This document shows positions 1 through 64,000 of a stretch of DNA of 64,000 nucleotides, one piece after another; positions within the stretch are counted from its first letter, which is position 1, and each line of letters begins with the position of its first letter. The stretch lies in contig JACXUV010000015.1 of the NCBI GenBank assembly GCA_014763715.1, forward strand, positions 1 to 64,000, in the 5' to 3' direction. The notes beneath the pieces were generated by a model that was not told the origin of the DNA, made no database searches, and saw only the letters and a list, made by a program, of their open reading frames with translations. Source of the stretch: Rhodobacterales bacterium (GTDB lineage Bacteria; Pseudomonadota; Alphaproteobacteria; Caulobacterales; Hyphomonadaceae). The translations under genes were made by a program, and so were the position numbers.

Positions 1-1
1 G

Positions 2-157
2 TCGAAACAGCATGACTTCGTCGCCTCCACCATTGTCGGCGTGTCGGGCTTCGATCAGCTGGCCGACATTTTCGCAGCGGCAGATCTTGTCCTGCCGGAC
101 GATGTCATGAAAGCCTGCGATGCCGTGACCAAGGATATTCAGTACCCGATGGGTTAA
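2..157 (+). CDS. Aldo/keto reductase, C-terminal fragment (5' end outside window)
   Basis: The window opens inside this gene; only the last 51 codons are present. The peptide runs through a FVASTIVGVSGFDQL motif and ends in IQYPMG. This resembles the C-terminus of Tas-type aldo/keto reductases, where a conserved S/T-T-I-I-G-A segment contacts the NADPH phosphate and is followed by a helix (here DQLADIFAAADLVLPDD) and a short tail. Family members reduce aldehydes and ketones with NADPH in the cytoplasm. The substrate cannot be judged from this piece. A hairpin follows the stop. Confidence 0.7.
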   Translation, partial: SKQHDFVASTIVGVSGFDQLADIFAAADLVLPDDVMKACDAVTKDIQYPMG

Positions 158-160
158 GCC

Positions 161-202
161 CGAAAAGTAGAACCCCCGTTCGCATATCACTGCGAACGGG
201 GG
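161..202 (-). terminator. Rho-independent terminator of ftsK, possibly bidirectional
   Basis: A perfect 11-bp stem (173-183 with 192-202, CCCCCGTTCGC/GCGAACGGGGG) has an 8-nt loop. On the minus strand it is followed by a T-rich run (TTCTACTTTTC), so it terminates ftsK. It also lies just after the aldo/keto reductase stop and may slow transcription from that side, although no T-run follows on the plus strand. Confidence 0.75.
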
Positions 203-249
203 CTGCCCCTACTGCCCACCTTAGCTGGGTGAGATTGTTCAGGAGACGG

Positions 250-2820
250 TCATTCCGGAGACGGACGCGCGTTCGCCAGGACTTCGCGTTTACCGGCATG
301 GTTCGGCGCTGAAATGATGCCTTCTTCTTCCAGCCGGTCGATGACACCTGCGGCCTTGTTGTAACCGATCTTCAGGCGGCGCTGCAGGTAAGAGGTCGAA
401 GCGCGCTGGTCGCGGACCACGATGGCGATCGCCTGTGCGAAGAGATCGTCTTCCTCGTCGCCGGTCGACGTGCCGAGCATCGCATCCATCACGGCCGATC
501 CGGTGGAACCGTCATCCGGTGCTTCCAGGATATCCATCACATAGTCCGGTTCGCCCTGTTCGCGCAGCCAGTCGGTGACGGCGCCGACATCCTCATCGGA
601 AACGAACGGACCGTGCAGGCGCTGCGATTTCTGGCCCGGTGCCTGGTACAGCAGGTCGCCCATGCCGAGCAGCTGCTCAGCGCCCTGCTCGTTGAGGATG
701 GTGCGGGAGTCGATCTTCGTGGTGACCATGTATGAGATACGGGTCGGGAAGTTCGCCTTGATCGTACCGGTGATGACGTCCACGGACGGACGCTGCGTGG
801 CGGTGATCAGGTGGATACCGGCCGCACGCGCCATCTGGGCGAGACGCTGCACACAGCCTTCCACTTCCTTGCCTGCCACCAGCATCAGGTCTGCCATCTC
901 GTCGATCACGACGACGATGTTCGGGATGTGCTCGGTCGGCAGGATCTCGGTCTCGTAGACCGGCTTGCCGCGATCGTCGAAACCGGTCTGTACCTTGCGC
1001 ATCAGATGCTCGCCCGCATTGCGGTATTTCGCGGCCTTCTCGTTGAAGCCGGCGAGATTCCGCACGCCCGCCTTCGACATCAGCTCGTAACGGCTTTCCA
1101 TTTCGCGCACAGTCCACTGCAGCGCGTTCACGGCTTTCTTCGGATCGGTCACAACCGGCGCCAGCAGGTGCGGAATGCCCTCATAGATCGAGAGTTCCAG
1201 CATTTTCGGGTCGATCATGATGAAGCGGCACTGTTCCGGCGTGTGGCGATAGATCAGCGACAGGATCATCGCGTTCACACCGACCGACTTACCGGAGCCC
1301 GTCGTACCGGCGATCAGCAGGTGAGGCATCTTCGCGAGGTCGACCACCGTCGGAACCCCGCCAATGTCTTCGCCAAGCGCCATCGGCAGGCTGGCCCGCG
1401 AGCCGGTATAGGCATCGGACTGCAACAGCGTGCGCAGATAGACTGTGTCGCGGTCATCGTTCGGCAGTTCAATGCCGATCGCGTTCTTGCCCGGCACAAC
1501 CGCAACACGGGCGGACTTCGCACTCATGGAGCGCGCGATGTCGTCCGCCAGGGAGATGACGCGGGAAGATTTGACGCCGGGGGCCGGCTCCATCTCGAAC
1601 AGGGTGATGACCGGACCGGGGCGCACTTCCTTCACGCGGCCGCGTACACCGAACTCCTTCAGCACGTCCGACAGTTTGGCAGCCTTGGCCAGAAGCGCTT
1701 CCTCGTCGATCGAATCGGCGCGCTCGGTTGTCTGCTCCAGCAGGTCGATCGACGGCAGGCGGCCAGCCTTGCGGCGGCGCTCGACCGGCTTGGCAACGCG
1801 CGGGGCGGCCGCTTCCGGCTTGGCCTTGGGCTTTGGCAAGGTGAAAAGCGGCTTGCGCGCCTGCTCTTCATCCTCGTCGTCTTCGTAATCGTCGGCCTCG
1901 TCGTCGATTTCATCTTCATAGTCGTCGTAATCGTCTTCGGCGTCGTCGAGGTATTCTTCTTCATCATCGAAATCGTCTTCTTCCTCGATCTCGATGACAG
2001 TCTTGCCGCGCTTGCGCAGGAAACCGGGGGCCGCATCATCCTCGGTCAGCACCACGCGGGCACGATCCTCGCGCTCGGCGGGCATCGCCTCTTCCATCTG
2101 CGCCGTCCGCTTGGGTGCCAGAGCGCGGGCGATCCCCAGAAGCAAGCCGCCAACACCGCTTGCCTGACGCGCCGCGCGCGCGCCGGAGGTGGCCGCGGCT
2201 TCTTTCAGGAGGCGGGCATCGCCGCGGCGGAAGCCAAGGGCAGACAGGCCAGCCCACAGCGCCAGCATGCCGAGCAGGCACGCAGCCCAGGCTTCAGCCG
2301 ACGGCAGCATAAGGGCACGGAACGGCATGGACGCGAAGTGGAACAGGCCATCGCCGATCACACCGCCAAGCCCGGCGCTCAGCGGCCAGGACTGCGGCAC
2401 AGGCCAGGCAGCGAAGAATGCCGCGGAAAACGGCACGAACAGGAAGCCTTTCACCCAGCGGTGCACGCGCGGCGCGCCGATCAGCACGGTGCGCATGGCG
2501 CCGCCGATCATCAGAGCCAGACCTGCCGTCCAGGCCGACCAGCCAAGCGACTGGCGGGCAAGGTCTGCAAACACGGCGCCGGAGCGGCCGAACAGGTTCT
2601 GGACATCCGAATCGGTCGCAGCATTCCAGGATGGGTCCGTCGCAACATAGGAACCGACACTGCCACAGATGAAAACGCCGATCGCAAATGCGGCAGCACC
2701 CGTAAGGATGCGCCAGACAGGATCGCTAACGCTGAAATGGGTTGCGTCATCATCATAAGCATAGTCGGTCATGAAGGGGGACGGCTCCGTGTTGTCGGTG
2801 GAGCGGCCAATCTGGCCCAT
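250..2820 (-). CDS. ftsK: DNA translocase FtsK
   Basis: Septum-anchored ATP-driven DNA pump that clears the terminus and activates XerCD at dif. The protein has hydrophobic membrane segments in about residues 35-200. A very acidic linker rich in D, E and Y follows at about 270-320. The RecA-like motor carries Walker A (TTGSGKS, near 508) and Walker B (VVVIDEMADL, near 635). The C-terminal winged-helix gamma domain from about residue 790 is the part that reads KOPS sites. Length of about 856 aa is normal for alphaproteobacterial FtsK with a short linker. Start is uncertain: ATG at 2820 has a weak AAGG; the next in-frame ATG at 2772 gives MTDYAYDDD. Its 3' end is closed by the hairpin at 173-202. 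Confidence 0.97.
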   Translation of the reverse strand: MGQIGRSTDNTEPSPFMTDYAYDDDATHFSVSDPVWRILTGAAAFAIGVFICGSVGSYVATDPSWNAATDSDVQNLFGRSGAVFADLARQSLGWSAWTAGLALMIGGAMRTVLIGAPRVHRWVKGFLFVPFSAAFFAAWPVPQSWPLSAGLGGVIGDGLFHFASMPFRALMLPSAEAWAACLLGMLALWAGLSALGFRRGDARLLKEAAATSGARAARQASGVGGLLLGIARALAPKRTAQMEEAMPAEREDRARVVLTEDDAAPGFLRKRGKTVIEIEEEDDFDDEEEYLDDAEDDYDDYEDEIDDEADDYEDDEDEEQARKPLFTLPKPKAKPEAAAPRVAKPVERRRKAGRLPSIDLLEQTTERADSIDEEALLAKAAKLSDVLKEFGVRGRVKEVRPGPVITLFEMEPAPGVKSSRVISLADDIARSMSAKSARVAVVPGKNAIGIELPNDDRDTVYLRTLLQSDAYTGSRASLPMALGEDIGGVPTVVDLAKMPHLLIAGTTGSGKSVGVNAMILSLIYRHTPEQCRFIMIDPKMLELSIYEGIPHLLAPVVTDPKKAVNALQWTVREMESRYELMSKAGVRNLAGFNEKAAKYRNAGEHLMRKVQTGFDDRGKPVYETEILPTEHIPNIVVVIDEMADLMLVAGKEVEGCVQRLAQMARAAGIHLITATQRPSVDVITGTIKANFPTRISYMVTTKIDSRTILNEQGAEQLLGMGDLLYQAPGQKSQRLHGPFVSDEDVGAVTDWLREQGEPDYVMDILEAPDDGSTGSAVMDAMLGTSTGDEEDDLFAQAIAIVVRDQRASTSYLQRRLKIGYNKAAGVIDRLEEEGIISAPNHAGKREVLANARPSPE

Positions 2821-3045
2821 CAACCTTAACTCTGGGCAAATGCGCTGAAGACTTTTTCAGTGGCGAATTAACGATTTCATCCGGCGCTTTCCGTGCAGTT
2901 TGTGCCGGAATCCCTCCTCCGGCCCTGCCCCTTCCATCCCACGGCTCCTGACCGCCGCAATGCATTTAATTCCTGTAATCCCGGAACTTCCCGAGGGGGT
3001 GTGGATTGAAACAGGACAGTCAGGAAACCGGAAAGGAGCCATGAC

Positions 3046-3495
3046 ATGAAACGTACACTGATTATCCCGGCAGCTTTTGCGCTATTAACTTCTATGTCGG
3101 CAAATGCACAGGAAGTGAATGAAGATGCCCCGGCAGTTAACGCCTCCAGGGCAGCAATGTTTGACGAAATCCCGGCCGACCAGGCGGGGATGACCGTTCA
3201 GGACCTGAACGAGCTGCAGCGGGCCCGCCTTGAGCAGAACGCGATGGAAATCTCGGAAATGACCGGCAAGGCCCCTGTGATCGTTGCCGACACGCCCGAA
3301 CCGGAGGAGGAAATCGTCTTTACGGTCGCCCGTGAGGAGGTTGTCATCCCCGACGACAGCACGGCCGAAGTCGCTGTGGGCGGGCCTTATTATGAAAGCG
3401 AGGCAGAAGCCGTCATGGATGGGGACCTGAACGCCCCACCGTCCGGTACGTCGGCCGATACGCCGCCCGATATGCCGGATGGCGCGCCTCAATAG
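3046..3495 (+). CDS. Small exported acidic protein of unknown function
   Basis: 149 aa. Residues 1-22 form a clear Sec signal peptide (basic MKR, hydrophobic core, cleavage after ANA). The mature part is acidic and rich in Pro, Glu and Ala, with a low-complexity C-terminus (PPSGTSADTPPDMPDGAPQ), so it is probably partly disordered and periplasmic. I recognise no domain. A strong AAAGGAG lies 7 nt before the ATG. An earlier ATG at 3041 opens only the dicodon ATG-ACA-TGA. The gene has its own upstream space of about 220 bp and a strong terminator, so it is likely monocistronic. Confidence 0.75.
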   Translation: MKRTLIIPAAFALLTSMSANAQEVNEDAPAVNASRAAMFDEIPADQAGMTVQDLNELQRARLEQNAMEISEMTGKAPVIVADTPEPEEEIVFTVAREEVVIPDDSTAEVAVGGPYYESEAEAVMDGDLNAPPSGTSADTPPDMPDGAPQ

Positions 3496-3522
3496 GCCCC
3501 TGCCCTGCCCGGCAAAGAAAAA

Positions 3523-3553
3523 CCCCCGGCAGATCCTGCCGGGGGTCTTCTTT
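3523..3553. terminator. Bidirectional intrinsic terminator between the secreted-protein gene and amtB
   Basis: A perfect 10-bp GC-rich stem (523-532 pairing with 536-545 of the 3,000s) has a 3-nt loop. It is followed by TCTTCTTTT on the plus strand and by TTTTTCTTT on the minus strand. It sits between two converging genes and can end both transcripts. Confidence 0.9.
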
Positions 3554-3569
3554 TCGGAGAGCCGCAACC

Positions 3570-4964
3570 TCAGGCGTTGGTGAAGTCCGGATAGGCTTCG
3601 AGACCAACTTCGGAAACGTCCATACCGGCCATTTCCTCTTCCTCGCTGGCGCGCACGCCGATCGTGACCTTGAGGGCCATCCAGACGATCACGGAAGCGA
3701 CCGAGACGAAGACACCCGTCAGGAGCACGCCAACCAGCTGGCCGACATAGCTCGTCTGAAGTTCACCATCGATGGTCACCGGCATGATGTGGTTGCCATA
3801 GGAGGCGGCCACGATCATCGTGCCCCAGATGCCGCAGACAAGGTGCACCGGGATGGCGCCAACCACGTCGTCGATCTTGAACTTGTCGAGCAGCGGAACC
3901 GTCAGGACAGCCAGGACACCGCCCACGCCACCGATCAGGACAGAAGCGCCCATGGACGGAGCCAGCGGCTCAGCCGTGATGGACACGAGGCCGCCGAGTG
4001 CGCCGTTGAACACCATGGTTGCGTCCACTTTGCCTTTGTAGAGGATCGCCGTGGTGGCCATGGCGAACAGCGTGCCGCCGACAGCGCCCATATTGGTGTT
4101 GGCGAAGATCTGGGCGACCGAGTTGATGTCGGTGATGGTGCCTGCAGCAAGTTGCGAAGCGCCGTTGAAGCCGAACCAGCCGAACCACAGGATAAAGGTA
4201 CCGAGACCGGCCAGCGGGATGTTCGAACCCGGCATCGGGTTTACCTGCTTGCCGAAATACTTGCCGGTACGCGGGCCGATGATCAGCGCGCCCATCAGAG
4301 CCGCCCAGCCGCCAACCGAGTGCACCAGCGTCGAACCGGCGAAGTCGGAGAAGGCCCAGGTGCTGTCGAGGTAACCGCCACCCCATTCCCAGGATACGAC
4401 AACCGGGTAGATGAAGGAGGTCAGGATCGCGGTAAAGATCAGGAAAGGCCAGAGCTTGACGCGCTCAGCCACGGTTCCCGAAACAATCGAGGCTGCCGTC
4501 GCGACGAACACCATCTGGAAGTACCAGTCAGAAGCCGGCGCATAACCCGCTTCGTTGACTGCATCGAGAGCCCCGCCGCTCCAGATGCCTGGTGTCGTAC
4601 CGATCAGGCCGCCAAGAATGGACGAGCCAGGATAAGCCATGTTGTAGCCGACCAGCCAGAACATGAGACCGGACACAGCATAAAGAACAACGTTCTTCAT
4701 TGCCTGCATGGCGGCGTTCTTCGAACGCACCAGACCGACTTCAAGACACATGAAGCCAGCTGCCATGAACATAACGATCAGGCCGCCGATGAGGAACAGG
4801 TAGGAGTTGTCGACATAGGAGCTCGCGCTGCCGTTAACCGACTCTTCCAGCGCGGCCAGGCGTGCTTCCAGATCTGCGTCCTGTGCGTATGCGAGCGCCC
4901 CCGTGAAGGCGAAGGCCGGCAACAAGGCCACCCCGCGCGTCATTCTTTTCAGTAACTGGCCCAT
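3570..4964 (-). CDS. amtB: Ammonium transporter AmtB
   Basis: Trimeric inner-membrane channel for NH3/NH4+. The sequence shows an N-terminal signal-like segment, a short helix (DLEARLAALEESVNG), then the Amt core: GFMCLEVGLVRSKN, the first pore-histidine region HSVGGWAALMGA and the second, HLVCGIWGTM. About 11 membrane spans follow the signal. I chose the ATG at 4964 because GGAGG lies 6-10 nt upstream; the frame is open further to 5042 without a better ribosome site. The product is 464 aa. No glnK/PII gene lies beside it, unlike the common glnK-amtB pair, so nitrogen control must come from a PII gene elsewhere. Confidence 0.95.
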   Translation of the reverse strand: MGQLLKRMTRGVALLPAFAFTGALAYAQDADLEARLAALEESVNGSASSYVDNSYLFLIGGLIVMFMAAGFMCLEVGLVRSKNAAMQAMKNVVLYAVSGLMFWLVGYNMAYPGSSILGGLIGTTPGIWSGGALDAVNEAGYAPASDWYFQMVFVATAASIVSGTVAERVKLWPFLIFTAILTSFIYPVVVSWEWGGGYLDSTWAFSDFAGSTLVHSVGGWAALMGALIIGPRTGKYFGKQVNPMPGSNIPLAGLGTFILWFGWFGFNGASQLAAGTITDINSVAQIFANTNMGAVGGTLFAMATTAILYKGKVDATMVFNGALGGLVSITAEPLAPSMGASVLIGGVGGVLAVLTVPLLDKFKIDDVVGAIPVHLVCGIWGTMIVAASYGNHIMPVTIDGELQTSYVGQLVGVLLTGVFVSVASVIVWMALKVTIGVRASEEEEMAGMDVSEVGLEAYPDFTNA

Positions 4965-5175
4965 TCGGCCCCTCCATGTCGCAGTTTCGGAGCTCGGGAC
5001 CCCCCGCGCTCTCCCACTTCCGATATGATTTCGGGTGCCCAAGAAAGTCGCTTGGCGCGCCTGTTGAGAGGCCTATTCTGAAGTCGAGTGGTCAAAATCT
5101 GTGCAGCGTTGCGGCTAATCGCCCAATTCCTTAGCGCCAGTAGACGATGCTCCGGGACAGGCGTACCTAGTCATC

Positions 5176-6426
5176 ATGTCGAAACCAAACGCCGTCCCAC
5201 CTGAGATCGCCGACCTCGTCATTGTCGGGGCCGGTCCCGTTGGCACTTCACTGGCCATCCTGGCAGTGCAGCGCGGTTTCTCCACCATTCTTGTAGATGC
5301 GCGCGATCCATCTGCTGAGCCTGCAATGGATACACGCACTTTCGCGATTGTCCGCGGCAGCTGGCGCATGCTTGGCGCGACGGGCGTGCATCCGCTTCTG
5401 GCCGATGTCATCGAGCCGCTGAACGGTCTGGAAGCCGTCGACGGCGGCAGCCATGTCTTCGGCGCGCCGGGCGTGATCTTCGGAAATGACGACCTTCCGG
5501 AGGATGATCACGGCCAACCGCTGGGACAAATGGTCCCGTCAGCAGACCTTCAGAGGGCTCTCGACGAGCTTGCTGGTCAGATTGCAGGCACTGATCAGGG
5601 GCTTGTTATCCTTAAGGGCGCCCGGTTCCAGTCCCTTGAGGACGGGCCCGGACCGGCCACAATTGTGCTGGCAGATGGCAGCCGGATCCGCACCCGCCTG
5701 GTCGCCGCCTGTGACGGGGTGAACTCTTCGGTGCGCGATGCACTTGGCATCGGCACGGAAGATCATGACTATGGAAAATCGGTCTTTGCCGCGAATGTGA
5801 AACTGGACCGGCCGCATGAAGGCATCGCCCGCCAGCTGTTCATGCCGGAGGGCCCCTTCGCGACCCTGCCCATGCCGGACAATCGCGCCAATCTCGCCTG
5901 GTACATGAAGCGCGGCGCCGCCGAGGCGCTTGCCGCCATGCCGGTGGAAGACATCGAGGCCGAACTGAATGCCCGGTTCGAGAAATTCTCAGGCCACATG
6001 ACGATCGACGGGCCTGTCATCTCCTATCCGCTGAAAATGCGCCTCGCCCGCGCCATGACCGGACCGCGCGTGGCCCTGCTGGGCGATGCGGCACACCGGA
6101 TCAATCCACTGGCTGGCCAGGGCCTGAACCTTGGCTTCAAGGACGTCGCCGCGCTGATCGACATCATGGTGGAGTCGCGTGAAGTGGGCCTCGATCATGG
6201 CGCGGCCCCTGCACTTGAGCGCTACCAGCAATGGCGCCGTTTCGACATGACCAGCGTCGCCCTGTTCATGGACGTCATCGACCGGGCCTTCTCAAACGAT
6301 AATGCCGTGCTGAAACCCCTGCGCGGGCTGGCGCTGACAGCTGCCAACAGGATCAGGCCGCTCCGCCGGGCCATGGCGCGCCAGGCAAGCGCCGACCAGA
6401 CCCATTTGCCGAGCCTTATGCAGTAG
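5176..6426 (+). CDS. UbiH/UbiF/COQ6-type FAD-dependent monooxygenase (ubiquinone ring hydroxylase)
   Basis: 416 aa. The N-terminal dinucleotide fold has GAGPVGTSLA with an acidic end (VDARD). The second FAD motif is GDAAHRINPLAGQGLNLGFKD at about 305-325, the signature of the UbiH/VisC/COQ6 family. Such enzymes add hydroxyls to the ubiquinone ring using NAD(P)H and O2 at the inner membrane. Which ring position is served cannot be told from sequence alone, because alphaproteobacteria use UbiL, UbiM, UbiH and UbiF variants. It is divergent from amtB. Its stop overlaps the converging DUF971 gene by 11 nt. Confidence 0.9.
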   Translation: MSKPNAVPPEIADLVIVGAGPVGTSLAILAVQRGFSTILVDARDPSAEPAMDTRTFAIVRGSWRMLGATGVHPLLADVIEPLNGLEAVDGGSHVFGAPGVIFGNDDLPEDDHGQPLGQMVPSADLQRALDELAGQIAGTDQGLVILKGARFQSLEDGPGPATIVLADGSRIRTRLVAACDGVNSSVRDALGIGTEDHDYGKSVFAANVKLDRPHEGIARQLFMPEGPFATLPMPDNRANLAWYMKRGAAEALAAMPVEDIEAELNARFEKFSGHMTIDGPVISYPLKMRLARAMTGPRVALLGDAAHRINPLAGQGLNLGFKDVAALIDIMVESREVGLDHGAAPALERYQQWRRFDMTSVALFMDVIDRAFSNDNAVLKPLRGLALTAANRIRPLRRAMARQASADQTHLPSLMQ

Positions 6427-6736
6427 CGGCCGTATCGCCGACAGTCAGCTGGCGGATCTGATCCCAGGTATACAGCCCGCTGTCATGCCCGTCAGAGAAC
6501 ATGATGCGCAGGGCGTAGCGGCCGACCGGATCGGCGCGCAGCACACTTATGTCGTCCGGCACGGGCGCCTGTGGCGGGGGCGGACCGCTGCCATGCCCGC
6601 GCACTTCTGCAGACGGCGACTGTTCCCTGAGGCGCTTGTAGCTGACCATACCGGACTTGCCGTCATCGAACTCAGCATGCAGCGCGCCTTCCGACTTGCG
6701 GAAAACGAGTTTCACCGGCCACGCCATGCCGCTCAT
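6416..6736 (-). CDS. DUF971 (GBBH-like N-terminal) domain protein
   Basis: 106 aa with the DUF971 pattern: [21 protein letters not shown], a Pro-rich middle, then [29 protein letters not shown]. This small beta domain also forms the N-terminus of gamma-butyrobetaine hydroxylase; stand-alone copies have no settled function. Its ATG overlaps the Trm112-like gene stop (ATGA), so the two are probably translationally coupled. It is the last gene of a four-gene minus-strand set starting at cnoX. Confidence 0.85.
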
Positions 6737-6957
6737 CCCCTGCCCTCTTCCATGTCCAGGTCACGCGCCTCGTCCGGCAGCATGATCGGAATGCCGCCCC
6801 GGATCGGATAGGCCAGCCGCGCCTTGGGCGAGACCAGCTCATCCTTGTCTGCATCATAGCGCAGCGGCTGGCGCGTTTGCGGACAGATAAGAATTTCGAG
6901 AAGCCGGGGATCAACACCGGAATGGGGCCGGCGGGGACTGGAAAGATCTTTCGTCAT
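6733..6957 (-). CDS. Trm112/UPF0434 family small protein
   Basis: 74 aa. The core [19 protein letters not shown], followed by [27 protein letters not shown], matches the UPF0434/Trm112 family (YcaR in E. coli). Eukaryotic Trm112 is a methyltransferase partner with a zinc knuckle. Only one cysteine of the knuckle is seen here, as in many bacterial members, so zinc binding is doubtful. It lies 7 nt after the LON-domain gene and overlaps the DUF971 gene by 4 nt. Confidence 0.85.
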
Positions 6958-6964
6958 GGGCGTC

Positions 6965-7615
6965 CTATTGCAGGGTTCCGCCGTCCGGGCCAGCGGAATC
7001 CATTTTCAGAATTGTCATCAGCATATCGGCGCGATCCTTCAGGGTCGGCGCCTCCAGCAGGGCCTGCTTTTCCATCACGGAGAACGGGCTGCCAGCCGCC
7101 AGCGCCTGAACCAGCGAATCCAGCGGGGCAACTTCCACAGCGTCCCAGTCCGCCTTCATGTCATGCGTGCCGACATATTTGCGCAAAGCCGCAATGAGGT
7201 CTTCTCGGGCAGGCAATCCAAGGATCGATTCCGGCTTCAGGTCATTCGCATAGGGCGCCCAGTTGGCCCGGACCTGCCGATAGGGCGTCAGCACGTCCAG
7301 CTCTTCCAGGATCCGGAACCGGGCAATGCCGGTCAGCGTGATCAGGTAACGTCCGTCATCGGTTTCCGAATAGGCGGTGATCCGCCCGGCGCAGCCGACA
7401 CCGATCAGGTCCGGTTTCTGCCGGTCGCCCCCGACGCTCTGGATCATGCCGATCAGCCGGTTTCCGGCCATCGCATCGTCCACCATGTTCAGATAGCGCG
7501 GCTCAAAGATATTCAGCGGCAAATGCCAGTGGGGAAACAGCACAACACCGGGCAGCGGGAACACGGTAAGCGTGTCCGGCAACTGATCTACCGAATGATA
7601 GGTCGCACTGCCCAT
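6965..7615 (-). CDS. Stand-alone LON substrate-binding domain protein
   Basis: 216 aa. The sequence [30 protein letters not shown] and the following GVGCAGRI and [13 protein letters not shown] blocks are the N-terminal (PUA-like) domain of Lon protease. No AAA or Ser-Lys protease domain follows, so this is an adaptor or binding protein and not a protease. It sits between cnoX and the Trm112-like gene on the same strand. That pairing with a chaperedoxin suggests a part in protein quality control, which is inference. Confidence 0.88.
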
Positions 7616-7673
7616 GTCGTCTCCGGGGCGCCATTGCCCCTTGCTTCACAGCATTATGCGGGAGGCAGCGGCC

Positions 7674-8561
7674 TCAGGCAAACATAAGCGAAGCCAGACG
7701 CCGGCGGCCTTCCACCGTTGCCGGATCAGTCGGGCCTGCGGCCTCGAAGATCTGCAGCAGTTTTTCCTTCGCCTTGCCGCCTTCCCAATCCATCTTGTTG
7801 CCAAGAATTATCAGCAGGTGATCCACCGCATCGCCATAGCGCTGGGCGCCGGCATATTTCTCGGCAAGCTCGAACCGTTTGGCATTGTCTTCCGGCGCCG
7901 CCATGACGGCATTCAGCAGCTCGTCGAACTCATCGGCAGCCGGAGCATCTTCCATCATCTCGATGGCCATGCGCACGCCTTTGACGGCGGTGTCATGCTT
8001 CTTGTCTTCCGGCACCATGTCGAGCGTCGCGCTGGCGCGTTCCTTGTCGCCATTGGCAAGATAGCAGCGCGCAAGGCCTGCGATGGCCGTGACATTCTCA
8101 GGATCGTGCTGGATCACGGCAGCGTAAATCTGCGCAGCGGTGCCGACATCGCCAGCCTGGCTCGCAGCTTCGGCCTGGGCCAGCGCATCGGCGATTTCCT
8201 TGGCCGAATCCGTGCCGGTGAGCAGTTTCTCGATGAAGCTGCGCACCTGGCCTTCCGGCAGGGCGCCCATGAAGGCGTCGACCGGGCGGCCCTTGTCGAA
8301 AGCATAGACCGCCGGGATGGAGCGCACGCCGAGCTGGCCCGCATAGCCCGGGTTCTCGTCGATATTGATCTTCACCAGCTTCACGGCGCCCTTGTGGCCC
8401 TCGACCACTTTCTCGATCACCGGGCCGAGCTGGCGGCACGGGCCGCACCAGGGCGCCCAGAAATCGACAATCACGGGCTGGGTGTTGGACGCCTCGACCA
8501 CATCGGTCATGAATTCCTGGTCGGTGCTGTCTTTCGTATGCAGCGCTGCGGCATCAGCCAT
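7674..8561 (-). CDS. cnoX: CnoX (YbbN-like) thioredoxin-TPR chaperedoxin
   Basis: 295 aa. The N-terminal thioredoxin fold has an intact active site, C39-G-P-C42 (WAPWCGPCRQ). The C-terminal half is helical TPR-like repeats (EAASQAGDVGTAAQIYAAVI and later units). CnoX proteins hold oxidising or unfolding clients and pass them to GroEL/DnaK. The E. coli protein lacks a working CxxC, while this one keeps both cysteines and may also reduce disulfides; that point is inference. It starts the minus-strand operon cnoX-LON-Trm112-DUF971 and is divergent from lolA across about 230 bp. Confidence 0.9.
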   Translation of the reverse strand: MADAAALHTKDSTDQEFMTDVVEASNTQPVIVDFWAPWCGPCRQLGPVIEKVVEGHKGAVKLVKINIDENPGYAGQLGVRSIPAVYAFDKGRPVDAFMGALPEGQVRSFIEKLLTGTDSAKEIADALAQAEAASQAGDVGTAAQIYAAVIQHDPENVTAIAGLARCYLANGDKERASATLDMVPEDKKHDTAVKGVRMAIEMMEDAPAADEFDELLNAVMAAPEDNAKRFELAEKYAGAQRYGDAVDHLLIILGNKMDWEGGKAKEKLLQIFEAAGPTDPATVEGRRRLASLMFA

Positions 8562-8791
8562 GGCGGTATTCCTTCAAAAATCTGCCGGGAAGATGGGCGC
8601 TCAGGGCGCACTTCGCAAGCGGAAGCACGCCGTACCTGCGCGTTCATCTGCGAACAGGCCTTGCGCCGCACACAGCCGGAAGCTGAATGACAGCCAACGA
8701 AAAGCGGCCGAAATACCTTGTTCCCGCCCTGTTTAGGCAGGGTTCAGGCGACTAAGTGTAAGCGCAAGGTCACGAAAAGGAGACCCGTTCG

Positions 8792-9451
8792 ATGAAGACC
8801 AAACTCGCTGCCCTGGTTGCTGCTGCCGTCCTGACCGGCGCACCCCTGGCGCTGGCGCGTCAGGGCACACCCGGCGGCGCCCCCACGAACATAACCTCCA
8901 GCCCGGCCACGCTGAGCCCCGCCCAGCGCACGGCCCTGCTGGAGGAACTGTCGGCCTCCATGGAGGATGTGAAAACAGCCTCTGGCCGGTTCGAGCAGTT
9001 TTCGCCCGACTTCACCACGACCAGCGGCACGTTCGCCCTGTCTCGCCCCGGCAAGGTGCGGTTTGACTATGACGACCCGTCCCCGCTGCTGATTGTTTCC
9101 AATGGCACCACGGTCGCCATGCAGGATTCCGAACTGGAAACAACGGACCGCGTGCCGCTCGGCTCCACCCCGCTGGCCCTGCTGCTGGACGACAAGCTCG
9201 ATTTCGCAACCGAGGCGGAGATCGTCGATGTCAGCACGCAAGGCGGCAATGCCGAGGTGACCCTTCGCGACCCTGACGGCGAAATGGATGGCACGCTTAC
9301 CCTGCTGTTCTCCGGTCCGGAGCACACGCTGATCGGCTGGCGCACGCTCGACAGCGCCGGAAATCTGACTCAGGTCGCCCTACACGATGTTGTGACCGGC
9401 AAGAAACTGAACCCGCGCCTCTTCATCGTGAAAGACTTCGACGACGAATAG
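8792..9451 (+). CDS. lolA: Outer-membrane lipoprotein carrier LolA
   Basis: 219 aa with a signal peptide (MKTKLAALVAAAVLTGAPLALA). The mature part has the LolA pattern: helix LEELSASMEDVKTASGRFEQFSPDF, then GTFALSRPGKVRFDYDDPSPLLIVSNGTTVAMQD and beta strands to LFIVKDFDDE. LolA takes lipoproteins from LolCDE and ferries them across the periplasm. AAAGGAG is placed just before the ATG. It is followed by a hairpin at 9483-9510. Its nearness to ftsK and xthA is a common alphaproteobacterial arrangement. Confidence 0.92.
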   Translation: MKTKLAALVAAAVLTGAPLALARQGTPGGAPTNITSSPATLSPAQRTALLEELSASMEDVKTASGRFEQFSPDFTTTSGTFALSRPGKVRFDYDDPSPLLIVSNGTTVAMQDSELETTDRVPLGSTPLALLLDDKLDFATEAEIVDVSTQGGNAEVTLRDPDGEMDGTLTLLFSGPEHTLIGWRTLDSAGNLTQVALHDVVTGKKLNPRLFIVKDFDDE

Positions 9452-9482
9452 TGCAGCAAATACTACAGGTTTTAAAATCGTT

Positions 9483-9512
9483 TTGCCCGGAGGGTCTTCC
9501 CTTCGGGCAATT
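9483..9512 (+). terminator. Likely lolA terminator
   Basis: A 12-bp stem with one G-T wobble (9483-9494 with 9499-9510) and a 4-nt loop (TCTT) lies 31 nt after the lolA stop. The T tail is poor, so termination strength is uncertain. Confidence 0.5.
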
Positions 9513-9759
9513 GCTGCAGCGCAACATCCAAGCACTTAACACATATTTTACTTGAAATTTTTGGCCGGAGTGACATCTTTGCAACTGTCGACACACGGCA
9601 TACCCCGCGCAGCATCCGACCCCCCGCTGTGAACCACCGTGTTGTCGCCGCCGGAGCCTTCCCCTCCCGGCGAGACGTTGGAAACCGCGTCAGGCGCGCC
9701 CGAACTCCCCCGCGTTCGGGCGCGTTGACGTTTCAGGGAACAATGCTACGCAACGCCCC
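9513..9759. other. Non-coding gap between lolA hairpin and xthA
   Basis: The 308-bp interval from lolA to xthA holds the hairpin above. An AT-rich patch follows at about 9536-9565, including TTAA at 9537 with TTTA 7 nt later, only a partial CtrA-like pattern. The rest is GC-rich. I see no convincing gene, tRNA or repeat. A promoter for xthA should lie here, but no clear -35/-10 pair stands out. Confidence 0.5.
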
Positions 9760-10566
9760 ATGCCCAAGCCTCTCAAGATTGTCAGCTGGAACATCAATTC
9801 GGTCCGCCTGCGCGCACCGAATGTCGAAGCGTTCGTCGCGCAGGAGCGGCCCGATGTGGTCTGCCTGCAGGAAACCAAATGCCAGGACGGGGAATTCCCC
9901 GAAAAGGCTTTCCGGGAAATGGGGCTGCCGCATCTGGTGCTGAACGGCCAGAAAGGCGGCCATCATGGCGTCGCTATCGCCTCACGCCTGCCGCTGGAAC
10001 GGATCGAGGCACCGGACCTCTGCCGGGAAGGCCATTCGCGCGTTATCGCTGCGAAGGTCGCCGGGATCGAAGTGCACAATATCTACCTGCCTGCGGGCGG
10101 GGATGAGCCGGACCCGGTCAAGAATGACAAGTTCGCCCACAAGCTCGACTTCCTTGAGCGCCTCGGCCCGGCCTACAAGAAACAGACCTCAACGCCGCGC
10201 GTTCTGGTCGGTGATCTCAACGTCGCCCCGCACGAGAACGATGTCTGGTCGCACAAACAGCTGCTGAAGATCGTCTCGCACACACCGGAAGAGGTGGAGC
10301 GTCTGGAAAACTCGCGCAAGCAGGCAAAGTTCGCCGACATTGCCCGCCTGGCCGTGCCGGACGAACAGAAGCTCTACACCTGGTGGAGCTACCGCGCGAA
10401 AGACTGGGCCGCCTCCAACAAGGGCCGGCGCCTCGATCATATCTGGATGAACCCGGCAGGCCTCGCGGACACGAAAGTGGACTCCTACCGTGTCCATCTC
10501 GGCTGGCGCGGCGGCTGGAAACCCTCCGACCACGCCCCGGTCAGTGTGCAGATCAAGGCCGGATGA
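9760..10566 (+). CDS. xthA: Exodeoxyribonuclease III
   Basis: 268 aa, the usual size for XthA. Motifs in order: KIVSWNINSVRLRAP (metal/phosphate Asn11), VVCLQETKCQD (metal Glu38), the IYLPAGGDE loop, GDLNVAPHENDVW (catalytic Asp-Asn), RRLDHIW and the terminal SDHAPVSVQI (catalytic Asp-His). The enzyme is a cytoplasmic AP endonuclease, 3'-5' exonuclease and 3'-phosphatase for base-excision repair. It converges on the response regulator gene with stops abutting. Confidence 0.96.
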   Translation: MPKPLKIVSWNINSVRLRAPNVEAFVAQERPDVVCLQETKCQDGEFPEKAFREMGLPHLVLNGQKGGHHGVAIASRLPLERIEAPDLCREGHSRVIAAKVAGIEVHNIYLPAGGDEPDPVKNDKFAHKLDFLERLGPAYKKQTSTPRVLVGDLNVAPHENDVWSHKQLLKIVSHTPEEVERLENSRKQAKFADIARLAVPDEQKLYTWWSYRAKDWAASNKGRRLDHIWMNPAGLADTKVDSYRVHLGWRGGWKPSDHAPVSVQIKAG

Positions 10567-11253
10567 TCACGGCTGCAGGCGGTAACCGCCCGCATCGGTG
10601 AGCAGGAGGCGCGCATGCGCCGGGTCCGGCTCCACCTTCTGGCGCAGACGGTAGATATGGGTCTCCAGCGTGTGCGTGGTGACGGCTGCGTTATAGCCCC
10701 AGACTTCCGCCAGCAGCTCATCCCGCGCCACCGGCTTGCCGCCCGCGCGGTAGAGATATTTCAGGATATTCGTTTCCTTCTCCGTCAGGCGGATCTTCCG
10801 GTCTTCATTCGTGACCAGAAGTTTCATCGCCGGGCGGAACTCATACGGGCCGATCTTGAATGTGGCGTCTTCCGACTGTTCGAAGCTGCGCAGGTGCGCG
10901 CGAACACGTGCCAGCAGTACGGAGAATTTGAACGGCTTGGTCACATAATCATTGGCGCCGGATTCGAGGCCGAGGATCGTGTCGGCATCGCCATCCTGCC
11001 CGGTCAGCATGATGACCGGCGCCCGCACGCCCTTCTGCCGCATGATCTTGCAGGCCTCGCGGCCATCCATGTCCGGCATATCGACATCCAGCAGGATCAG
11101 GTCGATGCGCTGCGTCGTGGCAAGGTCGATCCCTTCATTGGCATTGGCGCCCTGAAGTGTTTCGAAACTGTCGTGCAGCTCGAACTGCTCGGCCAGCGCC
11201 TCGCGCAGGTCTTCATCATCATCGACCAGAAGGATGGTTTTCTTGGCGGCCAT
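10567..11253 (-). CDS. OmpR-family response regulator, CenR-like
   Basis: 228 aa from the ATG at 11253, chosen because GGAGAG precedes it and the protein then begins MAAKKTILLVDDDEDL. The receiver domain has the acidic pair DDD, phospho-acceptor Asp in LILLDVDMPDMDG, Thr in MLTGQD and Lys in YVTKPFKF. The C-terminal winged helix is RLTEKETNILKYLYRAGG through THTLETHIYRLRQK. The sequence resembles CenR, a widely conserved alphaproteobacterial envelope regulator, more than CtrA; this is from memory of the family and moderately sure. No kinase gene is adjacent. Confidence 0.85.
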   Translation of the reverse strand: MAAKKTILLVDDDEDLREALAEQFELHDSFETLQGANANEGIDLATTQRIDLILLDVDMPDMDGREACKIMRQKGVRAPVIMLTGQDGDADTILGLESGANDYVTKPFKFSVLLARVRAHLRSFEQSEDATFKIGPYEFRPAMKLLVTNEDRKIRLTEKETNILKYLYRAGGKPVARDELLAEVWGYNAAVTTHTLETHIYRLRQKVEPDPAHARLLLTDAGGYRLQP

Positions 11254-11395
11254 GCGACTCTCCAGTTCCGTGTGAGTGCTGCATTTATTCATATCGCTTC
11301 ACGATGCCATAAGAATGTAACGCACGCTCGTTCACAAGAGCGGGAGGTCTTCGTGAGCTTGGGGCCTGCCAGCTGCCGTGGCCTGACAATTTCGC

Positions 11396-11812
11396 CTATT
11401 TGGCGAACAGCCGGGAGATGTCGGCAAAAGCCTTGATCTCGATCGCATTGCCTGACGGGTCGGTGAAGAACATGGTCGCCTGCTCCCCCGGCTCGCCCTT
11501 GAAGCGGATATAGGGCTCGATCAGGAAGTCCACCTCACCCTCCAGCCTCTCGGCCATGGCCTTCCAGGCTTCCATCGGCAGGACGATGCCGAAATGGCGG
11601 ACCGGGACATTCTTCCCGTCCACCGCATTGGTTTGCGGCCCGGCGCATTCCTCCGGCGCAAGGTGGGCAACGATCTGATGGCCACGAAAATCGAAATCGA
11701 CCCATTCATCAGAGCTGCGCCCTTCCGGGCACCCGAGCAGGCCGCCGTAAAAGGCTCGGGCCGCCTCAAGGTCGTGAACCGGAAAGGCAAGATGGAAAGG
11801 GGACATCGGCAT
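11396..11812 (-). CDS. Glyoxalase/VOC superfamily protein
   Basis: 138 aa from the ATG at 11812; the frame also has an ATG at 11839, but AAGGAAG lies upstream of the inner start and families of this type begin just before the first strand. It has one VOC repeat pair: [22 protein letters not shown], then [20 protein letters not shown] and [16 protein letters not shown], giving the metal ligands His, His and Glu. Such proteins are dioxygenases, isomerases or lyases; the substrate is unknown. Confidence 0.85.
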
Positions 11813-11989
11813 GGGGGTGGTCTTCCTTGTTTCAGGCATGTTTCAGGAGCCGCTATCGGGACAGTGCGGCAGACCTTCGCCGCGACAGTGTGCACAATCA
11901 ACGGCCGCGGCACCATTCCGCCTGCCTCTGCTTGCCAGAGCGCCCGCCAACTGGTCAAACCTGATCTCCGGCAGAGCAGGAGATAACCC

Positions 11990-12499
11990 GTGAGCGCTGA
12001 TTTCATAGCCCATGCAGATGGCCGTTTCCTGCTGGCCGGACGGCAGACGCGCTGCTCGGTTGGCCGCAGCGGCGTGATCGCGGCAGAGGACAAGCGCGAG
12101 GGCGATGGCTTCTCCCCTGCCGGCACCTGGCCGATGCGCCGCGTCTTCTACAGGCCGGACAGGGTGGAGGCCCCGAAAACCCTTTTGCCCCTCGTGCCAC
12201 TGACCCCGGAAGACGGATGGTGCGATGCGCCGGAAGACCCGCTCTACAATCGCTGGGTCAAACTCCCCTATGCCGCCAGCCATGAGAAGCTCTGGCTGGA
12301 AGACCATGTCTACGATGTGATCGTGGAACTCGGATACAATGACGATCCGCCCGTGCCCTTCCTGGGAAGCGCGATTTTCCTGCATCTCGCCCAGCCGGAC
12401 TGGGGCCCGACGGCTGGCTGCGTGGCTGTAACGCTGGAAGACATGCGGGAAATCCTGCGCCTGTCTGCGCGCGGCTCGGAAGTCGAAATCCGCCTCTAG
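11990..12499 (+). CDS. L,D-transpeptidase (YkuD) domain protein without signal peptide
   Basis: 169 aa from a GTG with CAGGAG 6 nt upstream. The C-terminal half has the YkuD signature: GSAIFLHLA then GPTAGCVAVTLEDM, giving the catalytic His and Cys. The usual S/T-H-G-C is T-A-G-C here, seen in the short YkuD subfamily. It lacks an export signal, so a cytoplasmic role or unconventional export is open. YkuD enzymes make 3-3 crosslinks or attach lipoproteins to peptidoglycan. The stop lies 3 nt from the stop of yggS. Confidence 0.85.
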   Translation: MSADFIAHADGRFLLAGRQTRCSVGRSGVIAAEDKREGDGFSPAGTWPMRRVFYRPDRVEAPKTLLPLVPLTPEDGWCDAPEDPLYNRWVKLPYAASHEKLWLEDHVYDVIVELGYNDDPPVPFLGSAIFLHLAQPDWGPTAGCVAVTLEDMREILRLSARGSEVEIRL

Positions 12500-12502
12500 C
12501 GC

Positions 12503-13162
12503 CTAGGCGCGCGGGCCGAACAGGGCGGAGCCGACCCGTACATGGGTCGAGCCGAAACGCGCCGCCGTCACATAATCCGAACTCATGCCCATGGAGAGGA
12601 CCGGAAGCCCTTCTCCCTGTGCGAGCTTTGCCAGCAACGCGAAGTGCGGCCCGGCCGGCTCATCCACCGGCGGAATGCACATCAGGCCCTGAACGTCGAG
12701 GCCCCTCTCACGCGCATACTGTAGCAGTTGCTTCAGTTCAGACGGAACAACCCCGGCCTTTTGCGGCTCCTCTCCTGTGTTCACCTGGATCAGGACAGGC
12801 AGGCTGCGGCCCACTTTTTCCATCGCCTTGGCCAGCGCATCGGCCAGTTTCGGCCGGTCCAGCGTCTCGATCATGTCGAACAGGCGAACGGCCAGCTCAG
12901 CCTTGTTGGTCTGCAGCGGCCCAATCAGGTGCAGGTCCAGGTCCGGATAGGCGGAGCGGCGGCCTGCCCAGCGGGTTTCGGCTTCCTGCACGCGGTTCTC
13001 GCCAAAGACCCGCTGCCCCGTGGCGAGGATCTCCTCGATCGCCGCATCGGGCTGGGTCTTGGTCACCGCCACCAGCTGGGGCGGCGGGGAAGCAGCATCG
13101 GAAAGTTCGGCCAGCACCGCCTCGCGGCGCTTGGCAATGGAGAGTGTGTCGGTATCAGTCAT
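12503..13162 (-). CDS. yggS: YggS/PROSC family PLP homeostasis protein
   Basis: 219 aa from the ATG at 13162 (MTDTDTLSIAKRREAVLAEL). TIM-barrel, fold-type III PLP protein. The PLP lysine is in LVAVTKTQPDAAIEE; GENRVQEAETRW, DLHLIGPLQTNK, LIQVNTGEEPQKAG and the phosphate cup MGMSSDYVTAARFGSTHVRVGSALFG follow. It keeps free PLP low and has no known catalysis. Its start is only 4 nt from the divergent ThiE-like start. Confidence 0.94.
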   Translation of the reverse strand: MTDTDTLSIAKRREAVLAELSDAASPPPQLVAVTKTQPDAAIEEILATGQRVFGENRVQEAETRWAGRRSAYPDLDLHLIGPLQTNKAELAVRLFDMIETLDRPKLADALAKAMEKVGRSLPVLIQVNTGEEPQKAGVVPSELKQLLQYARERGLDVQGLMCIPPVDEPAGPHFALLAKLAQGEGLPVLSMGMSSDYVTAARFGSTHVRVGSALFGPRA

Positions 13163-13166
13163 CACG

Positions 13167-13802
13167 ATGATGCAGGAAGACCGAAACCGCGCCGAACGCA
13201 AGCTCCGCACCGCCGCACGTGTCGCGGGCCGGCATCTGCCCGCCGGCCTGCCGCCTCTCCTTTACCTGACGGATCCGGACCGGACGCCCGATCCGGTGGT
13301 CACGGCTAGTCGGTTATCGTCATGCCATGGTCTGGTTTACCGGCATTATGGTCAGCCGGGGCACGCCATGATCGCGCGTAAGCTGGCTGAAGTCTGCCGC
13401 CGTCGGCATGTGAAGCTGCTGATCGCAAACGACCCGCAACTTGCCATGGCTGTCAGGGCCGATGGCGTCCACTGGCCCTTTGCCGCACGCGCGGAGGCCC
13501 GGCGTTGGCGCACCCGCTTTCGCCTGATGACCGTCAGCGCCCACACGCCGGATCAGCTGCGCCAATTACAGAACGCGGGATTCGATGCCGCCCTGCTGTC
13601 GACAGCCTTTCCCTCCGCCAGCCCCAGCGCCCGGAAACCGCTCGGCCCGATCCGCTTCCGTACCCTGGCGCGCAACAGCCTGGTGCCTGTCTACGCGCTC
13701 GGCGGACTCAACGCACACACGGCCGCACAAGTCGCACCTGTTGCAGGTATTGCAGCAATCGAAGGAATTGAGAGTGTCTTCGGCCCGGAAAACCGGCCTT
13801 AG
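13167..13802 (+). CDS. Thiamine-phosphate synthase/TenI family protein
   Basis: 211 aa if started at the ATG pair at 13167/13170. Features: LPPLLYLTDPDRTPDP, GLVYRHYGQ, HVKLLIANDPQLAMAVRADGVHWP and VYALGGLNAHTAAQVAP, the TenI/ThiE barrel with its phosphate-binding GG. ThiE joins the thiazole and pyrimidine halves of thiamine; TenI aromatises the thiazole. Arginines and short loops make this a divergent member, so the reaction is unsure. The start is nearly back to back with yggS (no room for a normal promoter and ribosome site); its 3' end overlaps the next minus-strand gene by 4 nt. Confidence 0.75.
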   Translation: MMQEDRNRAERKLRTAARVAGRHLPAGLPPLLYLTDPDRTPDPVVTASRLSSCHGLVYRHYGQPGHAMIARKLAEVCRRRHVKLLIANDPQLAMAVRADGVHWPFAARAEARRWRTRFRLMTVSAHTPDQLRQLQNAGFDAALLSTAFPSASPSARKPLGPIRFRTLARNSLVPVYALGGLNAHTAAQVAPVAGIAAIEGIESVFGPENRP

Positions 13803-14266
13803 AACTTGAAGGCGGACTTCAGCCGGATGCCGGTTTCCACGTCACGCTCTTCCCAGGTCGACACAGCGTTCAGATCGTCTGCACCCACGCTGACTTCACC
13901 GCCAACGGAGAAGCGCGGAGTAATCTTGAACGTCGCCCCGGCCTGCATTTCTTCCCGCGGCAGCGGCGAGATGCTGGCGGACGGGCGGGACAGTCTGTCG
14001 ATGCTGAATTCCCAGCGGTCGCTGCCAGCAAATTGCATCGAGAGATCTTCAGTTGGCTCAGCTTGCCAGACAGGGCGAGCCTCAGCCGGTTTGGAAATCG
14101 CGAACTGGCGATACCAGTCGATTTTCCCAGCCTGCGTTTCGGACAGCTGAGGTGCATCGATCGTCACGGACGGCACGCGCGAATCTTCCTGCGCGGCCGC
14201 TGGCATCGCCAGTACCGTCGCCGAGATTACACAAGTGAGCAAAAGCCCAAGCCGCATCGTTCGCAC
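13799..14266 (-). CDS. Small periplasmic protein, possibly NtrZ-like
   Basis: 155 aa with a Sec signal peptide (cleavage near AAAQ). Mature part: IDAPQLSETQAGKIDWYRQFAIS, then beta-rich stretches and an amphipathic end, DVETGIRLKSAFKF, which resembles a small beta structure. The layout recalls NtrZ, the alphaproteobacterial periplasmic inhibitor of the NtrY sensor kinase, but I rate that match as tentative. No ntrXY genes are next to it. A porin gene lies upstream on the same strand, 69 nt away. Confidence 0.6.
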   Translation of the reverse strand: MRTMRLGLLLTCVISATVLAMPAAAQEDSRVPSVTIDAPQLSETQAGKIDWYRQFAISKPAEARPVWQAEPTEDLSMQFAGSDRWEFSIDRLSRPSASISPLPREEMQAGATFKITPRFSVGGEVSVGADDLNAVSTWEERDVETGIRLKSAFKF

Positions 14267-14335
14267 CTTTCCCTCACCAACATTAGGGGTCGGGTTCCAT
14301 AAACAGAAGATTAATATTCCGACATGGGTGCTAAA

Positions 14336-15502
14336 CTAATGCGATAGTGTGATTTCTATCACAACTCCCTCGCCTCCAAGGCGACGAGAAGCGGCATTTG
14401 CCCCCATATCCAGCTGATCAGACCGGTATCCGAACGCTATGCGTGCAGTGGCAGTCACCGAACGGGCGAGTCCGGCACGCCAAGATTCCCCTTCCACGCC
14501 AGCTGCATCATCGCTGGCCTCACCATATTCCGCGCCCCAATCGAAGCCGAACGCCGTATGGGTGATGCCCGCCGTCCAGGCCGTGTAGTCTCCGGGGCGT
14601 CCTTCCAGCCCATTGTCACTGGTCTGCCAGCTGGCACCGATCACCGTGTCTTTCCATTCCGCATTCGCGCCAAAGGACCAGGTTTCAACGGCTCCATAGG
14701 GAACCGGCGCTGTTGGGGCTGCGTCCACATCGGCCCGGCTCCAGGCCGTGGACGCGCGCAGCCGGACTCCGCTCTCACGGAAGCGATGATTGAAACTCAG
14801 ACTGGCTTCACCTGCATTGCTCAGCACAAACGCCGCCGTTCCCGGCAGGATCCGCACCGGATCCCGGTCCAGACCGCGTACATCCGCCTCAGGCGTATAG
14901 GAAATGCCGCCCTTGAACCCCACGATCCGGGGGGTCGCGAAAGAGACCTTTACTGCTGGCCCTGTCAGGTTGTGATCGGTCCGTATGATCGCTCCGCCAT
15001 CGGGGTCCAGGCGCGGCGCATGCAGGGAAATGTTCGCGAACAGTGATGGCGCCCCCTGGGCAAAGCGTTTCGCAACGCCCTCATCGCGCCCGAGGCGGAC
15101 TTCACCATAACCGCCTTCAAGATAGACATAGGCTGTCTGCAGCACGGCGCGCGCGCCATCATCTTCCATGCCGGGTGACCGGGCGAGCCCGCTGAAGGCA
15201 CCCGTCAGAGCCGGCGTTCCGGCAGCGGGATCTGCAACAATACCTGAAAATCCGGATCGAGTGGCGTGGTCCAGTTCGGCATCGACCTGAAAGGCCGCGC
15301 CAAGCTCCAGCCCATTCTCCAGAACCCGGTTCGTTTCGAAGCCAAGCCCCAGCCGGTACAGCGCCGGATCTTCAGCGCCCGGCGCGACCAGCAGACCTGC
15401 CTCACCCGTCCAGTCCGACTCCCAGACATCCCAGTCTTCATGTGCATATGAAGGCAGGCAGGCTGCAGCACATACAAAAGCCAGCAGGATCCGACGTCTC
15501 AT
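14336..15502 (-). CDS. Outer-membrane porin
   Basis: 388 aa from the ATG at 15502, where AAGGGAGAG precedes it and a signal peptide (MRRRILLAFVCAAACLPSYA) begins. The mature protein is a run of alternating beta strands with Gly, aromatic and charged residues. It has YVYLEGGYGEVRLGRDEGVAKRF typical of Gram-negative porins (the constriction-loop neighbourhood) and ends in ITLSH with hydrophobic strand spacing. It probably forms a trimeric diffusion channel. Substrate preference is not visible. It is divergent from the DUF3576 lipoprotein. Confidence 0.8.
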   Translation of the reverse strand: MRRRILLAFVCAAACLPSYAHEDWDVWESDWTGEAGLLVAPGAEDPALYRLGLGFETNRVLENGLELGAAFQVDAELDHATRSGFSGIVADPAAGTPALTGAFSGLARSPGMEDDGARAVLQTAYVYLEGGYGEVRLGRDEGVAKRFAQGAPSLFANISLHAPRLDPDGGAIIRTDHNLTGPAVKVSFATPRIVGFKGGISYTPEADVRGLDRDPVRILPGTAAFVLSNAGEASLSFNHRFRESGVRLRASTAWSRADVDAAPTAPVPYGAVETWSFGANAEWKDTVIGASWQTSDNGLEGRPGDYTAWTAGITHTAFGFDWGAEYGEASDDAAGVEGESWRAGLARSVTATARIAFGYRSDQLDMGANAASRRLGGEGVVIEITLSH

Positions 15503-15607
15503 CACTCTCTCCCTTCCCGGCCCTGCACACATCGGTACTGGCGAGCCCAGACTCGTGTTGTTATACAAACGCCGGTCTACAAGGTATTGCGCTCGGGAAC
15601 TTTCCTC

Positions 15608-16036
15608 ATGAACAAATATGTCTTCTCCGCGGCAGCTGCTGCCCTGTTTGCACTGGTCGGGTGCCAGTCCGGTGGGAAGCGCGCCAGCGCCGATGCCCAG
15701 GTGACCGCGCAGAATGTCGGTACGGTGAACCCGTACCTGTGGCGCGCCTCGCTCGACACCTTCTCCAACATGCCTGTGCAAAGCACCGATCCGATCGGCG
15801 GCCTGATCGTTTACGACTGGAAGAGCTTCCCCGGTTCGGAGAACGAGCGCATCAAGGCAACTGTGTACATCCTCGACACACGGCTACGCGCTGATGGCGT
15901 CAAGGTTTCCGTGTTCCGGCAAGTGAACCAGGACGGAACCTGGGTCGACGCACCTGTTGATCCGGAAACGGGGATCCAGCTTGAAAATGCGATCCTTGAC
16001 CGCGCGCGGAACCTCAAGAATTCGCAACTCGGCTAA
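15608..16036 (+). CDS. DUF3576 family lipoprotein
   Basis: 142 aa from the ATG at 15608 ([19 protein letters not shown]). The lipobox is L-V-G-C. The mature domain, [31 protein letters not shown] with [23 protein letters not shown], is the DUF3576 signature of alphaproteobacteria. Function is unknown, but it is a stable neighbour of leuS-lptE-holA, hinting at an envelope role with LptE. It sits 38 nt before leuS. Confidence 0.88.
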
Positions 16037-16074
16037 CAGCCGCTTCAATCAGACGACAATCAGGGGAGAGGCCG

Positions 16075-18639
16075 ATGGCCACCCGGTACGATCCGCAAGC
16101 TGCGGAGCAGAAATGGCGTGAAGCCTGGGACAAGGCGGATCTGTTCAGGACGAAATCGCCCAAAGAGGCCGGCGATGCGCCGAAGGCCTTCGTGCTGGAG
16201 ATGTTCCCCTACCCGTCCGGCCGCCTGCACATGGGCCATGTGCGTAACTATGCGATGGGCGATGTCGTCGCGCGCCACAAGCGGGCTAAGGGTTATAACG
16301 TACTGCACCCGATGGGCTGGGACGCTTTCGGCATGCCGGCAGAAAACGCCGCGATGGAGAAGAAGGTCCACCCCGGTAAGTGGACCTACCAGAACATCGC
16401 CGCCATGAAGGCCCAGTTCGCAAAGCTCGGTCTGTCGCTGGACTGGAGCCGTGAATTCGCAACCTGCGACCCGGAATATTATGGTGCCCAACAGGCGCTG
16501 TTCCTGAAGATGCTGGACAAGGGCCTGATCTACCGGAAAGCCTCCAAGGTGAACTGGGACCCGGTCGACAATACCGTTCTGGCGAACGAGCAGGTGATCG
16601 ACGGGCGCGGCTGGCGTTCCGGCGCGCTGGTGGAACAGCGCGAGCTGACCCAGTGGTTCTTCAAGATCACGCACTATGCCGAAGACCTGCTGAACGAAGT
16701 GCAGAAGCTGGAGCGCTGGCCTGAAAAGGTGCGCACCATGCAGGCCAACTGGATCGGCCGGTCTGAAGGCCTGCAGATGCGTTTTGAATGGGGCGGCGAC
16801 GCGCCCGCCAATTTCGCAGACGGCATCGAGATTTTCACGACCCGCCCGGACACGCTGTTCGGTGCAAGCTTCATTGCCCTGTCGCCGGATCATCCGCTGA
16901 CGATCCAGCTGGCAGAATCTTCGGGAGAACTGAAAGCCTTCCGCGGGAAATGCGCCCAGGTCGGCACCAGCGAGGAAGCCATCGAGAAGGCCGAAAAGCT
17001 GGGCTTCGATACCGGCCTGACGGTGAAGCACCCCTTCGTGGAAGGAAAGACCCTACCCGTCTGGGTCGCGAACTTCGTGTTGATGGGTTACGGCACCGGC
17101 GCCATCTTCGGCTGTCCCGCACATGACCAGCGTGACATCGATTTTGCCCGCAAGTTCGGCCTGGACGTAACACCCGTAGTGCTGCCGCCGGGCGCTGACC
17201 GGACGAGCTTCACGGTAGGTGACGAGGCCTATACGGGGCCCGGCTCCATCTTCAATTCGGACTTCCTGGACGGTCTCGGCATTGACGACGCCAAACGCAC
17301 CGCGATTGAACGTATCGAAGGCATGGGCCTTGGTGCCGGAACGGTGAACTACCGCCTGCGCGACTGGGGCGTCTCACGCCAGCGCTACTGGGGTTGCCCG
17401 ATCCCGGTCATCCATTGCGAAGACTGCGGTATCGTTTCCGTGCCGGAGAGCGACCTGCCTGTTCGCCTGCCGGATGATGTGACCTTCGACCAGCCCGGCA
17501 ATCCGCTGGACCGGCACCCGACATGGAAACATGTCGACTGTCCGAAATGCGGCAAGCCTGCGCGCCGCGAAACCGACACGCTCGACACGTTCGTTGACTC
17601 CTCCTGGTACTATGCCCGCTTCGCCAGTGCGGACGATCTGGAAGAACGCGCCTACTGGCTGCCGGTCGACCAGTATGTTGGCGGCATCGAGCACGCGGTG
17701 CTGCACCTGCTCTATTCCCGCTTCTTTGCCCGCGCCATGCGCGACATCGGCCTGCTGGACCTGCCGAGCGGCGAGCCCTTCGCCGGCCTGTTCACACAAG
17801 GTATGGTCACGCACGAGACATACAAATCCGCTTCCGGACAATGGCTGCAGCCATCTGAAGTGACGCAGGAAGGCGATACCTGGATCGAGATAGCCACCGG
17901 CGGCCTGGTCACGCCGGGCCCGATTGAGAAGATGTCGAAATCCAAGAAGAACACGGTCGATCCGGATGCGATCATCGCCCAGTTCGGTGCGGACGTCGCG
18001 CGCTGGTTCGTCTTGTCGGATTCTCCGCCTGAACGCGATGTGGAATGGACGCAGGCTGGTGTCGAAGGCGCTGCGCGGTTTGCACAGCGGCTGTGGAGTG
18101 TGTTCGATGCGCTGGGAGATCTGGACAAGATTGCCCCTGATGACGATGCGGCCTCGCTGACGGTACGCAAGGCTAGCCACAAGGCTGTCGTTGCTATCGA
18201 CAAGGCCATCGAGGAATTCCGCTTCAACTCTGCCGTCGCCAGCATCCATGAATGGGTCAGCGCACTCAAAAAGGCGGAGTCGGCTGGCGAGGCTGTTGGC
18301 GCCCGCTTCGAAGGTGCCTCCATGCTGGCCCGGTGCCTCACCCCGTTCATGCCGCACCTGGCCGAATCCTGTTGGGAGCGTATCGGTGGCGAGGGCTTTG
18401 CTTCTGCTGCTCCGTGGCCCGTGGCTGACAAGGCGCTGACCGAAGACGACTCGGTTACGATGGCGGTTCAGGTCAACGGCAAACGCCGCGGCGAAATCAC
18501 TGTGCCGAAGGGTGAATCCAACGAAGCGGTGGAAGCAGTCGCCTACGCCCTGCCCGAAGTTGTCTCCTTCATCGAAGGCAAGACCGTGAAGAAAACGATT
18601 GTCGTGCCGGGCCGCATCGTGAATATCGTGGTGGCATGA
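16075..18639 (+). CDS. leuS: Leucyl-tRNA synthetase
   Basis: 854 aa, class I synthetase. The HIGH motif is [10 protein letters not shown] near residue 48. The CP1 editing domain contains [12 protein letters not shown] and the [15 protein letters not shown] active segment, which clears norvaline/isoleucine mischarging. KMSKS is near 621 ([15 protein letters not shown]). An anticodon-binding helical domain and C-terminal domain complete it. GGGAG precedes the ATG. The stop overlaps the lptE start (ATGA), so leuS-lptE-holA form one operon. Confidence 0.98.
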
Positions 18640-19109
18640 AACGCTTCCTGATCGCGCTCGCTCTTGCCCTGCCCGCCTGCGGCTTCCAGCCTGTCTATGC
18701 GCCGGGTGCCAGTGCGTCCTTTGCCTCTGGCAATATAACGGTGAAGGAAATCCCGGGCCGCACTGGCTACATGCTTCGCCGGGCGCTGCAGCAGGAGCTC
18801 GCGGCGGGTCTGCCAAACCTCGATACGCCAGTCACGCTTGAAGTCCGCGTAAACGAGCAACTGAGCCGGCTTGCCTTCAAACCGGATGGCGCCGCCTCAC
18901 GTTCATCATTCACAGCCACCGCCAAATATGCGCTGATCGGTGAAAATGTCAGCGTCAGCGGACAATCTGATGCTGAAACCAGCTTTGCCGTGCCGGATTC
19001 CCCCTATGGCGACATCTCCGCGCAAACCAATGCATCTGACCGCGTGATGCGAATGCTGGCTGGCCGGATTGTCGACGACCTGCGGCTACAGCTTTCCACG
19101 TCAGACTGA
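18636..19109 (+). CDS. lptE: LPS-assembly lipoprotein LptE
   Basis: 157 aa. It is a lipoprotein with lipobox L-P-A-C ([22 protein letters not shown]). The GFQPVY motif right after the lipid cysteine and a short alpha/beta domain are typical of LptE, the plug of the LptD barrel that inserts LPS in the outer leaflet. It overlaps leuS by 4 nt and holA by 1 nt; the leuS-lptE-holA order is conserved in many Gram-negatives. Confidence 0.92.
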
Positions 19110-20143
19110 TGCTGCTTCAGGGCAAACAGGCTGCCTCCTTTGCCCGCAAGCCGGACCCAAAGGTCTGGGCTGTCCTGGCTTTCAGCGATGATGAAGGACT
19201 GGCCAGCGATAACGGGCAGCTACTGATCTCGGCCTGGGCCGGTAAAGGCGTGCATGCTGACGTCACCCTGCTCGACGATGACGCGATCCGGAAAGAACCA
19301 GTACTGCTGTTCGATGCGCTGGAAGCTGTTTCCCTTCTCGGTGACCCCCGCGTGGTTCGCGTGCGGACCAGCGGGGACAAGATCGCCAAGCTGCTGATCG
19401 AGGCCATCGAAGAGGGTGACAAGAGCACATCCCGCTTCAGCGCACACCTTCTGATCGAGACAGGCAGCCTGCCGAAAAAATCGAAACTGCGCGCTACTGC
19501 CGAAGCCGCGAAGCACACAGCCTGCCTGCAATTCTTTGCCGATGAAGGCGTGGATATTGAGCAGCGGGTGAAGCAGGCCCTGAAGGAGTCCGGTGTCGAC
19601 ATCGACCCGGACGCCCTGCGCCTTTTTGTGGGTGATCTGCCCGGGCACCGGCTGGCTGCCAATTCGGAAATCGAGAAACTGGCGCTGTATTCACGCGGAC
19701 TTGGCCGGGCTGTGTCTGTGGCTGACGTCCGGGCCCTCTGCGCAACCGAATTCGAGCAGACACTCTCCACCGCCATTTCCGCCACGCTGGACGGACACCC
19801 GGCTGCAGCCAATGCAGCCTTCGAGAAGCTCGCCATGGCAGGTACGGCCGGTATCAGCGTGCTGCGGTCCCTTCAGTTCGAAGTGCGCCGCATGCTCGAT
19901 GCGCATGTCCGGATTGAAGAAGGCCAGCACAGCCCGAACATGAAACTGCGACCTCCGGTATGGCAGAGCGAGTGGCCTGCCTATCGCGCTCGTCTCAACA
20001 AATGGCCCGTCAAACGGCTCACCCGTGTACTTGAGCGGATCTACGATGCAGAGGCCCAGGCAAAGCGCGCAGGCGGTAGCACGGATGCTGTTGTGCGTGT
20101 ACTGATGAATGATCTGGCACGGGCAGCCGAAGCCACCCGCTAA
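19109..20143 (+). CDS. holA: DNA polymerase III delta subunit
   Basis: 344 aa, AAA+-like clamp-loader subunit that opens the beta clamp. Visible parts: N-terminal domain with VWAVLAFSDDEGLASDN, the segment KSKLRATAEAAKHTACLQFFADEG, LFVGDLPGHRLAANSEIEKLALYS, and the C-terminal collar PPVWQSEWPAYRARLNKWPVKRLTRVLERIYDAE. Last gene of the leuS operon, it converges on parB with 3 nt between stops. Confidence 0.94.
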   Translation: MLLQGKQAASFARKPDPKVWAVLAFSDDEGLASDNGQLLISAWAGKGVHADVTLLDDDAIRKEPVLLFDALEAVSLLGDPRVVRVRTSGDKIAKLLIEAIEEGDKSTSRFSAHLLIETGSLPKKSKLRATAEAAKHTACLQFFADEGVDIEQRVKQALKESGVDIDPDALRLFVGDLPGHRLAANSEIEKLALYSRGLGRAVSVADVRALCATEFEQTLSTAISATLDGHPAAANAAFEKLAMAGTAGISVLRSLQFEVRRMLDAHVRIEEGQHSPNMKLRPPVWQSEWPAYRARLNKWPVKRLTRVLERIYDAEAQAKRAGGSTDAVVRVLMNDLARAAEATR

Positions 20144-20146
20144 TGG

Positions 20147-21061
20147 TCAGCCCTTGCGGCGCGTCAGCCTGCGGCAAACATCGTCCAGCTGTTCCAGATC
20201 ACGATACTTGATACGCAGCTCGCCGCCATTTTTGCCGTGCCGGATATCGACCTGCAGGCCGAGCTGACGGGTCAGGTCCGCTTCCAGCGCTTCGGTATCG
20301 ACATCCTTTTCCGCTGCTGCAGGCCGGGCAGATTTGGTTTCCAGGCTCCCTCCATCACGGGCACCTTTCACCAACGCTTCGACCTCTCGGACGCTGAGCC
20401 CTTTCTCCGCAGCCATTTCGATCAGCGCTTCAGGATCAGGTGAGCCGAGGGCCGCACGTGCATGACCAGCACTTACCTTGCCTTCCCGCACATAGCTGCG
20501 CGCCGCTTCAGGCAGTTGAAGCAACCGGAGTGTGTTGGTGATGTGAACCCGGCTCTTGCCGACACTACTGGCGAGGCTTTCCTGCGTCCGGCCGAAACGG
20601 CTCATCAGGGCTTCATAAGCCTCAGCCTCTTCGATCGGGTTCAGGTCCGCGCGCTGCACGTTCTCGATGATACCGATCTCGAGCAGTTCCAGCTCATCGA
20701 GGTTCCGGACGACAGCCGGGATGGATTCCAAGCCAGCCAGCCGGGCAGCACGCCAGCGGCGTTCTCCCGCAATGATCTGGTACTTGCCCGCTTCCTTTGG
20801 ATCGGGCCGGACAAGGATTGCCTGTAGCACCCCTTTCGTGCGGATCGAGTCCGCCAGTTCCTGCAGAGCTGTTTCATCAAACGTGCGGCGCGGCTGGTTC
20901 GGGTTACGCCGGATGTTCTTGATCGGAAGCTCATCAACGCCGACTGAGGCTGCTTCCGCACCAAGTTCCGGCTTGGCCGGCGTAGAGGCTTCGACCTCTC
21001 CCATCAGGGCAGATAACCCCCTGCCGAGACGACTTGGCTTTTGCTTGGGTTCGTTTGCCAT
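20147..21061 (-). CDS. parB: Chromosome partitioning protein ParB
   Basis: 304 aa, CTP-dependent clamp that loads at parS and spreads. N-terminal: ParA-interacting basic segment (KQKPSRLGRGLSALMGE), then the CTP-binding motifs GERRWRAARLAGL and IIENVQRADLNPIEEAEAY. The HTH is QESLASSVGKSRVHITNTLRLLQLPE, and the C-terminal dimerisation domain ends in VCRRLTRRKG. It forms an operon with parA (5 nt gap). Two perfect parS targets are 1.4-1.9 kb upstream. Confidence 0.97.
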   Translation of the reverse strand: MANEPKQKPSRLGRGLSALMGEVEASTPAKPELGAEAASVGVDELPIKNIRRNPNQPRRTFDETALQELADSIRTKGVLQAILVRPDPKEAGKYQIIAGERRWRAARLAGLESIPAVVRNLDELELLEIGIIENVQRADLNPIEEAEAYEALMSRFGRTQESLASSVGKSRVHITNTLRLLQLPEAARSYVREGKVSAGHARAALGSPDPEALIEMAAEKGLSVREVEALVKGARDGGSLETKSARPAAAEKDVDTEALEADLTRQLGLQVDIRHGKNGGELRIKYRDLEQLDDVCRRLTRRKG

Positions 21062-21066
21062 CTCGA

Positions 21067-21897
21067 TCAGGCCGCCCGTGCCTTCTCACGCTGAAGCACT
21101 TCCGATGCAAGCCGGATGTAGGCTTCGCTGCCCGGACAACGATAATCATAGAGCAGGGCCGGTTTGCCGAAAGACGGCGCTTCCGACAGACGCACATTGC
21201 GCGGAATAACCGTATTATAGACCTTGTTTCCGAAGAAAGCGCGCACCTCATCGGCAACCTGATCTGACAGATTGTTACGGCGGTCATACATGGTCAGCAC
21301 GACACCCTGGATCTCAAGGTTCGGATTCAGGCCCTGACGCACGACATCCACGGTTCGCAGAAGCTGGCTGAGACCTTCCAGCGCAAGGAACTCGCACTGC
21401 AACGGAACCAGTAGCGCATCCGCCGCAGTCATCGCGTTCAAGGTCAGAGACGAAAGCGATGGAGGGCAATCGATCAGGATATAATCGTAGCGCGGCAGGC
21501 CCTGCTCTTCGGCACGATCGATATAGGAGTGCAGCGCATCGCGCAGCCGGTACGACCGGTGCGGATCTGCCGCAAGTTCTGTCTCAACCCCGGAAAGGTT
21601 TTCGTCGCCCGGAACGATATCGAGCCGGGGCACGATCGTGGACAGCACCGCCTGTTCTAGCGGAAGTCGATCAACCACGATGTCGTAAGACGTGGTTGCG
21701 CGGTCTGTCCGCTCGATCCCGAGACCGGTGGAAGCGTTTCCCTGCGCGTCGAAGTCGACAATAAGGACACGCCGGCCAACAGCGGCCAGTGCAGTGCCGA
21801 GATTGATCGATGTTGTGGTTTTACCGACGCCACCCTTTTGGTTCACGACGGCAAAGATTCTGGGCCTAATGCCTGCCACCTCGTAGCTCCCTGACAA
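21067..21897 (-). CDS. parA: Chromosome partitioning ATPase ParA
   Basis: 276 aa. Deviant Walker A KGGVGKTTTSINLG, A' motif DFDAQGNASTGLG and Walker B YILIDCPPSLSSLT define ParA. It forms a DNA-bound gradient that pulls ParB-parS to the pole. The frame starts 32 nt inside rsmG, so the pair is translationally linked; a later start (MSGSYEVAG is first) is possible but would trim the N-terminus before RIFAVVNQKGG. Confidence 0.97.
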   Translation of the reverse strand: MSGSYEVAGIRPRIFAVVNQKGGVGKTTTSINLGTALAAVGRRVLIVDFDAQGNASTGLGIERTDRATTSYDIVVDRLPLEQAVLSTIVPRLDIVPGDENLSGVETELAADPHRSYRLRDALHSYIDRAEEQGLPRYDYILIDCPPSLSSLTLNAMTAADALLVPLQCEFLALEGLSQLLRTVDVVRQGLNPNLEIQGVVLTMYDRRNNLSDQVADEVRAFFGNKVYNTVIPRNVRLSEAPSFGKPALLYDYRCPGSEAYIRLASEVLQREKARAA

Positions 21898-22486
21898 TCA
21901 GAATTGTACCTGACCCACCAACCCGGCTTGGAATCGCCTCATAAGCGAAGTTCCATGTTTGGCTGGCCTCCGTCAATTCTTCTTTCCAGCGTTCGCCCTT
22001 CAGGAAAAGCCCTGTTGCACCCTGTTTCAGCCAGGGCGCTGCATAGTCGAGCAGCTTCGGGAGCGGAGCAAAGGCCCGCGCAGTGACGAAATCTGCAGTG
22101 ATCGAGCCTACCGATTCCACCCGTTCCTGCCGCACAGTTGCACTCAAACCGGCCGCCTCGATGGCTGCGCGCAGGAAGGCACATTTCTTTCCGACGCTTT
22201 CGATCATCGTGACATGGCCCGCCGGGCGGGCGGCCGCGATGATCAGCCCAGGAAACCCGGCCCCGGAACCGAGATCCACGACCTTGGCGTTTTCCGGAAG
22301 ATGATCCAGAAGCTGGAAACAATCGGCGACATGGCGCGTCCAGATGACCGGCCACTCCCGCGGACCAATCAGATTGCTCCGCTTGCGCCAATCATCCAGC
22401 GTACCGATGACCCGGTCGAGCCGATCCAGTGTTTCACGTGAAACATCCTCTGCGGCCAGAAAGGCCGCGCGATCCTGATTATCCAT
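21866..22486 (-). CDS. rsmG: 16S rRNA m7G527 methyltransferase RsmG
   Basis: 206 aa. Rossmann methyltransferase: KVVDLGSGAGFPGLIIA (SAM loop), MIESVGKKCAFLRAA and VTARAFAPLPKLLDYA. It methylates G527 of 16S rRNA. Its codons 14-19 (DVSRET) are spelled by a perfect parS site. It is 3 nt downstream of mnmG and overlaps parA. Confidence 0.96.
   Translation of the reverse strand: MDNQDRAAFLAAEDVSRETLDRLDRVIGTLDDWRKRSNLIGPREWPVIWTRHVADCFQLLDHLPENAKVVDLGSGAGFPGLIIAAARPAGHVTMIESVGKKCAFLRAAIEAAGLSATVRQERVESVGSITADFVTARAFAPLPKLLDYAAPWLKQGATGLFLKGERWKEELTEASQTWNFAYEAIPSRVGGSGTILIVRELRGGRH
22430..22445. promoter_or_regulatory. parS: parS centromere site 1 (inside rsmG)
   Basis: The exact 16-bp palindrome TGTTTCACGTGAAACA is the consensus ParB-binding site. 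It lies in the coding sequence of rsmG, read in the frame giving V-S-R-E-T. Confidence 0.97.
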
Positions 22487-22489
22487 GAC

Positions 22490-24367
22490 TTAGCCTGTCT
22501 TGCGGCGGCGTTTGACGTGACCCAGAAGTGCCGTGAGTGCACCTGGTGTGACACCCTCGATACGCGATGCCTGTCCTAGGGTCGCTGGTCGAATGGCCTC
22601 GAGCTTCTGCCGGACCTCATTTGAGAGACCGCCAATCGCCGAATAGTCGATGCCTTCCGGTATACGAAGGGCTTCATCACGGCGAAGGGCTTCGACATCA
22701 CCGGCCTGACGTTCGATGTAACCGGAATACAGCGCTTCGATTTCCAATTGTGCCGCGATGGCCGGATCGATCTCCGAGAGTCCCGGCCAGACCTTCGCGA
22801 GGGTCTCCAGAGAGATGTCTTTATATCCAAGATACTCCCACGCGGTTCGCATGCGGCCGTCCTGATTAACGTTCCAACCTGCCTCGCGGGCCTTGGCGGG
22901 GGATAAAGACAGAGTTTGGAGCGCTTTTCGGGATTCAGACAGTGCCAAATGTTTCACGTGAAACATCGCCGCCCGGTCTGGACCGACGCAACCGGCCTCA
23001 ATTCCTCTTTCCGTCAGACGCTGATCAGCATTGTCGGCACGAAGGGCGAGACGGTATTCAGCGCGGGAGGTGAACATCCGATAGGGCTCTGTCACGCCGC
23101 GTGTGATCAGATCGTCGATCAGAACGCCGATATAGGCTTCGGCCCGATCCATGATGACCGGTTCTTTGCCGTCCGCCGCGCGCGCCGCATTCAGACCCGC
23201 CATCAGACCCTGCGCACCCGCTTCTTCATAACCTGTGGTGCCATTTATCTGACCCGCAAGATAAAGACCGGGTAGGGCCTTCACTTCCAGTGACGCATTC
23301 AGAGCGCGCGGATCGACATAATCATATTCAATGGCATAGGCGTGTTGGAGGATTTCCACATTCTCCAATCCCGGGATCGTGCGGACAAATCGCTCCTGAA
23401 CCTCTTCCGGAAGAGATGTGGAGATGCCATTCGGATAGACCGTATGGTCATCAAGACCTTCAGGCTCCAGGAAAACCTGATGCCGGTCACGATCGGCAAA
23501 GCGGTTCACCTTGTCCTCGATGGATGGGCAATAACGCGGGCCGCGGCCAGCAATGGCGCCAGAGTAAACGGCCGACTGTTCGATATTCTCTTCAATGATC
23601 GCGTGGGTCTCGGGCGTCGTCCACGTGATACCGCAAGAGATCTGAGGGACTTCGATCCGGTCCGTCATATAAGAAAAGGGCACCGGCTCATCATCGGCGG
23701 GCTGCATTTCCAGCCGGTCCCACGCGATGGTGCGCCCATCAAGCCGGGCGGGCGTCCCGGTTTTCAGACGGCCCATCGGCAGGTCCAGACTATAGAGCCG
23801 GTCAGAGAGCCCGATGGCCGGCGCCTCTCCAACACGGCCCGCAGGGATGCGCCTGGCGCCAATATGAATTTCGCCCTTCAGGAATGTGCCCGTGGTGATG
23901 ACAACTTTCGGCGCGTGATAAAGATCGCCGGTCAGACCAATCACACCAGCAACCTGCCCGTTCTCGACGATTAGATCTTCGGCGCCGTCTTCGATGACAG
24001 TCAGGTTCTCATGGTTCAGGATCTCTTCCTGCATTGCCTGGCGGTAGAGCTTGCGGTCGATCTGTGCACGCGGCCCCCACACGGCCGGCCCCTTGGACCG
24101 GTTGAGCATGCGAAACTGGATCCCGGCCTTGTCAGCCATCCGGCCCATTAGGCCATCAAGAGCGTCAATCTCACGAACAAGATGGCCCTTGCCCAGGCCG
24201 CCAATCGCCGGGTTGCAGCTCATCTCGCCAATCGTCGAGATCTTATGGGTCACCAGCGCTGTCTTTGCGCCATAGCGCGCCGCCGCAGATGCAGCTTCGC
24301 AACCGGCATGGCCGCCGCCAACAACAATGACATCAAAGCGGGAATTTCCCGTCATGGCTCTGCTCAT
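22490..24367 (-). CDS. mnmG: tRNA uridine 5-carboxymethylaminomethyl modification enzyme MnmG (GidA)
   Basis: 625 aa. FAD fold [10 protein letters not shown], the GidA signatures [11 protein letters not shown] and [21 protein letters not shown], and a helical C-terminus. With MnmE it installs cmnm5 on U34 of tRNAs. Residues about 468-473 (MFHVKH) are encoded by a parS site; the same short insert is a known mark of GidA proteins that carry parS. The ATG at 24355 is an alternative start giving [15 protein letters not shown]. Confidence 0.97.
22950..22965. promoter_or_regulatory. parS: parS centromere site 2 (inside mnmG)
   Basis: A second exact TGTTTCACGTGAAACA, 520 bp from site 1, is read in a different frame (M-F-H-V-K-H). 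It lies about 7 kb from the proposed origin, as in Caulobacter. Confidence 0.97.
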
Positions 24368-24420
24368 CCTGTGGATAATGAGCGGGCTATATAACGCCGG
24401 GTGCCTCTAAACCCTAGGGG

Positions 24421-25752
24421 TCATTTGCCGATGCAGAATTGGGAGAAGACAGCACCAAGTATGTCTTCCACCCCGACCGTGCCGATTACCGCCCCCAACT
24501 GGCGCAGTGCCATCCGCACATCTTCAGCTGCAAGCTCAGCGCCAAGATCGTCTTCCAGCATCTGCCGTGCTTCCAGGAGACTGGCGAGTCCGGCACTCAG
24601 CTTTTCGCGGTGACGTGCACGTGTGATCACCGGCGCTTCAACCGAAGCAGCACGATCAGAGACGAAACCGGCAATCCAGGACTCCAGCTTGTCTATCCCT
24701 TCGCCACTCGATGCGGAAACGGGCAGGGCACCATCCGGTGCCAGACTGGCAGGGCGTTGGTCCACCTTGTTGAAGACGACGATGTCCTGCGCCTCGATTG
24801 GACCAGTCGGCGCGGCCGGGTTTGCGGCATCGATCACATGGATGCGCATGTCCGCTTCACGTGCTGCACGCTCGGCCCGTCTTACGCCTTCAGCCTCAAC
24901 CACATCTGCCGTTTCCCGAAGCCCTGCCGTATCTGCCAGCCAGACAACCTGACCGCCAAGCACAAGACGTACCTCGACCACATCCCGGGTGGTTCCGGCA
25001 ATGTCTGTCACGATAGCAGCTTCACGGCGAGCGATCCGATTGAGCAGGGAAGACTTGCCAGCGTTCGGCGGACCAACAATAGCAACCCGGAAACCATCCC
25101 GGATCTTCTCACCGATCCCCCGGTCTCCAAGTGCGTCTTCCAGCTCTGCGATGATCAGATCCAGCTTGGTGAGGATGGGCCTGACTGTGTCTTCCGGCGT
25201 GTCCCCTTCATCCGGGAAATCGACCATGACTTCGATTAGCGCGAGTACGCCGGTGAGTTCAGCACGCCAACGGTCATAAGTATCTGTCAGGCCGCCGGTC
25301 AGCTGGCGTAGCGCCTGAGCTTTCTGTGCTTCCGTCTCAGCCTCGATGATGTCGGCAACACCTTCAGCCTCGGTCAGGTCGAGCTTGCCCGCTTCGAAAG
25401 CGCGGCGGGTAAATTCCCCCGGCTCAGCCAAACGCACGCCCGGCTGACGTGTCAGCGTTTCTAGTGAGTGTTTAATCACAGCAGGGCCGCCATGGAGATA
25501 AAGCTCCAGCGTGTCTTCCCCTGTGTAGGAATGCGGGCCCGGCATGAATAACACCAGCCCCTCGTCGATCAGGTTTCCATCTTCATCCCGGAAGCGGGTG
25601 AGGGTGGCATGACGGGGTTCGGGCAGGCCGCACTCAAGAAGGGCACCGGCTATTTTCCAGACCCGGTCGCCAGAAAGACGCAGGATGCAGATCGCAGCCG
25701 GAGGCTGGCCCGAGGCGAGGGCGCAGATCGTGTCGCGCTCGCTCATGGCCAA
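24421..25752 (-). CDS. mnmE: tRNA modification GTPase MnmE (TrmE)
   Basis: 443 aa. N-terminal formyl-folate binding domain, long helices, then a G domain: GPPNAGKSSLLN, DIAGTTRD, DTAGLRE and NKVD. The C-terminus is FCIGK with the catalytic Cys. The partner MnmG is encoded 53 nt downstream; between them is only a short AT-rich patch. The mnmE-mnmG-rsmG-parA-parB run is conserved near bacterial origins. Confidence 0.97.
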   Translation of the reverse strand: MAMSERDTICALASGQPPAAICILRLSGDRVWKIAGALLECGLPEPRHATLTRFRDEDGNLIDEGLVLFMPGPHSYTGEDTLELYLHGGPAVIKHSLETLTRQPGVRLAEPGEFTRRAFEAGKLDLTEAEGVADIIEAETEAQKAQALRQLTGGLTDTYDRWRAELTGVLALIEVMVDFPDEGDTPEDTVRPILTKLDLIIAELEDALGDRGIGEKIRDGFRVAIVGPPNAGKSSLLNRIARREAAIVTDIAGTTRDVVEVRLVLGGQVVWLADTAGLRETADVVEAEGVRRAERAAREADMRIHVIDAANPAAPTGPIEAQDIVVFNKVDQRPASLAPDGALPVSASSGEGIDKLESWIAGFVSDRAASVEAPVITRARHREKLSAGLASLLEARQMLEDDLGAELAAEDVRMALRQLGAVIGTVGVEDILGAVFSQFCIGK

Positions 25753-25762
25753 ACGCCTCCGG

Positions 25763-27052
25763 TCAGTTCTTCATCGCTTCGAAGAATTCGTCGTTCGTCT
25801 TCGTCTGGCGCAGCTTGTCGATCAGGAAGTCGATGGCGTCGTTCGTGCCCATCGGGCCGAGGATGCGGCGAAGGATGTAGATCTTCGACAGCTGGTCCTG
25901 CGGCGTGATCAGTTCTTCTTTCCGCGTGCCGGACTTCATGATGTCGATGGCCGGGAAGGTCCGCTTGTCGGCGATCTTCCGGTCGAGCACGACTTCGGAG
26001 TTACCCGTACCCTTGAATTCCTCGAAGATGACTTCGTCCATACGGCTGCCGGTATCGATCAGCGCAGTTGCCACGATGGTCAGCGAGCCACCGTTTTCCA
26101 CATTCCGCGCAGCACCGAAGAAACGCTTCGGACGCTGCAGCGCGTTTGCATCCACACCACCAGTCAACACCTTGCCCGAAGACGGCACGGTCGTGTTGTA
26201 AGCGCGGCCAAGACGGGTGATCGAGTCGAGCAGGATCACGACATCGCGCTTGTGTTCAACAAGGCGCTTGGCTTTTTCGATCACCATTTCGGCGACCTGG
26301 ACGTGACGGGTTGCCGGCTCATCGAAGGTCGAAGCAACGACTTCGCCCTTCACCGTGCGGCGCATGTCCGTCACTTCTTCCGGGCGCTCGTCAATCAGCA
26401 GGACGATCAGGTAGCATTCCGGGTGGTTCTCCTCGATGGCCGAGGCGATGTTCTGCAGCAGAACCGTTTTACCTGTGCGTGGCGGAGCAACGATCAGGGC
26501 CCGCTGGCCTTTCCCAATCGGCGCAACAATATCGATCACTCGGCCGGAACGGTCTTTCCGTGTTGGGTCACGGGATTCCATGCGCAGGCGCTCTTCCGGG
26601 TAGAGCGGGGTGAGGTTGTCAAAGTGTACTTTCTTGTTCGCTTTGTCCGGGTCTTCGAAATTGATGCGGGAAACGCCGGTAAGCGCGAAGTAGCGCTCAT
26701 TGTCCTGCGGTGCCTGGATCGGGCCTTCCACCGTGTCACCGGTGCGGATGTTTGCCTTCTTCAGCACTTCCGGGCTGACATAAATATCGTCTGGGCCGGG
26801 CAGGTAGTTTGATTCCGGCGAGCGGAGGAAACCGAAGCCGTCCGTCAGAACTTCCAGCACGCCCTGACCCGTGATCTCGACTTCGCTGTCAGCCAGTTCC
26901 TTGAGGATCGCGAACAGCATGTCCTGCGTCCGCATGGATGAAGCGTTCTCGATTTCCAGCTCTTCTGCATAGGCAAGCAGCTCTTCTGGAGACTTCGCTT
27001 TCAGTTCGCGAAGTGTGACGCTGGTCAGATTGTCGAGCATCGAAGAGGCCAT
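25763..27052 (-). CDS. rho: Transcription termination factor Rho
   Basis: 429 aa from the ATG at 27052 ([32 protein letters not shown]). N-terminal helical and cold-shock RNA-binding domain ([20 protein letters not shown]), then the P-loop [12 protein letters not shown]-loop and R-loop ([24 protein letters not shown]). It forms a hexameric helicase. Rho beside hemJ-hemH-hemE is the Caulobacter origin-left order. Its stop is 10 nt from mnmE. Confidence 0.97.
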
Positions 27053-27222
27053 GCTGATGGATTCCGAATGTAGGGGTCTGCTGGAGACGGGTTTTGGGAG
27101 AGCCGGGCGGTCAAAAGGGGGCCGCAAGGCACAAGGACTGTGCGCCGGATTTCCGGGCTTATGGGCTCAGCAGGGCCTGTTCGTCAAGAGTTACGCCGCA
27201 ACAGGCCTCTGAACAGGCAAAA

Positions 27223-27660
27223 TCAGAATGGGCGCACAAGCACCATGATGACAACCACGATCATCATCAGAAAGGGCACTTCGTTCAGCATCCGCAGTGT
27301 CCTGGCTGAAACTTTGGATGTCCCCCGGTCAATCCGTTTCCCGACATACACATAGTATCCATGCATGGCGGTGATCAGGGTTACGAACAGCAGCTTCACA
27401 TGCATCCAGGGCTGCGAGAGCAGGGACGGGTTCATCCACAGCATCAGCCCCCCGAAAACCCAGATCAGCACAATCGACGGATTCATCACGATGAGCCGCA
27501 GCTTGTTGGCCGCCGATTTCATCGTTTCGAACAGAGCTTCGCCTGGCTGGCTGGAAAGCTGGTGGATCTTGTATCGGGGATAGATCATCAGGCTCGACAT
27601 CGTGGCGATGACGAAGATCAGGTGCGCGGCCTTGATCCAGTTGTAGAGCATATCAGGCAA
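27223..27660 (-). CDS. hemJ: Protoporphyrinogen IX oxidase HemJ
   Basis: 145 aa with four membrane helices. The HemJ marks are the early conserved His (WIKAAHLIFVI), the basic KIHQL segment, RLIVMNPSIVLIW and W-M-H-V-K-LLFV. HemJ binds heme and oxidises protoporphyrinogen in bacteria that lack HemG and HemY. It overlaps hemH by 8 nt, so hemE-hemH-hemJ supply the last heme steps (uroporphyrinogen decarboxylation, ring oxidation, iron insertion). Confidence 0.9.
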   Translation of the reverse strand: MPDMLYNWIKAAHLIFVIATMSSLMIYPRYKIHQLSSQPGEALFETMKSAANKLRLIVMNPSIVLIWVFGGLMLWMNPSLLSQPWMHVKLLFVTLITAMHGYYVYVGKRIDRGTSKVSARTLRMLNEVPFLMMIVVVIMVLVRPF

Positions 27661-28735
27661 CCTTGCTGGTGTTGGAAACGATCGCCTGGCCCGCCTTGCG
27701 TGCTGCTTGCTTGTGCGGGCAGCCGCTCCAGCCTTGTGGACACAGCCGGTCGCCGGCGCAGGAGCGGATACAGGCTTTCATCTGCAGCGCTTCAAGTGTC
27801 TCATTTGCCAGCATGGAAATGAACTCCGGATGCGTTCCGAGCGCTTCGACCCGTGTATAGCTGGCCGCGCCTTGCTGTTCGGCGACAAGGCGATATTCTT
27901 CACCAAGCTCCACCAGTGTTTCGATATGCTCTGAAACAAAGGCGATCGGGGCGATCAGGATGTTCTTACCGGCTTTCGCTTTCTCTGCGACGACTTCTTC
28001 CGTTGCCGGGCCGATCCATTTCAAAGGTCCGACGCGCGATTGGTAGCAGGCTGTGACCTCCCAGTGCCGCGGTACCCGGCCGGTAATCATCTCCGCCATG
28101 GTTTCACATTGCCATTGATAGGGATCACCATCCTTGACGATCTTTTCCGGCAGTCCATGCGCCGACAGAAGCAGGGATACATTTTCCGGCCGGCCGGCTT
28201 TTTCCCATGCCTGCATGATCCGCTCGACATGGGCCGACACGAAGGATTCCTCAAACGGATAGCAACAGACTGTGCGGACCGGATCCTTGTAAGCCTTCTT
28301 CCAGGCTGTCAGCGACGAGCCCGTCGTTGTGGTGGAGAATTGCGGGTAAAGCGGCAAGAGTATGACTTCATCCGCGCCCCAGGCTTTCACTTCCTTCGCG
28401 GCTTCCTTGGTGAAAGGATGCCAGTAGCGCATGGCGATAAAGCAACGCACATCATCGTCCGGGAGCTGCCTGCCGAGTTCCGCCTGCAAGGCATTCGCCT
28501 GTTCCTGCGTCTCCGGCAGAAGCGGAGAACCGCCACCTGCATCCATCATCGCATAATTCTTGATGACGCTCGGGGCGCGGCTCCGCGAGATCAGACGCGC
28601 AAGCACAAACCGGATTGGCAAAGGGGCAGTGATGATTGCCGGATCGCGGAACAGGTTCTTCAGGAACGGACGGACAGACTCAGCCTTGTCCGGTCCTCCC
28701 AGATTGAACAATACGACGGCAATCTTCCGACCCAT
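27653..28735 (-). CDS. hemH: Ferrochelatase with C-terminal cysteine cluster
   Basis: 360 aa. VLFNLGGPDKAESV opens the protein; the metal-site His is in LLLSAHGLPEKI (H193) and the acidic pocket is FVSEHIETLVELG. The C-terminus adds C322-I-R-S-C326, C332 and C339, likely ligands of a [2Fe-2S] cluster. Such clusters are established for mammalian and some bacterial ferrochelatases including Caulobacter. The cluster may make heme output depend on iron or oxidants. It starts 1 nt after the hemE stop. Confidence 0.95.
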   Translation of the reverse strand: MGRKIAVVLFNLGGPDKAESVRPFLKNLFRDPAIITAPLPIRFVLARLISRSRAPSVIKNYAMMDAGGGSPLLPETQEQANALQAELGRQLPDDDVRCFIAMRYWHPFTKEAAKEVKAWGADEVILLPLYPQFSTTTTGSSLTAWKKAYKDPVRTVCCYPFEESFVSAHVERIMQAWEKAGRPENVSLLLSAHGLPEKIVKDGDPYQWQCETMAEMITGRVPRHWEVTACYQSRVGPLKWIGPATEEVVAEKAKAGKNILIAPIAFVSEHIETLVELGEEYRLVAEQQGAASYTRVEALGTHPEFISMLANETLEALQMKACIRSCAGDRLCPQGWSGCPHKQAARKAGQAIVSNTSKVA

Positions 28736-28736
28736 C

Positions 28737-29774
28737 TCAGCCTTCCCGCAAAATCTTCAAAACACGCTCAACATTGGCAATCGGCGTTTCCGGCCGGATG
28801 CCATGTCCCAGATTGAAGATATGGGGACGGTCTGAATAGGCTGCCATCAATTCCCGCACGCGCGCATCCATTCGCTCTCCGCCCTCAATCAGTAGCAGCG
28901 GATCAAGATGTCCCTGAACCGGCATGTCAGGTGGCAGAACGGAATTCACATAGGCAGGCACAGCCGCAGTATCGAGCCCGACAGCGGTAACACCTGTCTC
29001 TCTGGCGTACGCATCCAGCATCACACCTGCACCACGCGGGAAACCGATGACCGGCACCGTGATGCCTTTTTCACGCAGGCGGCTGACCAGCTTCCTGGTC
29101 GGTGTGATGATGACTTCCTGGAAAATATTATCTGGCAGACCTTCAGCCCAGCTATCGAACAGCATCAGCGCATCCGCACCTGCCTCGACCTGACGGGCGA
29201 GATATTCCGCGGTTGCCTCTGCAACCTTGTCCATCACAACAGCCAGATCCTCCGGCCGGCCATGGGCCCAGCGCCAGGCATCGGACTTGTCCGTCTTGCC
29301 CCGTCCCTCGATGGCATACAGGCTGACCGTCCAGGGCGAACCGGCAAAACCGATCAACGTGGTTTCCTTCGGCAGGCTCTCTTTCACCCGTGAGACGGTT
29401 TCATAGACAGGCGAAAGCCGATCAGCCGCCTTGATAACGGGCACACGGTCCAGGTCCTGCGGCGCAGAGATCTGCTCCACCAGAGGGCCAACGCCTTTTT
29501 CAAAGGATACATCCAGCCCCATCGCATCCAAAATCAGCAGGATGTCGGCAAACAGGATCGCCCCATCCATGCCATAGCGGCGTACAGGCTGCAGCGTTGC
29601 CTCGGCTGCCATGGAGGGCGTGTAGCAGAAATCGAGAAAGTTCTTCGCCCGGGCCCGAAGCTCAAGATATTCGGGCAGATGCCTGCCAGCTTGGCGCATC
29701 ATCCATACCGGTGGTCTTTCGAATCGTTCTCCGCAGAGAACCTGAAGCAGTTTTTTCGATCCGTCGGTGCCCAT
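28737..29774 (-). CDS. hemE: Uroporphyrinogen decarboxylase
   Basis: 345 aa. RPPVWMMRQAGRHLPEYLELRA (substrate arginines), the catalytic Asp in AILFADILLI, GFAGSPWTVSLYAIEG and FNLGHGIRPETPIANV. It removes four acetate carboxyls to give coproporphyrinogen. Its promoter must lie inside the proposed origin; in Caulobacter hemE transcription enters the origin. GGGAAAAAG lies just before the ATG. Confidence 0.97.
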   Translation of the reverse strand: MGTDGSKKLLQVLCGERFERPPVWMMRQAGRHLPEYLELRARAKNFLDFCYTPSMAAEATLQPVRRYGMDGAILFADILLILDAMGLDVSFEKGVGPLVEQISAPQDLDRVPVIKAADRLSPVYETVSRVKESLPKETTLIGFAGSPWTVSLYAIEGRGKTDKSDAWRWAHGRPEDLAVVMDKVAEATAEYLARQVEAGADALMLFDSWAEGLPDNIFQEVIITPTRKLVSRLREKGITVPVIGFPRGAGVMLDAYARETGVTAVGLDTAAVPAYVNSVLPPDMPVQGHLDPLLLIEGGERMDARVRELMAAYSDRPHIFNLGHGIRPETPIANVERVLKILREG

Positions 29775-29908
29775 GGCTTTTTCCCAAATCCTTAAAACAA
29801 GCCCGTCAGGGCGCTTATGACTATTAAGCGGTGAGTCCGTGGGAAAAAGGGTGATGTGCGGATTTGTCCAGAGAATTCCACACAGGACTCACAGGCTCTG
29901 GAACAGGG

Positions 29909-29923
29909 TTAATGCTTCCTTAA
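29909..29923. promoter_or_regulatory. CtrA binding site, perfect TTAA-N7-TTAA
   Basis: TTAA at 29909-29912 and at 29920-29923 with exactly 7 nt between. This is the CtrA consensus; in Caulobacter CtrA bound at such sites blocks replication in swarmer cells. Confidence 0.85.
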
Positions 29924-29940
29924 GGCCCGGATTCCAAAGG

Positions 29941-29955
29941 TTAACCAAACGTAAA
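29941..29955. promoter_or_regulatory. CtrA binding site, near-perfect (TTAA-N7-TAAA)
   Basis: TTAACCAAACGTAAA has the right spacing and one mismatch in the second half. It starts 32 bp after the first box, about three helical turns, so CtrA dimers would face the same side. Confidence 0.65.
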
Positions 29956-30053
29956 TCACCCAAGTGGAGTCACAGGATGGAACGGAAGGTGATTCCGCGG
30001 AGTCGGATTCCCCGGCCTGTGGGATTTTTGTGATTCATTTTGGACAAAGTGCG

Positions 30054-30062
30054 TCATCCACA
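30054..30062 (+). promoter_or_regulatory. DnaA box-like 9-mer
   Basis: TCATCCACA differs from TTATCCACA by one base, and also by one base from the TGATCCACA form used as a G-box in Caulobacter. It is the only strong candidate in the gap; TTGTCCA-type weak sites add to it. Confidence 0.6.
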
Positions 30063-30115
30063 GGCGAGTCACAGGTCTTGTGAAATCCCCAAACCTCGGC
30101 AAGACAGGGGAGATC

Positions 30116-30958
30116 ATGACCCGCCCCCAACGCCCAAGCATTTACTTCAATGTCCATCTCGTCTCGGACTCTACCGGCGAGACGCTGAACGCGATCCAGC
30201 GGGCGGCCTGTGCCCAGTTCGAGAACGTGCAGGCACTGGAACACAATTATTACCTGGTTCGTTCCGAACGCCAGCTCGAACGCGTGATGCGTGAGATTGA
30301 AGCTGCCCCGGGTGTCGTCTGGTACACAATTTCGGATGAAGGCCTGCGTGGACGGTTGGAATCCTTCTGCCGCGAAAAGGGCGTGCCGACCCTGCCAGTG
30401 CTGGATGCCTCGATCGCCATGCTCAGCCGGCACCTTGGCATTTCGGCCAATCAGAAGGTTGCTGGTCAGCACGCGCTGGACGAAGACTATTTCGAGCGCA
30501 TGGAGGCGATCAATTTCACGCTCGCGCATGATGATGGCCAGAATGTCGAAAGCCTGACTGGAGCAGATGTTATCCTTCTGGGGGTTAGCCGCACTTCCAA
30601 GACACCAACTTGTGTCTATCTGGCCAACCGTAAGGTTCGCGCCGGGAATATTCCGCTGGTGCCCGGCGTGCCTCTGCCTGCACATATTGAGAGGATGGGC
30701 GACAAAGGCCCGATGATTGTCGGCCTCAAGATCAGCGCGGAACGCCTGGTGCAGATCCGCCGCGCGCGGCTCATCTCCCTGAATGAAGACGAGCACACAA
30801 TCTATGCCGATGAGGATGCTGTGCGTGATGAGGTGACCCAGGCGAACCGCCTGTTCCAGCGCAACAAATGGCGCACCATCGACGTCTCGCGCCGCTCGGT
30901 GGAAGAAACGGCAGCCGCCATTCTGAACCTGTTGAATGAACGCCGGGGGCAATTGTGA
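30116..30958 (+). CDS. ppsR: PEP synthase/PPDK regulatory kinase-phosphorylase (DUF299)
   Basis: 280 aa from the ATG at 30116 with AGGGGAG upstream. N-terminal YFNVHLVSDSTGETL is the DUF299 opening. The nucleotide loop GVSRTSKTPTCVYLANRKVR lies near residues 154-172. The enzyme phosphorylates and dephosphorylates a Thr of pyruvate phosphate dikinase or PEP synthase with ADP/Pi. It is the first gene right of the origin, like Caulobacter RP001, and overlaps maf. Confidence 0.94.
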   Translation: MTRPQRPSIYFNVHLVSDSTGETLNAIQRAACAQFENVQALEHNYYLVRSERQLERVMREIEAAPGVVWYTISDEGLRGRLESFCREKGVPTLPVLDASIAMLSRHLGISANQKVAGQHALDEDYFERMEAINFTLAHDDGQNVESLTGADVILLGVSRTSKTPTCVYLANRKVRAGNIPLVPGVPLPAHIERMGDKGPMIVGLKISAERLVQIRRARLISLNEDEHTIYADEDAVRDEVTQANRLFQRNKWRTIDVSRRSVEETAAAILNLLNERRGQL

Positions 30959-31551
30959 GCCTCGATGTCATCCTTGCTTCCGGCAGCGAAAGCCGCCGCC
31001 GACTGCTGACCGCTGCTGGTGTGGAAGCTTCCGCCGTTCGTCCGAATGTCGATGAAGATGCAATGAAAGCAGGCCTGCGTGTTGAAAACCTGCCAGTGCG
31101 CGATCAGGCCATGCGTCTTGCAGAACTGAAAGCGATCAAGGTTTCGCAGCGCCAGCCAGGCTTTGTCATCGGCGGGGACCAGATGCTGGCACTTGGCGAA
31201 GAGGCATTCGACAAACCGAAAGACCTTGCCGGGGCACGAGAGCACCTGCGCAAACTGTCCGGCAAGACGCACACGCTGGAAACGGCGATTGTGGTCTGTG
31301 AAAATGGCCAGCCGGTCTGGCGTCATCTTGCGCGGCCGCGTTTGACCATGCGTCCGCTCAGCGAAGACTTTATCGAGCAGTATGTCGGACAAGTTGGCGA
31401 GCCGCTTCTTTCGACGGTCGGCGCCTATCAGCTGGAAGGTCTTGGCGCGCAGCTCTTCAACAAGATCGAGGGGGATTATTTCTCGATCCTCGGCCTGCCC
31501 TTGCTGCCGTTGCTTGATTATCTCCGTATACGGGGCGTGCTTGCGACATGA
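30955..31551 (+). CDS. maf: Maf family nucleotide pyrophosphatase
   Basis: 198 aa from a GTG that overlaps the ppsR stop. LDVILASGSESRRRLLTAAGV is the Maf signature, with VIGGDQMLALGEEAFDKP and the late YVGQVGEPLLSTVGAYQLEGLG. Maf proteins hydrolyse non-canonical or UTP/dTTP nucleotides and have been linked to division arrest. It overlaps aroE by 4 nt. Confidence 0.92.
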   Translation: MSLDVILASGSESRRRLLTAAGVEASAVRPNVDEDAMKAGLRVENLPVRDQAMRLAELKAIKVSQRQPGFVIGGDQMLALGEEAFDKPKDLAGAREHLRKLSGKTHTLETAIVVCENGQPVWRHLARPRLTMRPLSEDFIEQYVGQVGEPLLSTVGAYQLEGLGAQLFNKIEGDYFSILGLPLLPLLDYLRIRGVLAT

Positions 31552-32363
31552 CTTGGCTGTTAGGTGTCATCGGCGATCCGGTTTCACATTCCCTCTCACC
31601 GGTGATCCACAATATGTGGATCCGCGAACATGGCCTCGATGCAAGTTATGAAGCGCTTCGTGTAGAACGAGGCGATCTCGGCAGCGCGCTAGAAACACTG
31701 GTCCAGCGTAATGCGCTCGGCTTCAACATCACATTGCCGCATAAAGAAGACGCGCTCGCCCTGGCAGATGAAGCAAGCGACATTGCCCGCCGGATCGGTG
31801 CAGCGAATACGCTGATCCGCCGAGAGCAGGGCGGCTGGCGCGCGGAGAACACGGATGCGCCCGGATTTGTGCGCAGCCTGCTGGATGCAAATATCGATGT
31901 GGCCGGGCGCCGGGTTACACTGCTGGGTGCTGGCGGATCGGCCCGGGCCGTTGCCATCAGCCTGATGGACCTGCGGGCCGACATCACCATCGCCAATCGT
32001 ACGCGGGAACGTGCCGAAGCCCTGGTTTCGGAAACGGGTATCCAGGCAAACATCTGTTCGCTGGAGCAGGGGATAGAGGAAGCCGCCACAGCAGACCTCG
32101 TGGTCAACACGCTCAGTCTTGGCCACTCCGGTGCCAGCCTTGAATTGCCGCAGGCAGCGGGCCAGTTCTTCTATGACATCTCTTATGGCAAGGCCGCCGC
32201 CGCGATCCGCGCCGAGGCCCTTGCCAGGAACTGGCAGCATATGGATGGGCTTTCCATGCTTGTGTCACAGGCCGCCTATAGTTTCGAACACTGGTTCGGC
32301 ATATTGCCGGAAATGAAAGACGTCCTTGCCCACTGCCGGAAGCTTGTGGGGGCGACGACGTGA
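31548..32363 (+). CDS. aroE: Shikimate dehydrogenase
   Basis: 271 aa. [19 protein letters not shown] (shikimate site), catalytic Lys in [21 protein letters not shown], the NADP loop [11 protein letters not shown] with NRTRERAE, and [20 protein letters not shown]. It reduces 3-dehydroshikimate. The operon ppsR-maf-aroE-coaE-dnaQ runs with four successive start/stop overlaps. Confidence 0.96.
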
Positions 32364-32968
32364 TCATCCTTGGCCTGACTGGTTCCATCGGCATGGGCAA
32401 ATCCGCCACGACGACCCTGTTCCGGGATGAGGGCGTGCCCGTCTACGATGCGGATGCCGCTGTACATCAGCTCTATCAGAAAGACGGCGCAGCCGTTGAG
32501 CCGATCGAAGCGGCCTTTCCTGGTGTGAAAGTGAATGGCGCAATTGACCGGACGCTTCTTCGGGAGCGTGTGCTGAACGATGCGGCAGCGATGAAACAGC
32601 TGGAAAGCATTGTGCATCCTCTGGCCGGCGCCGCGCAGCAGGAGTTCCGCGAAGCTGCGCGCAAGTCAGGCGCCGCCTTTGCCGTTCTGGATATTCCACT
32701 GCTCTATGAAACAGGCGGCTCTGGCTATTGCGACTATGTGCTGGTCGTTACCGCGCCGCCGGAGGTGCAGCGCGCCCGGGTTCTGTCGCGTCCGGGCATG
32801 ACTGAGGAAACCTTCCAGGCCATTCTTGCCCGCCAGGTGCCGGATGCGGAAAAGCGTGCAAAAGCCGACTTTATCTTGTCGACAGCGCATGGGTTCGAGT
32901 TTGCACACGACCAGGTTCGCGCCATAGTGGCCCTGATGAATCGCAAGGCCATAGGGGATAATGCATGA
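32360..32968 (+). CDS. coaE: Dephospho-CoA kinase
   Basis: 202 aa from a GTG that overlaps the aroE stop. P-loop [14 protein letters not shown], then [27 protein letters not shown] and the lid [14 protein letters not shown]. Last step of coenzyme A synthesis. It overlaps dnaQ by 4 nt. Confidence 0.95.
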
Positions 32969-33666
32969 GCCAGATTCGTGAGATTGCCTTCGATACCGAG
33001 ACGACCGGCCTCAATCCGAATGAGGGTGACCGGATCATCGAGCTGGGCGCGGTTGAGATGATCAACCACATTCCCAGTGGCCGCACTTTCCGGACGCTGA
33101 TCAACCCCGGCCGCGGAGTCTCCGCCGATACGGTCCGAATTACCGGCATCACGGATGATGACCTGAAAGATGCCCCGCCTTTCGAGTCTCCGGATGTGGT
33201 CGATGCGTTCCTTGAATTTATCGGCGATGCCACGTTGATTGCCCACAATGCGGGCTTTGACCGCTCGTTCCTGAACATGGAGCTTGGCCGCTGCGGGCGG
33301 GCCCCGATCCCGGATGACCGCTGGGTCGATACGGCGGCCATGGCGCGCCGCAAATTCCCGGGAGCCCCGGCCAGCCTCGACGCGCTGTGCAAACGTTTCG
33401 ACATCTCGCTCGAAAGCCGGACATTCCACGGCGCTCTGCTCGATAGCCAGCTGCTCGCAGCTGTTTATCTTGAGCTGATGGGCGGCCGGGCGCGCGCCTT
33501 CACATTCGAGACAGTCGTGCAAACGGAAATTGTTGGCGAAATCCAGCCTGCTCGCCAACGCCAGAAACCGCTCTCTTCCCGTCTGAGCGAAGACGAAAAA
33601 GCCGCCCACGAGGCTTTCGTGGGCGGCCTTGGCGATGAGGCTGTCTGGAAGCGTTACGCTTCCTGA
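32965..33666 (+). CDS. dnaQ: DNA polymerase III epsilon proofreading exonuclease
   Basis: 233 aa DEDDh exonuclease: Exo [12 protein letters not shown], Exo [18 protein letters not shown], Exo [22 protein letters not shown]-terminal arm ([20 protein letters not shown]) would contact the polymerase or clamp. The DNA for AAHEAFVGG is also the intrinsic terminator hairpin of secB on the other strand. The stop overlaps secB by 13 nt. Confidence 0.95.
33596..33626 (-). terminator. secB terminator embedded in the dnaQ coding sequence
   Basis: A perfect 11-bp stem (33601-33611 with 33616-33626, loop GGCT) is followed on the minus strand by TTTTT. It lies 28 nt past the secB stop and inside dnaQ codons. 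Confidence 0.85.
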
Positions 33667-34166
33667 GTTGGCGCTGCCTGGCCAGCGGCGGCGGCAGCTT
33701 CCTGTGCGCGGCGGTACTGCTGCTGATACAGCTGCACGAAATCCACCGGATCGATCAGCAGCGGCGGGAAGCCGCCTTCACGCGTGATTTCCGCAACGAT
33801 GCGGCGCGCGAATGGGAACAGAAGGCGCGGACACTCGATGAGCAGCAGCGGCTCAAGCTGAGCCTGGGCGACGTTCTGCAGCTGGAACAGGCCGGCATAA
33901 TCAAGCTCGGTGATGAACAGCACGGTGCCGTCGGCGACTGCCTTGGCAGAGAGTTTCAGCGACACTTCATAGAGGCCATTGCCATCGGCGTGCGGTGTTG
34001 CACCGACATCGATCCCCAGATCGATATTTGGCTGTGACTGCACAGGGGCGTGCCCCGGATTCTCGAAGGACAGGTCCTTCACATATTGGCCCAGAACGCG
34101 CAGGCCCGGTACGGGCGCGCCGGGCTGGCCAGCATTTGGTGCTTGCGGAGCACTTGTATCGGTCAT
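33654..34166 (-). CDS. secB: Export chaperone SecB
   Basis: 170 aa. VLGQYVKDLSFENPGHAP, the Asp/Glu-rich PNIDLGIDVGA, YEVSLKLSAKAV, AGLFQLQNVAQAQLEPLLLIECPRLLFPFARRIVAEITREGGFPPLLIDPVDF. It forms a homotetramer that holds preproteins for SecA. The C-terminal tail is Ala/Gln-rich and longer than in E. coli. Confidence 0.96.
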   Translation of the reverse strand: MTDTSAPQAPNAGQPGAPVPGLRVLGQYVKDLSFENPGHAPVQSQPNIDLGIDVGATPHADGNGLYEVSLKLSAKAVADGTVLFITELDYAGLFQLQNVAQAQLEPLLLIECPRLLFPFARRIVAEITREGGFPPLLIDPVDFVQLYQQQYRRAQEAAAAAGQAAPTQEA

Positions 34167-34296
34167 CTCTACCTCCCAACTCTACAGGGCGGGCGCTAAC
34201 ATGCGGCCCCTTAACGCGCAATGTATCACTGGCACTACAGGCCCGACGGCCCTATCTTGAGGGCTGAGTGAACACGAATGCAAGGACAAGCACCCC

Positions 34297-34905
34297 ATGG
34301 ACCCCGTGATGCAAGTCATGATCCTGGCAGCCGTTGCGCTGTTTGTCCTGTCGCGCCTGTATTTTGCGCTCGGCAAGGGCGACAATAACGGCCCGGTCAG
34401 CCGCCCGACCCCGGCCGGTGCAAAGGATGATGCGCCAGATCAGGCCAAGCCTGTGGACGATGCCTTCGCCCATGCCGACCGGCCGATTTTCACCGGACCG
34501 GCTGCAGGCGGACTGGAAGAAATCTACAATGCTGACCGGAGTTTCAGCACATCTGCTTTCATGAGAGGCGCCCGCGCAGCTTATGAAATCATTGTTTCGG
34601 CCTACGCAAAGGGGGAGCGCGAGAAGTTGCGCCCTATGCTGGACGACGATGTGTATGAGGCTTGGGACGCTGCGATTTCGGCTCGCGAGCCGGGCCAGCC
34701 AGCCTTCGAACTGCTGCGTATCCGCAAGGCGGAAATCGAAAGTGCTGAACTGGATGGCTCCATGGCGCGCGTCGCTGTGCGCTATGAAGCAGAGCTTGGC
34801 GATGGGGAAATGGTGCGCACGGCGAAGGAAATCTGGACCTTCATGCGCAATGTCCATGAGAGCGATCCGAACTGGATTCTCGATGATGTCGAGGTCGCAA
34901 ACTAA
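34297..34905 (+). CDS. timA: TimA/Tim44-like membrane protein
   Basis: 202 aa. One N-terminal membrane helix (VMILAAVALFVLSRLYF), a Pro/Asp-rich linker, then a Tim44-like domain: FMRGARAAYEIIVSAYAKGEREKLRPMLDDDVYEAWDAAI with VRYEAELGDGEMVRTAKEIWTFMRN. Bacterial TimA anchors at the inner membrane; Caulobacter TimA and TimB are related to mitochondrial import-motor parts. The pairing timA-mltA beside secB is common in alphaproteobacteria. Confidence 0.9.
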   Translation: MDPVMQVMILAAVALFVLSRLYFALGKGDNNGPVSRPTPAGAKDDAPDQAKPVDDAFAHADRPIFTGPAAGGLEEIYNADRSFSTSAFMRGARAAYEIIVSAYAKGEREKLRPMLDDDVYEAWDAAISAREPGQPAFELLRIRKAEIESAELDGSMARVAVRYEAELGDGEMVRTAKEIWTFMRNVHESDPNWILDDVEVAN

Positions 34906-34964
34906 GCCTGTAGTGCAGAAATTTGCGGGTGACACTTCCGCCGGAAGCACGCCATAAAGCGTGA

Positions 34965-36191
34965 ATGTGGTCGCGTCTTCGCTCGTTTGCTCTCCTGCTT
35001 CTGCTGGCGGCCTGCCAGACCCAGCCTGCACCGATCAAGGTCATCACACCTCAGGGGCCAGGACCCGCCCCGCCGGTTGTCGAGCCGCCGAGACTGCCTG
35101 CCTGGGAAACGCCGACGGCATTTTCAGAGCTGCCGAACTGGAACGCTGTTGGCCTTGAGGCAGCTGTCAGCGCGTTCAAGCGCTCATGCGAAAAGTTTTC
35201 TGGCCGTGATATGACTGCGGACTTGTCCTCCGTTGCGCCATGGGCCGGGCGTGTTGAGGATTGGGCAGAGCCTTGTGGGGCTTTGTCGGCTGCCACAAGT
35301 GATGACGACGCTCGCAGACTGATCGAGCAGACTTTTGTGCCGATCGAAGTCGTTCCTCCGGATGGCGCGAGCAAGTTCACCGGCTATTTCGAGCCGACCT
35401 ATGAAGCCCGGCGCACGCCGACCCCGCCCTTCACGGAGCCGGTTCCGGCCATGCCGGCGGACCTGATCCCCAATAATGGCAAGCCGCTGCAACGCTTGTC
35501 GAACGGAACGACGCGGCCTTATCCGGCGCGGGCGCAGATCACGACTTCGGGTGTTCAGGCGATTGCCTATGCGCATCCGGCGGATGTGTTCTTCCTGCAG
35601 ATCCAGGGTTCCGGGCGCCTGAAATTTCCGGATGGGACGGCCATGCGGGCAGTCTATGCGGCGCATAACGGGCACAAGTTCCATTCCACCGCCAACTGGC
35701 TGATCAGTACCGGACGTATTTCCCGCGGCGAGGCCAGCATGCAGGGCATCCGCGCCTGGATGGACCGGGCGGGGCCAGCAGAAACGCGCATGGCGATGAA
35801 CCAGAATCCGCGCTTCGTGTTCTTCCGTGCCGAAGCCGAAGGCGACGCTTCGCTTGGGCCTGCCGGGGCGCAGGGCGTTCCGCTGACACCGCTTGGCTCC
35901 ATGGCGGTTGATACGAGCCTTCATCCGCTGGGTGTGCCGATGTTTGTTGAGACCACAGCACCGGGACTTGGCGGGGAGTGGTCCGGGCTTCTGATCTCTC
36001 AGGATACTGGCGGAGCGATCAAGGGTCCGGTGCGGGGCGACATCTATTTCGGGACCGGGCCGGAGGCAGGCGACCGGGCGGGCACGATGAATGCGCCCGG
36101 CCGGCTTTGGGTCTTGCTGCCGCGGGCGGTGGCAGAGCGGATGCGGGCCGATGGGTATGCCGGTCTCGACATGGCCCCGGCGGCGCCTTAA
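34965..36191 (+). CDS. mltA: Membrane-bound lytic transglycosylase A
   Basis: 408 aa lipoprotein (lipobox L-A-A-C within the first 20 residues). MltA core: SKFTGYFEPTYEARRT, VFFLQIQGSGRLKFPDGT, and the 3D domain with SLHPLGVPMFVETT and the catalytic-Asp segment SQDTGGAIKGPVRGDIYFG. It cleaves peptidoglycan to anhydromuropeptides at the outer membrane. The smr gene follows 9 nt after the stop. Confidence 0.95.
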   Translation: MWSRLRSFALLLLLAACQTQPAPIKVITPQGPGPAPPVVEPPRLPAWETPTAFSELPNWNAVGLEAAVSAFKRSCEKFSGRDMTADLSSVAPWAGRVEDWAEPCGALSAATSDDDARRLIEQTFVPIEVVPPDGASKFTGYFEPTYEARRTPTPPFTEPVPAMPADLIPNNGKPLQRLSNGTTRPYPARAQITTSGVQAIAYAHPADVFFLQIQGSGRLKFPDGTAMRAVYAAHNGHKFHSTANWLISTGRISRGEASMQGIRAWMDRAGPAETRMAMNQNPRFVFFRAEAEGDASLGPAGAQGVPLTPLGSMAVDTSLHPLGVPMFVETTAPGLGGEWSGLLISQDTGGAIKGPVRGDIYFGTGPEAGDRAGTMNAPGRLWVLLPRAVAERMRADGYAGLDMAPAAP

Positions 36192-36200
36192 GGGGCGGGC

Positions 36201-36731
36201 ATGAGCCAGCGCCGTCTTACCCCTGACGAGGCCCGTGCCTGGGCGCGCGTTGCCCGGACCGTGAAGCCGATCGGTCCGAAGACGGAGGACATCGAAACCT
36301 TCATCGACGCGCTGGAGCATGGGGAGCCGGTGCTGCGCCATGGCAAGGCGAAAGCGCCCGCGCCTCCGGCAAAACCCGCACCTGCCGCGCCGAAAACGCC
36401 CGCTGTGCCGCAGAACCGGGCGAATGAGAAACGCGTGCGCCGGGGTAAGCTGGAACTGGCCGGGCGGTTCGACCTGCATGGACATACGCAGATTACGGCT
36501 GATGCGGCGCTGCCGGAATTCCTCAGCCGGAAACAGGCAGAAGGCGCGCGCTGTGTCCTGATCATTACAGGAAAGGGAAGGGGCGGAGAGGGCGTTCTGC
36601 GCCGCAATTTCCTGCGCTGGCTGGAAATGCCTGCGGCCCGCCTTCTCGTGTCAGGTTATTCTGAAGCACACGCCCGGCATGGCGGGTCCGGTGCCTGGTA
36701 TGTCTTCCTGAGGCAATCGCCAGAGCACTAG
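36201..36731 (+). CDS. Smr-domain protein
   Basis: 176 aa. Basic, Pro/Ala-rich N-terminal half, then the Smr domain: FDLHGHTQITADAALPEFL, CVLIITGKGRGGEGVLRRNF and GGSGAWYVFLR. Smr domains are nucleases or nucleic-acid binders; stand-alone bacterial forms have been linked to ribosome rescue and mismatch repair suppression. Co-transcribed with mltA. Confidence 0.92.
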   Translation: MSQRRLTPDEARAWARVARTVKPIGPKTEDIETFIDALEHGEPVLRHGKAKAPAPPAKPAPAAPKTPAVPQNRANEKRVRRGKLELAGRFDLHGHTQITADAALPEFLSRKQAEGARCVLIITGKGRGGEGVLRRNFLRWLEMPAARLLVSGYSEAHARHGGSGAWYVFLRQSPEH

Positions 36732-36808
36732 GCTGTTGCCGCCAGCACGTTTGCCCGGCGCGGCGGGGGCCGTCCGGTGCAGTTAGCTGAATTCGGATTG
36801 AGCCGTGC

Positions 36809-37177
36809 CTAGGGCGGACCACGCACGTTCTGAACCGGACTAATCCGGACTATGGCATGACTAAGCATGACTATGCCGGACTTCAGCGGATCATGACGGA
36901 CTATGCCGGACCACACGCGCACGGCGTCGAGAGCGTCGCTGCAGACAGCAGGACGTTCCCATCTCGGCACGCGCGGCGCTTCATAAGTGTAGAGATCAAA
37001 GGGCGGCGGCGGATCGGACATCCGGAGGAAGCGGATGTTCCCGAACCGGTCGACCGCCATAAGCGCATCGCGCCCCGTCTCCGTGTGCCACCGGGCGACA
37101 CGGAGCAGGTTCCAGACCAGCCATGGCCAGAAGAGCGGCCAGACAAAGTCAAAATAGATGCGCAGTTGCGGATGCAT
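36809..37177 (-). CDS. Hypothetical protein with one membrane segment
   Basis: 122 aa from the ATG at 37177. RIYFDFVWPLFWPWLVWNLLRVARW is an aromatic membrane or interface segment; AVDRFGNIRFLRMSD and YTYEAPRVPRWERPA follow. I know similar short proteins from marine alphaproteobacteria but no function. The C-terminal 35 residues come from a repeat tract (SGIVRHDPLK, SGIVMLSHAI, VRISPVQ), so the true end may have been altered. The reading frame also extends upstream to 37237, into the palindromic element, without a good start. Confidence 0.55.
   Translation of the reverse strand: MHPQLRIYFDFVWPLFWPWLVWNLLRVARWHTETGRDALMAVDRFGNIRFLRMSDPPPPFDLYTYEAPRVPRWERPAVCSDALDAVRVWSGIVRHDPLKSGIVMLSHAIVRISPVQNVRGPP
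36837..36911. repeat. Short direct-repeat tract
   Basis: GACTATGCCGGAC occurs exactly at 36869-36881 and 36899-36911 (30-bp period). Partial copies are at 36837-36850 (GGACTAATCCGGAC) and 36847-36856. The period is a multiple of 3 and falls in the C-terminus of the small minus-strand gene. Confidence 0.7.
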
Positions 37178-37219
37178 GACCCGGAGGATGAGGGCGCGGC
37201 CTGTGCGGTTGGATAGAGA

Positions 37220-37348
37220 CCCACCCACATGTGTCATCCCGGAATTTGCGGAGCAAATATCCGGGAGCCAGATGCAGTGTGGCCGCTGCAGAACCGGGTC
37301 CCGGATAAGCGCTTCGCGCTTTCCGGGATGACACGGGCGGTGGGTGGG
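37220..37348. mobile_element. 129-bp palindromic (MITE/REP-like) element
   Basis: Terminal inverted repeats CCCACCCAC (37220-37228) / GTGGGTGGG (37340-37348) enclose a second pair, GTGTCATCCCGGA (37231-37243) / TCCGGGATGACAC (37322-37334). Inside are two small hairpins: CCGGA-ATTTGC...GCAAAT-ATCCGG at about 37240-37264 and CCGGAT-AAGCGC...GCGCTT-TCCGG at about 37301-37326. The whole would fold into a branched cruciform. It has no coding capacity. Such GTCATCCCGG elements are spread in alphaproteobacterial intergenic DNA; only one copy is visible here. Confidence 0.7.
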
Positions 37349-37404
37349 GGATTGCGGCGGATCAATCCCCGCCTACGGATGCGGGACGGACCAACATGGC
37401 AGGC

Positions 37405-37442
37405 AAGAAAAAAGCCGGCCTTCTTTCGAAGCGCCGGCTTTT
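37405..37442 (-). terminator. Intrinsic terminator of trcR
   Basis: Stem AAAAGCCGGC (37410-37419) / GCCGGCTTTT (37433-37442) with an inner CTTC/GAAG. It is followed on the minus strand by TTTTTTCTT. It lies 21 nt past the trcR stop. Confidence 0.9.
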
Positions 37443-37462
37443 CCGTGTCTGACCGGAAAGGA

Positions 37463-38137
37463 TCAGTTGAAGTCGCGGAACACGTCGTCTGCGGAGATGT
37501 CCTTCTTGGAGGCATCTTCTTCTTCCGGCGCGTCGTAGGCGGCGAGGTCGTCCTGCGCCGGGGCAAGGCCGGGGCCTTCGGAGCGCAGGGCTTTCTCGGC
37601 TTCCATCTTGCGGCGCTTCTCGGCCGACTTCGCGATCACTTCGTCGAGTTCGATCTGCGAGCACAGGCCGAGCGTCACCGGGTCAACCGGGCGGATGCTG
37701 GCAGAGTTCCAGTGGCTCTTGTCGCGCACATTGTTGATGGTCGACTTGGTGGTGCCGATCAGTTTGGAGATCTGCGCATCGGAAACTTCCGGGTGGTTAC
37801 GGATGAACCAGGCCACGGCATCCGGCTTGTCCTGACGGCGGATCACCGGGGTGTAGCGGCTGCCCTTGCGCTTCGGCTGCGGGATGTGGGCGATCTTGGA
37901 TGCCGCCACTTTCAGCTTGTAGCCTTCATCTGCCTCGCCGCGCTCGATTTCCTCACGCGAGAGGATGCCGCCGGCAATCGGGTCCACGCCGCGCATGTTT
38001 TCGGCGACGTCGCCATCGGCGATGCCTTTGACTTCGAGGTGGTGGAGGCCGCAGAATTGCGCGATCTGCGCGAAGGTGAGGCTGGTATTGTCGAGCAGCC
38101 AGACGGCGGTGGCCTTCGGCATGAGGACTTCGGACAT
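37463..38137 (-). CDS. trcR: DUF1013 cell-cycle transcriptional regulator TrcR
   Basis: 224 aa. MPKATAVWLLDNTSLTFAQIAQFCGLHHLEVKGIADGDVAENMRGVDP and, in the middle, a HTH-like DAQISKLIGTTKSTINNVRDKSHWNSASIRP. This is DUF1013, the alphaproteobacterial family named TrcR and tied to cell-cycle transcription. The C-terminal 45 residues are acidic and disordered. It has a private terminator and about 135 bp of upstream space, so it is a single-gene unit. Confidence 0.85.
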   Translation of the reverse strand: MSEVLMPKATAVWLLDNTSLTFAQIAQFCGLHHLEVKGIADGDVAENMRGVDPIAGGILSREEIERGEADEGYKLKVAASKIAHIPQPKRKGSRYTPVIRRQDKPDAVAWFIRNHPEVSDAQISKLIGTTKSTINNVRDKSHWNSASIRPVDPVTLGLCSQIELDEVIAKSAEKRRKMEAEKALRSEGPGLAPAQDDLAAYDAPEEEDASKKDISADDVFRDFN

Positions 38138-38272
38138 GAGGCTCTCCCTGTCATTTTTACGCCGCCTGAAATGCAGCCGCCCGGCACATCGTGCCGGGCG
38201 GTTGAGGTCAGGCGCGTGCTGAACCTTGCCCTTCTTATAAGCACTCGCTTGGAAAAAGGGAAGGAGTGCGGC

Positions 38273-38737
38273 TCACCAAAGCTCTTCTATCCGCATCAGC
38301 TTCCCGTCACTTACGGAAAAGACGATGAGGAGCCGCCGCGCTTCCGATGGCAAACAGGCGCCGTCAGACTGCATTCCGGACGCATATTCCACCGCATAAT
38401 GGTCGTTTCCGGGAATGGCATTGGTGATGGCGAGACAGAAACCGGCCGGTTCGCTGTAATCACCTGCCTGCTGGTTCCGCAGAAAGGCATCGCGCCACGT
38501 ATCGAGATCGAATTCGGCCTCGTATGCGACATGAACATAGTGGACGTCCTCTGCCATGAGGGCGAGGAATGCAGCCACATCCTCCGGGGAAGACCCGGCC
38601 CGGTAAATGGCCGCCAATCTGTCGAAATACTCAGTGACAACCGGCGGAACATCCCTGTTTGAGGGCGGCGGCGCGGCTGTGTGCTGGCAGGCAACGGACG
38701 AAGCGGCAAGCAGGGCAGCGATAAGCGGCCTCACCAT
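38273..38737 (-). CDS. Lipoprotein with NTF2/SnoaL-like domain
   Basis: 154 aa. Lipobox S-V-A-C (MVRPLIAALLAASSVACQ). Mature part: VVTEYFDRLAAIYRAGSSPEDVAAFLALMAEDVHYVHVAYEAEFDLDTWRDAFLRN and a final strand RRLLIVFSVSDGKLMRIEELW, the alpha-then-beta order of a SnoaL/NTF2 cone. It could bind a small hydrophobic ligand. The start overlaps the end of the quinone oxidoreductase gene by 7 nt. Confidence 0.7.
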   Translation of the reverse strand: MVRPLIAALLAASSVACQHTAAPPPSNRDVPPVVTEYFDRLAAIYRAGSSPEDVAAFLALMAEDVHYVHVAYEAEFDLDTWRDAFLRNQQAGDYSEPAGFCLAITNAIPGNDHYAVEYASGMQSDGACLPSEARRLLIVFSVSDGKLMRIEELW

Positions 38738-39711
38738 GCGAGGAGGATCTTTCCGCTATGGGTTCCGGACGCCATCAGCTGGTGGGCCTGATCGGCTTCG
38801 CTCGCGGGGAATACCTTGTGCAGCACCGGAATGATGGCGCCGCTGGCGACATGCGGCCAGAAACCGGCCTCGACGGCGTCGCGGATGCGCTTTTTCTCCG
38901 GCAGGGGGCGGGCACGCAGCGTGGTGGCGGCCAGCGTCAGCCGCTTCATGAGGACCGGGGCGAAGTTCACATTGGCCTGGAAGCCGTTCTGGTAGGCGAT
39001 GTTGATGATCCGCCCGTCCGGATTGGCGGCCGAGATGTTTTTCTGGATGTAATCGCCGCCCACCATGTCGAGCGTGACGTCGGAGCCGCCCTCGGCCTTC
39101 ACGACCTCGACGAAATCCTCGGTCTTGTAATTGATCGCGCGGGTGGCACCGAGACTGGAGGCGAGCTGGCATTTCTCAGGTGATCCGGCCGTGGCGAAGA
39201 CCTTTGCGGCCCCGGCCACACGGGCCATCTGGATGGCCATGACGCCGATACCGCTGGTGCCACCATGGCAGAGGAAGTTTTCCCCCGCCTTCAGGCCCAC
39301 GCGGTCAAACACATTGGCCCAGACGGTCATCATGGCTTCCGGCAGGCAGGCGGCCTGGTCGAGGCTCATGGCCTCGGGCACGGCCAGGACGGAGCCTTCA
39401 TCGACGGCGACGTATTCGGCATAGCCGCCGCCCGCCAGAAGGCAGCAAACCCTGTCGCCGGTTTTCCAGCGCGTAACGGCATCGCCAACGGCTTCCACCG
39501 TGCCGGAAATTTCAAGGCCCAAAATGGAGGAGGTGCCGGGCGGCGGCGGATAGGCACCTGCGCGCTGCACTAGGTCAGCGCGGTTCAGGCCGGAAAAGGC
39601 TGTCTTCACCAGGATCTCGTTCGGGCCGGGCTCCGGCCGCGCCACATCGGCCAGGAAAAGCGGCCCATCCTTTTCGATTTCGACAGCTTTCATTGTCTCG
39701 CCCATCTGCAT
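38731..39711 (-). CDS. NAD(P)H quinone oxidoreductase (zinc-independent MDR family)
   Basis: 326 aa from the ATG at 39711 (MQMGETMKAVEIEKDG); ACGGGAG precedes it, and ATGs at 39705 and 39693 are alternatives. GroES-like N-terminus with GLNRADLVQRAGAYPPPPG, cofactor loop HGGTSGIGVMAIQMARVAGAKVFATAGS-type, DMVGGDYIQKN and the end HSGKILLAW. No catalytic zinc Cys/His set, so it is the PIG3/QOR class that reduces quinones one electron at a time. Divergent from DUF1192; this pair is conserved in alphaproteobacteria. Confidence 0.9.
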   Translation of the reverse strand: MQMGETMKAVEIEKDGPLFLADVARPEPGPNEILVKTAFSGLNRADLVQRAGAYPPPPGTSSILGLEISGTVEAVGDAVTRWKTGDRVCCLLAGGGYAEYVAVDEGSVLAVPEAMSLDQAACLPEAMMTVWANVFDRVGLKAGENFLCHGGTSGIGVMAIQMARVAGAAKVFATAGSPEKCQLASSLGATRAINYKTEDFVEVVKAEGGSDVTLDMVGGDYIQKNISAANPDGRIINIAYQNGFQANVNFAPVLMKRLTLAATTLRARPLPEKKRIRDAVEAGFWPHVASGAIIPVLHKVFPASEADQAHQLMASGTHSGKILLAW

Positions 39712-39785
39712 GACTCCCGTGTTGAGGAGTCGCATGTAATGGCTGTTTCTGCTTTGATGAACCCCGAGAGACCGATCGGGAGGCG

Positions 39786-39974
39786 ATGATGGCGATTTCG
39801 GATGAAGAGCCGATCCTCGTAAACACACCGCAGACGCTGGAGCAGATGTCTGTGACGGAGCTGGAAGCACGCATTCAGCTGCTGAAGGATGGTATTGCCG
39901 CCTGCGAACGGGAAATAGAGAAGAAGCGGGCCCAGAAGTCGGCAGCCGAGGCGCTGTTCGGCGGCGGGGATTAA
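39786..39974 (+). CDS. DUF1192 family small protein
   Basis: 62 aa (two start codons in tandem, ATGATG). MSVTELEARIQLLKDGIAACEREIEKKRAQKSAAEALF is the DUF1192 core, a short coiled coil ending in an aromatic-Gly patch. Function unknown. It lies 62 nt before rcdA on the same strand. Confidence 0.9.
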   Translation: MMAISDEEPILVNTPQTLEQMSVTELEARIQLLKDGIAACEREIEKKRAQKSAAEALFGGGD

Positions 39975-40036
39975 GCGGACATAAAGATCGCTGTGGTAAA
40001 GCAGAGATTGATGTCCAGAGTGTCAGGGACAAGCGT

Positions 40037-40582
40037 ATGGCAGCGGAACAGTCGCAGGGCGAAGGCATGAACATGTCCGACGGGTTCACCGGCGGCAAAC
40101 TGTTCGATACCGTGTTCACGCGCGGCATGGCGCTGGTTGAGGAAACCGCCACCTATCTGGACGGGCCGGGCCGCGAACATGCGCGCACGCTGGACCGCGA
40201 ACCGGGCCTGACCTATGCGGCCTGGAGCATGGAGCTGACGACGCGCCTGATGCAGGCGGCGAGCTGGCTGGTCATGCAGAAGGCTGTGCGTGACGGTGAG
40301 ATGCGCCGCGAGGACGCTGCGGCCAAGAAATACCGTATACGCCGGGAAGAGCCGCCTCTGGATGCCGCCGCGCAGCAGGGCCGCGGCCTGCCGCAGCGCT
40401 TCCTGGACCTGGTTGCCCGCTCTGAAGCCCTGTTCGAGCAGATCTGCCGTCTCGATGAGGCGCTCTATGGCTCGCAGGCGAAAGCGTCTGGCGCCAATCC
40501 GGTGTCGGAACAGATTGCACAGCTTCAGAAGGCCGCCGAGACGGGCGCCTTCGATCCGCTCATGGTGTGGAACCGGCGCTAG
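40037..40582 (+). CDS. rcdA: RcdA, regulator of CtrA degradation (DUF1465)
   Basis: 181 aa. FTRGMALVEETATYLDGPGREHARTLDREPGLTYAAWSMELTTRLMQAASWLVMQKAV and the helical LPQRFLDLVARSEALFEQICRLDEALYG match DUF1465, the RcdA adaptor. In Caulobacter, RcdA with CpdR and ClpXP brings CtrA (with PopA) to proteolysis so that replication can start. Internal ATGs near residues 11 and 13 are possible starts. The C-terminus is disordered. It overlaps the converging acyltransferase gene by 4 nt. Confidence 0.9.
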   Translation: MAAEQSQGEGMNMSDGFTGGKLFDTVFTRGMALVEETATYLDGPGREHARTLDREPGLTYAAWSMELTTRLMQAASWLVMQKAVRDGEMRREDAAAKKYRIRREEPPLDAAAQQGRGLPQRFLDLVARSEALFEQICRLDEALYGSQAKASGANPVSEQIAQLQKAAETGAFDPLMVWNRR

Positions 40583-41631
40583 GCGTCCGGCTGGGCCTGT
40601 GACGTCAGCAGGCTGCCGCGCTGGGACGAACGGGCGGGCTTCAGCCGCAGGATCCGTGGGCGGACATAGAGCGCGCGCAGCGGCGTTTCCATCGCAAGGC
40701 GCTGCATGCCAAGCGCGATCATCAGAGTTGCCGCAGCAATGGCGAGGCTGGCAGCGCCTGCGTCCGCAAAGATACCGCTCATCGGCACAAGCGTCAGCAG
40801 CACCTGAAGCGGAATGTAGAAGCCAAGGCAGATCGCCATGGACTGTCGGCCGGCATCGCCGATGAAGTACGCGGCGGGCAGGGCTGACAGGATGACGCCC
40901 ATCCCGATCAGCGCAAGGCAGCCCGCAAAACCGAGGATCAGCGACACGACCGGCATGTCCGCAAGGCCCATCGAGACGAAGGCGGTGTGTACGGCAAACC
41001 AGACGCCAAGCGCCCAGGCGAGGTCACGGCTGCGGCTGGCGGCGCTGCGGGCAAAGTCGAAGACCAGCGGCGCGGCGACATAGCCGGTGTAGAAATAGAC
41101 GTAATTGGCCGCGAAATGATCCGCGACGGTCCAGCCCGTGTGGAACAGGCCAGCGGCCGCGAGGATCTGCAGCAGGACAGAGGCGGCGAGGACGCGGCGG
41201 GGCTTCACCCGGCGGATGCCGCGCGTCACGAGATAGAAGATGGCGAGCAGCTGGATGAACCAGAGCGGGCTGGCCGGGTCGATCCAGCTGGCAATGTAGA
41301 GGCGGGCAAGCTCAGCCGGACCACGGGCAAAGGCGCCCACGTTCAGCAGGACGGTCTCGATGGCGAGCCAGAGGCTGAAGAAATAGGCGAGGTGCAGCAC
41401 CTTGCGGTCAAAATAGGCAGGCGCGGAGCCGAAGATCGCGCGGTGCAGGAAGAGGCCCGCAATCAGGAAAAAGGCCGGAACCGCAAACGGCATCGCCCAA
41501 GCGGTGAGGCCCAGCATCCAGTTTCGCGCCCCGTCCGGCGTGCCATAGCCAAGCGCGGCAACACCCATCACCACGAGGATGATGGCCAATCCCTTTGCGT
41601 GATCGATCCAGGCAATGCGTCCGGTAGACAT
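40579..41631 (-). CDS. Membrane acyltransferase (acyltransferase 3 family)
   Basis: 350 aa with about 10 membrane helices. RIAWIDHAKGLAIILVVMGVAAL carries the family's early His that serves as catalytic base. PAFFLIAGLFLHRAI and PLWFIQLLAIFYLVTRGI follow. Members O-acylate sugars, glucans or lipids from the cytoplasmic acyl-CoA pool. The target is unknown. It lies 61 nt downstream of a TetR gene and may be its regulon. Confidence 0.88.
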   Translation of the reverse strand: MSTGRIAWIDHAKGLAIILVVMGVAALGYGTPDGARNWMLGLTAWAMPFAVPAFFLIAGLFLHRAIFGSAPAYFDRKVLHLAYFFSLWLAIETVLLNVGAFARGPAELARLYIASWIDPASPLWFIQLLAIFYLVTRGIRRVKPRRVLAASVLLQILAAAGLFHTGWTVADHFAANYVYFYTGYVAAPLVFDFARSAASRSRDLAWALGVWFAVHTAFVSMGLADMPVVSLILGFAGCLALIGMGVILSALPAAYFIGDAGRQSMAICLGFYIPLQVLLTLVPMSGIFADAGAASLAIAAATLMIALGMQRLAMETPLRALYVRPRILRLKPARSSQRGSLLTSQAQPDA

Positions 41632-41692
41632 GAGGGCTCCTCCCTAATTGGGGAAGACCTCTGCAAGATTCGTGCTGGAGGCGATCAGCCGG

Positions 41693-42292
41693 TCAGATTG
41701 TCGAATAAATGCGCAGGGCGTGGCGGGCCTGTTCGACGCTGAAACCCTCTTTCACCGGCGCCCGGATCACGCAGATGCGGTGCCAGAGCGGACCGAGCAG
41801 CTGCTCGATCACTTCGTCGAGATCGAAATCGCGCCGGATGACACGTTTTGTGGCGAGTTCGGCGAGCACCATGCGCATGGGCTGGCGGATGTCGCGGTTC
41901 ATCCAGGCGCGCCAGGCTTCGCCGGCATGCTGGTCGTCTGCTGCCGCCATCAGGGCGCCGCGCAGCACCGCATGGCCGTTGCCAGTGCGGGCGGCGGCTT
42001 CCAGCGGCACGATCAGGGCGGCGATCCGTTCCTGCGGATCACGCCCGCCATCGGGGCTGTCCGGCACGAGGGCGAGGGCGGCATCCACACACATCGCCCC
42101 GATCGAGGGCCACCAGCGGTAAATCGTCTGCTTCGAGGCGCTGGCGCGCTTGGCCACGGAATCGACGCTGAAGGTCCGCCAGCCATTTTCTGCGAGTTCG
42201 GCGCGCGTGGCTTCCAGAATGGCTGCGCGGGACTCCTCGCTGCGCGAAGGGCCCTTGCGGGAGGTCTTCTTCACGCTGGCTTCTGTGGACAT
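41693..42292 (-). CDS. TetR-family transcriptional regulator
   Basis: 199 aa from the ATG at 42292 with GGGAGA upstream; a GTG at 42298 is an alternative. The N-terminal HTH is RAAILEATRAELAENGWRTFSVDSVAKRASASKQTIYRWWPS, with the Y-R-W-W end of the recognition helix. The C-terminal ligand domain is the TetR_C type with DVIRQPMR-like helices. It faces carbonic anhydrase across 148 bp and lies upstream of the acyltransferase on its own strand. Confidence 0.92.
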   Translation of the reverse strand: MSTEASVKKTSRKGPSRSEESRAAILEATRAELAENGWRTFSVDSVAKRASASKQTIYRWWPSIGAMCVDAALALVPDSPDGGRDPQERIAALIVPLEAAARTGNGHAVLRGALMAAADDQHAGEAWRAWMNRDIRQPMRMVLAELATKRVIRRDFDLDEVIEQLLGPLWHRICVIRAPVKEGFSVEQARHALRIYSTI

Positions 42293-42440
42293 TCGCACTG
42301 TCTCCCTGGCCGGTACTGTGGGGGCCTCTTTCGTGAACCTAGGGCAAACCGGTAAACAATGTCCGATTCACATTGGCGACTTCTGCACTATGCAATAGAG
42401 AGGCGCCGGCAGGAACAAGCCGAAATACAGGATTTGGACC

Positions 42441-43064
42441 ATGAAAACGATTGAAGAGCTGATCGAGGGCTACAGACGCTTCCGCAGCGGTGTTTATGCC
42501 GAACAAGCAGCCCTTTACCGCGAACTTGGCGAGGGCCAGAATCCGGCCATCATGCTGATTGCCTGTGCTGACAGCCGTGCGGAACCGTCAGACATCTTCG
42601 CTGCCGCGCCGGGCCAGCTGTTCGTTGTGCGCAATGTGGCAAACCTCGTGCCGCCCTACATGCCGGACGGCAAGCTGCACGGGGTCAGCTCTGCCCTGGA
42701 ATATGCGGTGAATGTGCTGAAGGTGAAGCACATCGTGGTGATGGGGCATGGCGGCTGCGGCGGCGTGGCGGCCTCGCTGAGCGGTGGCGACAATCCGCTG
42801 ATCGGTGAGTTCGTGACGCCGTGGGTCTCGCTGCTCGACGAAGCCCGCAACCGGGTGCTGGAATCCGGCTCGATCAATCCGCAATTCTCGCTGGAACTGG
42901 AAGGCATCGAAACCTCCCTCAAGAACCTGCTGAGCTTTCCGTTCGTGGAAAAAGCCGTCACATCGGGCGAGCTGGAGCTGCACGGCGCATGGTTTGCCAT
43001 CAAGCATGGCGAGCTGCACTGGCGGAATGCGAAATCCGGCCGGTTTGAAGTGGTCGACCGCTAG
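42441..43064 (+). CDS. Beta-class carbonic anhydrase
   Basis: 207 aa. Zinc ligands and acid pair: C42-A-D44-S-R46 and, later, GHGGCGG with H103 and C106. FVVRNVANLVPPY and HGVSSALEYAVNVLKVKHIVVMGHG are typical. It hydrates CO2 to bicarbonate for carboxylases in the cytoplasm. The last 4 nt overlap the converging LysE gene. Confidence 0.95.
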   Translation: MKTIEELIEGYRRFRSGVYAEQAALYRELGEGQNPAIMLIACADSRAEPSDIFAAAPGQLFVVRNVANLVPPYMPDGKLHGVSSALEYAVNVLKVKHIVVMGHGGCGGVAASLSGGDNPLIGEFVTPWVSLLDEARNRVLESGSINPQFSLELEGIETSLKNLLSFPFVEKAVTSGELELHGAWFAIKHGELHWRNAKSGRFEVVDR

Positions 43065-43690
43065 CCTCGCGGCGTAAAGGTCGAAACAGCGGCAAACAGG
43101 GCCGATGCCAGCATGGCGAGCGCGGCCCCGCGATTGAACCAGCGGGTAAAGGCCGGCGATTCAAAGTGATGGTTCATGCCATCAGCCAGCCAGGCATAGA
43201 GCGTCAGGCCGGTCATCTCGCATACCGTGATCGTGGCCATCATGATCAGCGTCTGCGGCACGACCGGATGCGTCATGTCGAAATAGGACGGCAGAAGCAG
43301 GCCGAAGAACACCAGCGCATTGGGGTTCAGGAGCTGAAGGCCGACGCCGCGGGCGAACAGCTTGCCGCGCGGCGGGGCGTCTTTCGCACTGGCATGGGGG
43401 CTCGACGGGTCAGCGGTGGCCAGTGACCAGGCCAGCCAGGCGATAAAGCAGACGCCCGCGATCTTCAGGCCATTCAGGATAATCGGGAATTGTGCGGCAA
43501 AGGCGGCGATGCCGCCTGCAGCCAGAGAGATCCAGAGCAGGTTGGATGTGGCAACGCCAAGCGCGGGAATGAGCGCCGTCGGCGCGCGATAGCGCAGCGA
43601 CGTGCTCATCACCAGCATGACAGCAGGGCCCGGGGTCAGGCCGCCCGCCACAAACAGGGCGACCAGCGCAAGCCAGACGGAGAGGTCCAT
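43061..43690 (-). CDS. LysE family amino-acid exporter
   Basis: 209 aa with 5-6 helices. The N-terminal GGLTPGPAVMLVMSTSLRYR is the LysE/RhtB signature; FARGVGLQLLNPNALVFFGLLLPSY is the second conserved block. Exports an amino acid or a related metabolite. Single gene, 26 nt downstream of ppa on the same strand. Confidence 0.92.
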   Translation of the reverse strand: MDLSVWLALVALFVAGGLTPGPAVMLVMSTSLRYRAPTALIPALGVATSNLLWISLAAGGIAAFAAQFPIILNGLKIAGVCFIAWLAWSLATADPSSPHASAKDAPPRGKLFARGVGLQLLNPNALVFFGLLLPSYFDMTHPVVPQTLIMMATITVCEMTGLTLYAWLADGMNHHFESPAFTRWFNRGAALAMLASALFAAVSTFTPRG

Positions 43691-43716
43691 TCAATCCCCT
43701 GTCCGGATGTCCGGGA

Positions 43717-44247
43717 TCAGCCTTCCTGGCCGCGCTTGACGGCTTCTTCGATCAGCTCGCGGGCCTTCTCGATGCCATACCAGCCTTCGATCCGGGTCCA
43801 CTTGCCCTGTTCGAGGTCTTTGTAGTGCGTGAAGAAGTGAGCGATCTTGTCGCAAAGCGTCTGCGGCAGGTCGTGATAGGTGGCGATCTTGTCGTAATAG
43901 GCCGTCAGTTTCGGGTGCGGCACGGCCAGGATCTTCTCGTCCGGGCCCTTGTCGTCCGTCATCATCAGGACACCGACCGGGCGGGCGCGCACGACCGAAC
44001 CCGGAACCAGCGGACGGTTGCCGACAACCATGACGTCGATCGGGTCGCCATCGAGGCTCAACGTGTGGGGCACGAAGCCGTAATTACAGGGATAGCGCAT
44101 CTCGGTGTAGAGATAGCGGTCGACGAACATCGCGCCGGAAGCCTTGTCGATCTCGTATTTGATCGGGTCGCCGCCGAGGGGCACTTCAATCAGAACATTG
44201 AGGTCATCCGGCGGGTTCTGGCCCGCGCTGATCTTTGAAAGGTCCAT
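43717..44247 (-). CDS. ppa: Inorganic pyrophosphatase
   Basis: 176 aa, soluble family I. VLIEVPLGGDPIKYEIDK, YPCNYGFVPHTLSLDGDPIDVMVVGNRPLVPG (metal-binding Asp set) and DDKGPDEKILAVP. It hydrolyses PPi to drive synthesis reactions. Length and motifs are normal. Confidence 0.97.
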   Translation of the reverse strand: MDLSKISAGQNPPDDLNVLIEVPLGGDPIKYEIDKASGAMFVDRYLYTEMRYPCNYGFVPHTLSLDGDPIDVMVVGNRPLVPGSVVRARPVGVLMMTDDKGPDEKILAVPHPKLTAYYDKIATYHDLPQTLCDKIAHFFTHYKDLEQGKWTRIEGWYGIEKARELIEEAVKRGQEG

Positions 44248-44343
44248 GTCTGCGCTCGCTTTGGGAGGAGTGAGGTTTGGCGGTGGCGATGGCCTTTTGA
44301 GCGCTTGGCGTCAAGGGCAGCGATGCCGCAGACGACTAATGTC

Positions 44344-44646
44344 TTAGCCCCCGGCCTTAACTTCCGTCACGTCGAAGATCTGCATGCGCGTACCGCCAGC
44401 AGACAGGCGGCGGGCCGCCTTGACGAATTCCCGGCTTTCTTCCAGCGCGAAATGGGCCTCAAGTGCGGCCATGTCACGCCAGTATTCGATGAAGACCAGC
44501 CGGGAGGGATCGTCGCAATCGGCATGGACATTATGGGCGACACAGCCGTTTTCCATGCGGGACCGGGCACAATGCGCGCGGCAAAGGGCGATCAGTTCGG
44601 CTTCGGTCTCAGGCCGTGTCTGCAGGCTGCCGGTGACGAGGATCAT
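44344..44646 (-). CDS. ABM-domain monooxygenase/quinol monooxygenase-like protein
   Basis: 100 aa. MILVTGSLQTRPETEAELIALCRAHCARSRMENGCVAHNVHAD, then FIEYWRDMAALEAHFALEESREFVKAARRL. This ferredoxin-like dimeric alpha/beta barrel is the antibiotic biosynthesis monooxygenase family (YgiN-like). Cofactor-free oxidation of quinols or scavenging of reactive compounds is usual. Lies 14 nt downstream of the 2OG oxygenase gene. Confidence 0.85.
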   Translation of the reverse strand: MILVTGSLQTRPETEAELIALCRAHCARSRMENGCVAHNVHADCDDPSRLVFIEYWRDMAALEAHFALEESREFVKAARRLSAGGTRMQIFDVTEVKAGG

Positions 44647-44660
44647 GGGCCGGGCCTCGG

Positions 44661-45287
44661 TCAGTCGCGCACCAGGGCATAGTTGAAGCTGATGGACACG
44701 CGCGGGTCTTCAGACCGGTTCGGCATCACTTCATGGCGTAGCCAGGATTCCCAGAACAGGGCGTGGCCCTCTTTCGGTTCGACATAGACAAAGCGGCGGG
44801 CGGCCTCCGGGGCATCGTCTGCCGGTTGGGGGGCGCCCATCATGAAGCTGAGGCGCGGGTCTTCCAGCTTCAGGCTGCCCGCGCCATCGGGCAGGGCGAC
44901 ATAATAGGTGCCGGAAATCACGCTGCCCGGATGGATATGGCCGGAATGGCTGCCGCCCTCGCCGAGGATATTCACCCAGAGGGCGTCCAGTTCCAGATGG
45001 AAACCGGCCATGTCCCAGTGGAGTTCGCGGGCGAAGGCCTCTGCCTGTTCGTCCAGCATCTCCTTCAGGGCGGCGAATTCCGGGAAGCGCTCCGGCAAAT
45101 CGTCCAGTGAGGCATAGGACGTGTAGCCGTCATAGCCCTGCTCGTCGCACCAGTCGTTGCCGGCCGTGTCTTCGTCTTCGAGCAGCCAGCAGACGGCTTC
45201 GAGTTCGGTGCGCATCGCCTCACTGCCGAGGGCGGCTTCTTTCACCAGGGTGGGGAACAGGGATCTGAGCGTCATGGGGAGAACCAT
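44661..45287 (-). CDS. 2OG-Fe(II) oxygenase-type protein (TIGR02466-like)
   Basis: 208 aa from the ATG at 45287 (GGCGAAG upstream); ATG at 45275 gives MTLRSLFPTLV. The C-terminal half is a double-stranded beta helix: WVNILGEGGSHSGHIHPGSVISGTYYVALPDGAG with the first metal His, and HALFWESWLRHEV with the last His and the RVSIS arginine region. This is a putative iron hydroxylase of the TIGR02466/PF13759 type. The substrate is unknown. ABM protein follows on the same strand. Confidence 0.8.
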   Translation of the reverse strand: MVLPMTLRSLFPTLVKEAALGSEAMRTELEAVCWLLEDEDTAGNDWCDEQGYDGYTSYASLDDLPERFPEFAALKEMLDEQAEAFARELHWDMAGFHLELDALWVNILGEGGSHSGHIHPGSVISGTYYVALPDGAGSLKLEDPRLSFMMGAPQPADDAPEAARRFVYVEPKEGHALFWESWLRHEVMPNRSEDPRVSISFNYALVRD

Positions 45288-45352
45288 AATCTTCGCCCCG
45301 CCAGACCTGCCAAAGGGGCGGGCTGGCGGGACGGGATGGGGATATGACCGGT

Positions 45353-46276
45353 CTATTCGGCCGGTTTGACGAATTTCAGTGTCATGCGGTCGCTTTCGCC
45401 GATGGCCTTGTAGGCGTCCGGGTTCCAGCCTTCGGGGGCGGCTTCGCCTTCCTTCGGCTGCTGGTTCACCGGCGGCAGGGTCCACACGCCGAAGGGGTGG
45501 TCGGCCGTATCGGCCGGGTTGGCGTTGATCTCGGACGCGCTGTCGAATTCGAACCCGGCCTTTGCGGCCAGCGCCTTCACATAGTCCTCGTGCACATAGC
45601 CGGTGGAGGCTTTCGGGTCCTGAATGGCGGTGGAGGGCAGGCGATGCTCCACTACGCCGAGCACGCCGCCGGGTTTCAGCGCGGCATAGGCGTCATTGAA
45701 GAATTTCTGCTCGTAGCCGCCCGCCATCCAGTTGTGGATGTTGCGGAAGGTGAGAATGACGTCGGCGCTGCCGGGTTCGGCCAGCGGACCACTGTTCGCG
45801 GAAAAGCCGGAATAGGCGATCGTGCCGAATTTCGCGTCGGTATAGTTCGACTTGAAGCTGTCATTGTTGCTGTTGATCCGGGCGACGCGGGCCGCGTCGT
45901 CAATGCCGGCCGGATCGAACAGGACTTCCACCAGCTGGCCGCCGCCGGAGGCGAGCCACGGCGCGAGGATGTTGGTGTACCAACCGCCGCCGGGCCAGAT
46001 CTCGACCACGGTGTCATCCGGTTCCACGCCGAAAAATTCCAGCGTCTCTTTAGGGTGGCGCCAGGCATCGCGGGCTTTTTCCTCCGGCGAGCGCAGATCG
46101 CTGGCGATGGCGATATCGAGCGCGCTTTGCGGGGCAGCTTCATCGGCGGGGGCAGTTTCTGTGTCGATTTCCGCGATGGCTTCAGGGCTGTCTGCCACAT
46201 TGTCCGTGGCGGCCGGTGAACAGGCGGCCAGCAGGGCAAATGCCATGAGGGATGCGGATACGGCGGTTTTCATCAT
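45353..46276 (-). CDS. Exported lipoprotein methyltransferase-like protein (COG4798 type)
   Basis: 307 aa. The N-terminus has a lipobox L-A-A-C (MMKTAVSASLMAFALLAAC), then an Ala/Glu/Asp linker. The domain has ETLEFFGVEPDDTVVEIWPGGGWYTNILAPWLA, a Rossmann SAM loop of the sort EIWPGGGW, then SADVILTFRNIHNW and AYAALKPGGVLGVVEHR. It is predicted to be exported and lipidated, where SAM is not known to be present, so the activity is puzzling. No partner gene is clear. It is divergent from hsp20. Confidence 0.85.
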   Translation of the reverse strand: MMKTAVSASLMAFALLAACSPAATDNVADSPEAIAEIDTETAPADEAAPQSALDIAIASDLRSPEEKARDAWRHPKETLEFFGVEPDDTVVEIWPGGGWYTNILAPWLASGGGQLVEVLFDPAGIDDAARVARINSNNDSFKSNYTDAKFGTIAYSGFSANSGPLAEPGSADVILTFRNIHNWMAGGYEQKFFNDAYAALKPGGVLGVVEHRLPSTAIQDPKASTGYVHEDYVKALAAKAGFEFDSASEINANPADTADHPFGVWTLPPVNQQPKEGEAAPEGWNPDAYKAIGESDRMTLKFVKPAE

Positions 46277-46421
46277 TGTTTCTCCGTCGAAAGGACCTCT
46301 TGAACCGCTTTTCTAGGCTCCCACATGTAGTTTTGTCACGGTGCTGCCAGGCGGGCTGTGACCGGGTTTCGTGCCGGTGCCACTGAATGGGCCGGGTATT
46401 TGCGAAGTCCGAACCCAAAAG

Positions 46422-46468
46422 GAACCCCGCGTTCAGGGTGTTCCCAGTTGCTTTGAGACAGAGGACTG
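46422..46468 (+). promoter_or_regulatory. ROSE-type RNA thermometer in the hsp20 leader
   Basis: Two hairpins precede the ATG. The upstream one pairs GAACCCC (46422-46428) with GGGTGTTC (46436-46443). The second (46445-46468) pairs CAGTTGCTTT with AGAGGACTG and buries the Shine-Dalgarno AGGA. It holds the ROSE mark TTGCT with a single bulged G opposite the SD: U-A, U-G, bulged G, C-G, U-A. ROSE elements melt on heating and free translation of small heat-shock genes in alphaproteobacteria. Confidence 0.75.
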
Positions 46469-46472
46469 ACAC

Positions 46473-46949
46473 ATGTCGAACATTGATCTGACCCCCCTTT
46501 ACCGCACCATGGTTGGCTTTGACCGCATGGCCAACATGATCGACCAGGCATCCCGCCTGGACGGCTCGCAGGGCTATCCGCCCTATAATATCGAGCGTGT
46601 CGACGAAAATGCCTTCGCCATCGAGATTGCCGTCGCCGGGTTTACCGAAGACGATCTCGAGATCGAGACGAAGGAAGGCCTGCTCACCGTGGCAGGCAAG
46701 AAAGGCGAAACCGAAGACGCCGGCGGCAAGAACTATCTCCACCGCGGCATCGCCCAGCGCAGCTTCATCCGCCGCTTCCAGCTGGCCGATCACATTCTCG
46801 TGACCGGTGCACATCTCAACCATGGCGTGCTTCGCATCGATCTGGTTCGTGAGCTGCCGGAGGAGAAAAAGCCGCGCAAGATCTCGATTGGCACAAGCGA
46901 AGCGCCGCAGCCGAAACTGATCGGCAAGAAAAGCGCCGACGCAGCCTAA
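46473..46949 (+). CDS. Small heat-shock protein, Hsp20/IbpA family
   Basis: 158 aa. The alpha-crystallin domain runs from PPYNIERVDENAFAIEIAVAGFTEDDLEIETKEGLLTVAG to GVLRIDLVRELPEEKKPRKISI. N-terminal DLTPLYRTMVGFDRMANMID is typical of HspA/IbpA. It holds unfolding proteins for DnaK/ClpB. Its leader has the ROSE thermometer, and it ends at a strong terminator, so it is a heat-controlled single gene. Confidence 0.95.
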   Translation: MSNIDLTPLYRTMVGFDRMANMIDQASRLDGSQGYPPYNIERVDENAFAIEIAVAGFTEDDLEIETKEGLLTVAGKKGETEDAGGKNYLHRGIAQRSFIRRFQLADHILVTGAHLNHGVLRIDLVRELPEEKKPRKISIGTSEAPQPKLIGKKSADAA

Positions 46950-46979
46950 GCCTGACAGCCGTTCGTGAACGGACCTATG

Positions 46980-47010
46980 CGGCGCGCTCCTGATGGGGGC
47001 GCGCCGTTTT
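46980..47010 (+). terminator. Intrinsic terminator of hsp20
   Basis: An 11-bp stem with one wobble (46980-46990 with 46996-47006) is followed by TTTT and lies about 30 nt after the stop. Confidence 0.85.
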
Positions 47011-47024
47011 CATTCCGGGAATAA

Positions 47025-48050
47025 TCAGGAGTTGGCTTCGGCCAGACGCTCTGCGTGGCGGAAGGCCTGCAGACAGTGCGTCTCACCCAGGAAAACTTCC
47101 AGTTCGCGCGAGTCTTTCAGCGTGCGGCTGACCATGCGGTCGACCGCGCCAAAGGCTTCTGCAGCATGCTTCTGGGCGGACTGTTCGAAAGCGCCGCTCT
47201 CCAGCGTGGCCGAGAAATGCCCGGCGCCGACCCGCACGGCAGCTGCATTGGCTTTCGCCCAGCGCAGATAGGTCTTGCCGATCTCGTCGGCAAACAGCGG
47301 CGCAAGCGTCGGCTCCAGCGCGGACATCTCCGCGAACGGGCCGCCGGCTTTCGGGTCTTCCATATGCTCGCACCAGGAAACGACGAAAGGCGTATGCGCC
47401 TTCAGCCATTCGGCGGGTGTCGGGTCGAGCAGCATTTGCTGCATCTGGGCGGCCAGGCTGAAATCGGCAAAGGCCGGGCGCCCGCCGAAAATGAAGAGAT
47501 GCTCTTTCAGGTGCGCGTTCAGCCGTTCGGCAAAGCGGCGCCACGAGGCTTCCAGTACCGGCCAGTTTTCCGCCGTCGCGCCAACCAGCGGCAGGCGGTC
47601 CGCCATACGGTCGGCAACCTGGAGGGAAGGCTTTTTCCAGGCGCGCGGACGCTTGCCGCCCGACAATTGCACCAGGGCGCGCAGGCCAGCCTGCTCGCGA
47701 TCTGCCTTGTTGGACCAGCGCTGCTGGAACATGCACTTGTTCAGCCACTCGTCGCCATAGTCTTCGAGGATCAGCGACAGGGCGGCGAGCGCCGGGTCTT
47801 CCGGCGTGGCGGACGGTTCGGGATGGGCGGCTTCCAGCGCGAACAGCATGCGCGTCGATTCCTGGCTCACCGGCCGGTCCGGCGAGACCAGCAGGGGCAC
47901 GGTGGCGATGCGGGCCAGCGCGCGGAAATCGGTTTCGGTCTCGCGCGAACGTGTGACCCATTCGAAATCCACACCCTTATAGCGCAGGAAAGCACGCACT
48001 TTCAGCGAGTAGGGCGAGGTCTCGGCGCCAAAAAGGCGATAGGCTGACAT
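47025..48050 (-). CDS. Glutathione S-transferase family protein
   Basis: 341 aa. N-terminal thioredoxin-like fold AYRLFGAETSPYSLKVRAFLRYKGVDFEWV, with VPLLVSPDRPVSQES as the glutathione-site cis-Pro and Ser. The helical C-terminal domain has FIFGGRPAFADFSLAAQM. It is longer than the usual 200-220 aa because of an extended helical tail that has no obvious extra motif. Substrate unknown. Confidence 0.85.
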   Translation of the reverse strand: MSAYRLFGAETSPYSLKVRAFLRYKGVDFEWVTRSRETETDFRALARIATVPLLVSPDRPVSQESTRMLFALEAAHPEPSATPEDPALAALSLILEDYGDEWLNKCMFQQRWSNKADREQAGLRALVQLSGGKRPRAWKKPSLQVADRMADRLPLVGATAENWPVLEASWRRFAERLNAHLKEHLFIFGGRPAFADFSLAAQMQQMLLDPTPAEWLKAHTPFVVSWCEHMEDPKAGGPFAEMSALEPTLAPLFADEIGKTYLRWAKANAAAVRVGAGHFSATLESGAFEQSAQKHAAEAFGAVDRMVSRTLKDSRELEVFLGETHCLQAFRHAERLAEANS

Positions 48051-48183
48051 GTCTTCTGGTTCCCGGTTCGGCTCGGGCCCTGCTTAGGCATTTCAGCCCT
48101 GACTGCCAACCAGTGTTTGCCGCCACGCCTGTAAATGGCTATTCGCGTGCCAGATAGTCTGACCTGATATGAAGGAGAGGCCG

Positions 48184-49233
48184 ATGCGCGTCATGCACGT
48201 CATGGCCGGTGCCCCGGAAGGCGGCGCGGAAAACATCATGCTGGAATCGGTACTGGCGCTGGCGGAAGCGGGGCTCACCCAGCATGTCGTCACCCGGCCG
48301 GACAATCAGTTCCGTGTGCAAAAGTTCCGTGAGGCTGGCATCGGTGTCGATCTTGCCCCATTCAACAATGCCTGGCCGTTCCCGACGCGCCGTGTGCTGG
48401 GCGATGCGATCAAGGCCTTCAAGCCGGACGTGATCGAATACTGGATGGGCCGCGCCGGACAGTTTGCGCCGAAGGAATACCGCAATCGCTCGATCGGCTG
48501 GTATGGCGGCTATTACAAGCTTGCCCGCTTCGTGAATTGCGAATGGCATGTCGGCCTCACCATCGACCTTTTGCGTCACATCCGCGAACAGGGCGTCAGC
48601 GAAGACCGTTCCGGCATCATCCATACCTATGCCGATTTCGAGGGCGCCGATCCGGTGGACCGCGCCAGCCTTGATACGCCCGCCGATGCGCCGGTGGCGC
48701 TGGCGCTGGCCCGCCTGCATGAGAAGAAAGGCCTCGACACACTGCTGGATGCCACCGCGAAAGTGCCGGGCCTTTATGTCTGGATTGCAGGGGAGGGTCC
48801 GCTGGAAGCGGAACTGCGCGCCCATTGCAAACGCCTGAACCTGGACGACCGTGTGCGTTTCCTCGGTTGGCGGAACGATCGCGGCGCGCTGCTGGCGGCC
48901 TGCGATGTGGTGGCCTTCCCGTCACGCTATGAGCCGTTCGGCACGGTGACGGTGGATGCCTGGGCGGCGTCGCGTCCTCTCGTTGCGGCCGATGCCGTTG
49001 GCCCGGCTGCCTATGTGAAGGATGGCGAGAACGGCGTTCTGATCCCCAAGAACGATGTCGACGCGCTGGCAAACGCGCTCAGCAAGGTGATCACGGACAA
49101 GGCGTTTGCGGCAAAGATCGTTGCCGGGGGCCGTGCCTCTTATGAGGCGCAGTTCAACAAGGCGGCTTTCCAGCGCGACTCGAAGGCCTTCTACGAAAAA
49201 ATCATCGCCCATGCAGGCCCGTTTCCGGGCTAG
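48184..49233 (+). CDS. Glycosyltransferase, GT4 family
   Basis: 349 aa from the ATG at 48184, chosen because AAGGAG lies 6 nt upstream; the ATG at 48169 is itself part of that site. GT-B fold: MHVMAGAPEGGAENIMLES, VALALARLHEKKGLDTLLDA, VWIAGEGPLEAELRAHCKRLNLDDRVRFLGWRND and the acidic FPSRYEPFGTVTVDAWA. It uses a nucleotide sugar, probably for LPS or another glycan. No neighbouring polysaccharide genes. Confidence 0.92.
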   Translation: MRVMHVMAGAPEGGAENIMLESVLALAEAGLTQHVVTRPDNQFRVQKFREAGIGVDLAPFNNAWPFPTRRVLGDAIKAFKPDVIEYWMGRAGQFAPKEYRNRSIGWYGGYYKLARFVNCEWHVGLTIDLLRHIREQGVSEDRSGIIHTYADFEGADPVDRASLDTPADAPVALALARLHEKKGLDTLLDATAKVPGLYVWIAGEGPLEAELRAHCKRLNLDDRVRFLGWRNDRGALLAACDVVAFPSRYEPFGTVTVDAWAASRPLVAADAVGPAAYVKDGENGVLIPKNDVDALANALSKVITDKAFAAKIVAGGRASYEAQFNKAAFQRDSKAFYEKIIAHAGPFPG

Positions 49234-49673
49234 GCAATGCTGTTGAAGAAGGCGCGATAGAGGCCTTCGGCGGCATGCCTGCCGGGGCCGACATCGACCT
49301 GTATGCCAGCGCGGCGCAGGCGCAGGATGCCGCCATTTGCCACCGGGTGCGGGTCCAGAACGGAACAGACGACGCGGGCGACACCTGCCTCTTCCAGTTT
49401 CAGCGAACAGGATTTACCGCCTGCGGAACGTTCGCGGCAGGGCTCCAGCGTGACATAGGCGGTGCCGCCGCGGGCTGCGTCACCTGCTTCTTCCAGCGCA
49501 ATTTCCTCGGCATGCGGGCGCCCGCCGCGTCCGGTGACGCCTTCGCCGACAATATGCCCGTGTGCATCAAGGATCACGCAGCCGACCGAAGGGTTTGCCC
49601 CTGTCAGGCCGTGATTGAGACGGGCGAGCGCAAGCGCCCGCCCCATCATGCGCTGGTCGCGCCGTTTGCTCAC
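49230..49673 (-). CDS. RibD-type cytidine/deoxycytidylate deaminase domain only
   Basis: 147 aa. Zinc site H54-A-E56 and C79, C89 ([24 protein letters not shown]). [19 protein letters not shown] is the RibD deaminase opening. The reductase half of RibD is absent. It would deaminate the pyrimidine intermediate of riboflavin synthesis or a related compound. The ATG overlaps gpmA's downstream end (ATGA). Confidence 0.85.
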
Positions 49674-50383
49674 GGCAGGTCCGGCAGGGCCTGGGCGCGG
49701 TCTGCATCGAGATAGCGCACAGAGACCGGCTTCAGATTGTCGTCGAGGTCGATCAGGAGCGGATTGCCCGTCGGGATCTCGACACCGGTGATCTTGTCGT
49801 CCGGCACGTCGAACAGGTGCTTCACCAGCGCGCGCAGCGAGTTGCCGTGGGCGGCGATGACGACATCCTTGCCGGATTTCAGCACCGGGGCGATCTCGGC
49901 ATCCCAGTAGGGCAGCACGCGCTCCAGCGTCAGTTTCAGGCTTTCCGTGTCCGGAATGTCGATGCCATGATAGCGCGGGTCGGTGGAGAGGTCCCAGGTG
50001 GAGCCTTTTTCCAGTGGTGGCGGCGGCACGTCATAGGAACGGCGCCAGACATGGACCTGATCGTCGCCATGCTTGGCGGCGGTCTCGGCCTTGTCGAGGC
50101 CCGTCAGGCCGCCATAGTGACGCTCGTTGAGGTGCCAGTCCTTGGTGACCGGGATCCAGGCGCGGCCCATTTCCGCCAGGGCCAGCCACAGGGTGCGGAT
50201 CGCGCGGGTCTGGTAGCTGGTGAAGGCGGCGCGGAAGTCTGCATCGACGCCTTTCAGTAGCTGGCCGGCCTTCTTGGCTTCGGCTTCGCCTTTTTCGGTG
50301 AGGTCAGCATCCCACCAGCCGGTGAAACGGTTTTCAAGGTTCCAGGCGGATTGTCCGTGGCGGACGAGAGCGAGCTTCGGCAT
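49670..50383 (-). CDS. gpmA: 2,3-bisphosphoglycerate-dependent phosphoglycerate mutase
   Basis: 237 aa. [33 protein letters not shown] (catalytic His and Arg), [18 protein letters not shown] and [17 protein letters not shown] with the second catalytic His. Interconverts 3- and 2-phosphoglycerate. Length is close to the E. coli protein. The RibD-type deaminase gene overlaps its stop by 4 nt. Confidence 0.96.
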
Positions 50384-50441
50384 CGAAATCTAAGGTCCTT
50401 CTTGGGTTTCTGCGGCCTTTTCGGCGCAAATGGTGCGGGAT

Positions 50442-51581
50442 TCAAGCATCCATGACTCTCATCAGCTCCGCCATGGCCAGCACGACATGGTAGCCGGTCG
50501 AGGCCGGCATGTTGTGGGCCATCGGCTTTCCGGTGGCATCATACTGGTCGATCCAGCCGCCATCGGGGGTGAGATATTCGTCCATCAGCACATCGAAACT
50601 GCGGCAGGCGGCGGCCGTGAAGGCCTCGTCCCGTGTCGCTTCGAACATGGCGAGATGGGCTTTCAGCGCTTCGGTCTGTGGCCAGGTGCGGCGCGAGCCG
50701 TCGGCAATGGCACCCTCGCGGGTGACTTCCTGCACCGCGCGGCCTTCCTCATCGAGGGACGCGCAGGCGAAAGTGTAGAGCTGCTGGGCGCGGGGGTGGA
50801 CCGGTGTATCGCTGGCGCGGGCATAGGCGTGCAGCAGCCAGACCCATTCGAACTGATGGCCGGGCTCCACAATGTCGGCGTTGCGGCCGGTGGGCTGTGT
50901 CCAGCCGGGGGCGAAATGCTCGCCCAGCAGGTTGCCGGGCCCGGCCGTGAAGAAACGGTCGAACAGGTCGATGATCGCGGTGGCCCGGCTGAGGTGGCCG
51001 CCGTCCGGATCGGCCCGGTGCAGGGCGAGACAGGCCTCCAGCAGGTGCATGTGCGGGTTCTGGTGGCGGGCCTGATCGGCGGGCAGGGTTTCGAAATAAC
51101 CGCCATCCGGGGCCCGCAGCTTGGCATCCAAGGCTGCCAGCAGGCTTGCCGCGCCGAGGGTGGCTTCTTCCGCACCGCCGAGGGCGGTGGCCGCTTCAGC
51201 CAGCGCAAACAGGGTGAAGGCAATGTCGTAGAGGTCTGCCGTATCGTCCGTCAGGCCTGCGCCACCGGCATCCAGCACGCGGCCGACAAGGCCATCGGTG
51301 CGCCGGGCAGGCCCGGTCAGCGTGGAGAGGCCCATGGCGACATGATCAGCCGCCGTGTCCGGCTTCCAGCCCATGCGCAGGGCCTGGCTGAACACATAGG
51401 TTTGCCGGGCCTGAACACGCACACGCGTTGTCTCCAGCTCCGCCGGCTGATGGTCCAGCGTCAGGGCTTCCCGGAACAGGTCATGGCCCCCGATTCCCCG
51501 TTCGGACCAGAGCGGAAAGCAGGCGTCCAGCAGCCAGTGGCGGGCTTCGCGCGCCCGGCGCTTCAAGGCGGACTTTGACAT
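50442..51581 (-). CDS. AGE-family epimerase/isomerase
   Basis: 379 aa from the ATG at 51581 (MSKSALKRRAREARHWLLDACFPLW). (alpha/alpha)6 barrel: TTRVRVQARQTYVFSQALRMGW, NPHMHLLEACLALH, VEPGHQFEWVWLLHAYA and TWPQTEALKAHLAM, with the catalytic His pair of N-acylglucosamine 2-epimerases and mannose isomerases. The reaction is epimerisation or aldose-ketose isomerisation of a hexose. Upstream of gpmA on the same strand. Confidence 0.92.
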   Translation of the reverse strand: MSKSALKRRAREARHWLLDACFPLWSERGIGGHDLFREALTLDHQPAELETTRVRVQARQTYVFSQALRMGWKPDTAADHVAMGLSTLTGPARRTDGLVGRVLDAGGAGLTDDTADLYDIAFTLFALAEAATALGGAEEATLGAASLLAALDAKLRAPDGGYFETLPADQARHQNPHMHLLEACLALHRADPDGGHLSRATAIIDLFDRFFTAGPGNLLGEHFAPGWTQPTGRNADIVEPGHQFEWVWLLHAYARASDTPVHPRAQQLYTFACASLDEEGRAVQEVTREGAIADGSRRTWPQTEALKAHLAMFEATRDEAFTAAACRSFDVLMDEYLTPDGGWIDQYDATGKPMAHNMPASTGYHVVLAMAELMRVMDA

Positions 51582-51724
51582 GTGACGCAAACCCCGTAGC
51601 AGATGCGGCGGCGAATGCCGCTCGCCAGACCCGACGCGCACCTGCTAACAGGAGCAGGCCCGGTTGGCCAGCGGGGTCAGCCAAACGCTGCGCCTGAGAC
51701 TGCCGGAGACAGAAAGGCCCCAAG

Positions 51725-52321
51725 ATGAAGGACAGGATCTTCTTCCCGCTCGCCTTGCTGGTGGCAGCCGGAATGGTGGGGATTGCCATCGCGCCGGGTA
51801 TCGGCCGCCTGCCGACGGGCGCCGTGACCGGGGACGGGAAGGATTACAGCGTCATCACGATCCGCGATGCCTATCTCAACAAGGTCATTGCGGGGGGCGA
51901 CGCCAAAACGCAGCTGGTCGACGGGCCGGGCGGACGCAAGCTGCTCTATATCGAGGCCGATGCCGGCGTGCTGAGCGATGCGCCCGAACTGGGGCCGCAC
52001 TTCCGGCTGGCTGCTGACATCGAGGTACAGTTCACCGGGTTCAGGATCCGCTGTACCGTGAAGGCGCGCCCTGCCGAGGATCACGGCGCCACACAGATGC
52101 AGGCCAATTATTCCGCAGGCCGTGTCGGCGAATCCGGCTGGCAGGTCTTCGATCTGCAGCCGGATTTCGAGGAATTCAGCTTCGAATACGATGTGCCGCT
52201 GATCGAGGGCGATCAGGGCGTCGACTATTTCGCTGTCCGACCGGTCGTGCCCAACAAGACGCGTGCCCTGCTGGTGGAGGAGATCCGGTTCGAACGCCTG
52301 AACCGGTGGGTCAAGGATTAG
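51725..52321 (+). CDS. Membrane-anchored protein of unknown function
   Basis: 198 aa. One N-terminal membrane helix or uncleaved signal (IFFPLALLVAAGMVGIAIAPGIG), then a mainly beta domain. The late part FSFEYDVPLIEGDQGVDYFAVRPVVPNKTRALLVEEIRFERL looks like a jelly-roll carbohydrate-binding fold, but this is only an impression. A hairpin follows. Confidence 0.7.
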   Translation: MKDRIFFPLALLVAAGMVGIAIAPGIGRLPTGAVTGDGKDYSVITIRDAYLNKVIAGGDAKTQLVDGPGGRKLLYIEADAGVLSDAPELGPHFRLAADIEVQFTGFRIRCTVKARPAEDHGATQMQANYSAGRVGESGWQVFDLQPDFEEFSFEYDVPLIEGDQGVDYFAVRPVVPNKTRALLVEEIRFERLNRWVKD

Positions 52322-52391
52322 GCGATCGCGGCCTCTCCGGCAGGTTGCGCAGGCAGGCCGGACCGCTATGAATGTGACAAACGAAACATGA

Positions 52392-52423
52392 GGCTGGCCC
52401 GGATGGAGGGCCCGGCCTTTTCC
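52392..52423 (+). terminator. Likely intrinsic terminator upstream of the S9 peptidase
   Basis: Stem GGCTGG-CCC with GGG-CCCGGCC (one bulged C, one wobble) is followed by TTTTCC. It is 71 nt after the preceding stop and before the peptidase start at 52439, which argues against starting that gene at 52388. Confidence 0.55.
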
Positions 52424-52438
52424 GTCACAGGATTTTTC

Positions 52439-54631
52439 ATGCGCAATATTCTTACCCTGCTGAGTGCCGTTGCCCTTGCGGCCTGCGGCACGACCCAGAT
52501 TCCGGAGACAGATGTGGCCGAGACTGAAACTCAGACGTCCGTTGAAACACCAGCTGAAACCATGGTTCAGGGCGAAGACCCCTATCTCTGGCTGGAAGAT
52601 GTGGAAGGGGAGGAGGCGCTGTCCTGGGTCCGGTCCCAGAATACGCGCACGCTGGCCGAACTGCAGGCAGATCCCCGCTATGCCAGCTTCGAAGCGGCCG
52701 CGCTGGATGCGCTGAATTCGAAGGAGCGGATAGCCTATGGCGCGGTCCGGTCTGGCTTCGTCTACAATTTCTGGCAGGACGATACGAATGTACGCGGCCT
52801 GTGGCGCCGCACGCCGATTGCGTCCTACCGCACCAAAGAGCCGGACTGGGAAACCATCGTCGATTTTGATGCGCTGGCAGACGATGAAGGCAAGAACTGG
52901 GTCTATAAGGGCGCAAACTGTTTCGCCCCGAAAGGGTCAGACACCTACAAATGCATGGTTTCGCTGTCTGATGGCGGCAAGGATGCCGTGATCCAGCGTG
53001 AGTTCGACCTGTCGACAAAGACCTTCGTGGAAGATGGTTTTGTCACGACGGAAGCCAAGCAGGGCCTTGCCTGGGCGGGGCCGGATACGGTGCTGATCGC
53101 CACCGATTGGGGCGATGGCACGGTGACGGAGTCCGGCTATCCCTTCGTGGTGAAACGCTGGCAGCGCGGCACTCCGCTGGAAGCGGCTGAGGAAGTCTAT
53201 CGCGGCGATGTCACCGATGTTGGCGTCTGGCCGATGACGCTGGAGCTGGAAGATGGCCGCGTCCTGCAGGGTGCAGTCGAAGCGGAAACCTTCTTCACCT
53301 CCACTTACTGGTGGTTCCCGGAAGGCGAGACCGCGCCGGTGCAATGGCCAATCCCGCTGAAATCCAGCCCGAGCGGCATCTATAAGGGCCAGTTCCTTGT
53401 CTCCCTGCAGGAAGACTGGGCGCCGGAAGGGCAGGCGGAAAGCTTCAAGTCCGGCGATCTCGTCGCTTTCGATGTCGAGGCTTTCCTGCGTGACCGGACA
53501 CTGCCGCCGGTGACGCTGGTCTTCCATCCGAACGAGGCGCAGGCCCTGGAAGGCGTGAGCATTGCGAAGGGCGCCCTGCTGCTCAGCGTGAGCGATACCG
53601 CCGTGGGCAAGATCAAGCGGGCCGAGCTGGACGCAAACGGCTGGCAGATCCGCGACATCGCCCTTCCGGGCGAAGGCCAGGCCAATGTTGCCTTCGCCAG
53701 CGACCGTGAAAAGGAAGTCTTCCTCAACTATGAGGACTTCCTGACCCCTGACTCGCTGCTGGAATATGATTCCTCGAATGATGCCGTGACCACGCTGAAA
53801 AGCGTGCCGCCGAAATTCGACGCGAGCGGCCTGACGGTGGTGCAGAAATTCGCGACCTCGAAGGACGGGACGAAAGTGCCGTATTTCCTGGTCAGCAAGG
53901 CCGGCCTTCCCATGGATGGATCCACGCCGACGCTGCTCTATGGCTATGGCGGCTTCCAGGTGTCGATGAACCCGTCCTACAGCCCGGTTACCGGCCGCCT
54001 CTGGCTGGAACAGGGCGGGGCCTATGTGCTGGCCAATATCCGCGGGGGCGGTGAGTTCGGCCCGGCCTGGCACCAGGCAGGTCTGAAGCAGAACCGCCAG
54101 CGCATCTATGATGACTTCATCGCCGTGGGCGAGGATCTGGTCGCTTCCGGCGTCACCAGCCCGGAGCATCTGGGCATCATGGGCGGCTCCAATGGCGGAC
54201 TCCTGATGGGCGTCATGCTGAACCAGCGCCCGGACCTTTGGAACGCTGTCGTGGTGCAGGTGCCGCTGCTGGATATGCTGCGCTATCATCTGCTGCTGGC
54301 AGGGGCGTCCTGGGTGGACGAATACGGTTCGCCGGATGTGCCGGAAGAGCGCGCCTTCCTCGAAACCATCTCGCCCTATCAGAACTTCGACGCTTCGAAG
54401 CCTTATCCGGAGCCCTTCTTCGTGACCTCGACCAAGGATGACCGGGTGCACCCCGGCCACGCACGCAAGATGGCGAAGAAGTTTGAGGCTGCGGGCCTGC
54501 CGTTCCTCTATTACGAGAACATCGATGGCGGGCATGCCGCTGCAGCAAACCAGACAGAACGGGCCAAGCGCACTGCGCTGGAATTCACCTATCTCAGCCG
54601 CAAGCTGATGGGCCCGGCTGACAGCCAGTAA
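52439..54631 (+). CDS. Prolyl oligopeptidase, S9A family, lipoprotein
   Basis: 730 aa from the ATG at 52439, which gives a lipoprotein signal (MRNILTLLSAVALAACG). An N-terminal propeller begins at EDPYLWLEDVEGEEALSWV. The C-terminal alpha/beta hydrolase has S584 (GIMGGSNGGLLMG), D667 (TKDDRVHPG) and H699 (DGGHAAAAN). It cuts short peptides after proline. The lipobox L-A-A-C suggests an envelope-bound enzyme feeding peptide uptake, an inference from marine alphaproteobacteria. Confidence 0.95.
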   Translation: MRNILTLLSAVALAACGTTQIPETDVAETETQTSVETPAETMVQGEDPYLWLEDVEGEEALSWVRSQNTRTLAELQADPRYASFEAAALDALNSKERIAYGAVRSGFVYNFWQDDTNVRGLWRRTPIASYRTKEPDWETIVDFDALADDEGKNWVYKGANCFAPKGSDTYKCMVSLSDGGKDAVIQREFDLSTKTFVEDGFVTTEAKQGLAWAGPDTVLIATDWGDGTVTESGYPFVVKRWQRGTPLEAAEEVYRGDVTDVGVWPMTLELEDGRVLQGAVEAETFFTSTYWWFPEGETAPVQWPIPLKSSPSGIYKGQFLVSLQEDWAPEGQAESFKSGDLVAFDVEAFLRDRTLPPVTLVFHPNEAQALEGVSIAKGALLLSVSDTAVGKIKRAELDANGWQIRDIALPGEGQANVAFASDREKEVFLNYEDFLTPDSLLEYDSSNDAVTTLKSVPPKFDASGLTVVQKFATSKDGTKVPYFLVSKAGLPMDGSTPTLLYGYGGFQVSMNPSYSPVTGRLWLEQGGAYVLANIRGGGEFGPAWHQAGLKQNRQRIYDDFIAVGEDLVASGVTSPEHLGIMGGSNGGLLMGVMLNQRPDLWNAVVVQVPLLDMLRYHLLLAGASWVDEYGSPDVPEERAFLETISPYQNFDASKPYPEPFFVTSTKDDRVHPGHARKMAKKFEAAGLPFLYYENIDGGHAAAANQTERAKRTALEFTYLSRKLMGPADSQ

Positions 54632-54651
54632 ACGCCACCGCGGCAAATCGG

Positions 54652-54685
54652 AAACTTGCGTTCCGGTATGGAACGCAAGTTTTTC
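54652..54685 (+). terminator. Intrinsic terminator of the S9 peptidase gene
   Basis: A perfect 13-bp stem (54652-54664 with 54670-54682) with a 5-nt loop ends in TTTTT. Strong Rho-independent terminator. Confidence 0.93.
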
Positions 54686-54733
54686 TTTCCGTGGCTCTTG
54701 TAAAAGCGCCAAGGCGTGGTGACCTTTATAGCC

Positions 54734-55324
54734 ATGAAACTAGATGACCCGGGCTTCGAGAATGAGCTTGTCAGCCTTCGGGTGTTGACAGAAGCCGACC
54801 GGGAAACACTGGCCGGCACGACCGCTGTGGAATCCATGTGGCAGTGGATGCCCGTCATTGCGACAGGCACGAATTTTCATTCCTATTTCGACCATACGCT
54901 CGAACTGAAGCAGACAGGGGACTACATCCCCTTCACCATCTGGCGGAAGTCTGACGGGGCCTTTGCCGGTGTGGTTGCCTATGCAGACATCTCCCGGACG
55001 CACCGCCGGTTGCGGATCGCGTCGCTCTGGATTGTCGAGGAAATGCGCGGCACGGCGATCGTGCCAGCCGTACAGCTTGCGACGATCGAACGGGCCGTTG
55101 CTTCGCGCATGCGGCGGATCGAAATCCTGACACCGGAAACCAATGAGCGCTCGGTTCGCTCGATCGAGCGGTTCGGCGCCAAACGGGAAGGCACGCTACG
55201 CAGCTACATCCGCATGGCCAATGGAACCTGGGCGGATATGGTCGTCCTGTCGCTGGTCGGGGACGAGGCGAAGGCTGCCATGGCCGTGCTGCAGGATCGC
55301 GTGCGGGAGATGCAGCAGGCTTAA
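54734..55324 (+). CDS. GNAT-family N-acetyltransferase (RimJ/RimL-like)
   Basis: 196 aa from the ATG at 54734 (GTG at 54716 is an alternative). LVSLRVLTEADRETL, then strand-turn FAGVVAYADISRTHRRLRIASLWI and the CoA segment ILTPETNERSVRSIERFGAKREGTLRS, the motif found in RimJ/RimL and in amino-group acetyltransferases. Substrate may be an N-terminal amine or a small molecule. Confidence 0.9.
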   Translation: MKLDDPGFENELVSLRVLTEADRETLAGTTAVESMWQWMPVIATGTNFHSYFDHTLELKQTGDYIPFTIWRKSDGAFAGVVAYADISRTHRRLRIASLWIVEEMRGTAIVPAVQLATIERAVASRMRRIEILTPETNERSVRSIERFGAKREGTLRSYIRMANGTWADMVVLSLVGDEAKAAMAVLQDRVREMQQA

Positions 55325-55525
55325 AAGCTTGACGCCACGGGCCTTTGCGTGCTTTAGGCGCGCCAAATCTGCGCAAATCCAGAAGCGCGCCTTGACCGTT
55401 CCCGTGAGGACAGCGAGGCCCCCCGCCCGGCGAAGTATCGCTCAGCGGGGCTCTTTGGCTTTGCGTTGAACCCATGGAGCGCCCATGTCAGGACGGTTCT
55501 GACAGACGGCATAAGGAGTAATGCG

Positions 55526-56983
55526 ATGTTTGACGCCCTCAGCGAACGGCTCGGCGGCATATTCGACAACCTGACGGGGCGCGGCGCGCTGTCCGAGAAG
55601 GATGTGTCCGAAGCGCTGCGCGAAATCCGTGTTGCGCTGCTTGAGGCAGACGTCGCATTGCCTGTGGTCAAGGACTTCGTCGCCAAGGTGAAGTCCCGCG
55701 CCGTGGGCGAGGAAGTCATTCGCTCGGTGAAGCCGGGCCAGCAGGTGATCAAGATCGTCTATGACGGCCTGGTCGACATGCTGGGCGGGGAAGACGCCGA
55801 CACGAGCTTGCGCATCGACAGCCCGCCGGCCGTCGTAATGATGGCAGGTCTGCAGGGCTCGGGTAAAACGACCACAACGGGCAAGCTGGCCAAGCGCCTG
55901 GCAGAGAAGGGGCGCAAGAAAGTGCTTCTGGCTTCGCTGGACGTGCGCCGCCCGGCGGCCATGGAACAGCTCGCCATCCTGGCAGAGCAGTGCGGGCCGA
56001 ATGTCAGCTCCCTGCCGATCATTCAGGGCCAGCTGCCGGCGGACATCGCCCGGCGCGCCCTCAATGCTGCGAAGATCGGCGGCTATGACGTCCTCTTCCT
56101 CGATACTGCGGGCCGGACCAGCATCGACGAGCAGATGATGGTCGAGGCGGCAGAGATTGCCGACATCGCCCAGCCGCAGGAAACCCTGCTGGTGGCGGAT
56201 GCCCTGACCGGTCAGGATGCTGTCGAAACGGCGCGGCGCTTCCATGAGCGCCTGCCGCTGACCGGTCTGGTCCTGACCCGGATGGATGGTGACGGGCGCG
56301 GCGGTGCAGCGCTCTCCATGCGCGCGGTCACCGGCCTGCCGATCAAGTTCCTCGGCGTCGGCGAAAAGCTGGACGGCCTCGATGCCTTCGATGCCAAGCG
56401 CGTCGCGGGTCGTATTCTCGGCCAGGGCGACATCGTCTCGCTGGTCGAAAAGGCCGCCGAGCAGATGGACGCCGAAAAGGCCGAACGGATGGCCGCCAAG
56501 CTGAAGCGCGGCGAGTTCGACCTGAATGACCTCGCTGACCAGCTACGCCAGATGCAGCAGATGGGCGGCCTTGGCGGCCTGATGGGCATGCTGCCGGGTG
56601 CCCGCAAGGCCAAGCAGGCCATGGAAGCGGCAAACCTCGACGACAATATCCTGAAACGTCAGGAGGCGATCATCACCTCCATGACGAAGGCAGAGCGCGC
56701 CAAGCCTGCACTGCTCAACGCCTCGCGCCGTAAACGCATTGCCGCTGGCTCCGGCACATCCGTGCAGGAAGTGAACAAGCTGCTGAAGATGCACCAGCAG
56801 ATGGCCGGCATGATGAAGAAAATGCGCACCAAGGGCGGCATGAAGAGCATGCTGGGCATGGCGCAGCAGGCCGGTCTTTCCCCGGCAGACCTCGCCAAGA
56901 TGGGCGGCCAGCAGCTGCCGGGCCTTGGCGGTGGATCGCTTCCGCCGGGCATGGGCGATCTTCTGGGAGGGAAGAAGAAATGA
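55526..56983 (+). CDS. ffh: Signal recognition particle protein Ffh
   Basis: 485 aa from the ATG at 55526 with AAGGAG upstream; a longer frame starts at 55466 without such a site. MFDALSERLGGIFDNLTGRG opens the N domain. G domain: GLQGSGKTTTTGKLA, DVRRPAAMEQL, LDTAGRTSIDEQMM. Methionine-rich M domain: LRQMQQMGGLGGLMGMLPG and MHQQMAGMMKKMRTKGGMKSMLGMAQQAG. It binds 4.5S RNA and nascent signal sequences. The stop overlaps a small remnant of chorismate mutase. Confidence 0.97.
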   Translation: MFDALSERLGGIFDNLTGRGALSEKDVSEALREIRVALLEADVALPVVKDFVAKVKSRAVGEEVIRSVKPGQQVIKIVYDGLVDMLGGEDADTSLRIDSPPAVVMMAGLQGSGKTTTTGKLAKRLAEKGRKKVLLASLDVRRPAAMEQLAILAEQCGPNVSSLPIIQGQLPADIARRALNAAKIGGYDVLFLDTAGRTSIDEQMMVEAAEIADIAQPQETLLVADALTGQDAVETARRFHERLPLTGLVLTRMDGDGRGGAALSMRAVTGLPIKFLGVGEKLDGLDAFDAKRVAGRILGQGDIVSLVEKAAEQMDAEKAERMAAKLKRGEFDLNDLADQLRQMQQMGGLGGLMGMLPGARKAKQAMEAANLDDNILKRQEAIITSMTKAERAKPALLNASRRKRIAAGSGTSVQEVNKLLKMHQQMAGMMKKMRTKGGMKSMLGMAQQAGLSPADLAKMGGQQLPGLGGGSLPPGMGDLLGGKKK

Positions 56984-57093
56984 CCGACATCGATACGACG
57001 CTGGCCAAGTTCCAGCTGAACCAGTTCCGGGCAAGCATCGACAATATGGATGCGATCCTGATCCACACGCTGGCGGAGGATCCGCCATCATGA
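56980..57093 (+). pseudogene. Chorismate mutase remnant between ffh and rpsP
   Basis: 37 codons, ATG overlapping the ffh stop (ATGA). The frame reads FRASIDNMDAILIHTLAE, the first helix of AroQ chorismate mutase (R-x-x-I-D-x-x-D-x-x-[IL]-x-x-L-[AL]-E-R), then ends after DPPS. Shifting frame at that point gives [14 protein letters not shown], which fits the next helix in part, then a stop near 57110. The rest of the usual ~90 residues is missing before rpsP. In Rhizobiales and related groups, ffh-chorismate mutase-rpsP is the usual order. So this looks like a decayed copy, not a new gene. Confidence 0.7.
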
Positions 57094-57171
57094 GCAAATC
57101 CGCGGTCTTGAGACCGACTGAACAAAAGCCCCAAACCTCTTCCAGAGACGCCAGTATACAGGAGACACCCC

Positions 57172-57591
57172 ATGGCCCTCAAAATCCGGCTCGCCCGCGG
57201 CGGGTCCAAGAAACGCCCTTTCTATTCCATCGTTGTCGCCGACGCCCGCGCACCGCGTGACGGCCGCTTCATTGAGAAGATCGGCACCTATGATCCGCGC
57301 CTTCCGAAAGACTCCGGCAACCGCGTGCAAGTGAGCGCCGAGAAAGCCGCTGAGTGGATCCGCAAGGGCGCCCAGCCGACGGACCGCGTGGCCCGTTTCC
57401 TGTCGCAGATCGAAGTCGATGGCAAACCGATCGTTGCATGGACGCACGGCAACAACCCGAACAAGGGCGAGCCGGGCAAGAAAGCCCAGGAACGCGCCAA
57501 GGAGCGTGAAGAGAAAGCCGCTGCGGCTGCTGCCGCTGCTGCAGAGCCGGCCGAAGAGGCCCCGGCTGAGGAAGAAGCTACTTCCGAATAA
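57172..57591 (+). CDS. rpsP: 30S ribosomal protein S16
   Basis: 139 aa. [42 protein letters not shown] is S16. The C-terminal 50 residues after [20 protein letters not shown] form an Ala/Glu-rich tail, longer than in E. coli but usual in alphaproteobacteria. A GGAGA site precedes the ATG. A terminator follows directly, so it is not co-transcribed with rimM at full strength. Confidence 0.97.
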
Positions 57592-57612
57592 GCCGTCCGC
57601 CTTCTGGCAGGC

Positions 57613-57656
57613 CATGGAAGGGCCGGCATCCTTGTGGGTGCCGGCCTTTTCCATGC
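57613..57656 (+). terminator. Intrinsic terminator of rpsP
   Basis: The core stem pairs GGCCGGCATCC (57621-57631) with GGGTGCCGGCC (57636-57646, one wobble) and is followed by TTTT. The outer CATGGAA...TTCCATG can extend the stem by 6-7 pairs. Confidence 0.9.
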
Positions 57657-57749
57657 GCGCGATGCAAGCTGAACGCAGCATAACGGGGAACCCTGACGGG
57701 GTTCAGGCCGCTTCATTCAAAAAGCGGTCAGTCCTGAAAGGAGCCTGTT

Positions 57750-58424
57750 ATGAAAACGATGAAACTCATCTCCGCGCTTTCGCTTGTGGCCGGCCTTGCT
57801 GCACTGGCTCTGCCGGCAAGCGCCGATCATCGTGGTGGAGACCGGCGCGATGATTATTTCGGGCGAGGGGGCAGTGTGATCCTCTATGCCGATCCAGGCT
57901 TTTCCGGGGAAGCCCGGCAGTTTGACAGTGTCGTGCCAAGCCTCGGCCGCATCGGCTTCAATGACCGCGTATCCTCGATCGAGATCCGCGGCGGCGCCTG
58001 GGAAGTCTGCGTCGATGGCGACTTTCGCGGCCGGTGTGAGATCCTCGACGCCAGCAACGGGTATCTCAAGGCTGTCGGGCTGAATGACAATATCTCCTCG
58101 CTCCGCCCGGTCGGCTACGAGCGTGGACGTGACCGTTATGACAGGCGGTATGACCGCTGGGGCGGGCAGGGTCTGGTCCTGTTTCCGGATCCTGGCCAGC
58201 AGGGACGTCCGGTCGAGATCGGCCAGGACGTGCCGGCACTTGGCCCGTATGGCTTCAATGACAAGGCCAGTTCCTTCATCGTGAACTTCGGCACCTGGCA
58301 GGTGTGCGAGCATGCGGACTATCGCGGTCGCTGCACGATCCTGAGCGGCGGGGCGGGCGATTTGAGGGCAATTGGCATGAACGACAATATTTCCTCGATC
58401 CGCCGCTATAGTGGCTGGCGTTGA
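57750..58424 (+). CDS. Exported beta/gamma-crystallin protein (two domains)
   Basis: 224 aa with signal peptide (cleaved near ASA-DHR). Two crystallin-type domains: the first has NDRVSSIEI and NDNISSLRP, the second has NDKASSFIV and NDNISSIRR. Each is the D/N-D/N-x-x-S-S Ca2+ motif in its Greek-key place. W-E-V-C, W-Q-V-C and R-G-R-C residues (with paired Cys) are conserved in both. A basic Arg/Tyr linker joins them. AAAGGAG precedes the ATG. It lies between the rpsP terminator and rimM, an unusual spot. Confidence 0.88.
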   Translation: MKTMKLISALSLVAGLAALALPASADHRGGDRRDDYFGRGGSVILYADPGFSGEARQFDSVVPSLGRIGFNDRVSSIEIRGGAWEVCVDGDFRGRCEILDASNGYLKAVGLNDNISSLRPVGYERGRDRYDRRYDRWGGQGLVLFPDPGQQGRPVEIGQDVPALGPYGFNDKASSFIVNFGTWQVCEHADYRGRCTILSGGAGDLRAIGMNDNISSIRRYSGWR

Positions 58425-58476
58425 GGTGACAGCAGCTGCCGCTTGCCCTCGGCGTGGGCGCCGCTAGACAGGCGGA

Positions 58477-59037
58477 ATGAGCGAAACGGCTGAAAACAGA
58501 CTGATCGTGGTGGGCGTCCTGAAGGGCGCCCATGGCGTGCGTGGCGATGTAAGAGTGAAGAGCTTCACCGCCGATCCGGAGGCCGTGTTCGACTTCGGCC
58601 CGCTGCTGGATGAGGCCGGAAAGGTGTTCCTGACGCCGAAATCCGCCCGTCCGGGAAAGGACCATTTCATCGTCCGTCCGAAGGAGCAGAAGCAGAAGGA
58701 AGAGTGGGACGCCCTGCGCGGCACGCTTCTGCATGTGCCCCGCGCCAGTCTGCCGGCGGCAGATGAAGACGAATTCTATATCGAAGACCTTGTCGGCCTG
58801 GATGTCTTCACCGGCGGCAGTGAGCGTGCCGGGCGGATCCGCGCCGTTCAGGATTTCGGGGCAGGAGACCTGCTGGACATCGACCTTGCCGGCGGTGGCA
58901 GCGTGTTCGTGCCGTTTACGCTGGCGGATGTGCCCGTGGTGGACATCGCCGCGCGCCGTGTCGTGGTGGCTACGCTGGATGAGTGGGCCGGGGGTGAGGA
59001 GGCAGAGGAAGACAAGCCGGAGCCGTCTGACTTGTAA
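58477..59037 (+). CDS. rimM: 16S rRNA processing protein RimM
   Basis: 186 aa. RLIVVGVLKGAHGVRGDVRVKSFTADPEAVFDFGPL and the PRC-barrel part FYIEDLVGLDVFTGGSERAGRIRAVQDFGAGDLLDIDL. It acts with S19/S13 in 30S head assembly. Here it starts 52 nt after the first crystallin gene and is followed not by trmD but by a second crystallin gene. Confidence 0.95.
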   Translation: MSETAENRLIVVGVLKGAHGVRGDVRVKSFTADPEAVFDFGPLLDEAGKVFLTPKSARPGKDHFIVRPKEQKQKEEWDALRGTLLHVPRASLPAADEDEFYIEDLVGLDVFTGGSERAGRIRAVQDFGAGDLLDIDLAGGGSVFVPFTLADVPVVDIAARRVVVATLDEWAGGEEAEEDKPEPSDL

Positions 59038-59128
59038 CCGGCATGTAACAGGCCGTTACTTTATGTTGCGCCCTGTTCAGACAGGATTTGTCATAAACAT
59101 TGCCAGACTGACCGAAAGTGTGGCCGTG

Positions 59129-60694
59129 ATGACAAGACTTCTCCATCTCCTCGTTGCGCTGGCTGCGCCGATAGCGCTGGCTGGCGGTGCTTGGGCCGAG
59201 CCCGAGACATACGCCTACGACCCCGCCGTGGATGCAGCGGAAGAGGGACCGCCGGTGCTGATCCTCTACAGCGGCAGAGAGTTTTCCGGCGAAGTGCGGG
59301 AAATCTACGACCCGATTTATGCGATGCGGGAGCTGCAGTTCAACGACCGCGCCCGCTCCATCGCCGTCCTGTCCGGCCAGTGGGAGGTCTGCCAGCACAG
59401 CGACTTTACAGGCCGCTGCGTGTTCCTGCGCTACGATGTGCCGGATCTGGCCTGGTTCGGCCTGTCAGGTGAGATCTCGTCGGTGCGTCCTGTATATGAA
59501 TATACAGATGCCGAACACGGCCTGATGTTCGTGCGCGATGAGAATGGCTATATCCGCTATGTCGACAATGAACGCTACGGCTATGACACCTACAGCTATG
59601 GCTATGGGGTCTCGACCGCGATCCAGGTCTATCATTATGGCTATTCGCCGGATTACCGCCGGTACGGGTACTACGATCCGCGGCTTGGCTACGACCCCTA
59701 TGGATTCGGCTGGAACGCCTATTCAACACCTTATTATTCCTCGACTTATTACCAGCGTGAGCGCCCTGGCCTGCGCGGGCATTATGGGGCACGGGATGCG
59801 GCGGTAACGCTTTATGTCGATGCCTATGACCGCGGCCCGTCCCTGGGGCTCAATCGCGGGGTCAACGATCTTCGCCGCTACCGCTTCAATGACAATGTGT
59901 CTTCGATCCAGATCCGCTCGGGCCGGTGGGAAGTCTGCGAACATCCGAACTTCCAGGGGCGTTGCGAAATCATCGATGCGTCTGTGGACCGGATGTACAA
60001 TTTACGCCTGAACGACCAGATTTCCTCCATCCGTCCGGTGGGTGGGACCGGGCATGACCGGTGGGACCGGCATGACAGGGATGGCCGGCCGGGCGATGGC
60101 GACAGGGATGGAGACACACGCCGGGATGCGCCTCAACCGGGACGTCTGCCGCCAGCGCTCAGAAACGTCCAAACCGGAACATCTGTTACAGGTACAACCC
60201 CAGTCACGCCGCGTGCGATCACGCCTCAGCCGACCCGGCGGCCGGATGAGCGCGTGGTGGAACGCCGGACCGGAGACACAGGCAGGCCCACCCTTACGCC
60301 GCGGCCCGGACAGCCAGACCCTTCGCGCATCGGCACACCACGCGCGCTGACGCCGACCGGCAGGTCTGCCGGGGACGTCGTGCCGAAGCGGGATACCCGC
60401 CCACCTGCTGTGCGCCGGACTGATCCGCCCGTGTCCAGGCCTGTGCCAACGCCGCGTTCTGTTGCTCCTGCTACACCACCGGCCGGGCCGAAAGTCGTCC
60501 CCAGTGTCTCGACGCCCGTGTCTCGTCCGGCACCCGCACCAGTGTCGCGGCCTGCCCCGGCCCCTGCGCCGCGTGCTTCGGCGCCTGTGTCACGCCCGGC
60601 GCCACAGCCCCCGCGTGCCGCGCCGCCGCCCCAGCGGGATACACGTCCGCCTGCCTTGCGCAGCAAGGAGCGCCCGACACGCACGCAGGATTAG
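59129..60694 (+). CDS. Exported beta/gamma-crystallin protein with disordered Pro/Arg tail
   Basis: 521 aa from the ATG at 59129, which gives a signal peptide (MTRLLHLLVALAAPIALAGGAWA). Domain 1 has NDRARSIAV but its second site is degenerate (SGEISSVRP). A Tyr/Gly-rich linker (YGYDTYSYGYGVS and YYDPRLGYDPYGFGWNAY) follows. Domain 2 has NDNVSSIQI and NDQISSIRP. Then come about 165 residues of Asp/Arg-rich and Pro/Arg-rich disorder with PVSRPAP repeats at codons starting 60515, 60539 and 60584. The frame stays open upstream through rimM, but the signal peptide sets the start. It might bind Ca2+ and anchor to polyanions; that is inference. Confidence 0.85.
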   Translation: MTRLLHLLVALAAPIALAGGAWAEPETYAYDPAVDAAEEGPPVLILYSGREFSGEVREIYDPIYAMRELQFNDRARSIAVLSGQWEVCQHSDFTGRCVFLRYDVPDLAWFGLSGEISSVRPVYEYTDAEHGLMFVRDENGYIRYVDNERYGYDTYSYGYGVSTAIQVYHYGYSPDYRRYGYYDPRLGYDPYGFGWNAYSTPYYSSTYYQRERPGLRGHYGARDAAVTLYVDAYDRGPSLGLNRGVNDLRRYRFNDNVSSIQIRSGRWEVCEHPNFQGRCEIIDASVDRMYNLRLNDQISSIRPVGGTGHDRWDRHDRDGRPGDGDRDGDTRRDAPQPGRLPPALRNVQTGTSVTGTTPVTPRAITPQPTRRPDERVVERRTGDTGRPTLTPRPGQPDPSRIGTPRALTPTGRSAGDVVPKRDTRPPAVRRTDPPVSRPVPTPRSVAPATPPAGPKVVPSVSTPVSRPAPAPVSRPAPAPAPRASAPVSRPAPQPPRAAPPPQRDTRPPALRSKERPTRTQD

Positions 60695-60705
60695 GCCCCC
60701 GGAAG

Positions 60706-60757
60706 ACCATGTAAAACACCATGTAAAGACCATGTATGGACCGTTTATACACGGTCC
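60706..60757. repeat. Triple ACCATGTA repeat plus small inverted repeat
   Basis: ACCATGTA occurs at 60706-60713, 60718-60725 and 60729-60736, at 12- and 11-bp steps (about one helical turn). GGACCGT (60738-60744) / ACGGTCC (60751-60757) follows with a 6-nt loop. It lies between converging stops, so it may be a protein-binding array or a weak terminator. Confidence 0.6.
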
Positions 60758-61527
60758 TGAGGGGCCTGATCCGTGCCCTGGTCTGCGCGCGGGTCGTTCC
60801 ATTCGGCTGCGATGCCATAGCCGCCCCGGCGCACCAGCCAGAACATGCCAATGAGGTCGAAGATCCCGGCGCCGAGTCGGCCGAGGAAGCCGTATTTGGA
60901 CTCACCGGCCAGACGCCGGCGGTCGTTCACCAGTTCCTCACGCACATCCCAGCCCGCCCGCTTGATGAGGGCCGGGAGGAAGCGGTGCATGGAGGCAAAA
61001 TAGGGCAGTTCGCGGAAGGCTTCGGTGCGGATCAGCTTCCAGCCGCAGCCCGTGTCTGTCGCATCATCCTGAAGCACGAACCGGCGCACGCCGTTGGCGA
61101 CGCGTGACTGGACCCATTTGAAACCGGAATCGTTCCGGCTGTTCCGCTTGCCCGCAATGATGCCCAGCCGCCCCGGCGCGCCGGGCGCAATGATCGCCTT
61201 CCACAAGCGGGCCGTATCGCCGGGGTCGTTCTGCCCATCTCCATCCAGAAGTTGGACCCACTCTCCGCGCACGGCCTTGAGGCCCGTAAAAAGCGCGGCG
61301 GATTTGCCCCGGCGCCGGATGTGGCTGAATACGAAAACCGTATCCTTGTGTTTCTCCTTCGCCTCGGCCAGTTCCGTGCCGGTGGCGTCGTCTGACTGGT
61401 CGTTGACGCAGATGATCTCGAACGGAATGCCCGCCAGCTGTTCATGTACCTCATCGATCACGGGGTGCACGTTTCCGGCTTCATTGAAGAAGGGAATGAT
61501 GACAGAGAGGGCTGGGGGCGTGGCCAT
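60745..61527 (-). CDS. Glycosyltransferase family 2 (polyprenyl-phosphate sugar synthase-like)
   Basis: 260 aa from the ATG at 61527 (GGGAAGGA upstream). GT-A fold: LSVIIPFFNEAGNVHPVIDEV, ICVNDQSDDATG, and WVQLLDGDGQNDPGDTARL, whose DGDGQNDP is the metal site of the dolichyl-phosphate-mannose synthase group. GYKLIRTEAF-like GCGWKLIRTEAFRELPYFASMHRFLPALIKRAG follows. Likely loads a sugar on undecaprenyl phosphate. Only one weak membrane segment near the C-terminus (GAGIFDLIGMFWLVRR). Confidence 0.9.
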   Translation of the reverse strand: MATPPALSVIIPFFNEAGNVHPVIDEVHEQLAGIPFEIICVNDQSDDATGTELAEAKEKHKDTVFVFSHIRRRGKSAALFTGLKAVRGEWVQLLDGDGQNDPGDTARLWKAIIAPGAPGRLGIIAGKRNSRNDSGFKWVQSRVANGVRRFVLQDDATDTGCGWKLIRTEAFRELPYFASMHRFLPALIKRAGWDVREELVNDRRRLAGESKYGFLGRLGAGIFDLIGMFWLVRRGGYGIAAEWNDPRADQGTDQAPQDRV

Positions 61528-61585
61528 ATTCCTTCCCGTATAGAAGAGTGAACCATCCGGCAAACTTATTTGCGAGCGATTTGCA

Positions 61586-61915
61586 ATGGACATCTATCAT
61601 ATCTGGTTCGACCTGAAGCCCGGTACGGAAGAGCGGGCGTTTGCCAAGGCGCTGTCCACCTTCCTGAACCGGATGAAAGCGGATGGCCGGATCGAGGCGT
61701 GGCGCATGATGCGCTGCAAGCTGGGCCTGCGCCCCGATACGATCCGCGAGTTCCACATCATGATCGAGACGCGCGACCTCGCCCAGCTGGACACAGCCTT
61801 CCGCGCTGCGGCGGCAAGGGAAGGGGAAGTCGACGAACTTCACTTCGCCGCCAATGCGATGGTGACGAATGTGAAGTTCGGACTGTTCCGGGACTGGCCG
61901 GACTGGGTAGCCTGA
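61586..61915 (+). CDS. DUF6614 family protein
   Basis: 109 aa. MDIYHIWFDLKPGTEERAFAKALSTFLNRMKADGRIEAWRMMRCKLGLRPDTIREFHIMIETRDLAQLD has the alpha/beta rhythm of a dimeric ferredoxin-like barrel. I place it in DUF6614, seen in alphaproteobacteria; function unknown. The stop abuts the stop of the next minus-strand gene. Confidence 0.75.
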   Translation: MDIYHIWFDLKPGTEERAFAKALSTFLNRMKADGRIEAWRMMRCKLGLRPDTIREFHIMIETRDLAQLDTAFRAAAAREGEVDELHFAANAMVTNVKFGLFRDWPDWVA

Positions 61916-62350
61916 TCAGGCCGGGGCGTAATTGTTCTGCGCCGAAGCGGAGAGCTCGGTGGCGACATCCGTGCCTGCGTGCAGGTATTTGCGGCGGACC
62001 TGCGAGAGCTCGAACGGGGCGTCCTCGCCATAGGTCTTGCGCCAGATCCGGTCGACTTCCGGCTTGGTCAGCTCCGCCACCTTGGTTTCCTTGATCACGT
62101 CTGATGCATCCGCGCGGCTCCGCGGCAGGTAGATCGTGTCATTCCCGAAATCGACCGCGAAAGCGATGATGCCGGGCACGAGGAACAGCAAGAGGCCAAT
62201 CCCGTCCAGCATGACGATGCTCGGGTCCAGCCGCCCGCCGCTGCCCTGTCCCTTGCGTTCAGGGTACAGAAGAGTGCCGCAACCGGTGAGGCTGGTGGCG
62301 AGCAGTGCGGCGGAACCGCCTGCCAGGAGCTGGCGTCTGTGCTTGTCCAT
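61916..62350 (-). CDS. Conserved lipoprotein with membrane segment
   Basis: 144 aa. A twin-arginine start (MDKHRRQLLAGGSAALLATSLTGC) carries a lipobox L-T-G-C. Then GTLLYPERKGQGSGGRLDPSIVMLDGIGLLLFLVPGIIAFAVDFGNDTIYLP shows a second hydrophobic segment before a Tyr-Leu-Pro end. The twin arginines could make it a Tat lipoprotein. Function unknown. Confidence 0.7.
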   Translation of the reverse strand: MDKHRRQLLAGGSAALLATSLTGCGTLLYPERKGQGSGGRLDPSIVMLDGIGLLLFLVPGIIAFAVDFGNDTIYLPRSRADASDVIKETKVAELTKPEVDRIWRKTYGEDAPFELSQVRRKYLHAGTDVATELSASAQNNYAPA

Positions 62351-62425
62351 TCCGGATATCTCCCTCGTGTCGGCGGATCTCCGCCATGGAACCTCCGGTC
62401 TGAACGCTCGAAGTGAAGAAAGGTT

Positions 62426-62950
62426 TCACGCGTCTTGTGCCGGCATGCCTTCGACCCGTTTTGCGCCCCCCATTCCCGCAATCGCCTGGATGGCGTCCCA
62501 TTCGGCGGCGATCTCGTCGACATAGGCAACGAAGCTCTTTGCGTAGAAAGGTTTGGAGTCCTGCCACCAGTCGCGGATGGCGGGAGAGTCGAGGCTGTCG
62601 CGAAGGCGCGCTTCGGTGCCGCCCCACAATTCGTCTTCGAAAACGCCGAAGCGTCTGTGTGTATGCAGAACTTCATAGTGGCGGAAACTGGCCGACAGGA
62701 AATTCGAGACGCGCAGGCGCTCAGCCCGGGTCCAGCTTTCGGGGGCGCCGTCCTTCGTGATCAGTTCGGCAAGGTCCGGGCTTTCGATGATGCGGCCGAG
62801 ATTGGTGGACAAGAGCTGAGCGGAGGTTTGCGCCGCGGCCATGCGCGTCAGTTCCGCATTCTGTTTCAGCTGCATGCCAATGAAAACCAGCGTGAGCACG
62901 ACGGCGGCAGACGCGAAAATATTGGCTATGGTGGCGATTGTATCGAGCAT
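62426..62950 (-). CDS. Hypothetical single-span membrane protein
   Basis: 174 aa from the ATG at 62950, since GGGGAGGA lies 7 nt upstream. One N-terminal helix (IATIANIFASAAVVLTLVFIGMQL), then a helical cytoplasmic part with LKQNAELTRMAAAQTSAQLLSTNLGRIIESPDL and WWQDSKPFYAKSFVAYVDEI. Similar proteins are widespread in bacteria; no known function. Confidence 0.65.
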   Translation of the reverse strand: MLDTIATIANIFASAAVVLTLVFIGMQLKQNAELTRMAAAQTSAQLLSTNLGRIIESPDLAELITKDGAPESWTRAERLRVSNFLSASFRHYEVLHTHRRFGVFEDELWGGTEARLRDSLDSPAIRDWWQDSKPFYAKSFVAYVDEIAAEWDAIQAIAGMGGAKRVEGMPAQDA

Positions 62951-63047
62951 GCGCATTCCTCCCCAGGACAAGGGCCATGAAGCGCCAGCCGGAGAGAAAC
63001 GTCAATTCGCCGGGCCTGTGTGAGCAGACCTGTGTCACCAGACTGGA

Positions 63048-63443
63048 TCAGGCCGTGGCGGCTTGCTCGGAATAAGCGTCATGGCGCAGGCTGGCGCGGA
63101 ACGCGTTCAGCATCATCAGGCCAAGGCCGAAATAGGCTGCGACCCATGCAAGGCCGAACGCGCCGTCCTGAATGCCGCCCAGCGTGGCCAGAACCAGAAG
63201 GGCCATCAGCAGGATGGCACTGAAATAGCCGCGGCCTGACGAGACGCGAAAAGCCAGAAGCAGGATGAACGAGACTTCAACGCCTGTGACAGCCATCTGG
63301 AGTGCGGGGGAGGTGATGGAAGAGCTTCCCAGTAGCCCGTCGAACAGGACAAGGCAGGCGAAAATAAAACCGGCAACCGCGCCGCCTTTCGCCAGACGCA
63401 TCACATCTTCAAGCGATGTGATTTCCGGAAACAATTTTTCCAT
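63048..63443 (-). CDS. Small membrane protein, tandem paralogue 1
   Basis: 131 aa from the ATG at 63443 with GGGGGAAG upstream. Four hydrophobic helices (GGAVAGFIFACLVLFDGLLG, ...VEVSFILLLAFRVSSGRGYFSAILLMALLVL...). It is similar to the next protein in layout: an ME[KN][LI]FP start, four helices and an LNAFRASLRHD / VNGIRAALARKR end. Unknown function. Confidence 0.7.
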   Translation of the reverse strand: MEKLFPEITSLEDVMRLAKGGAVAGFIFACLVLFDGLLGSSSITSPALQMAVTGVEVSFILLLAFRVSSGRGYFSAILLMALLVLATLGGIQDGAFGLAWVAAYFGLGLMMLNAFRASLRHDAYSEQAATA

Positions 63444-63535
63444 CCCCGCTTCCCCCATACAGAACTTGCGCTCTACTTGTGGTTTCATCGAAAATTTTGT
63501 CAATAGTGGCGTGGCCGGATCTGCCTGCAGCGGTG

Positions 63536-63976
63536 TCAGAATGCCTCGATATTGTTGCTGGCAACCGTGACGCGCTTGCGGGCCAGTGCCGCCCGGATGC
63601 CATTCACGAAAATAATGGCCAGGCCGGCATAGAAGAGGACCCAGATAAAGATTCCGGGATTGCTCACCAGCTTGAAGACGGCCTCGATCAGGAAGAGGAT
63701 CAGCAGCAGGATGCCGCTGACATAGCCCTTCCCGGTCCAGAGCCGCCAGGAGAAGAAAAGGATCAGTGCGCTTTCGATGCCCATGGAAACAAGGGCGGAC
63801 GTCCGCGCCACCGGGTCCATATAGTCATCGAAACCGGGCAGCGTGTCGGTCGTGAAGAACAGGATACCGGCATTCAGCAGGATCATCCCGGCAAAGAACA
63901 GGCCGGCATAACCAGCCCGTCTTGCCATCTGGCGCGCGATGTCTGCTGTGTTGATTGCCGGAAAGATGTTTTCCAC
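63536..63976 (-). CDS. Small membrane protein, tandem paralogue 2
   Basis: 146 aa. Starts MENIFPAINTADIARQMARRAGYAGLFFAGMILL. Four helices, with ALILFFSWRLWTGKGYVSGILLLILFL matching the FILLLAFRVSSGRGYFSAILLMALLVL of paralogue 1. It lies 92 nt upstream of that gene on the same strand, a probable tandem duplication. Unknown function. Confidence 0.7.
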   Translation of the reverse strand: MENIFPAINTADIARQMARRAGYAGLFFAGMILLNAGILFFTTDTLPGFDDYMDPVARTSALVSMGIESALILFFSWRLWTGKGYVSGILLLILFLIEAVFKLVSNPGIFIWVLFYAGLAIIFVNGIRAALARKRVTVASNNIEAF

Positions 63977-64000
63977 GACCGTTTCCCCCTTGAGTCTACT

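Follow-up and report, generated by a model that had tools for sequence, protein, structure and literature searches.

CcrM sites fused to putative initiator boxes at the probable chromosome origin of a Hyphomonas-type bacterium

The window analyzed here is a 64-kb stretch of DNA and forms part of contig C105 (68,082 bases) of a draft genome of 3.55 Mb in 128 contigs. A gap of 341 bp (29775-30115), free of genes, separates two divergently oriented genes, hemE on the left (28737..29774, minus strand; Pfam URO-D, 362 bits; TIGR01464) and ppsR (DUF299) on the right (30116..30958, plus strand; Pfam Kinase-PPPase, 296 bits). An original prediction, made from the sequence alone, had described this gap and likened its placement to that of the Caulobacter origin, between hemE and ppsR/RP001; both claims held, the latter by gene calls and by synteny in relatives. 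An alternative upstream GTG start at 30080, on the ppsR side, would make the gap shorter. The closest named relatives by HemE are Hyphomonadaceae bacterium BRH_c29 (90%) and Hyphomonas sp. CY54-11-8 (89%).

Origins were looked at in 100 out of 150 genomes, and G051 and G106 were left out, as hemE was not detected next to ppsR in the retrieved stretch. The alignment of the genus (g1) comprises 39 distinct origins out of 42 genomes; one identical sequence was merged, and two genomes were excluded, G031 for its gap of 754 bp and G036 because its hemE lies at the edge of a contig. The hemE-ppsR gap is 338-347 bp long in these 39 origins. The origin counts refer to 39 origins of g1, 14 of the sister genus g2, 11 other loci (mostly Hyphomonadaceae), 18 of f2, which we take to be Caulobacteraceae, and 18, 14, and 17 of groups f3, f4, and f5. 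The group counts exclude the origin of G140, which is 397 bp long and has 5 GANTC. L002-L017 were analyzed out of 80 named loci, with L002-L007 outside the group counts. The genus tree was built from hemE and ppsR in one FastTree run without support checks, and all change counts rest on this tree and one alignment. Genome G007 is taken to be H. neptunium. The 754-bp gap of G031 (locus L092, G031:C18; genome 74% complete) reflects an apparent insertion within the origin. In-frame TAG codons were seen in the ppsR match of two same-genus genomes and in one dnaA match (G047:C4:263695-264513, G133:C8:244191-245006, and G105:C1:2301054-2302433).

The gap is very likely the chromosome origin of this Hyphomonas-type bacterium, a conclusion based on GC skew, conserved synteny, parS/parAB, and marker-frequency data from H. 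neptunium. Cumulative GC skew of the window has its minimum at 29,804, within the gap, and the sign of the skew switches at the gap, which supports the predicted origin. The genome is too fragmented for a whole-chromosome skew curve, and two closed genomes of the genus (G039 and G040) were sampled instead. In twenty 20-kb samples of G040, the skew was below zero as far as 213 kb and above zero between 386 kb and 1.95 Mb, with negative values returning at 2.12 Mb; the hemE-ppsR gap, at 228 kb, lies between negative and positive samples. Samples of G039 had negative skew as far as 1.148 Mb, positive skew between 1.316 and 3.028 Mb, and negative skew once more at and beyond 3.196 Mb. The gap of this genome is at 1.2426 Mb, and the skew minimum of the surrounding 20 kb, at 1,242,856, falls within it. 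The skew of both genomes thus changes sign around the origin and at a roughly opposite point. This clear signal differs from H. neptunium, for which GC skew, the position of dnaA, and DnaA sites were reported not to be clearly informative (PMC6650430). Marker-frequency data from H. neptunium place the replication maximum near hemE, with parAB ∼7 kb off (PMC6650430). The prediction of parS and parAB at a distance of 7-9 kb also held: parB and parA were called at 20147..21897 (minus strand), and two perfect parS sites were matched at 22430-22445 and 22950-22965, 7 kb from the gap.

Two CtrA boxes had been predicted in the gap, and both are present, a perfect TTAA-N7-TTAA (TTAATGCTTCCTTAA; 29909..29923, plus strand) and a TTAA-N7-TAAA (TTAACCAAACGTAAA) at 29941. 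Among 5000 dinucleotide shuffles, a perfect box arose in 8 and two near-perfect boxes in 5. The emphasis on the perfect box needs correction, as the genus keeps the imperfect one. A TTAA-N7-TNAA site (29941..29955, plus strand) is found, aligned with the 29941 box, in all 39 genus origins, and seven of its eight half-site columns (29941-29944, 29952, and 29954-29955) show zero changes on the tree. The box at 29909 is not conserved genus-wide; it is missing from several clades and was rejected as the key CtrA site. A ctrA gene is present in the genome, its product scoring above the NF045991 cut-off. The CtrA motif of H. neptunium is TTAA-N7-TTAAC, and its CtrA ChIP signal adjoins the origin (PMC7200025); CtrA at this kind of origin is already known from that species (PMC6650430, PMC7200025). 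CtrA control of initiation, as predicted, is supported by the conserved box, the ctrA gene, and the ChIP data. Silencing of the window's own origin by CtrA remains an inference. For this genus group, the published origin position and CtrA ChIP data are from H. neptunium.

A DnaA box with one mismatch is present at 30054 (TCATCCACA) as claimed, and is weak evidence alone, because a box with at most one mismatch arose in 305 of 5000 dinucleotide shuffles. It is one mismatch away from the G-box TGATCCACA, which has no exact copy in the gap. One W-box (TCCCCA) lies at 30086 and is by eye not conserved in the genus, and the gap has no match with at most one mismatch to the IHF consensus used. The AT-rich patch at 30022-30040 exists, overlapping an inverted pair of TGTG boxes, but inspection of the genus alignment by eye did not show it to be a conserved feature; much of the genus is not AT-rich there, and the patch was rejected as an unwinding element. 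A highly conserved block next to hemE (29801..29831), consisting of GCCCGTCAGGGC then TTATNAYTATTA, has many zero-change columns and is a possible unwinding element, or else a hemE promoter or leader hairpin. Its TTATNAYTNYTA element occurs in 22/39 origins of g1, 14/14 of g2, 3/10 other loci, and 0/67 of f2-f5. A reading of this element as a DnaA-trio is only suggestive and was not adopted.

The most distinctive feature of the gap had been missed by the original prediction. This is a cluster of GANTC motifs, the sites of CcrM, some of which are fused to CACA boxes. Nine GANTC sites are spread over 29833..30070 (at 29833, 29886, 29930, 29967, 29991, 30000, 30006, 30032, and 30066), out of 102 in the whole 64 kb, and the best other non-overlapping 341-bp stretch has four. 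None of 20000 shuffles reached nine (mean 1.69, maximum 7). Across samples of G039 and G040 totalling 800 kb, the origin stretch of G039 contained 11 GANTC and all other stretches at most 5 (the origin of G040 was outside the samples).

Each of the 39 distinct genus origins has 5-10 GANTC, compared to 1-6 in f2. The median per origin is 9 in g1, 4 in g2, 4 in the 11 other loci (range 0-14), 3 in f2, 3 in f3, 2 in f4, and 3 in f5. GANTC density was also compared with that of seven rearranged control words. It is 23.5 per kb in g1 (controls 0.4-8.4), 14.8 per kb in g2 (controls 1.3-5.9), and 31.1 per kb in the origins of L012-L014 and L141 (controls 0-7.9). The excess is small in f2 (6.1 per kb, highest control 4.9), negligible in f4 (4.9 per kb, control 4.5), and intermediate in f3 and f5. 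Some relatives have few sites, with none in the origin of the unplaced relative L008 and two each in L015 and L016. GANTC is thus strongly enriched at origins in part of the Hyphomonadaceae, but not throughout. L012, L013, L014, and L141 represent a related lineage, with 9-14 GANTC per origin embedded in different words (e.g. AGATTCT, GAGTCGAGTC).

Of these nine sites, four are joined to a CACA core as GANTCACA, and we refer to these positions as slots A to D. Slot A, at 29886, belongs to a left module, TCCACA-N3-GACTCACAGG (29877..29895, plus strand), whose two CACA cores are 11 bp apart. Slot B is a single box, GAGTCACAGG (29967..29976, plus strand). Slot C is the second member, TGTGANTC, of an inverted pair of TGTG boxes, again 11 bp apart (30018..30036, minus strand), and slot D, at 30066, lies in a right module, TCCACA-N3-GAGTCACAGG (30057..30075, plus strand). 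The CACA core is kept in 39/39 aligned origins in every slot, and GANTC is intact in 37, 38, 39, and 33 of the 39 in slots A, B, C, and D, respectively, the last base of slot C being taken from tree counts. At slot C, all 39 origins have TGTGA as well as the T that follows N, and the final C has zero changes on the tree, while N is A in 14, T in 9, C in 9, and G in 7. Counted on the hemE+ppsR tree, the free N of GANTC changes 4, 5, 5, and 5 times in the four slots, 19 in total. The other 28 slot positions change 8 times in all, with no change in CACA, and the mean over the 341 columns is 3.4. A free N, with the rest of GANTC and the following ACA kept, is what maintenance of the methylation site itself would be expected to produce. 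The conservation pattern is shown by the sequences, and selection on GANTC-ACA is its very likely cause.

One copy of GANTCACA is present in the remaining 63.7 kb of the window, and the G039 and G040 samples (800 kb) contain 22, four of these at the G039 origin. There are 162 copies in the 39 origins of g1 (at least 3 in each), none in the 14 of g2, and 12 in the remaining 78. The motif was not found in the fetched dnaA, gcrA, and ctrA loci. For same-strand CACA cores up to 40 bp apart, the commonest spacing is 11 bp, with 117 pairs in the 39 origins; the next has 44. TCCACA-N3-GANTCACA has 71 matches, covering 42/42 genus genomes, and its reversed control none. In 41 genomes the module and hemE share a contig, and every match there adjoins hemE; in G036 the two are on separate contigs. 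The 18-base form of the module has two exact matches in the window's own genome, both in the gap, and seven more when two mismatches are allowed (reversed control, three). By sequence, the module is confined to the origin. Matches to the module in viral contigs, single ones per contig, are given no weight here.

The CACA-core boxes are likely initiator boxes, with DnaA as the most probable ligand, an inference made without binding data. At slot D, CACA is preceded by CGAGT, CGACT, or GGAGT in 33 of the 39 origins of g1, the other six being without GANTC. All 14 origins of g2 have TC before CACAGG at this position, giving the DnaA-like TCCACAGG, and GANTC in 0/14. Six other relatives also lack GANTC here (0/6) and have CGATC (L008), GGTTT (L009), CGTTC (L010), GCATC (L011), TTTTC (L015), and CTATA (L016). 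The register of slot D in this search, which demands CACA by construction, agrees with the alignment. Slot D was not found in 4/4 g3-like, 1/1 g4, 18/18 f2, 17/18 f3, 13/14 f4, and 17/17 f5 origins. Since the search misses nearly all distant origins, box homology is limited to the Hyphomonadaceae and close relatives. Characterized DnaA boxes include TGATCCACA of C. crescentus, with G at position 2, and TCATTCACA of H. pylori, with T at position 5 (PMC4285127). The xGANTCACA form matches known boxes in G at position 2 and T at position 5, but not at position 4, which is T in every nine-base box tabulated in PMC4285127 and often G, C, or A here.

Genes for CtrA, GcrA, CcrM, and DnaA are all present in the genome. 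CcrM (L262) matches PDB 6pbd with 542 bits; with NCBIfam NF050803 it scores 614 bits, short of the cut-off of 830. Its identity to ten complete matches within the genus is 86-96%. All 79 of the genomes searched have a CcrM match, and therefore no co-loss control for CcrM and GANTC exists. Six GANTC sites, one of them a GANTCACA, lie within ∼140 bp upstream of ccrM (1250-1389 of G000:C22; ORF from 1429), and it is possible that ccrM regulates itself via methylation. DnaA was sought in 30 genomes. The DnaA of this genome scores 323 bits, just short of its NCBIfam cut-off of 343.9, and shares 92% identity with that of G001 and 53-64% with those of ten other genus members compared. DnaA (L267, L277-L287) is unusually divergent within the genus relative to HemE, PpsR, and CcrM. 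In domain IV, VYPRQ is found in 12/12 sequences of g1 and C[AHY]PRQ in 8/8 of g2, a difference that is not evidence of the protein and the boxes having changed together. DnaA thus evolves fast in the genus, with no evidence tying this rate to the box changes. The genome also encodes a 126-aa stand-alone protein resembling DnaA domain IV (L268, G000:C15, 1375-1755, minus strand), with a GRDRST motif. Four GANTC sites lie at 2376-2425 of the same locus, and a nearby gene is taken, from its sequence, to be MucR-like. This protein was rejected as a likely methylation reader, having GRDRST where DnaA has RDHTT, although it is not excluded.

We propose that this is an origin whose initiator boxes carry CcrM sites, and that methylation thereby gates initiation. 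DnaA binding and methylation are both inferred, and we put the probability of this reading at ∼0.55. The initiator, most likely DnaA, would load on boxes with a CACA core, several of which form pairs spaced by 11 bp. In this genus, CcrM sites are joined to four of the boxes as GANTCACA, and each of these would hold one m6A per strand after the action of CcrM. Once replicated, these boxes would stay hemimethylated until the next round of CcrM activity, late in the cycle. If the timing is as in Caulobacter, each box would be fully methylated only before firing and after the return of CcrM. In Caulobacter, origin-proximal GANTC sites stay hemimethylated longest, because CcrM is absent until late in the cycle (PMC3973325). 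Whether the boxes are occupied, and hence whether initiation recurs, would be set by their methylation state in addition to repression by CtrA at 29941. The state may be read by DnaA directly, by a competitor, or by a sequestering protein. To our knowledge no reader of hemimethylated GANTC is known, since SeqA is described as confined to few proteobacteria (PMC4285127, PMC5172544). DNA content is normal in a ccrM deletion of C. crescentus (PMC3973325), and methylation thus need not matter in every relative. Taken by itself, gating of initiation by methylation at this origin has odds slightly below even, with no binding, methylation, or replication data for the organism.

Other explanations have to be considered. 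This may possibly be an ordinary CtrA-controlled origin of the Caulobacter type, with GANTC clustered for another reason, e.g. control of the hemE and ppsR promoters by GcrA, and with methylation not acting on initiator binding. A gcrA gene is present, regions bound by GcrA in Caulobacter average 1.78 GANTC per kb compared to 0.58 in random regions (PMC3667746), and most f2-f5 origins are richer in GANTC than their own flanks. Caulobacter origins are reported to contain several GANTC, yet DNA content is normal without ccrM (PMC3973325). However, this view leaves unexplained the fusion of GANTC to CACA at 11-bp spacing, the greater constancy of CACA than of GANT, and the presence of TCCACAGG in the sister-genus slot. 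Moreover, with 9 sites in its 341 bp, the gap is ∼fifteen-fold denser in GANTC than GcrA-bound regions, at 1.78 per kb.

An unlikely alternative is sequestration. Here the dense GANTC cluster, hemimethylated once it has been replicated, would be bound by a protein that is not related to SeqA and that excludes DnaA, the boxes themselves being insensitive to methylation. The density and overlap of sites resemble oriC of E. coli, where SeqA blocks low-affinity DnaA sites overlapping GATC (PMC4285127), and the origins of L012-L014 and L141 are GANTC-rich (9-14 sites) in other contexts. Against it, no candidate reader was found, without a systematic search. It is very unlikely that GANTCACA is recognized by some protein that is not DnaA, with only an incidental likeness to DnaA boxes. 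Position 4 departs from the nine-base DnaA boxes in PMC4285127, and the genome encodes the stand-alone domain IV-like protein, but the homologous slot in the sister genus is TCCACAGG, the boxes are paired at 11 bp with TCCACA boxes, and that protein has GRDRST in place of the RDHTT of DnaA. Initiator boxes with built-in CcrM sites remain our preferred reading.

Such an origin has parallels in several known systems. Like this one, Cori of C. crescentus lies beside hemE and has a CtrA box, weak DnaA-type boxes, and some GANTC. It differs from the origin described here, which has one genus-wide CtrA site, no exact G-box, and GANTC fused to CACA cores; the gap is also shorter, ∼341 bp compared to 443-574 bp in the 18 f2 origins. 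Caulobacter origins are reportedly treated by Shaheen et al. 2009. The H. neptunium origin occupies the same locus in the same genus group, and G007 has 9 GANTC and both modules. The papers on this species report origin position and CtrA binding (PMC6650430, PMC7200025), whereas GANTC and CcrM have no mentions in the main text of PMC7200025. E. coli oriC, controlled by Dam and SeqA, also has dense methylation sites overlapping weak initiator sites, but here the sites are CcrM/GANTC rather than Dam/GATC, no SeqA is known in the group, and the site is built into the box. The origin oriII of Vibrio cholerae chromosome 2 has initiator boxes (RctB 11/12-mers) that contain the methylation site GATC, and RctB binds fully methylated DNA efficiently and hemi- or unmethylated DNA much less (PMC2865523). 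In contrast, the present case concerns a main chromosome, presumably dependent on DnaA, and a need for methylation is not demonstrated. The repABC origins of alphaproteobacteria are likewise GANTC-rich, and Agrobacterium ori2 responds to CcrM (PMC11514494, PMC6090056), but these are secondary replicons using RepC, whose binding is reported to be methylation-independent (PMC6090056). No description of CcrM sites fused to initiator boxes was found in the titles and abstract openings of the literature searched.

The role of CcrM in alphaproteobacterial initiation is disputed. Initiation in Caulobacter has been stated to need fully methylated GANTC at the origin (PMC2865523, introduction), in conflict with the normal DNA content of the ccrM deletion (PMC3973325). 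The genus described here shows selection, very likely, on the methylation site within origin boxes, and the question is therefore directly testable in H. neptunium, for which marker-frequency and CtrA ChIP data already exist. In a bolder reading, which we hold only tentatively and with the odds against it, several DnaA boxes of the Hyphomonas main chromosome were rebuilt to hold CcrM sites, and DnaA or a competitor reads methylation directly. If true, this would be an alphaproteobacterial once-per-cycle licence for replication, evolved independently of Dam/SeqA and of RctB.
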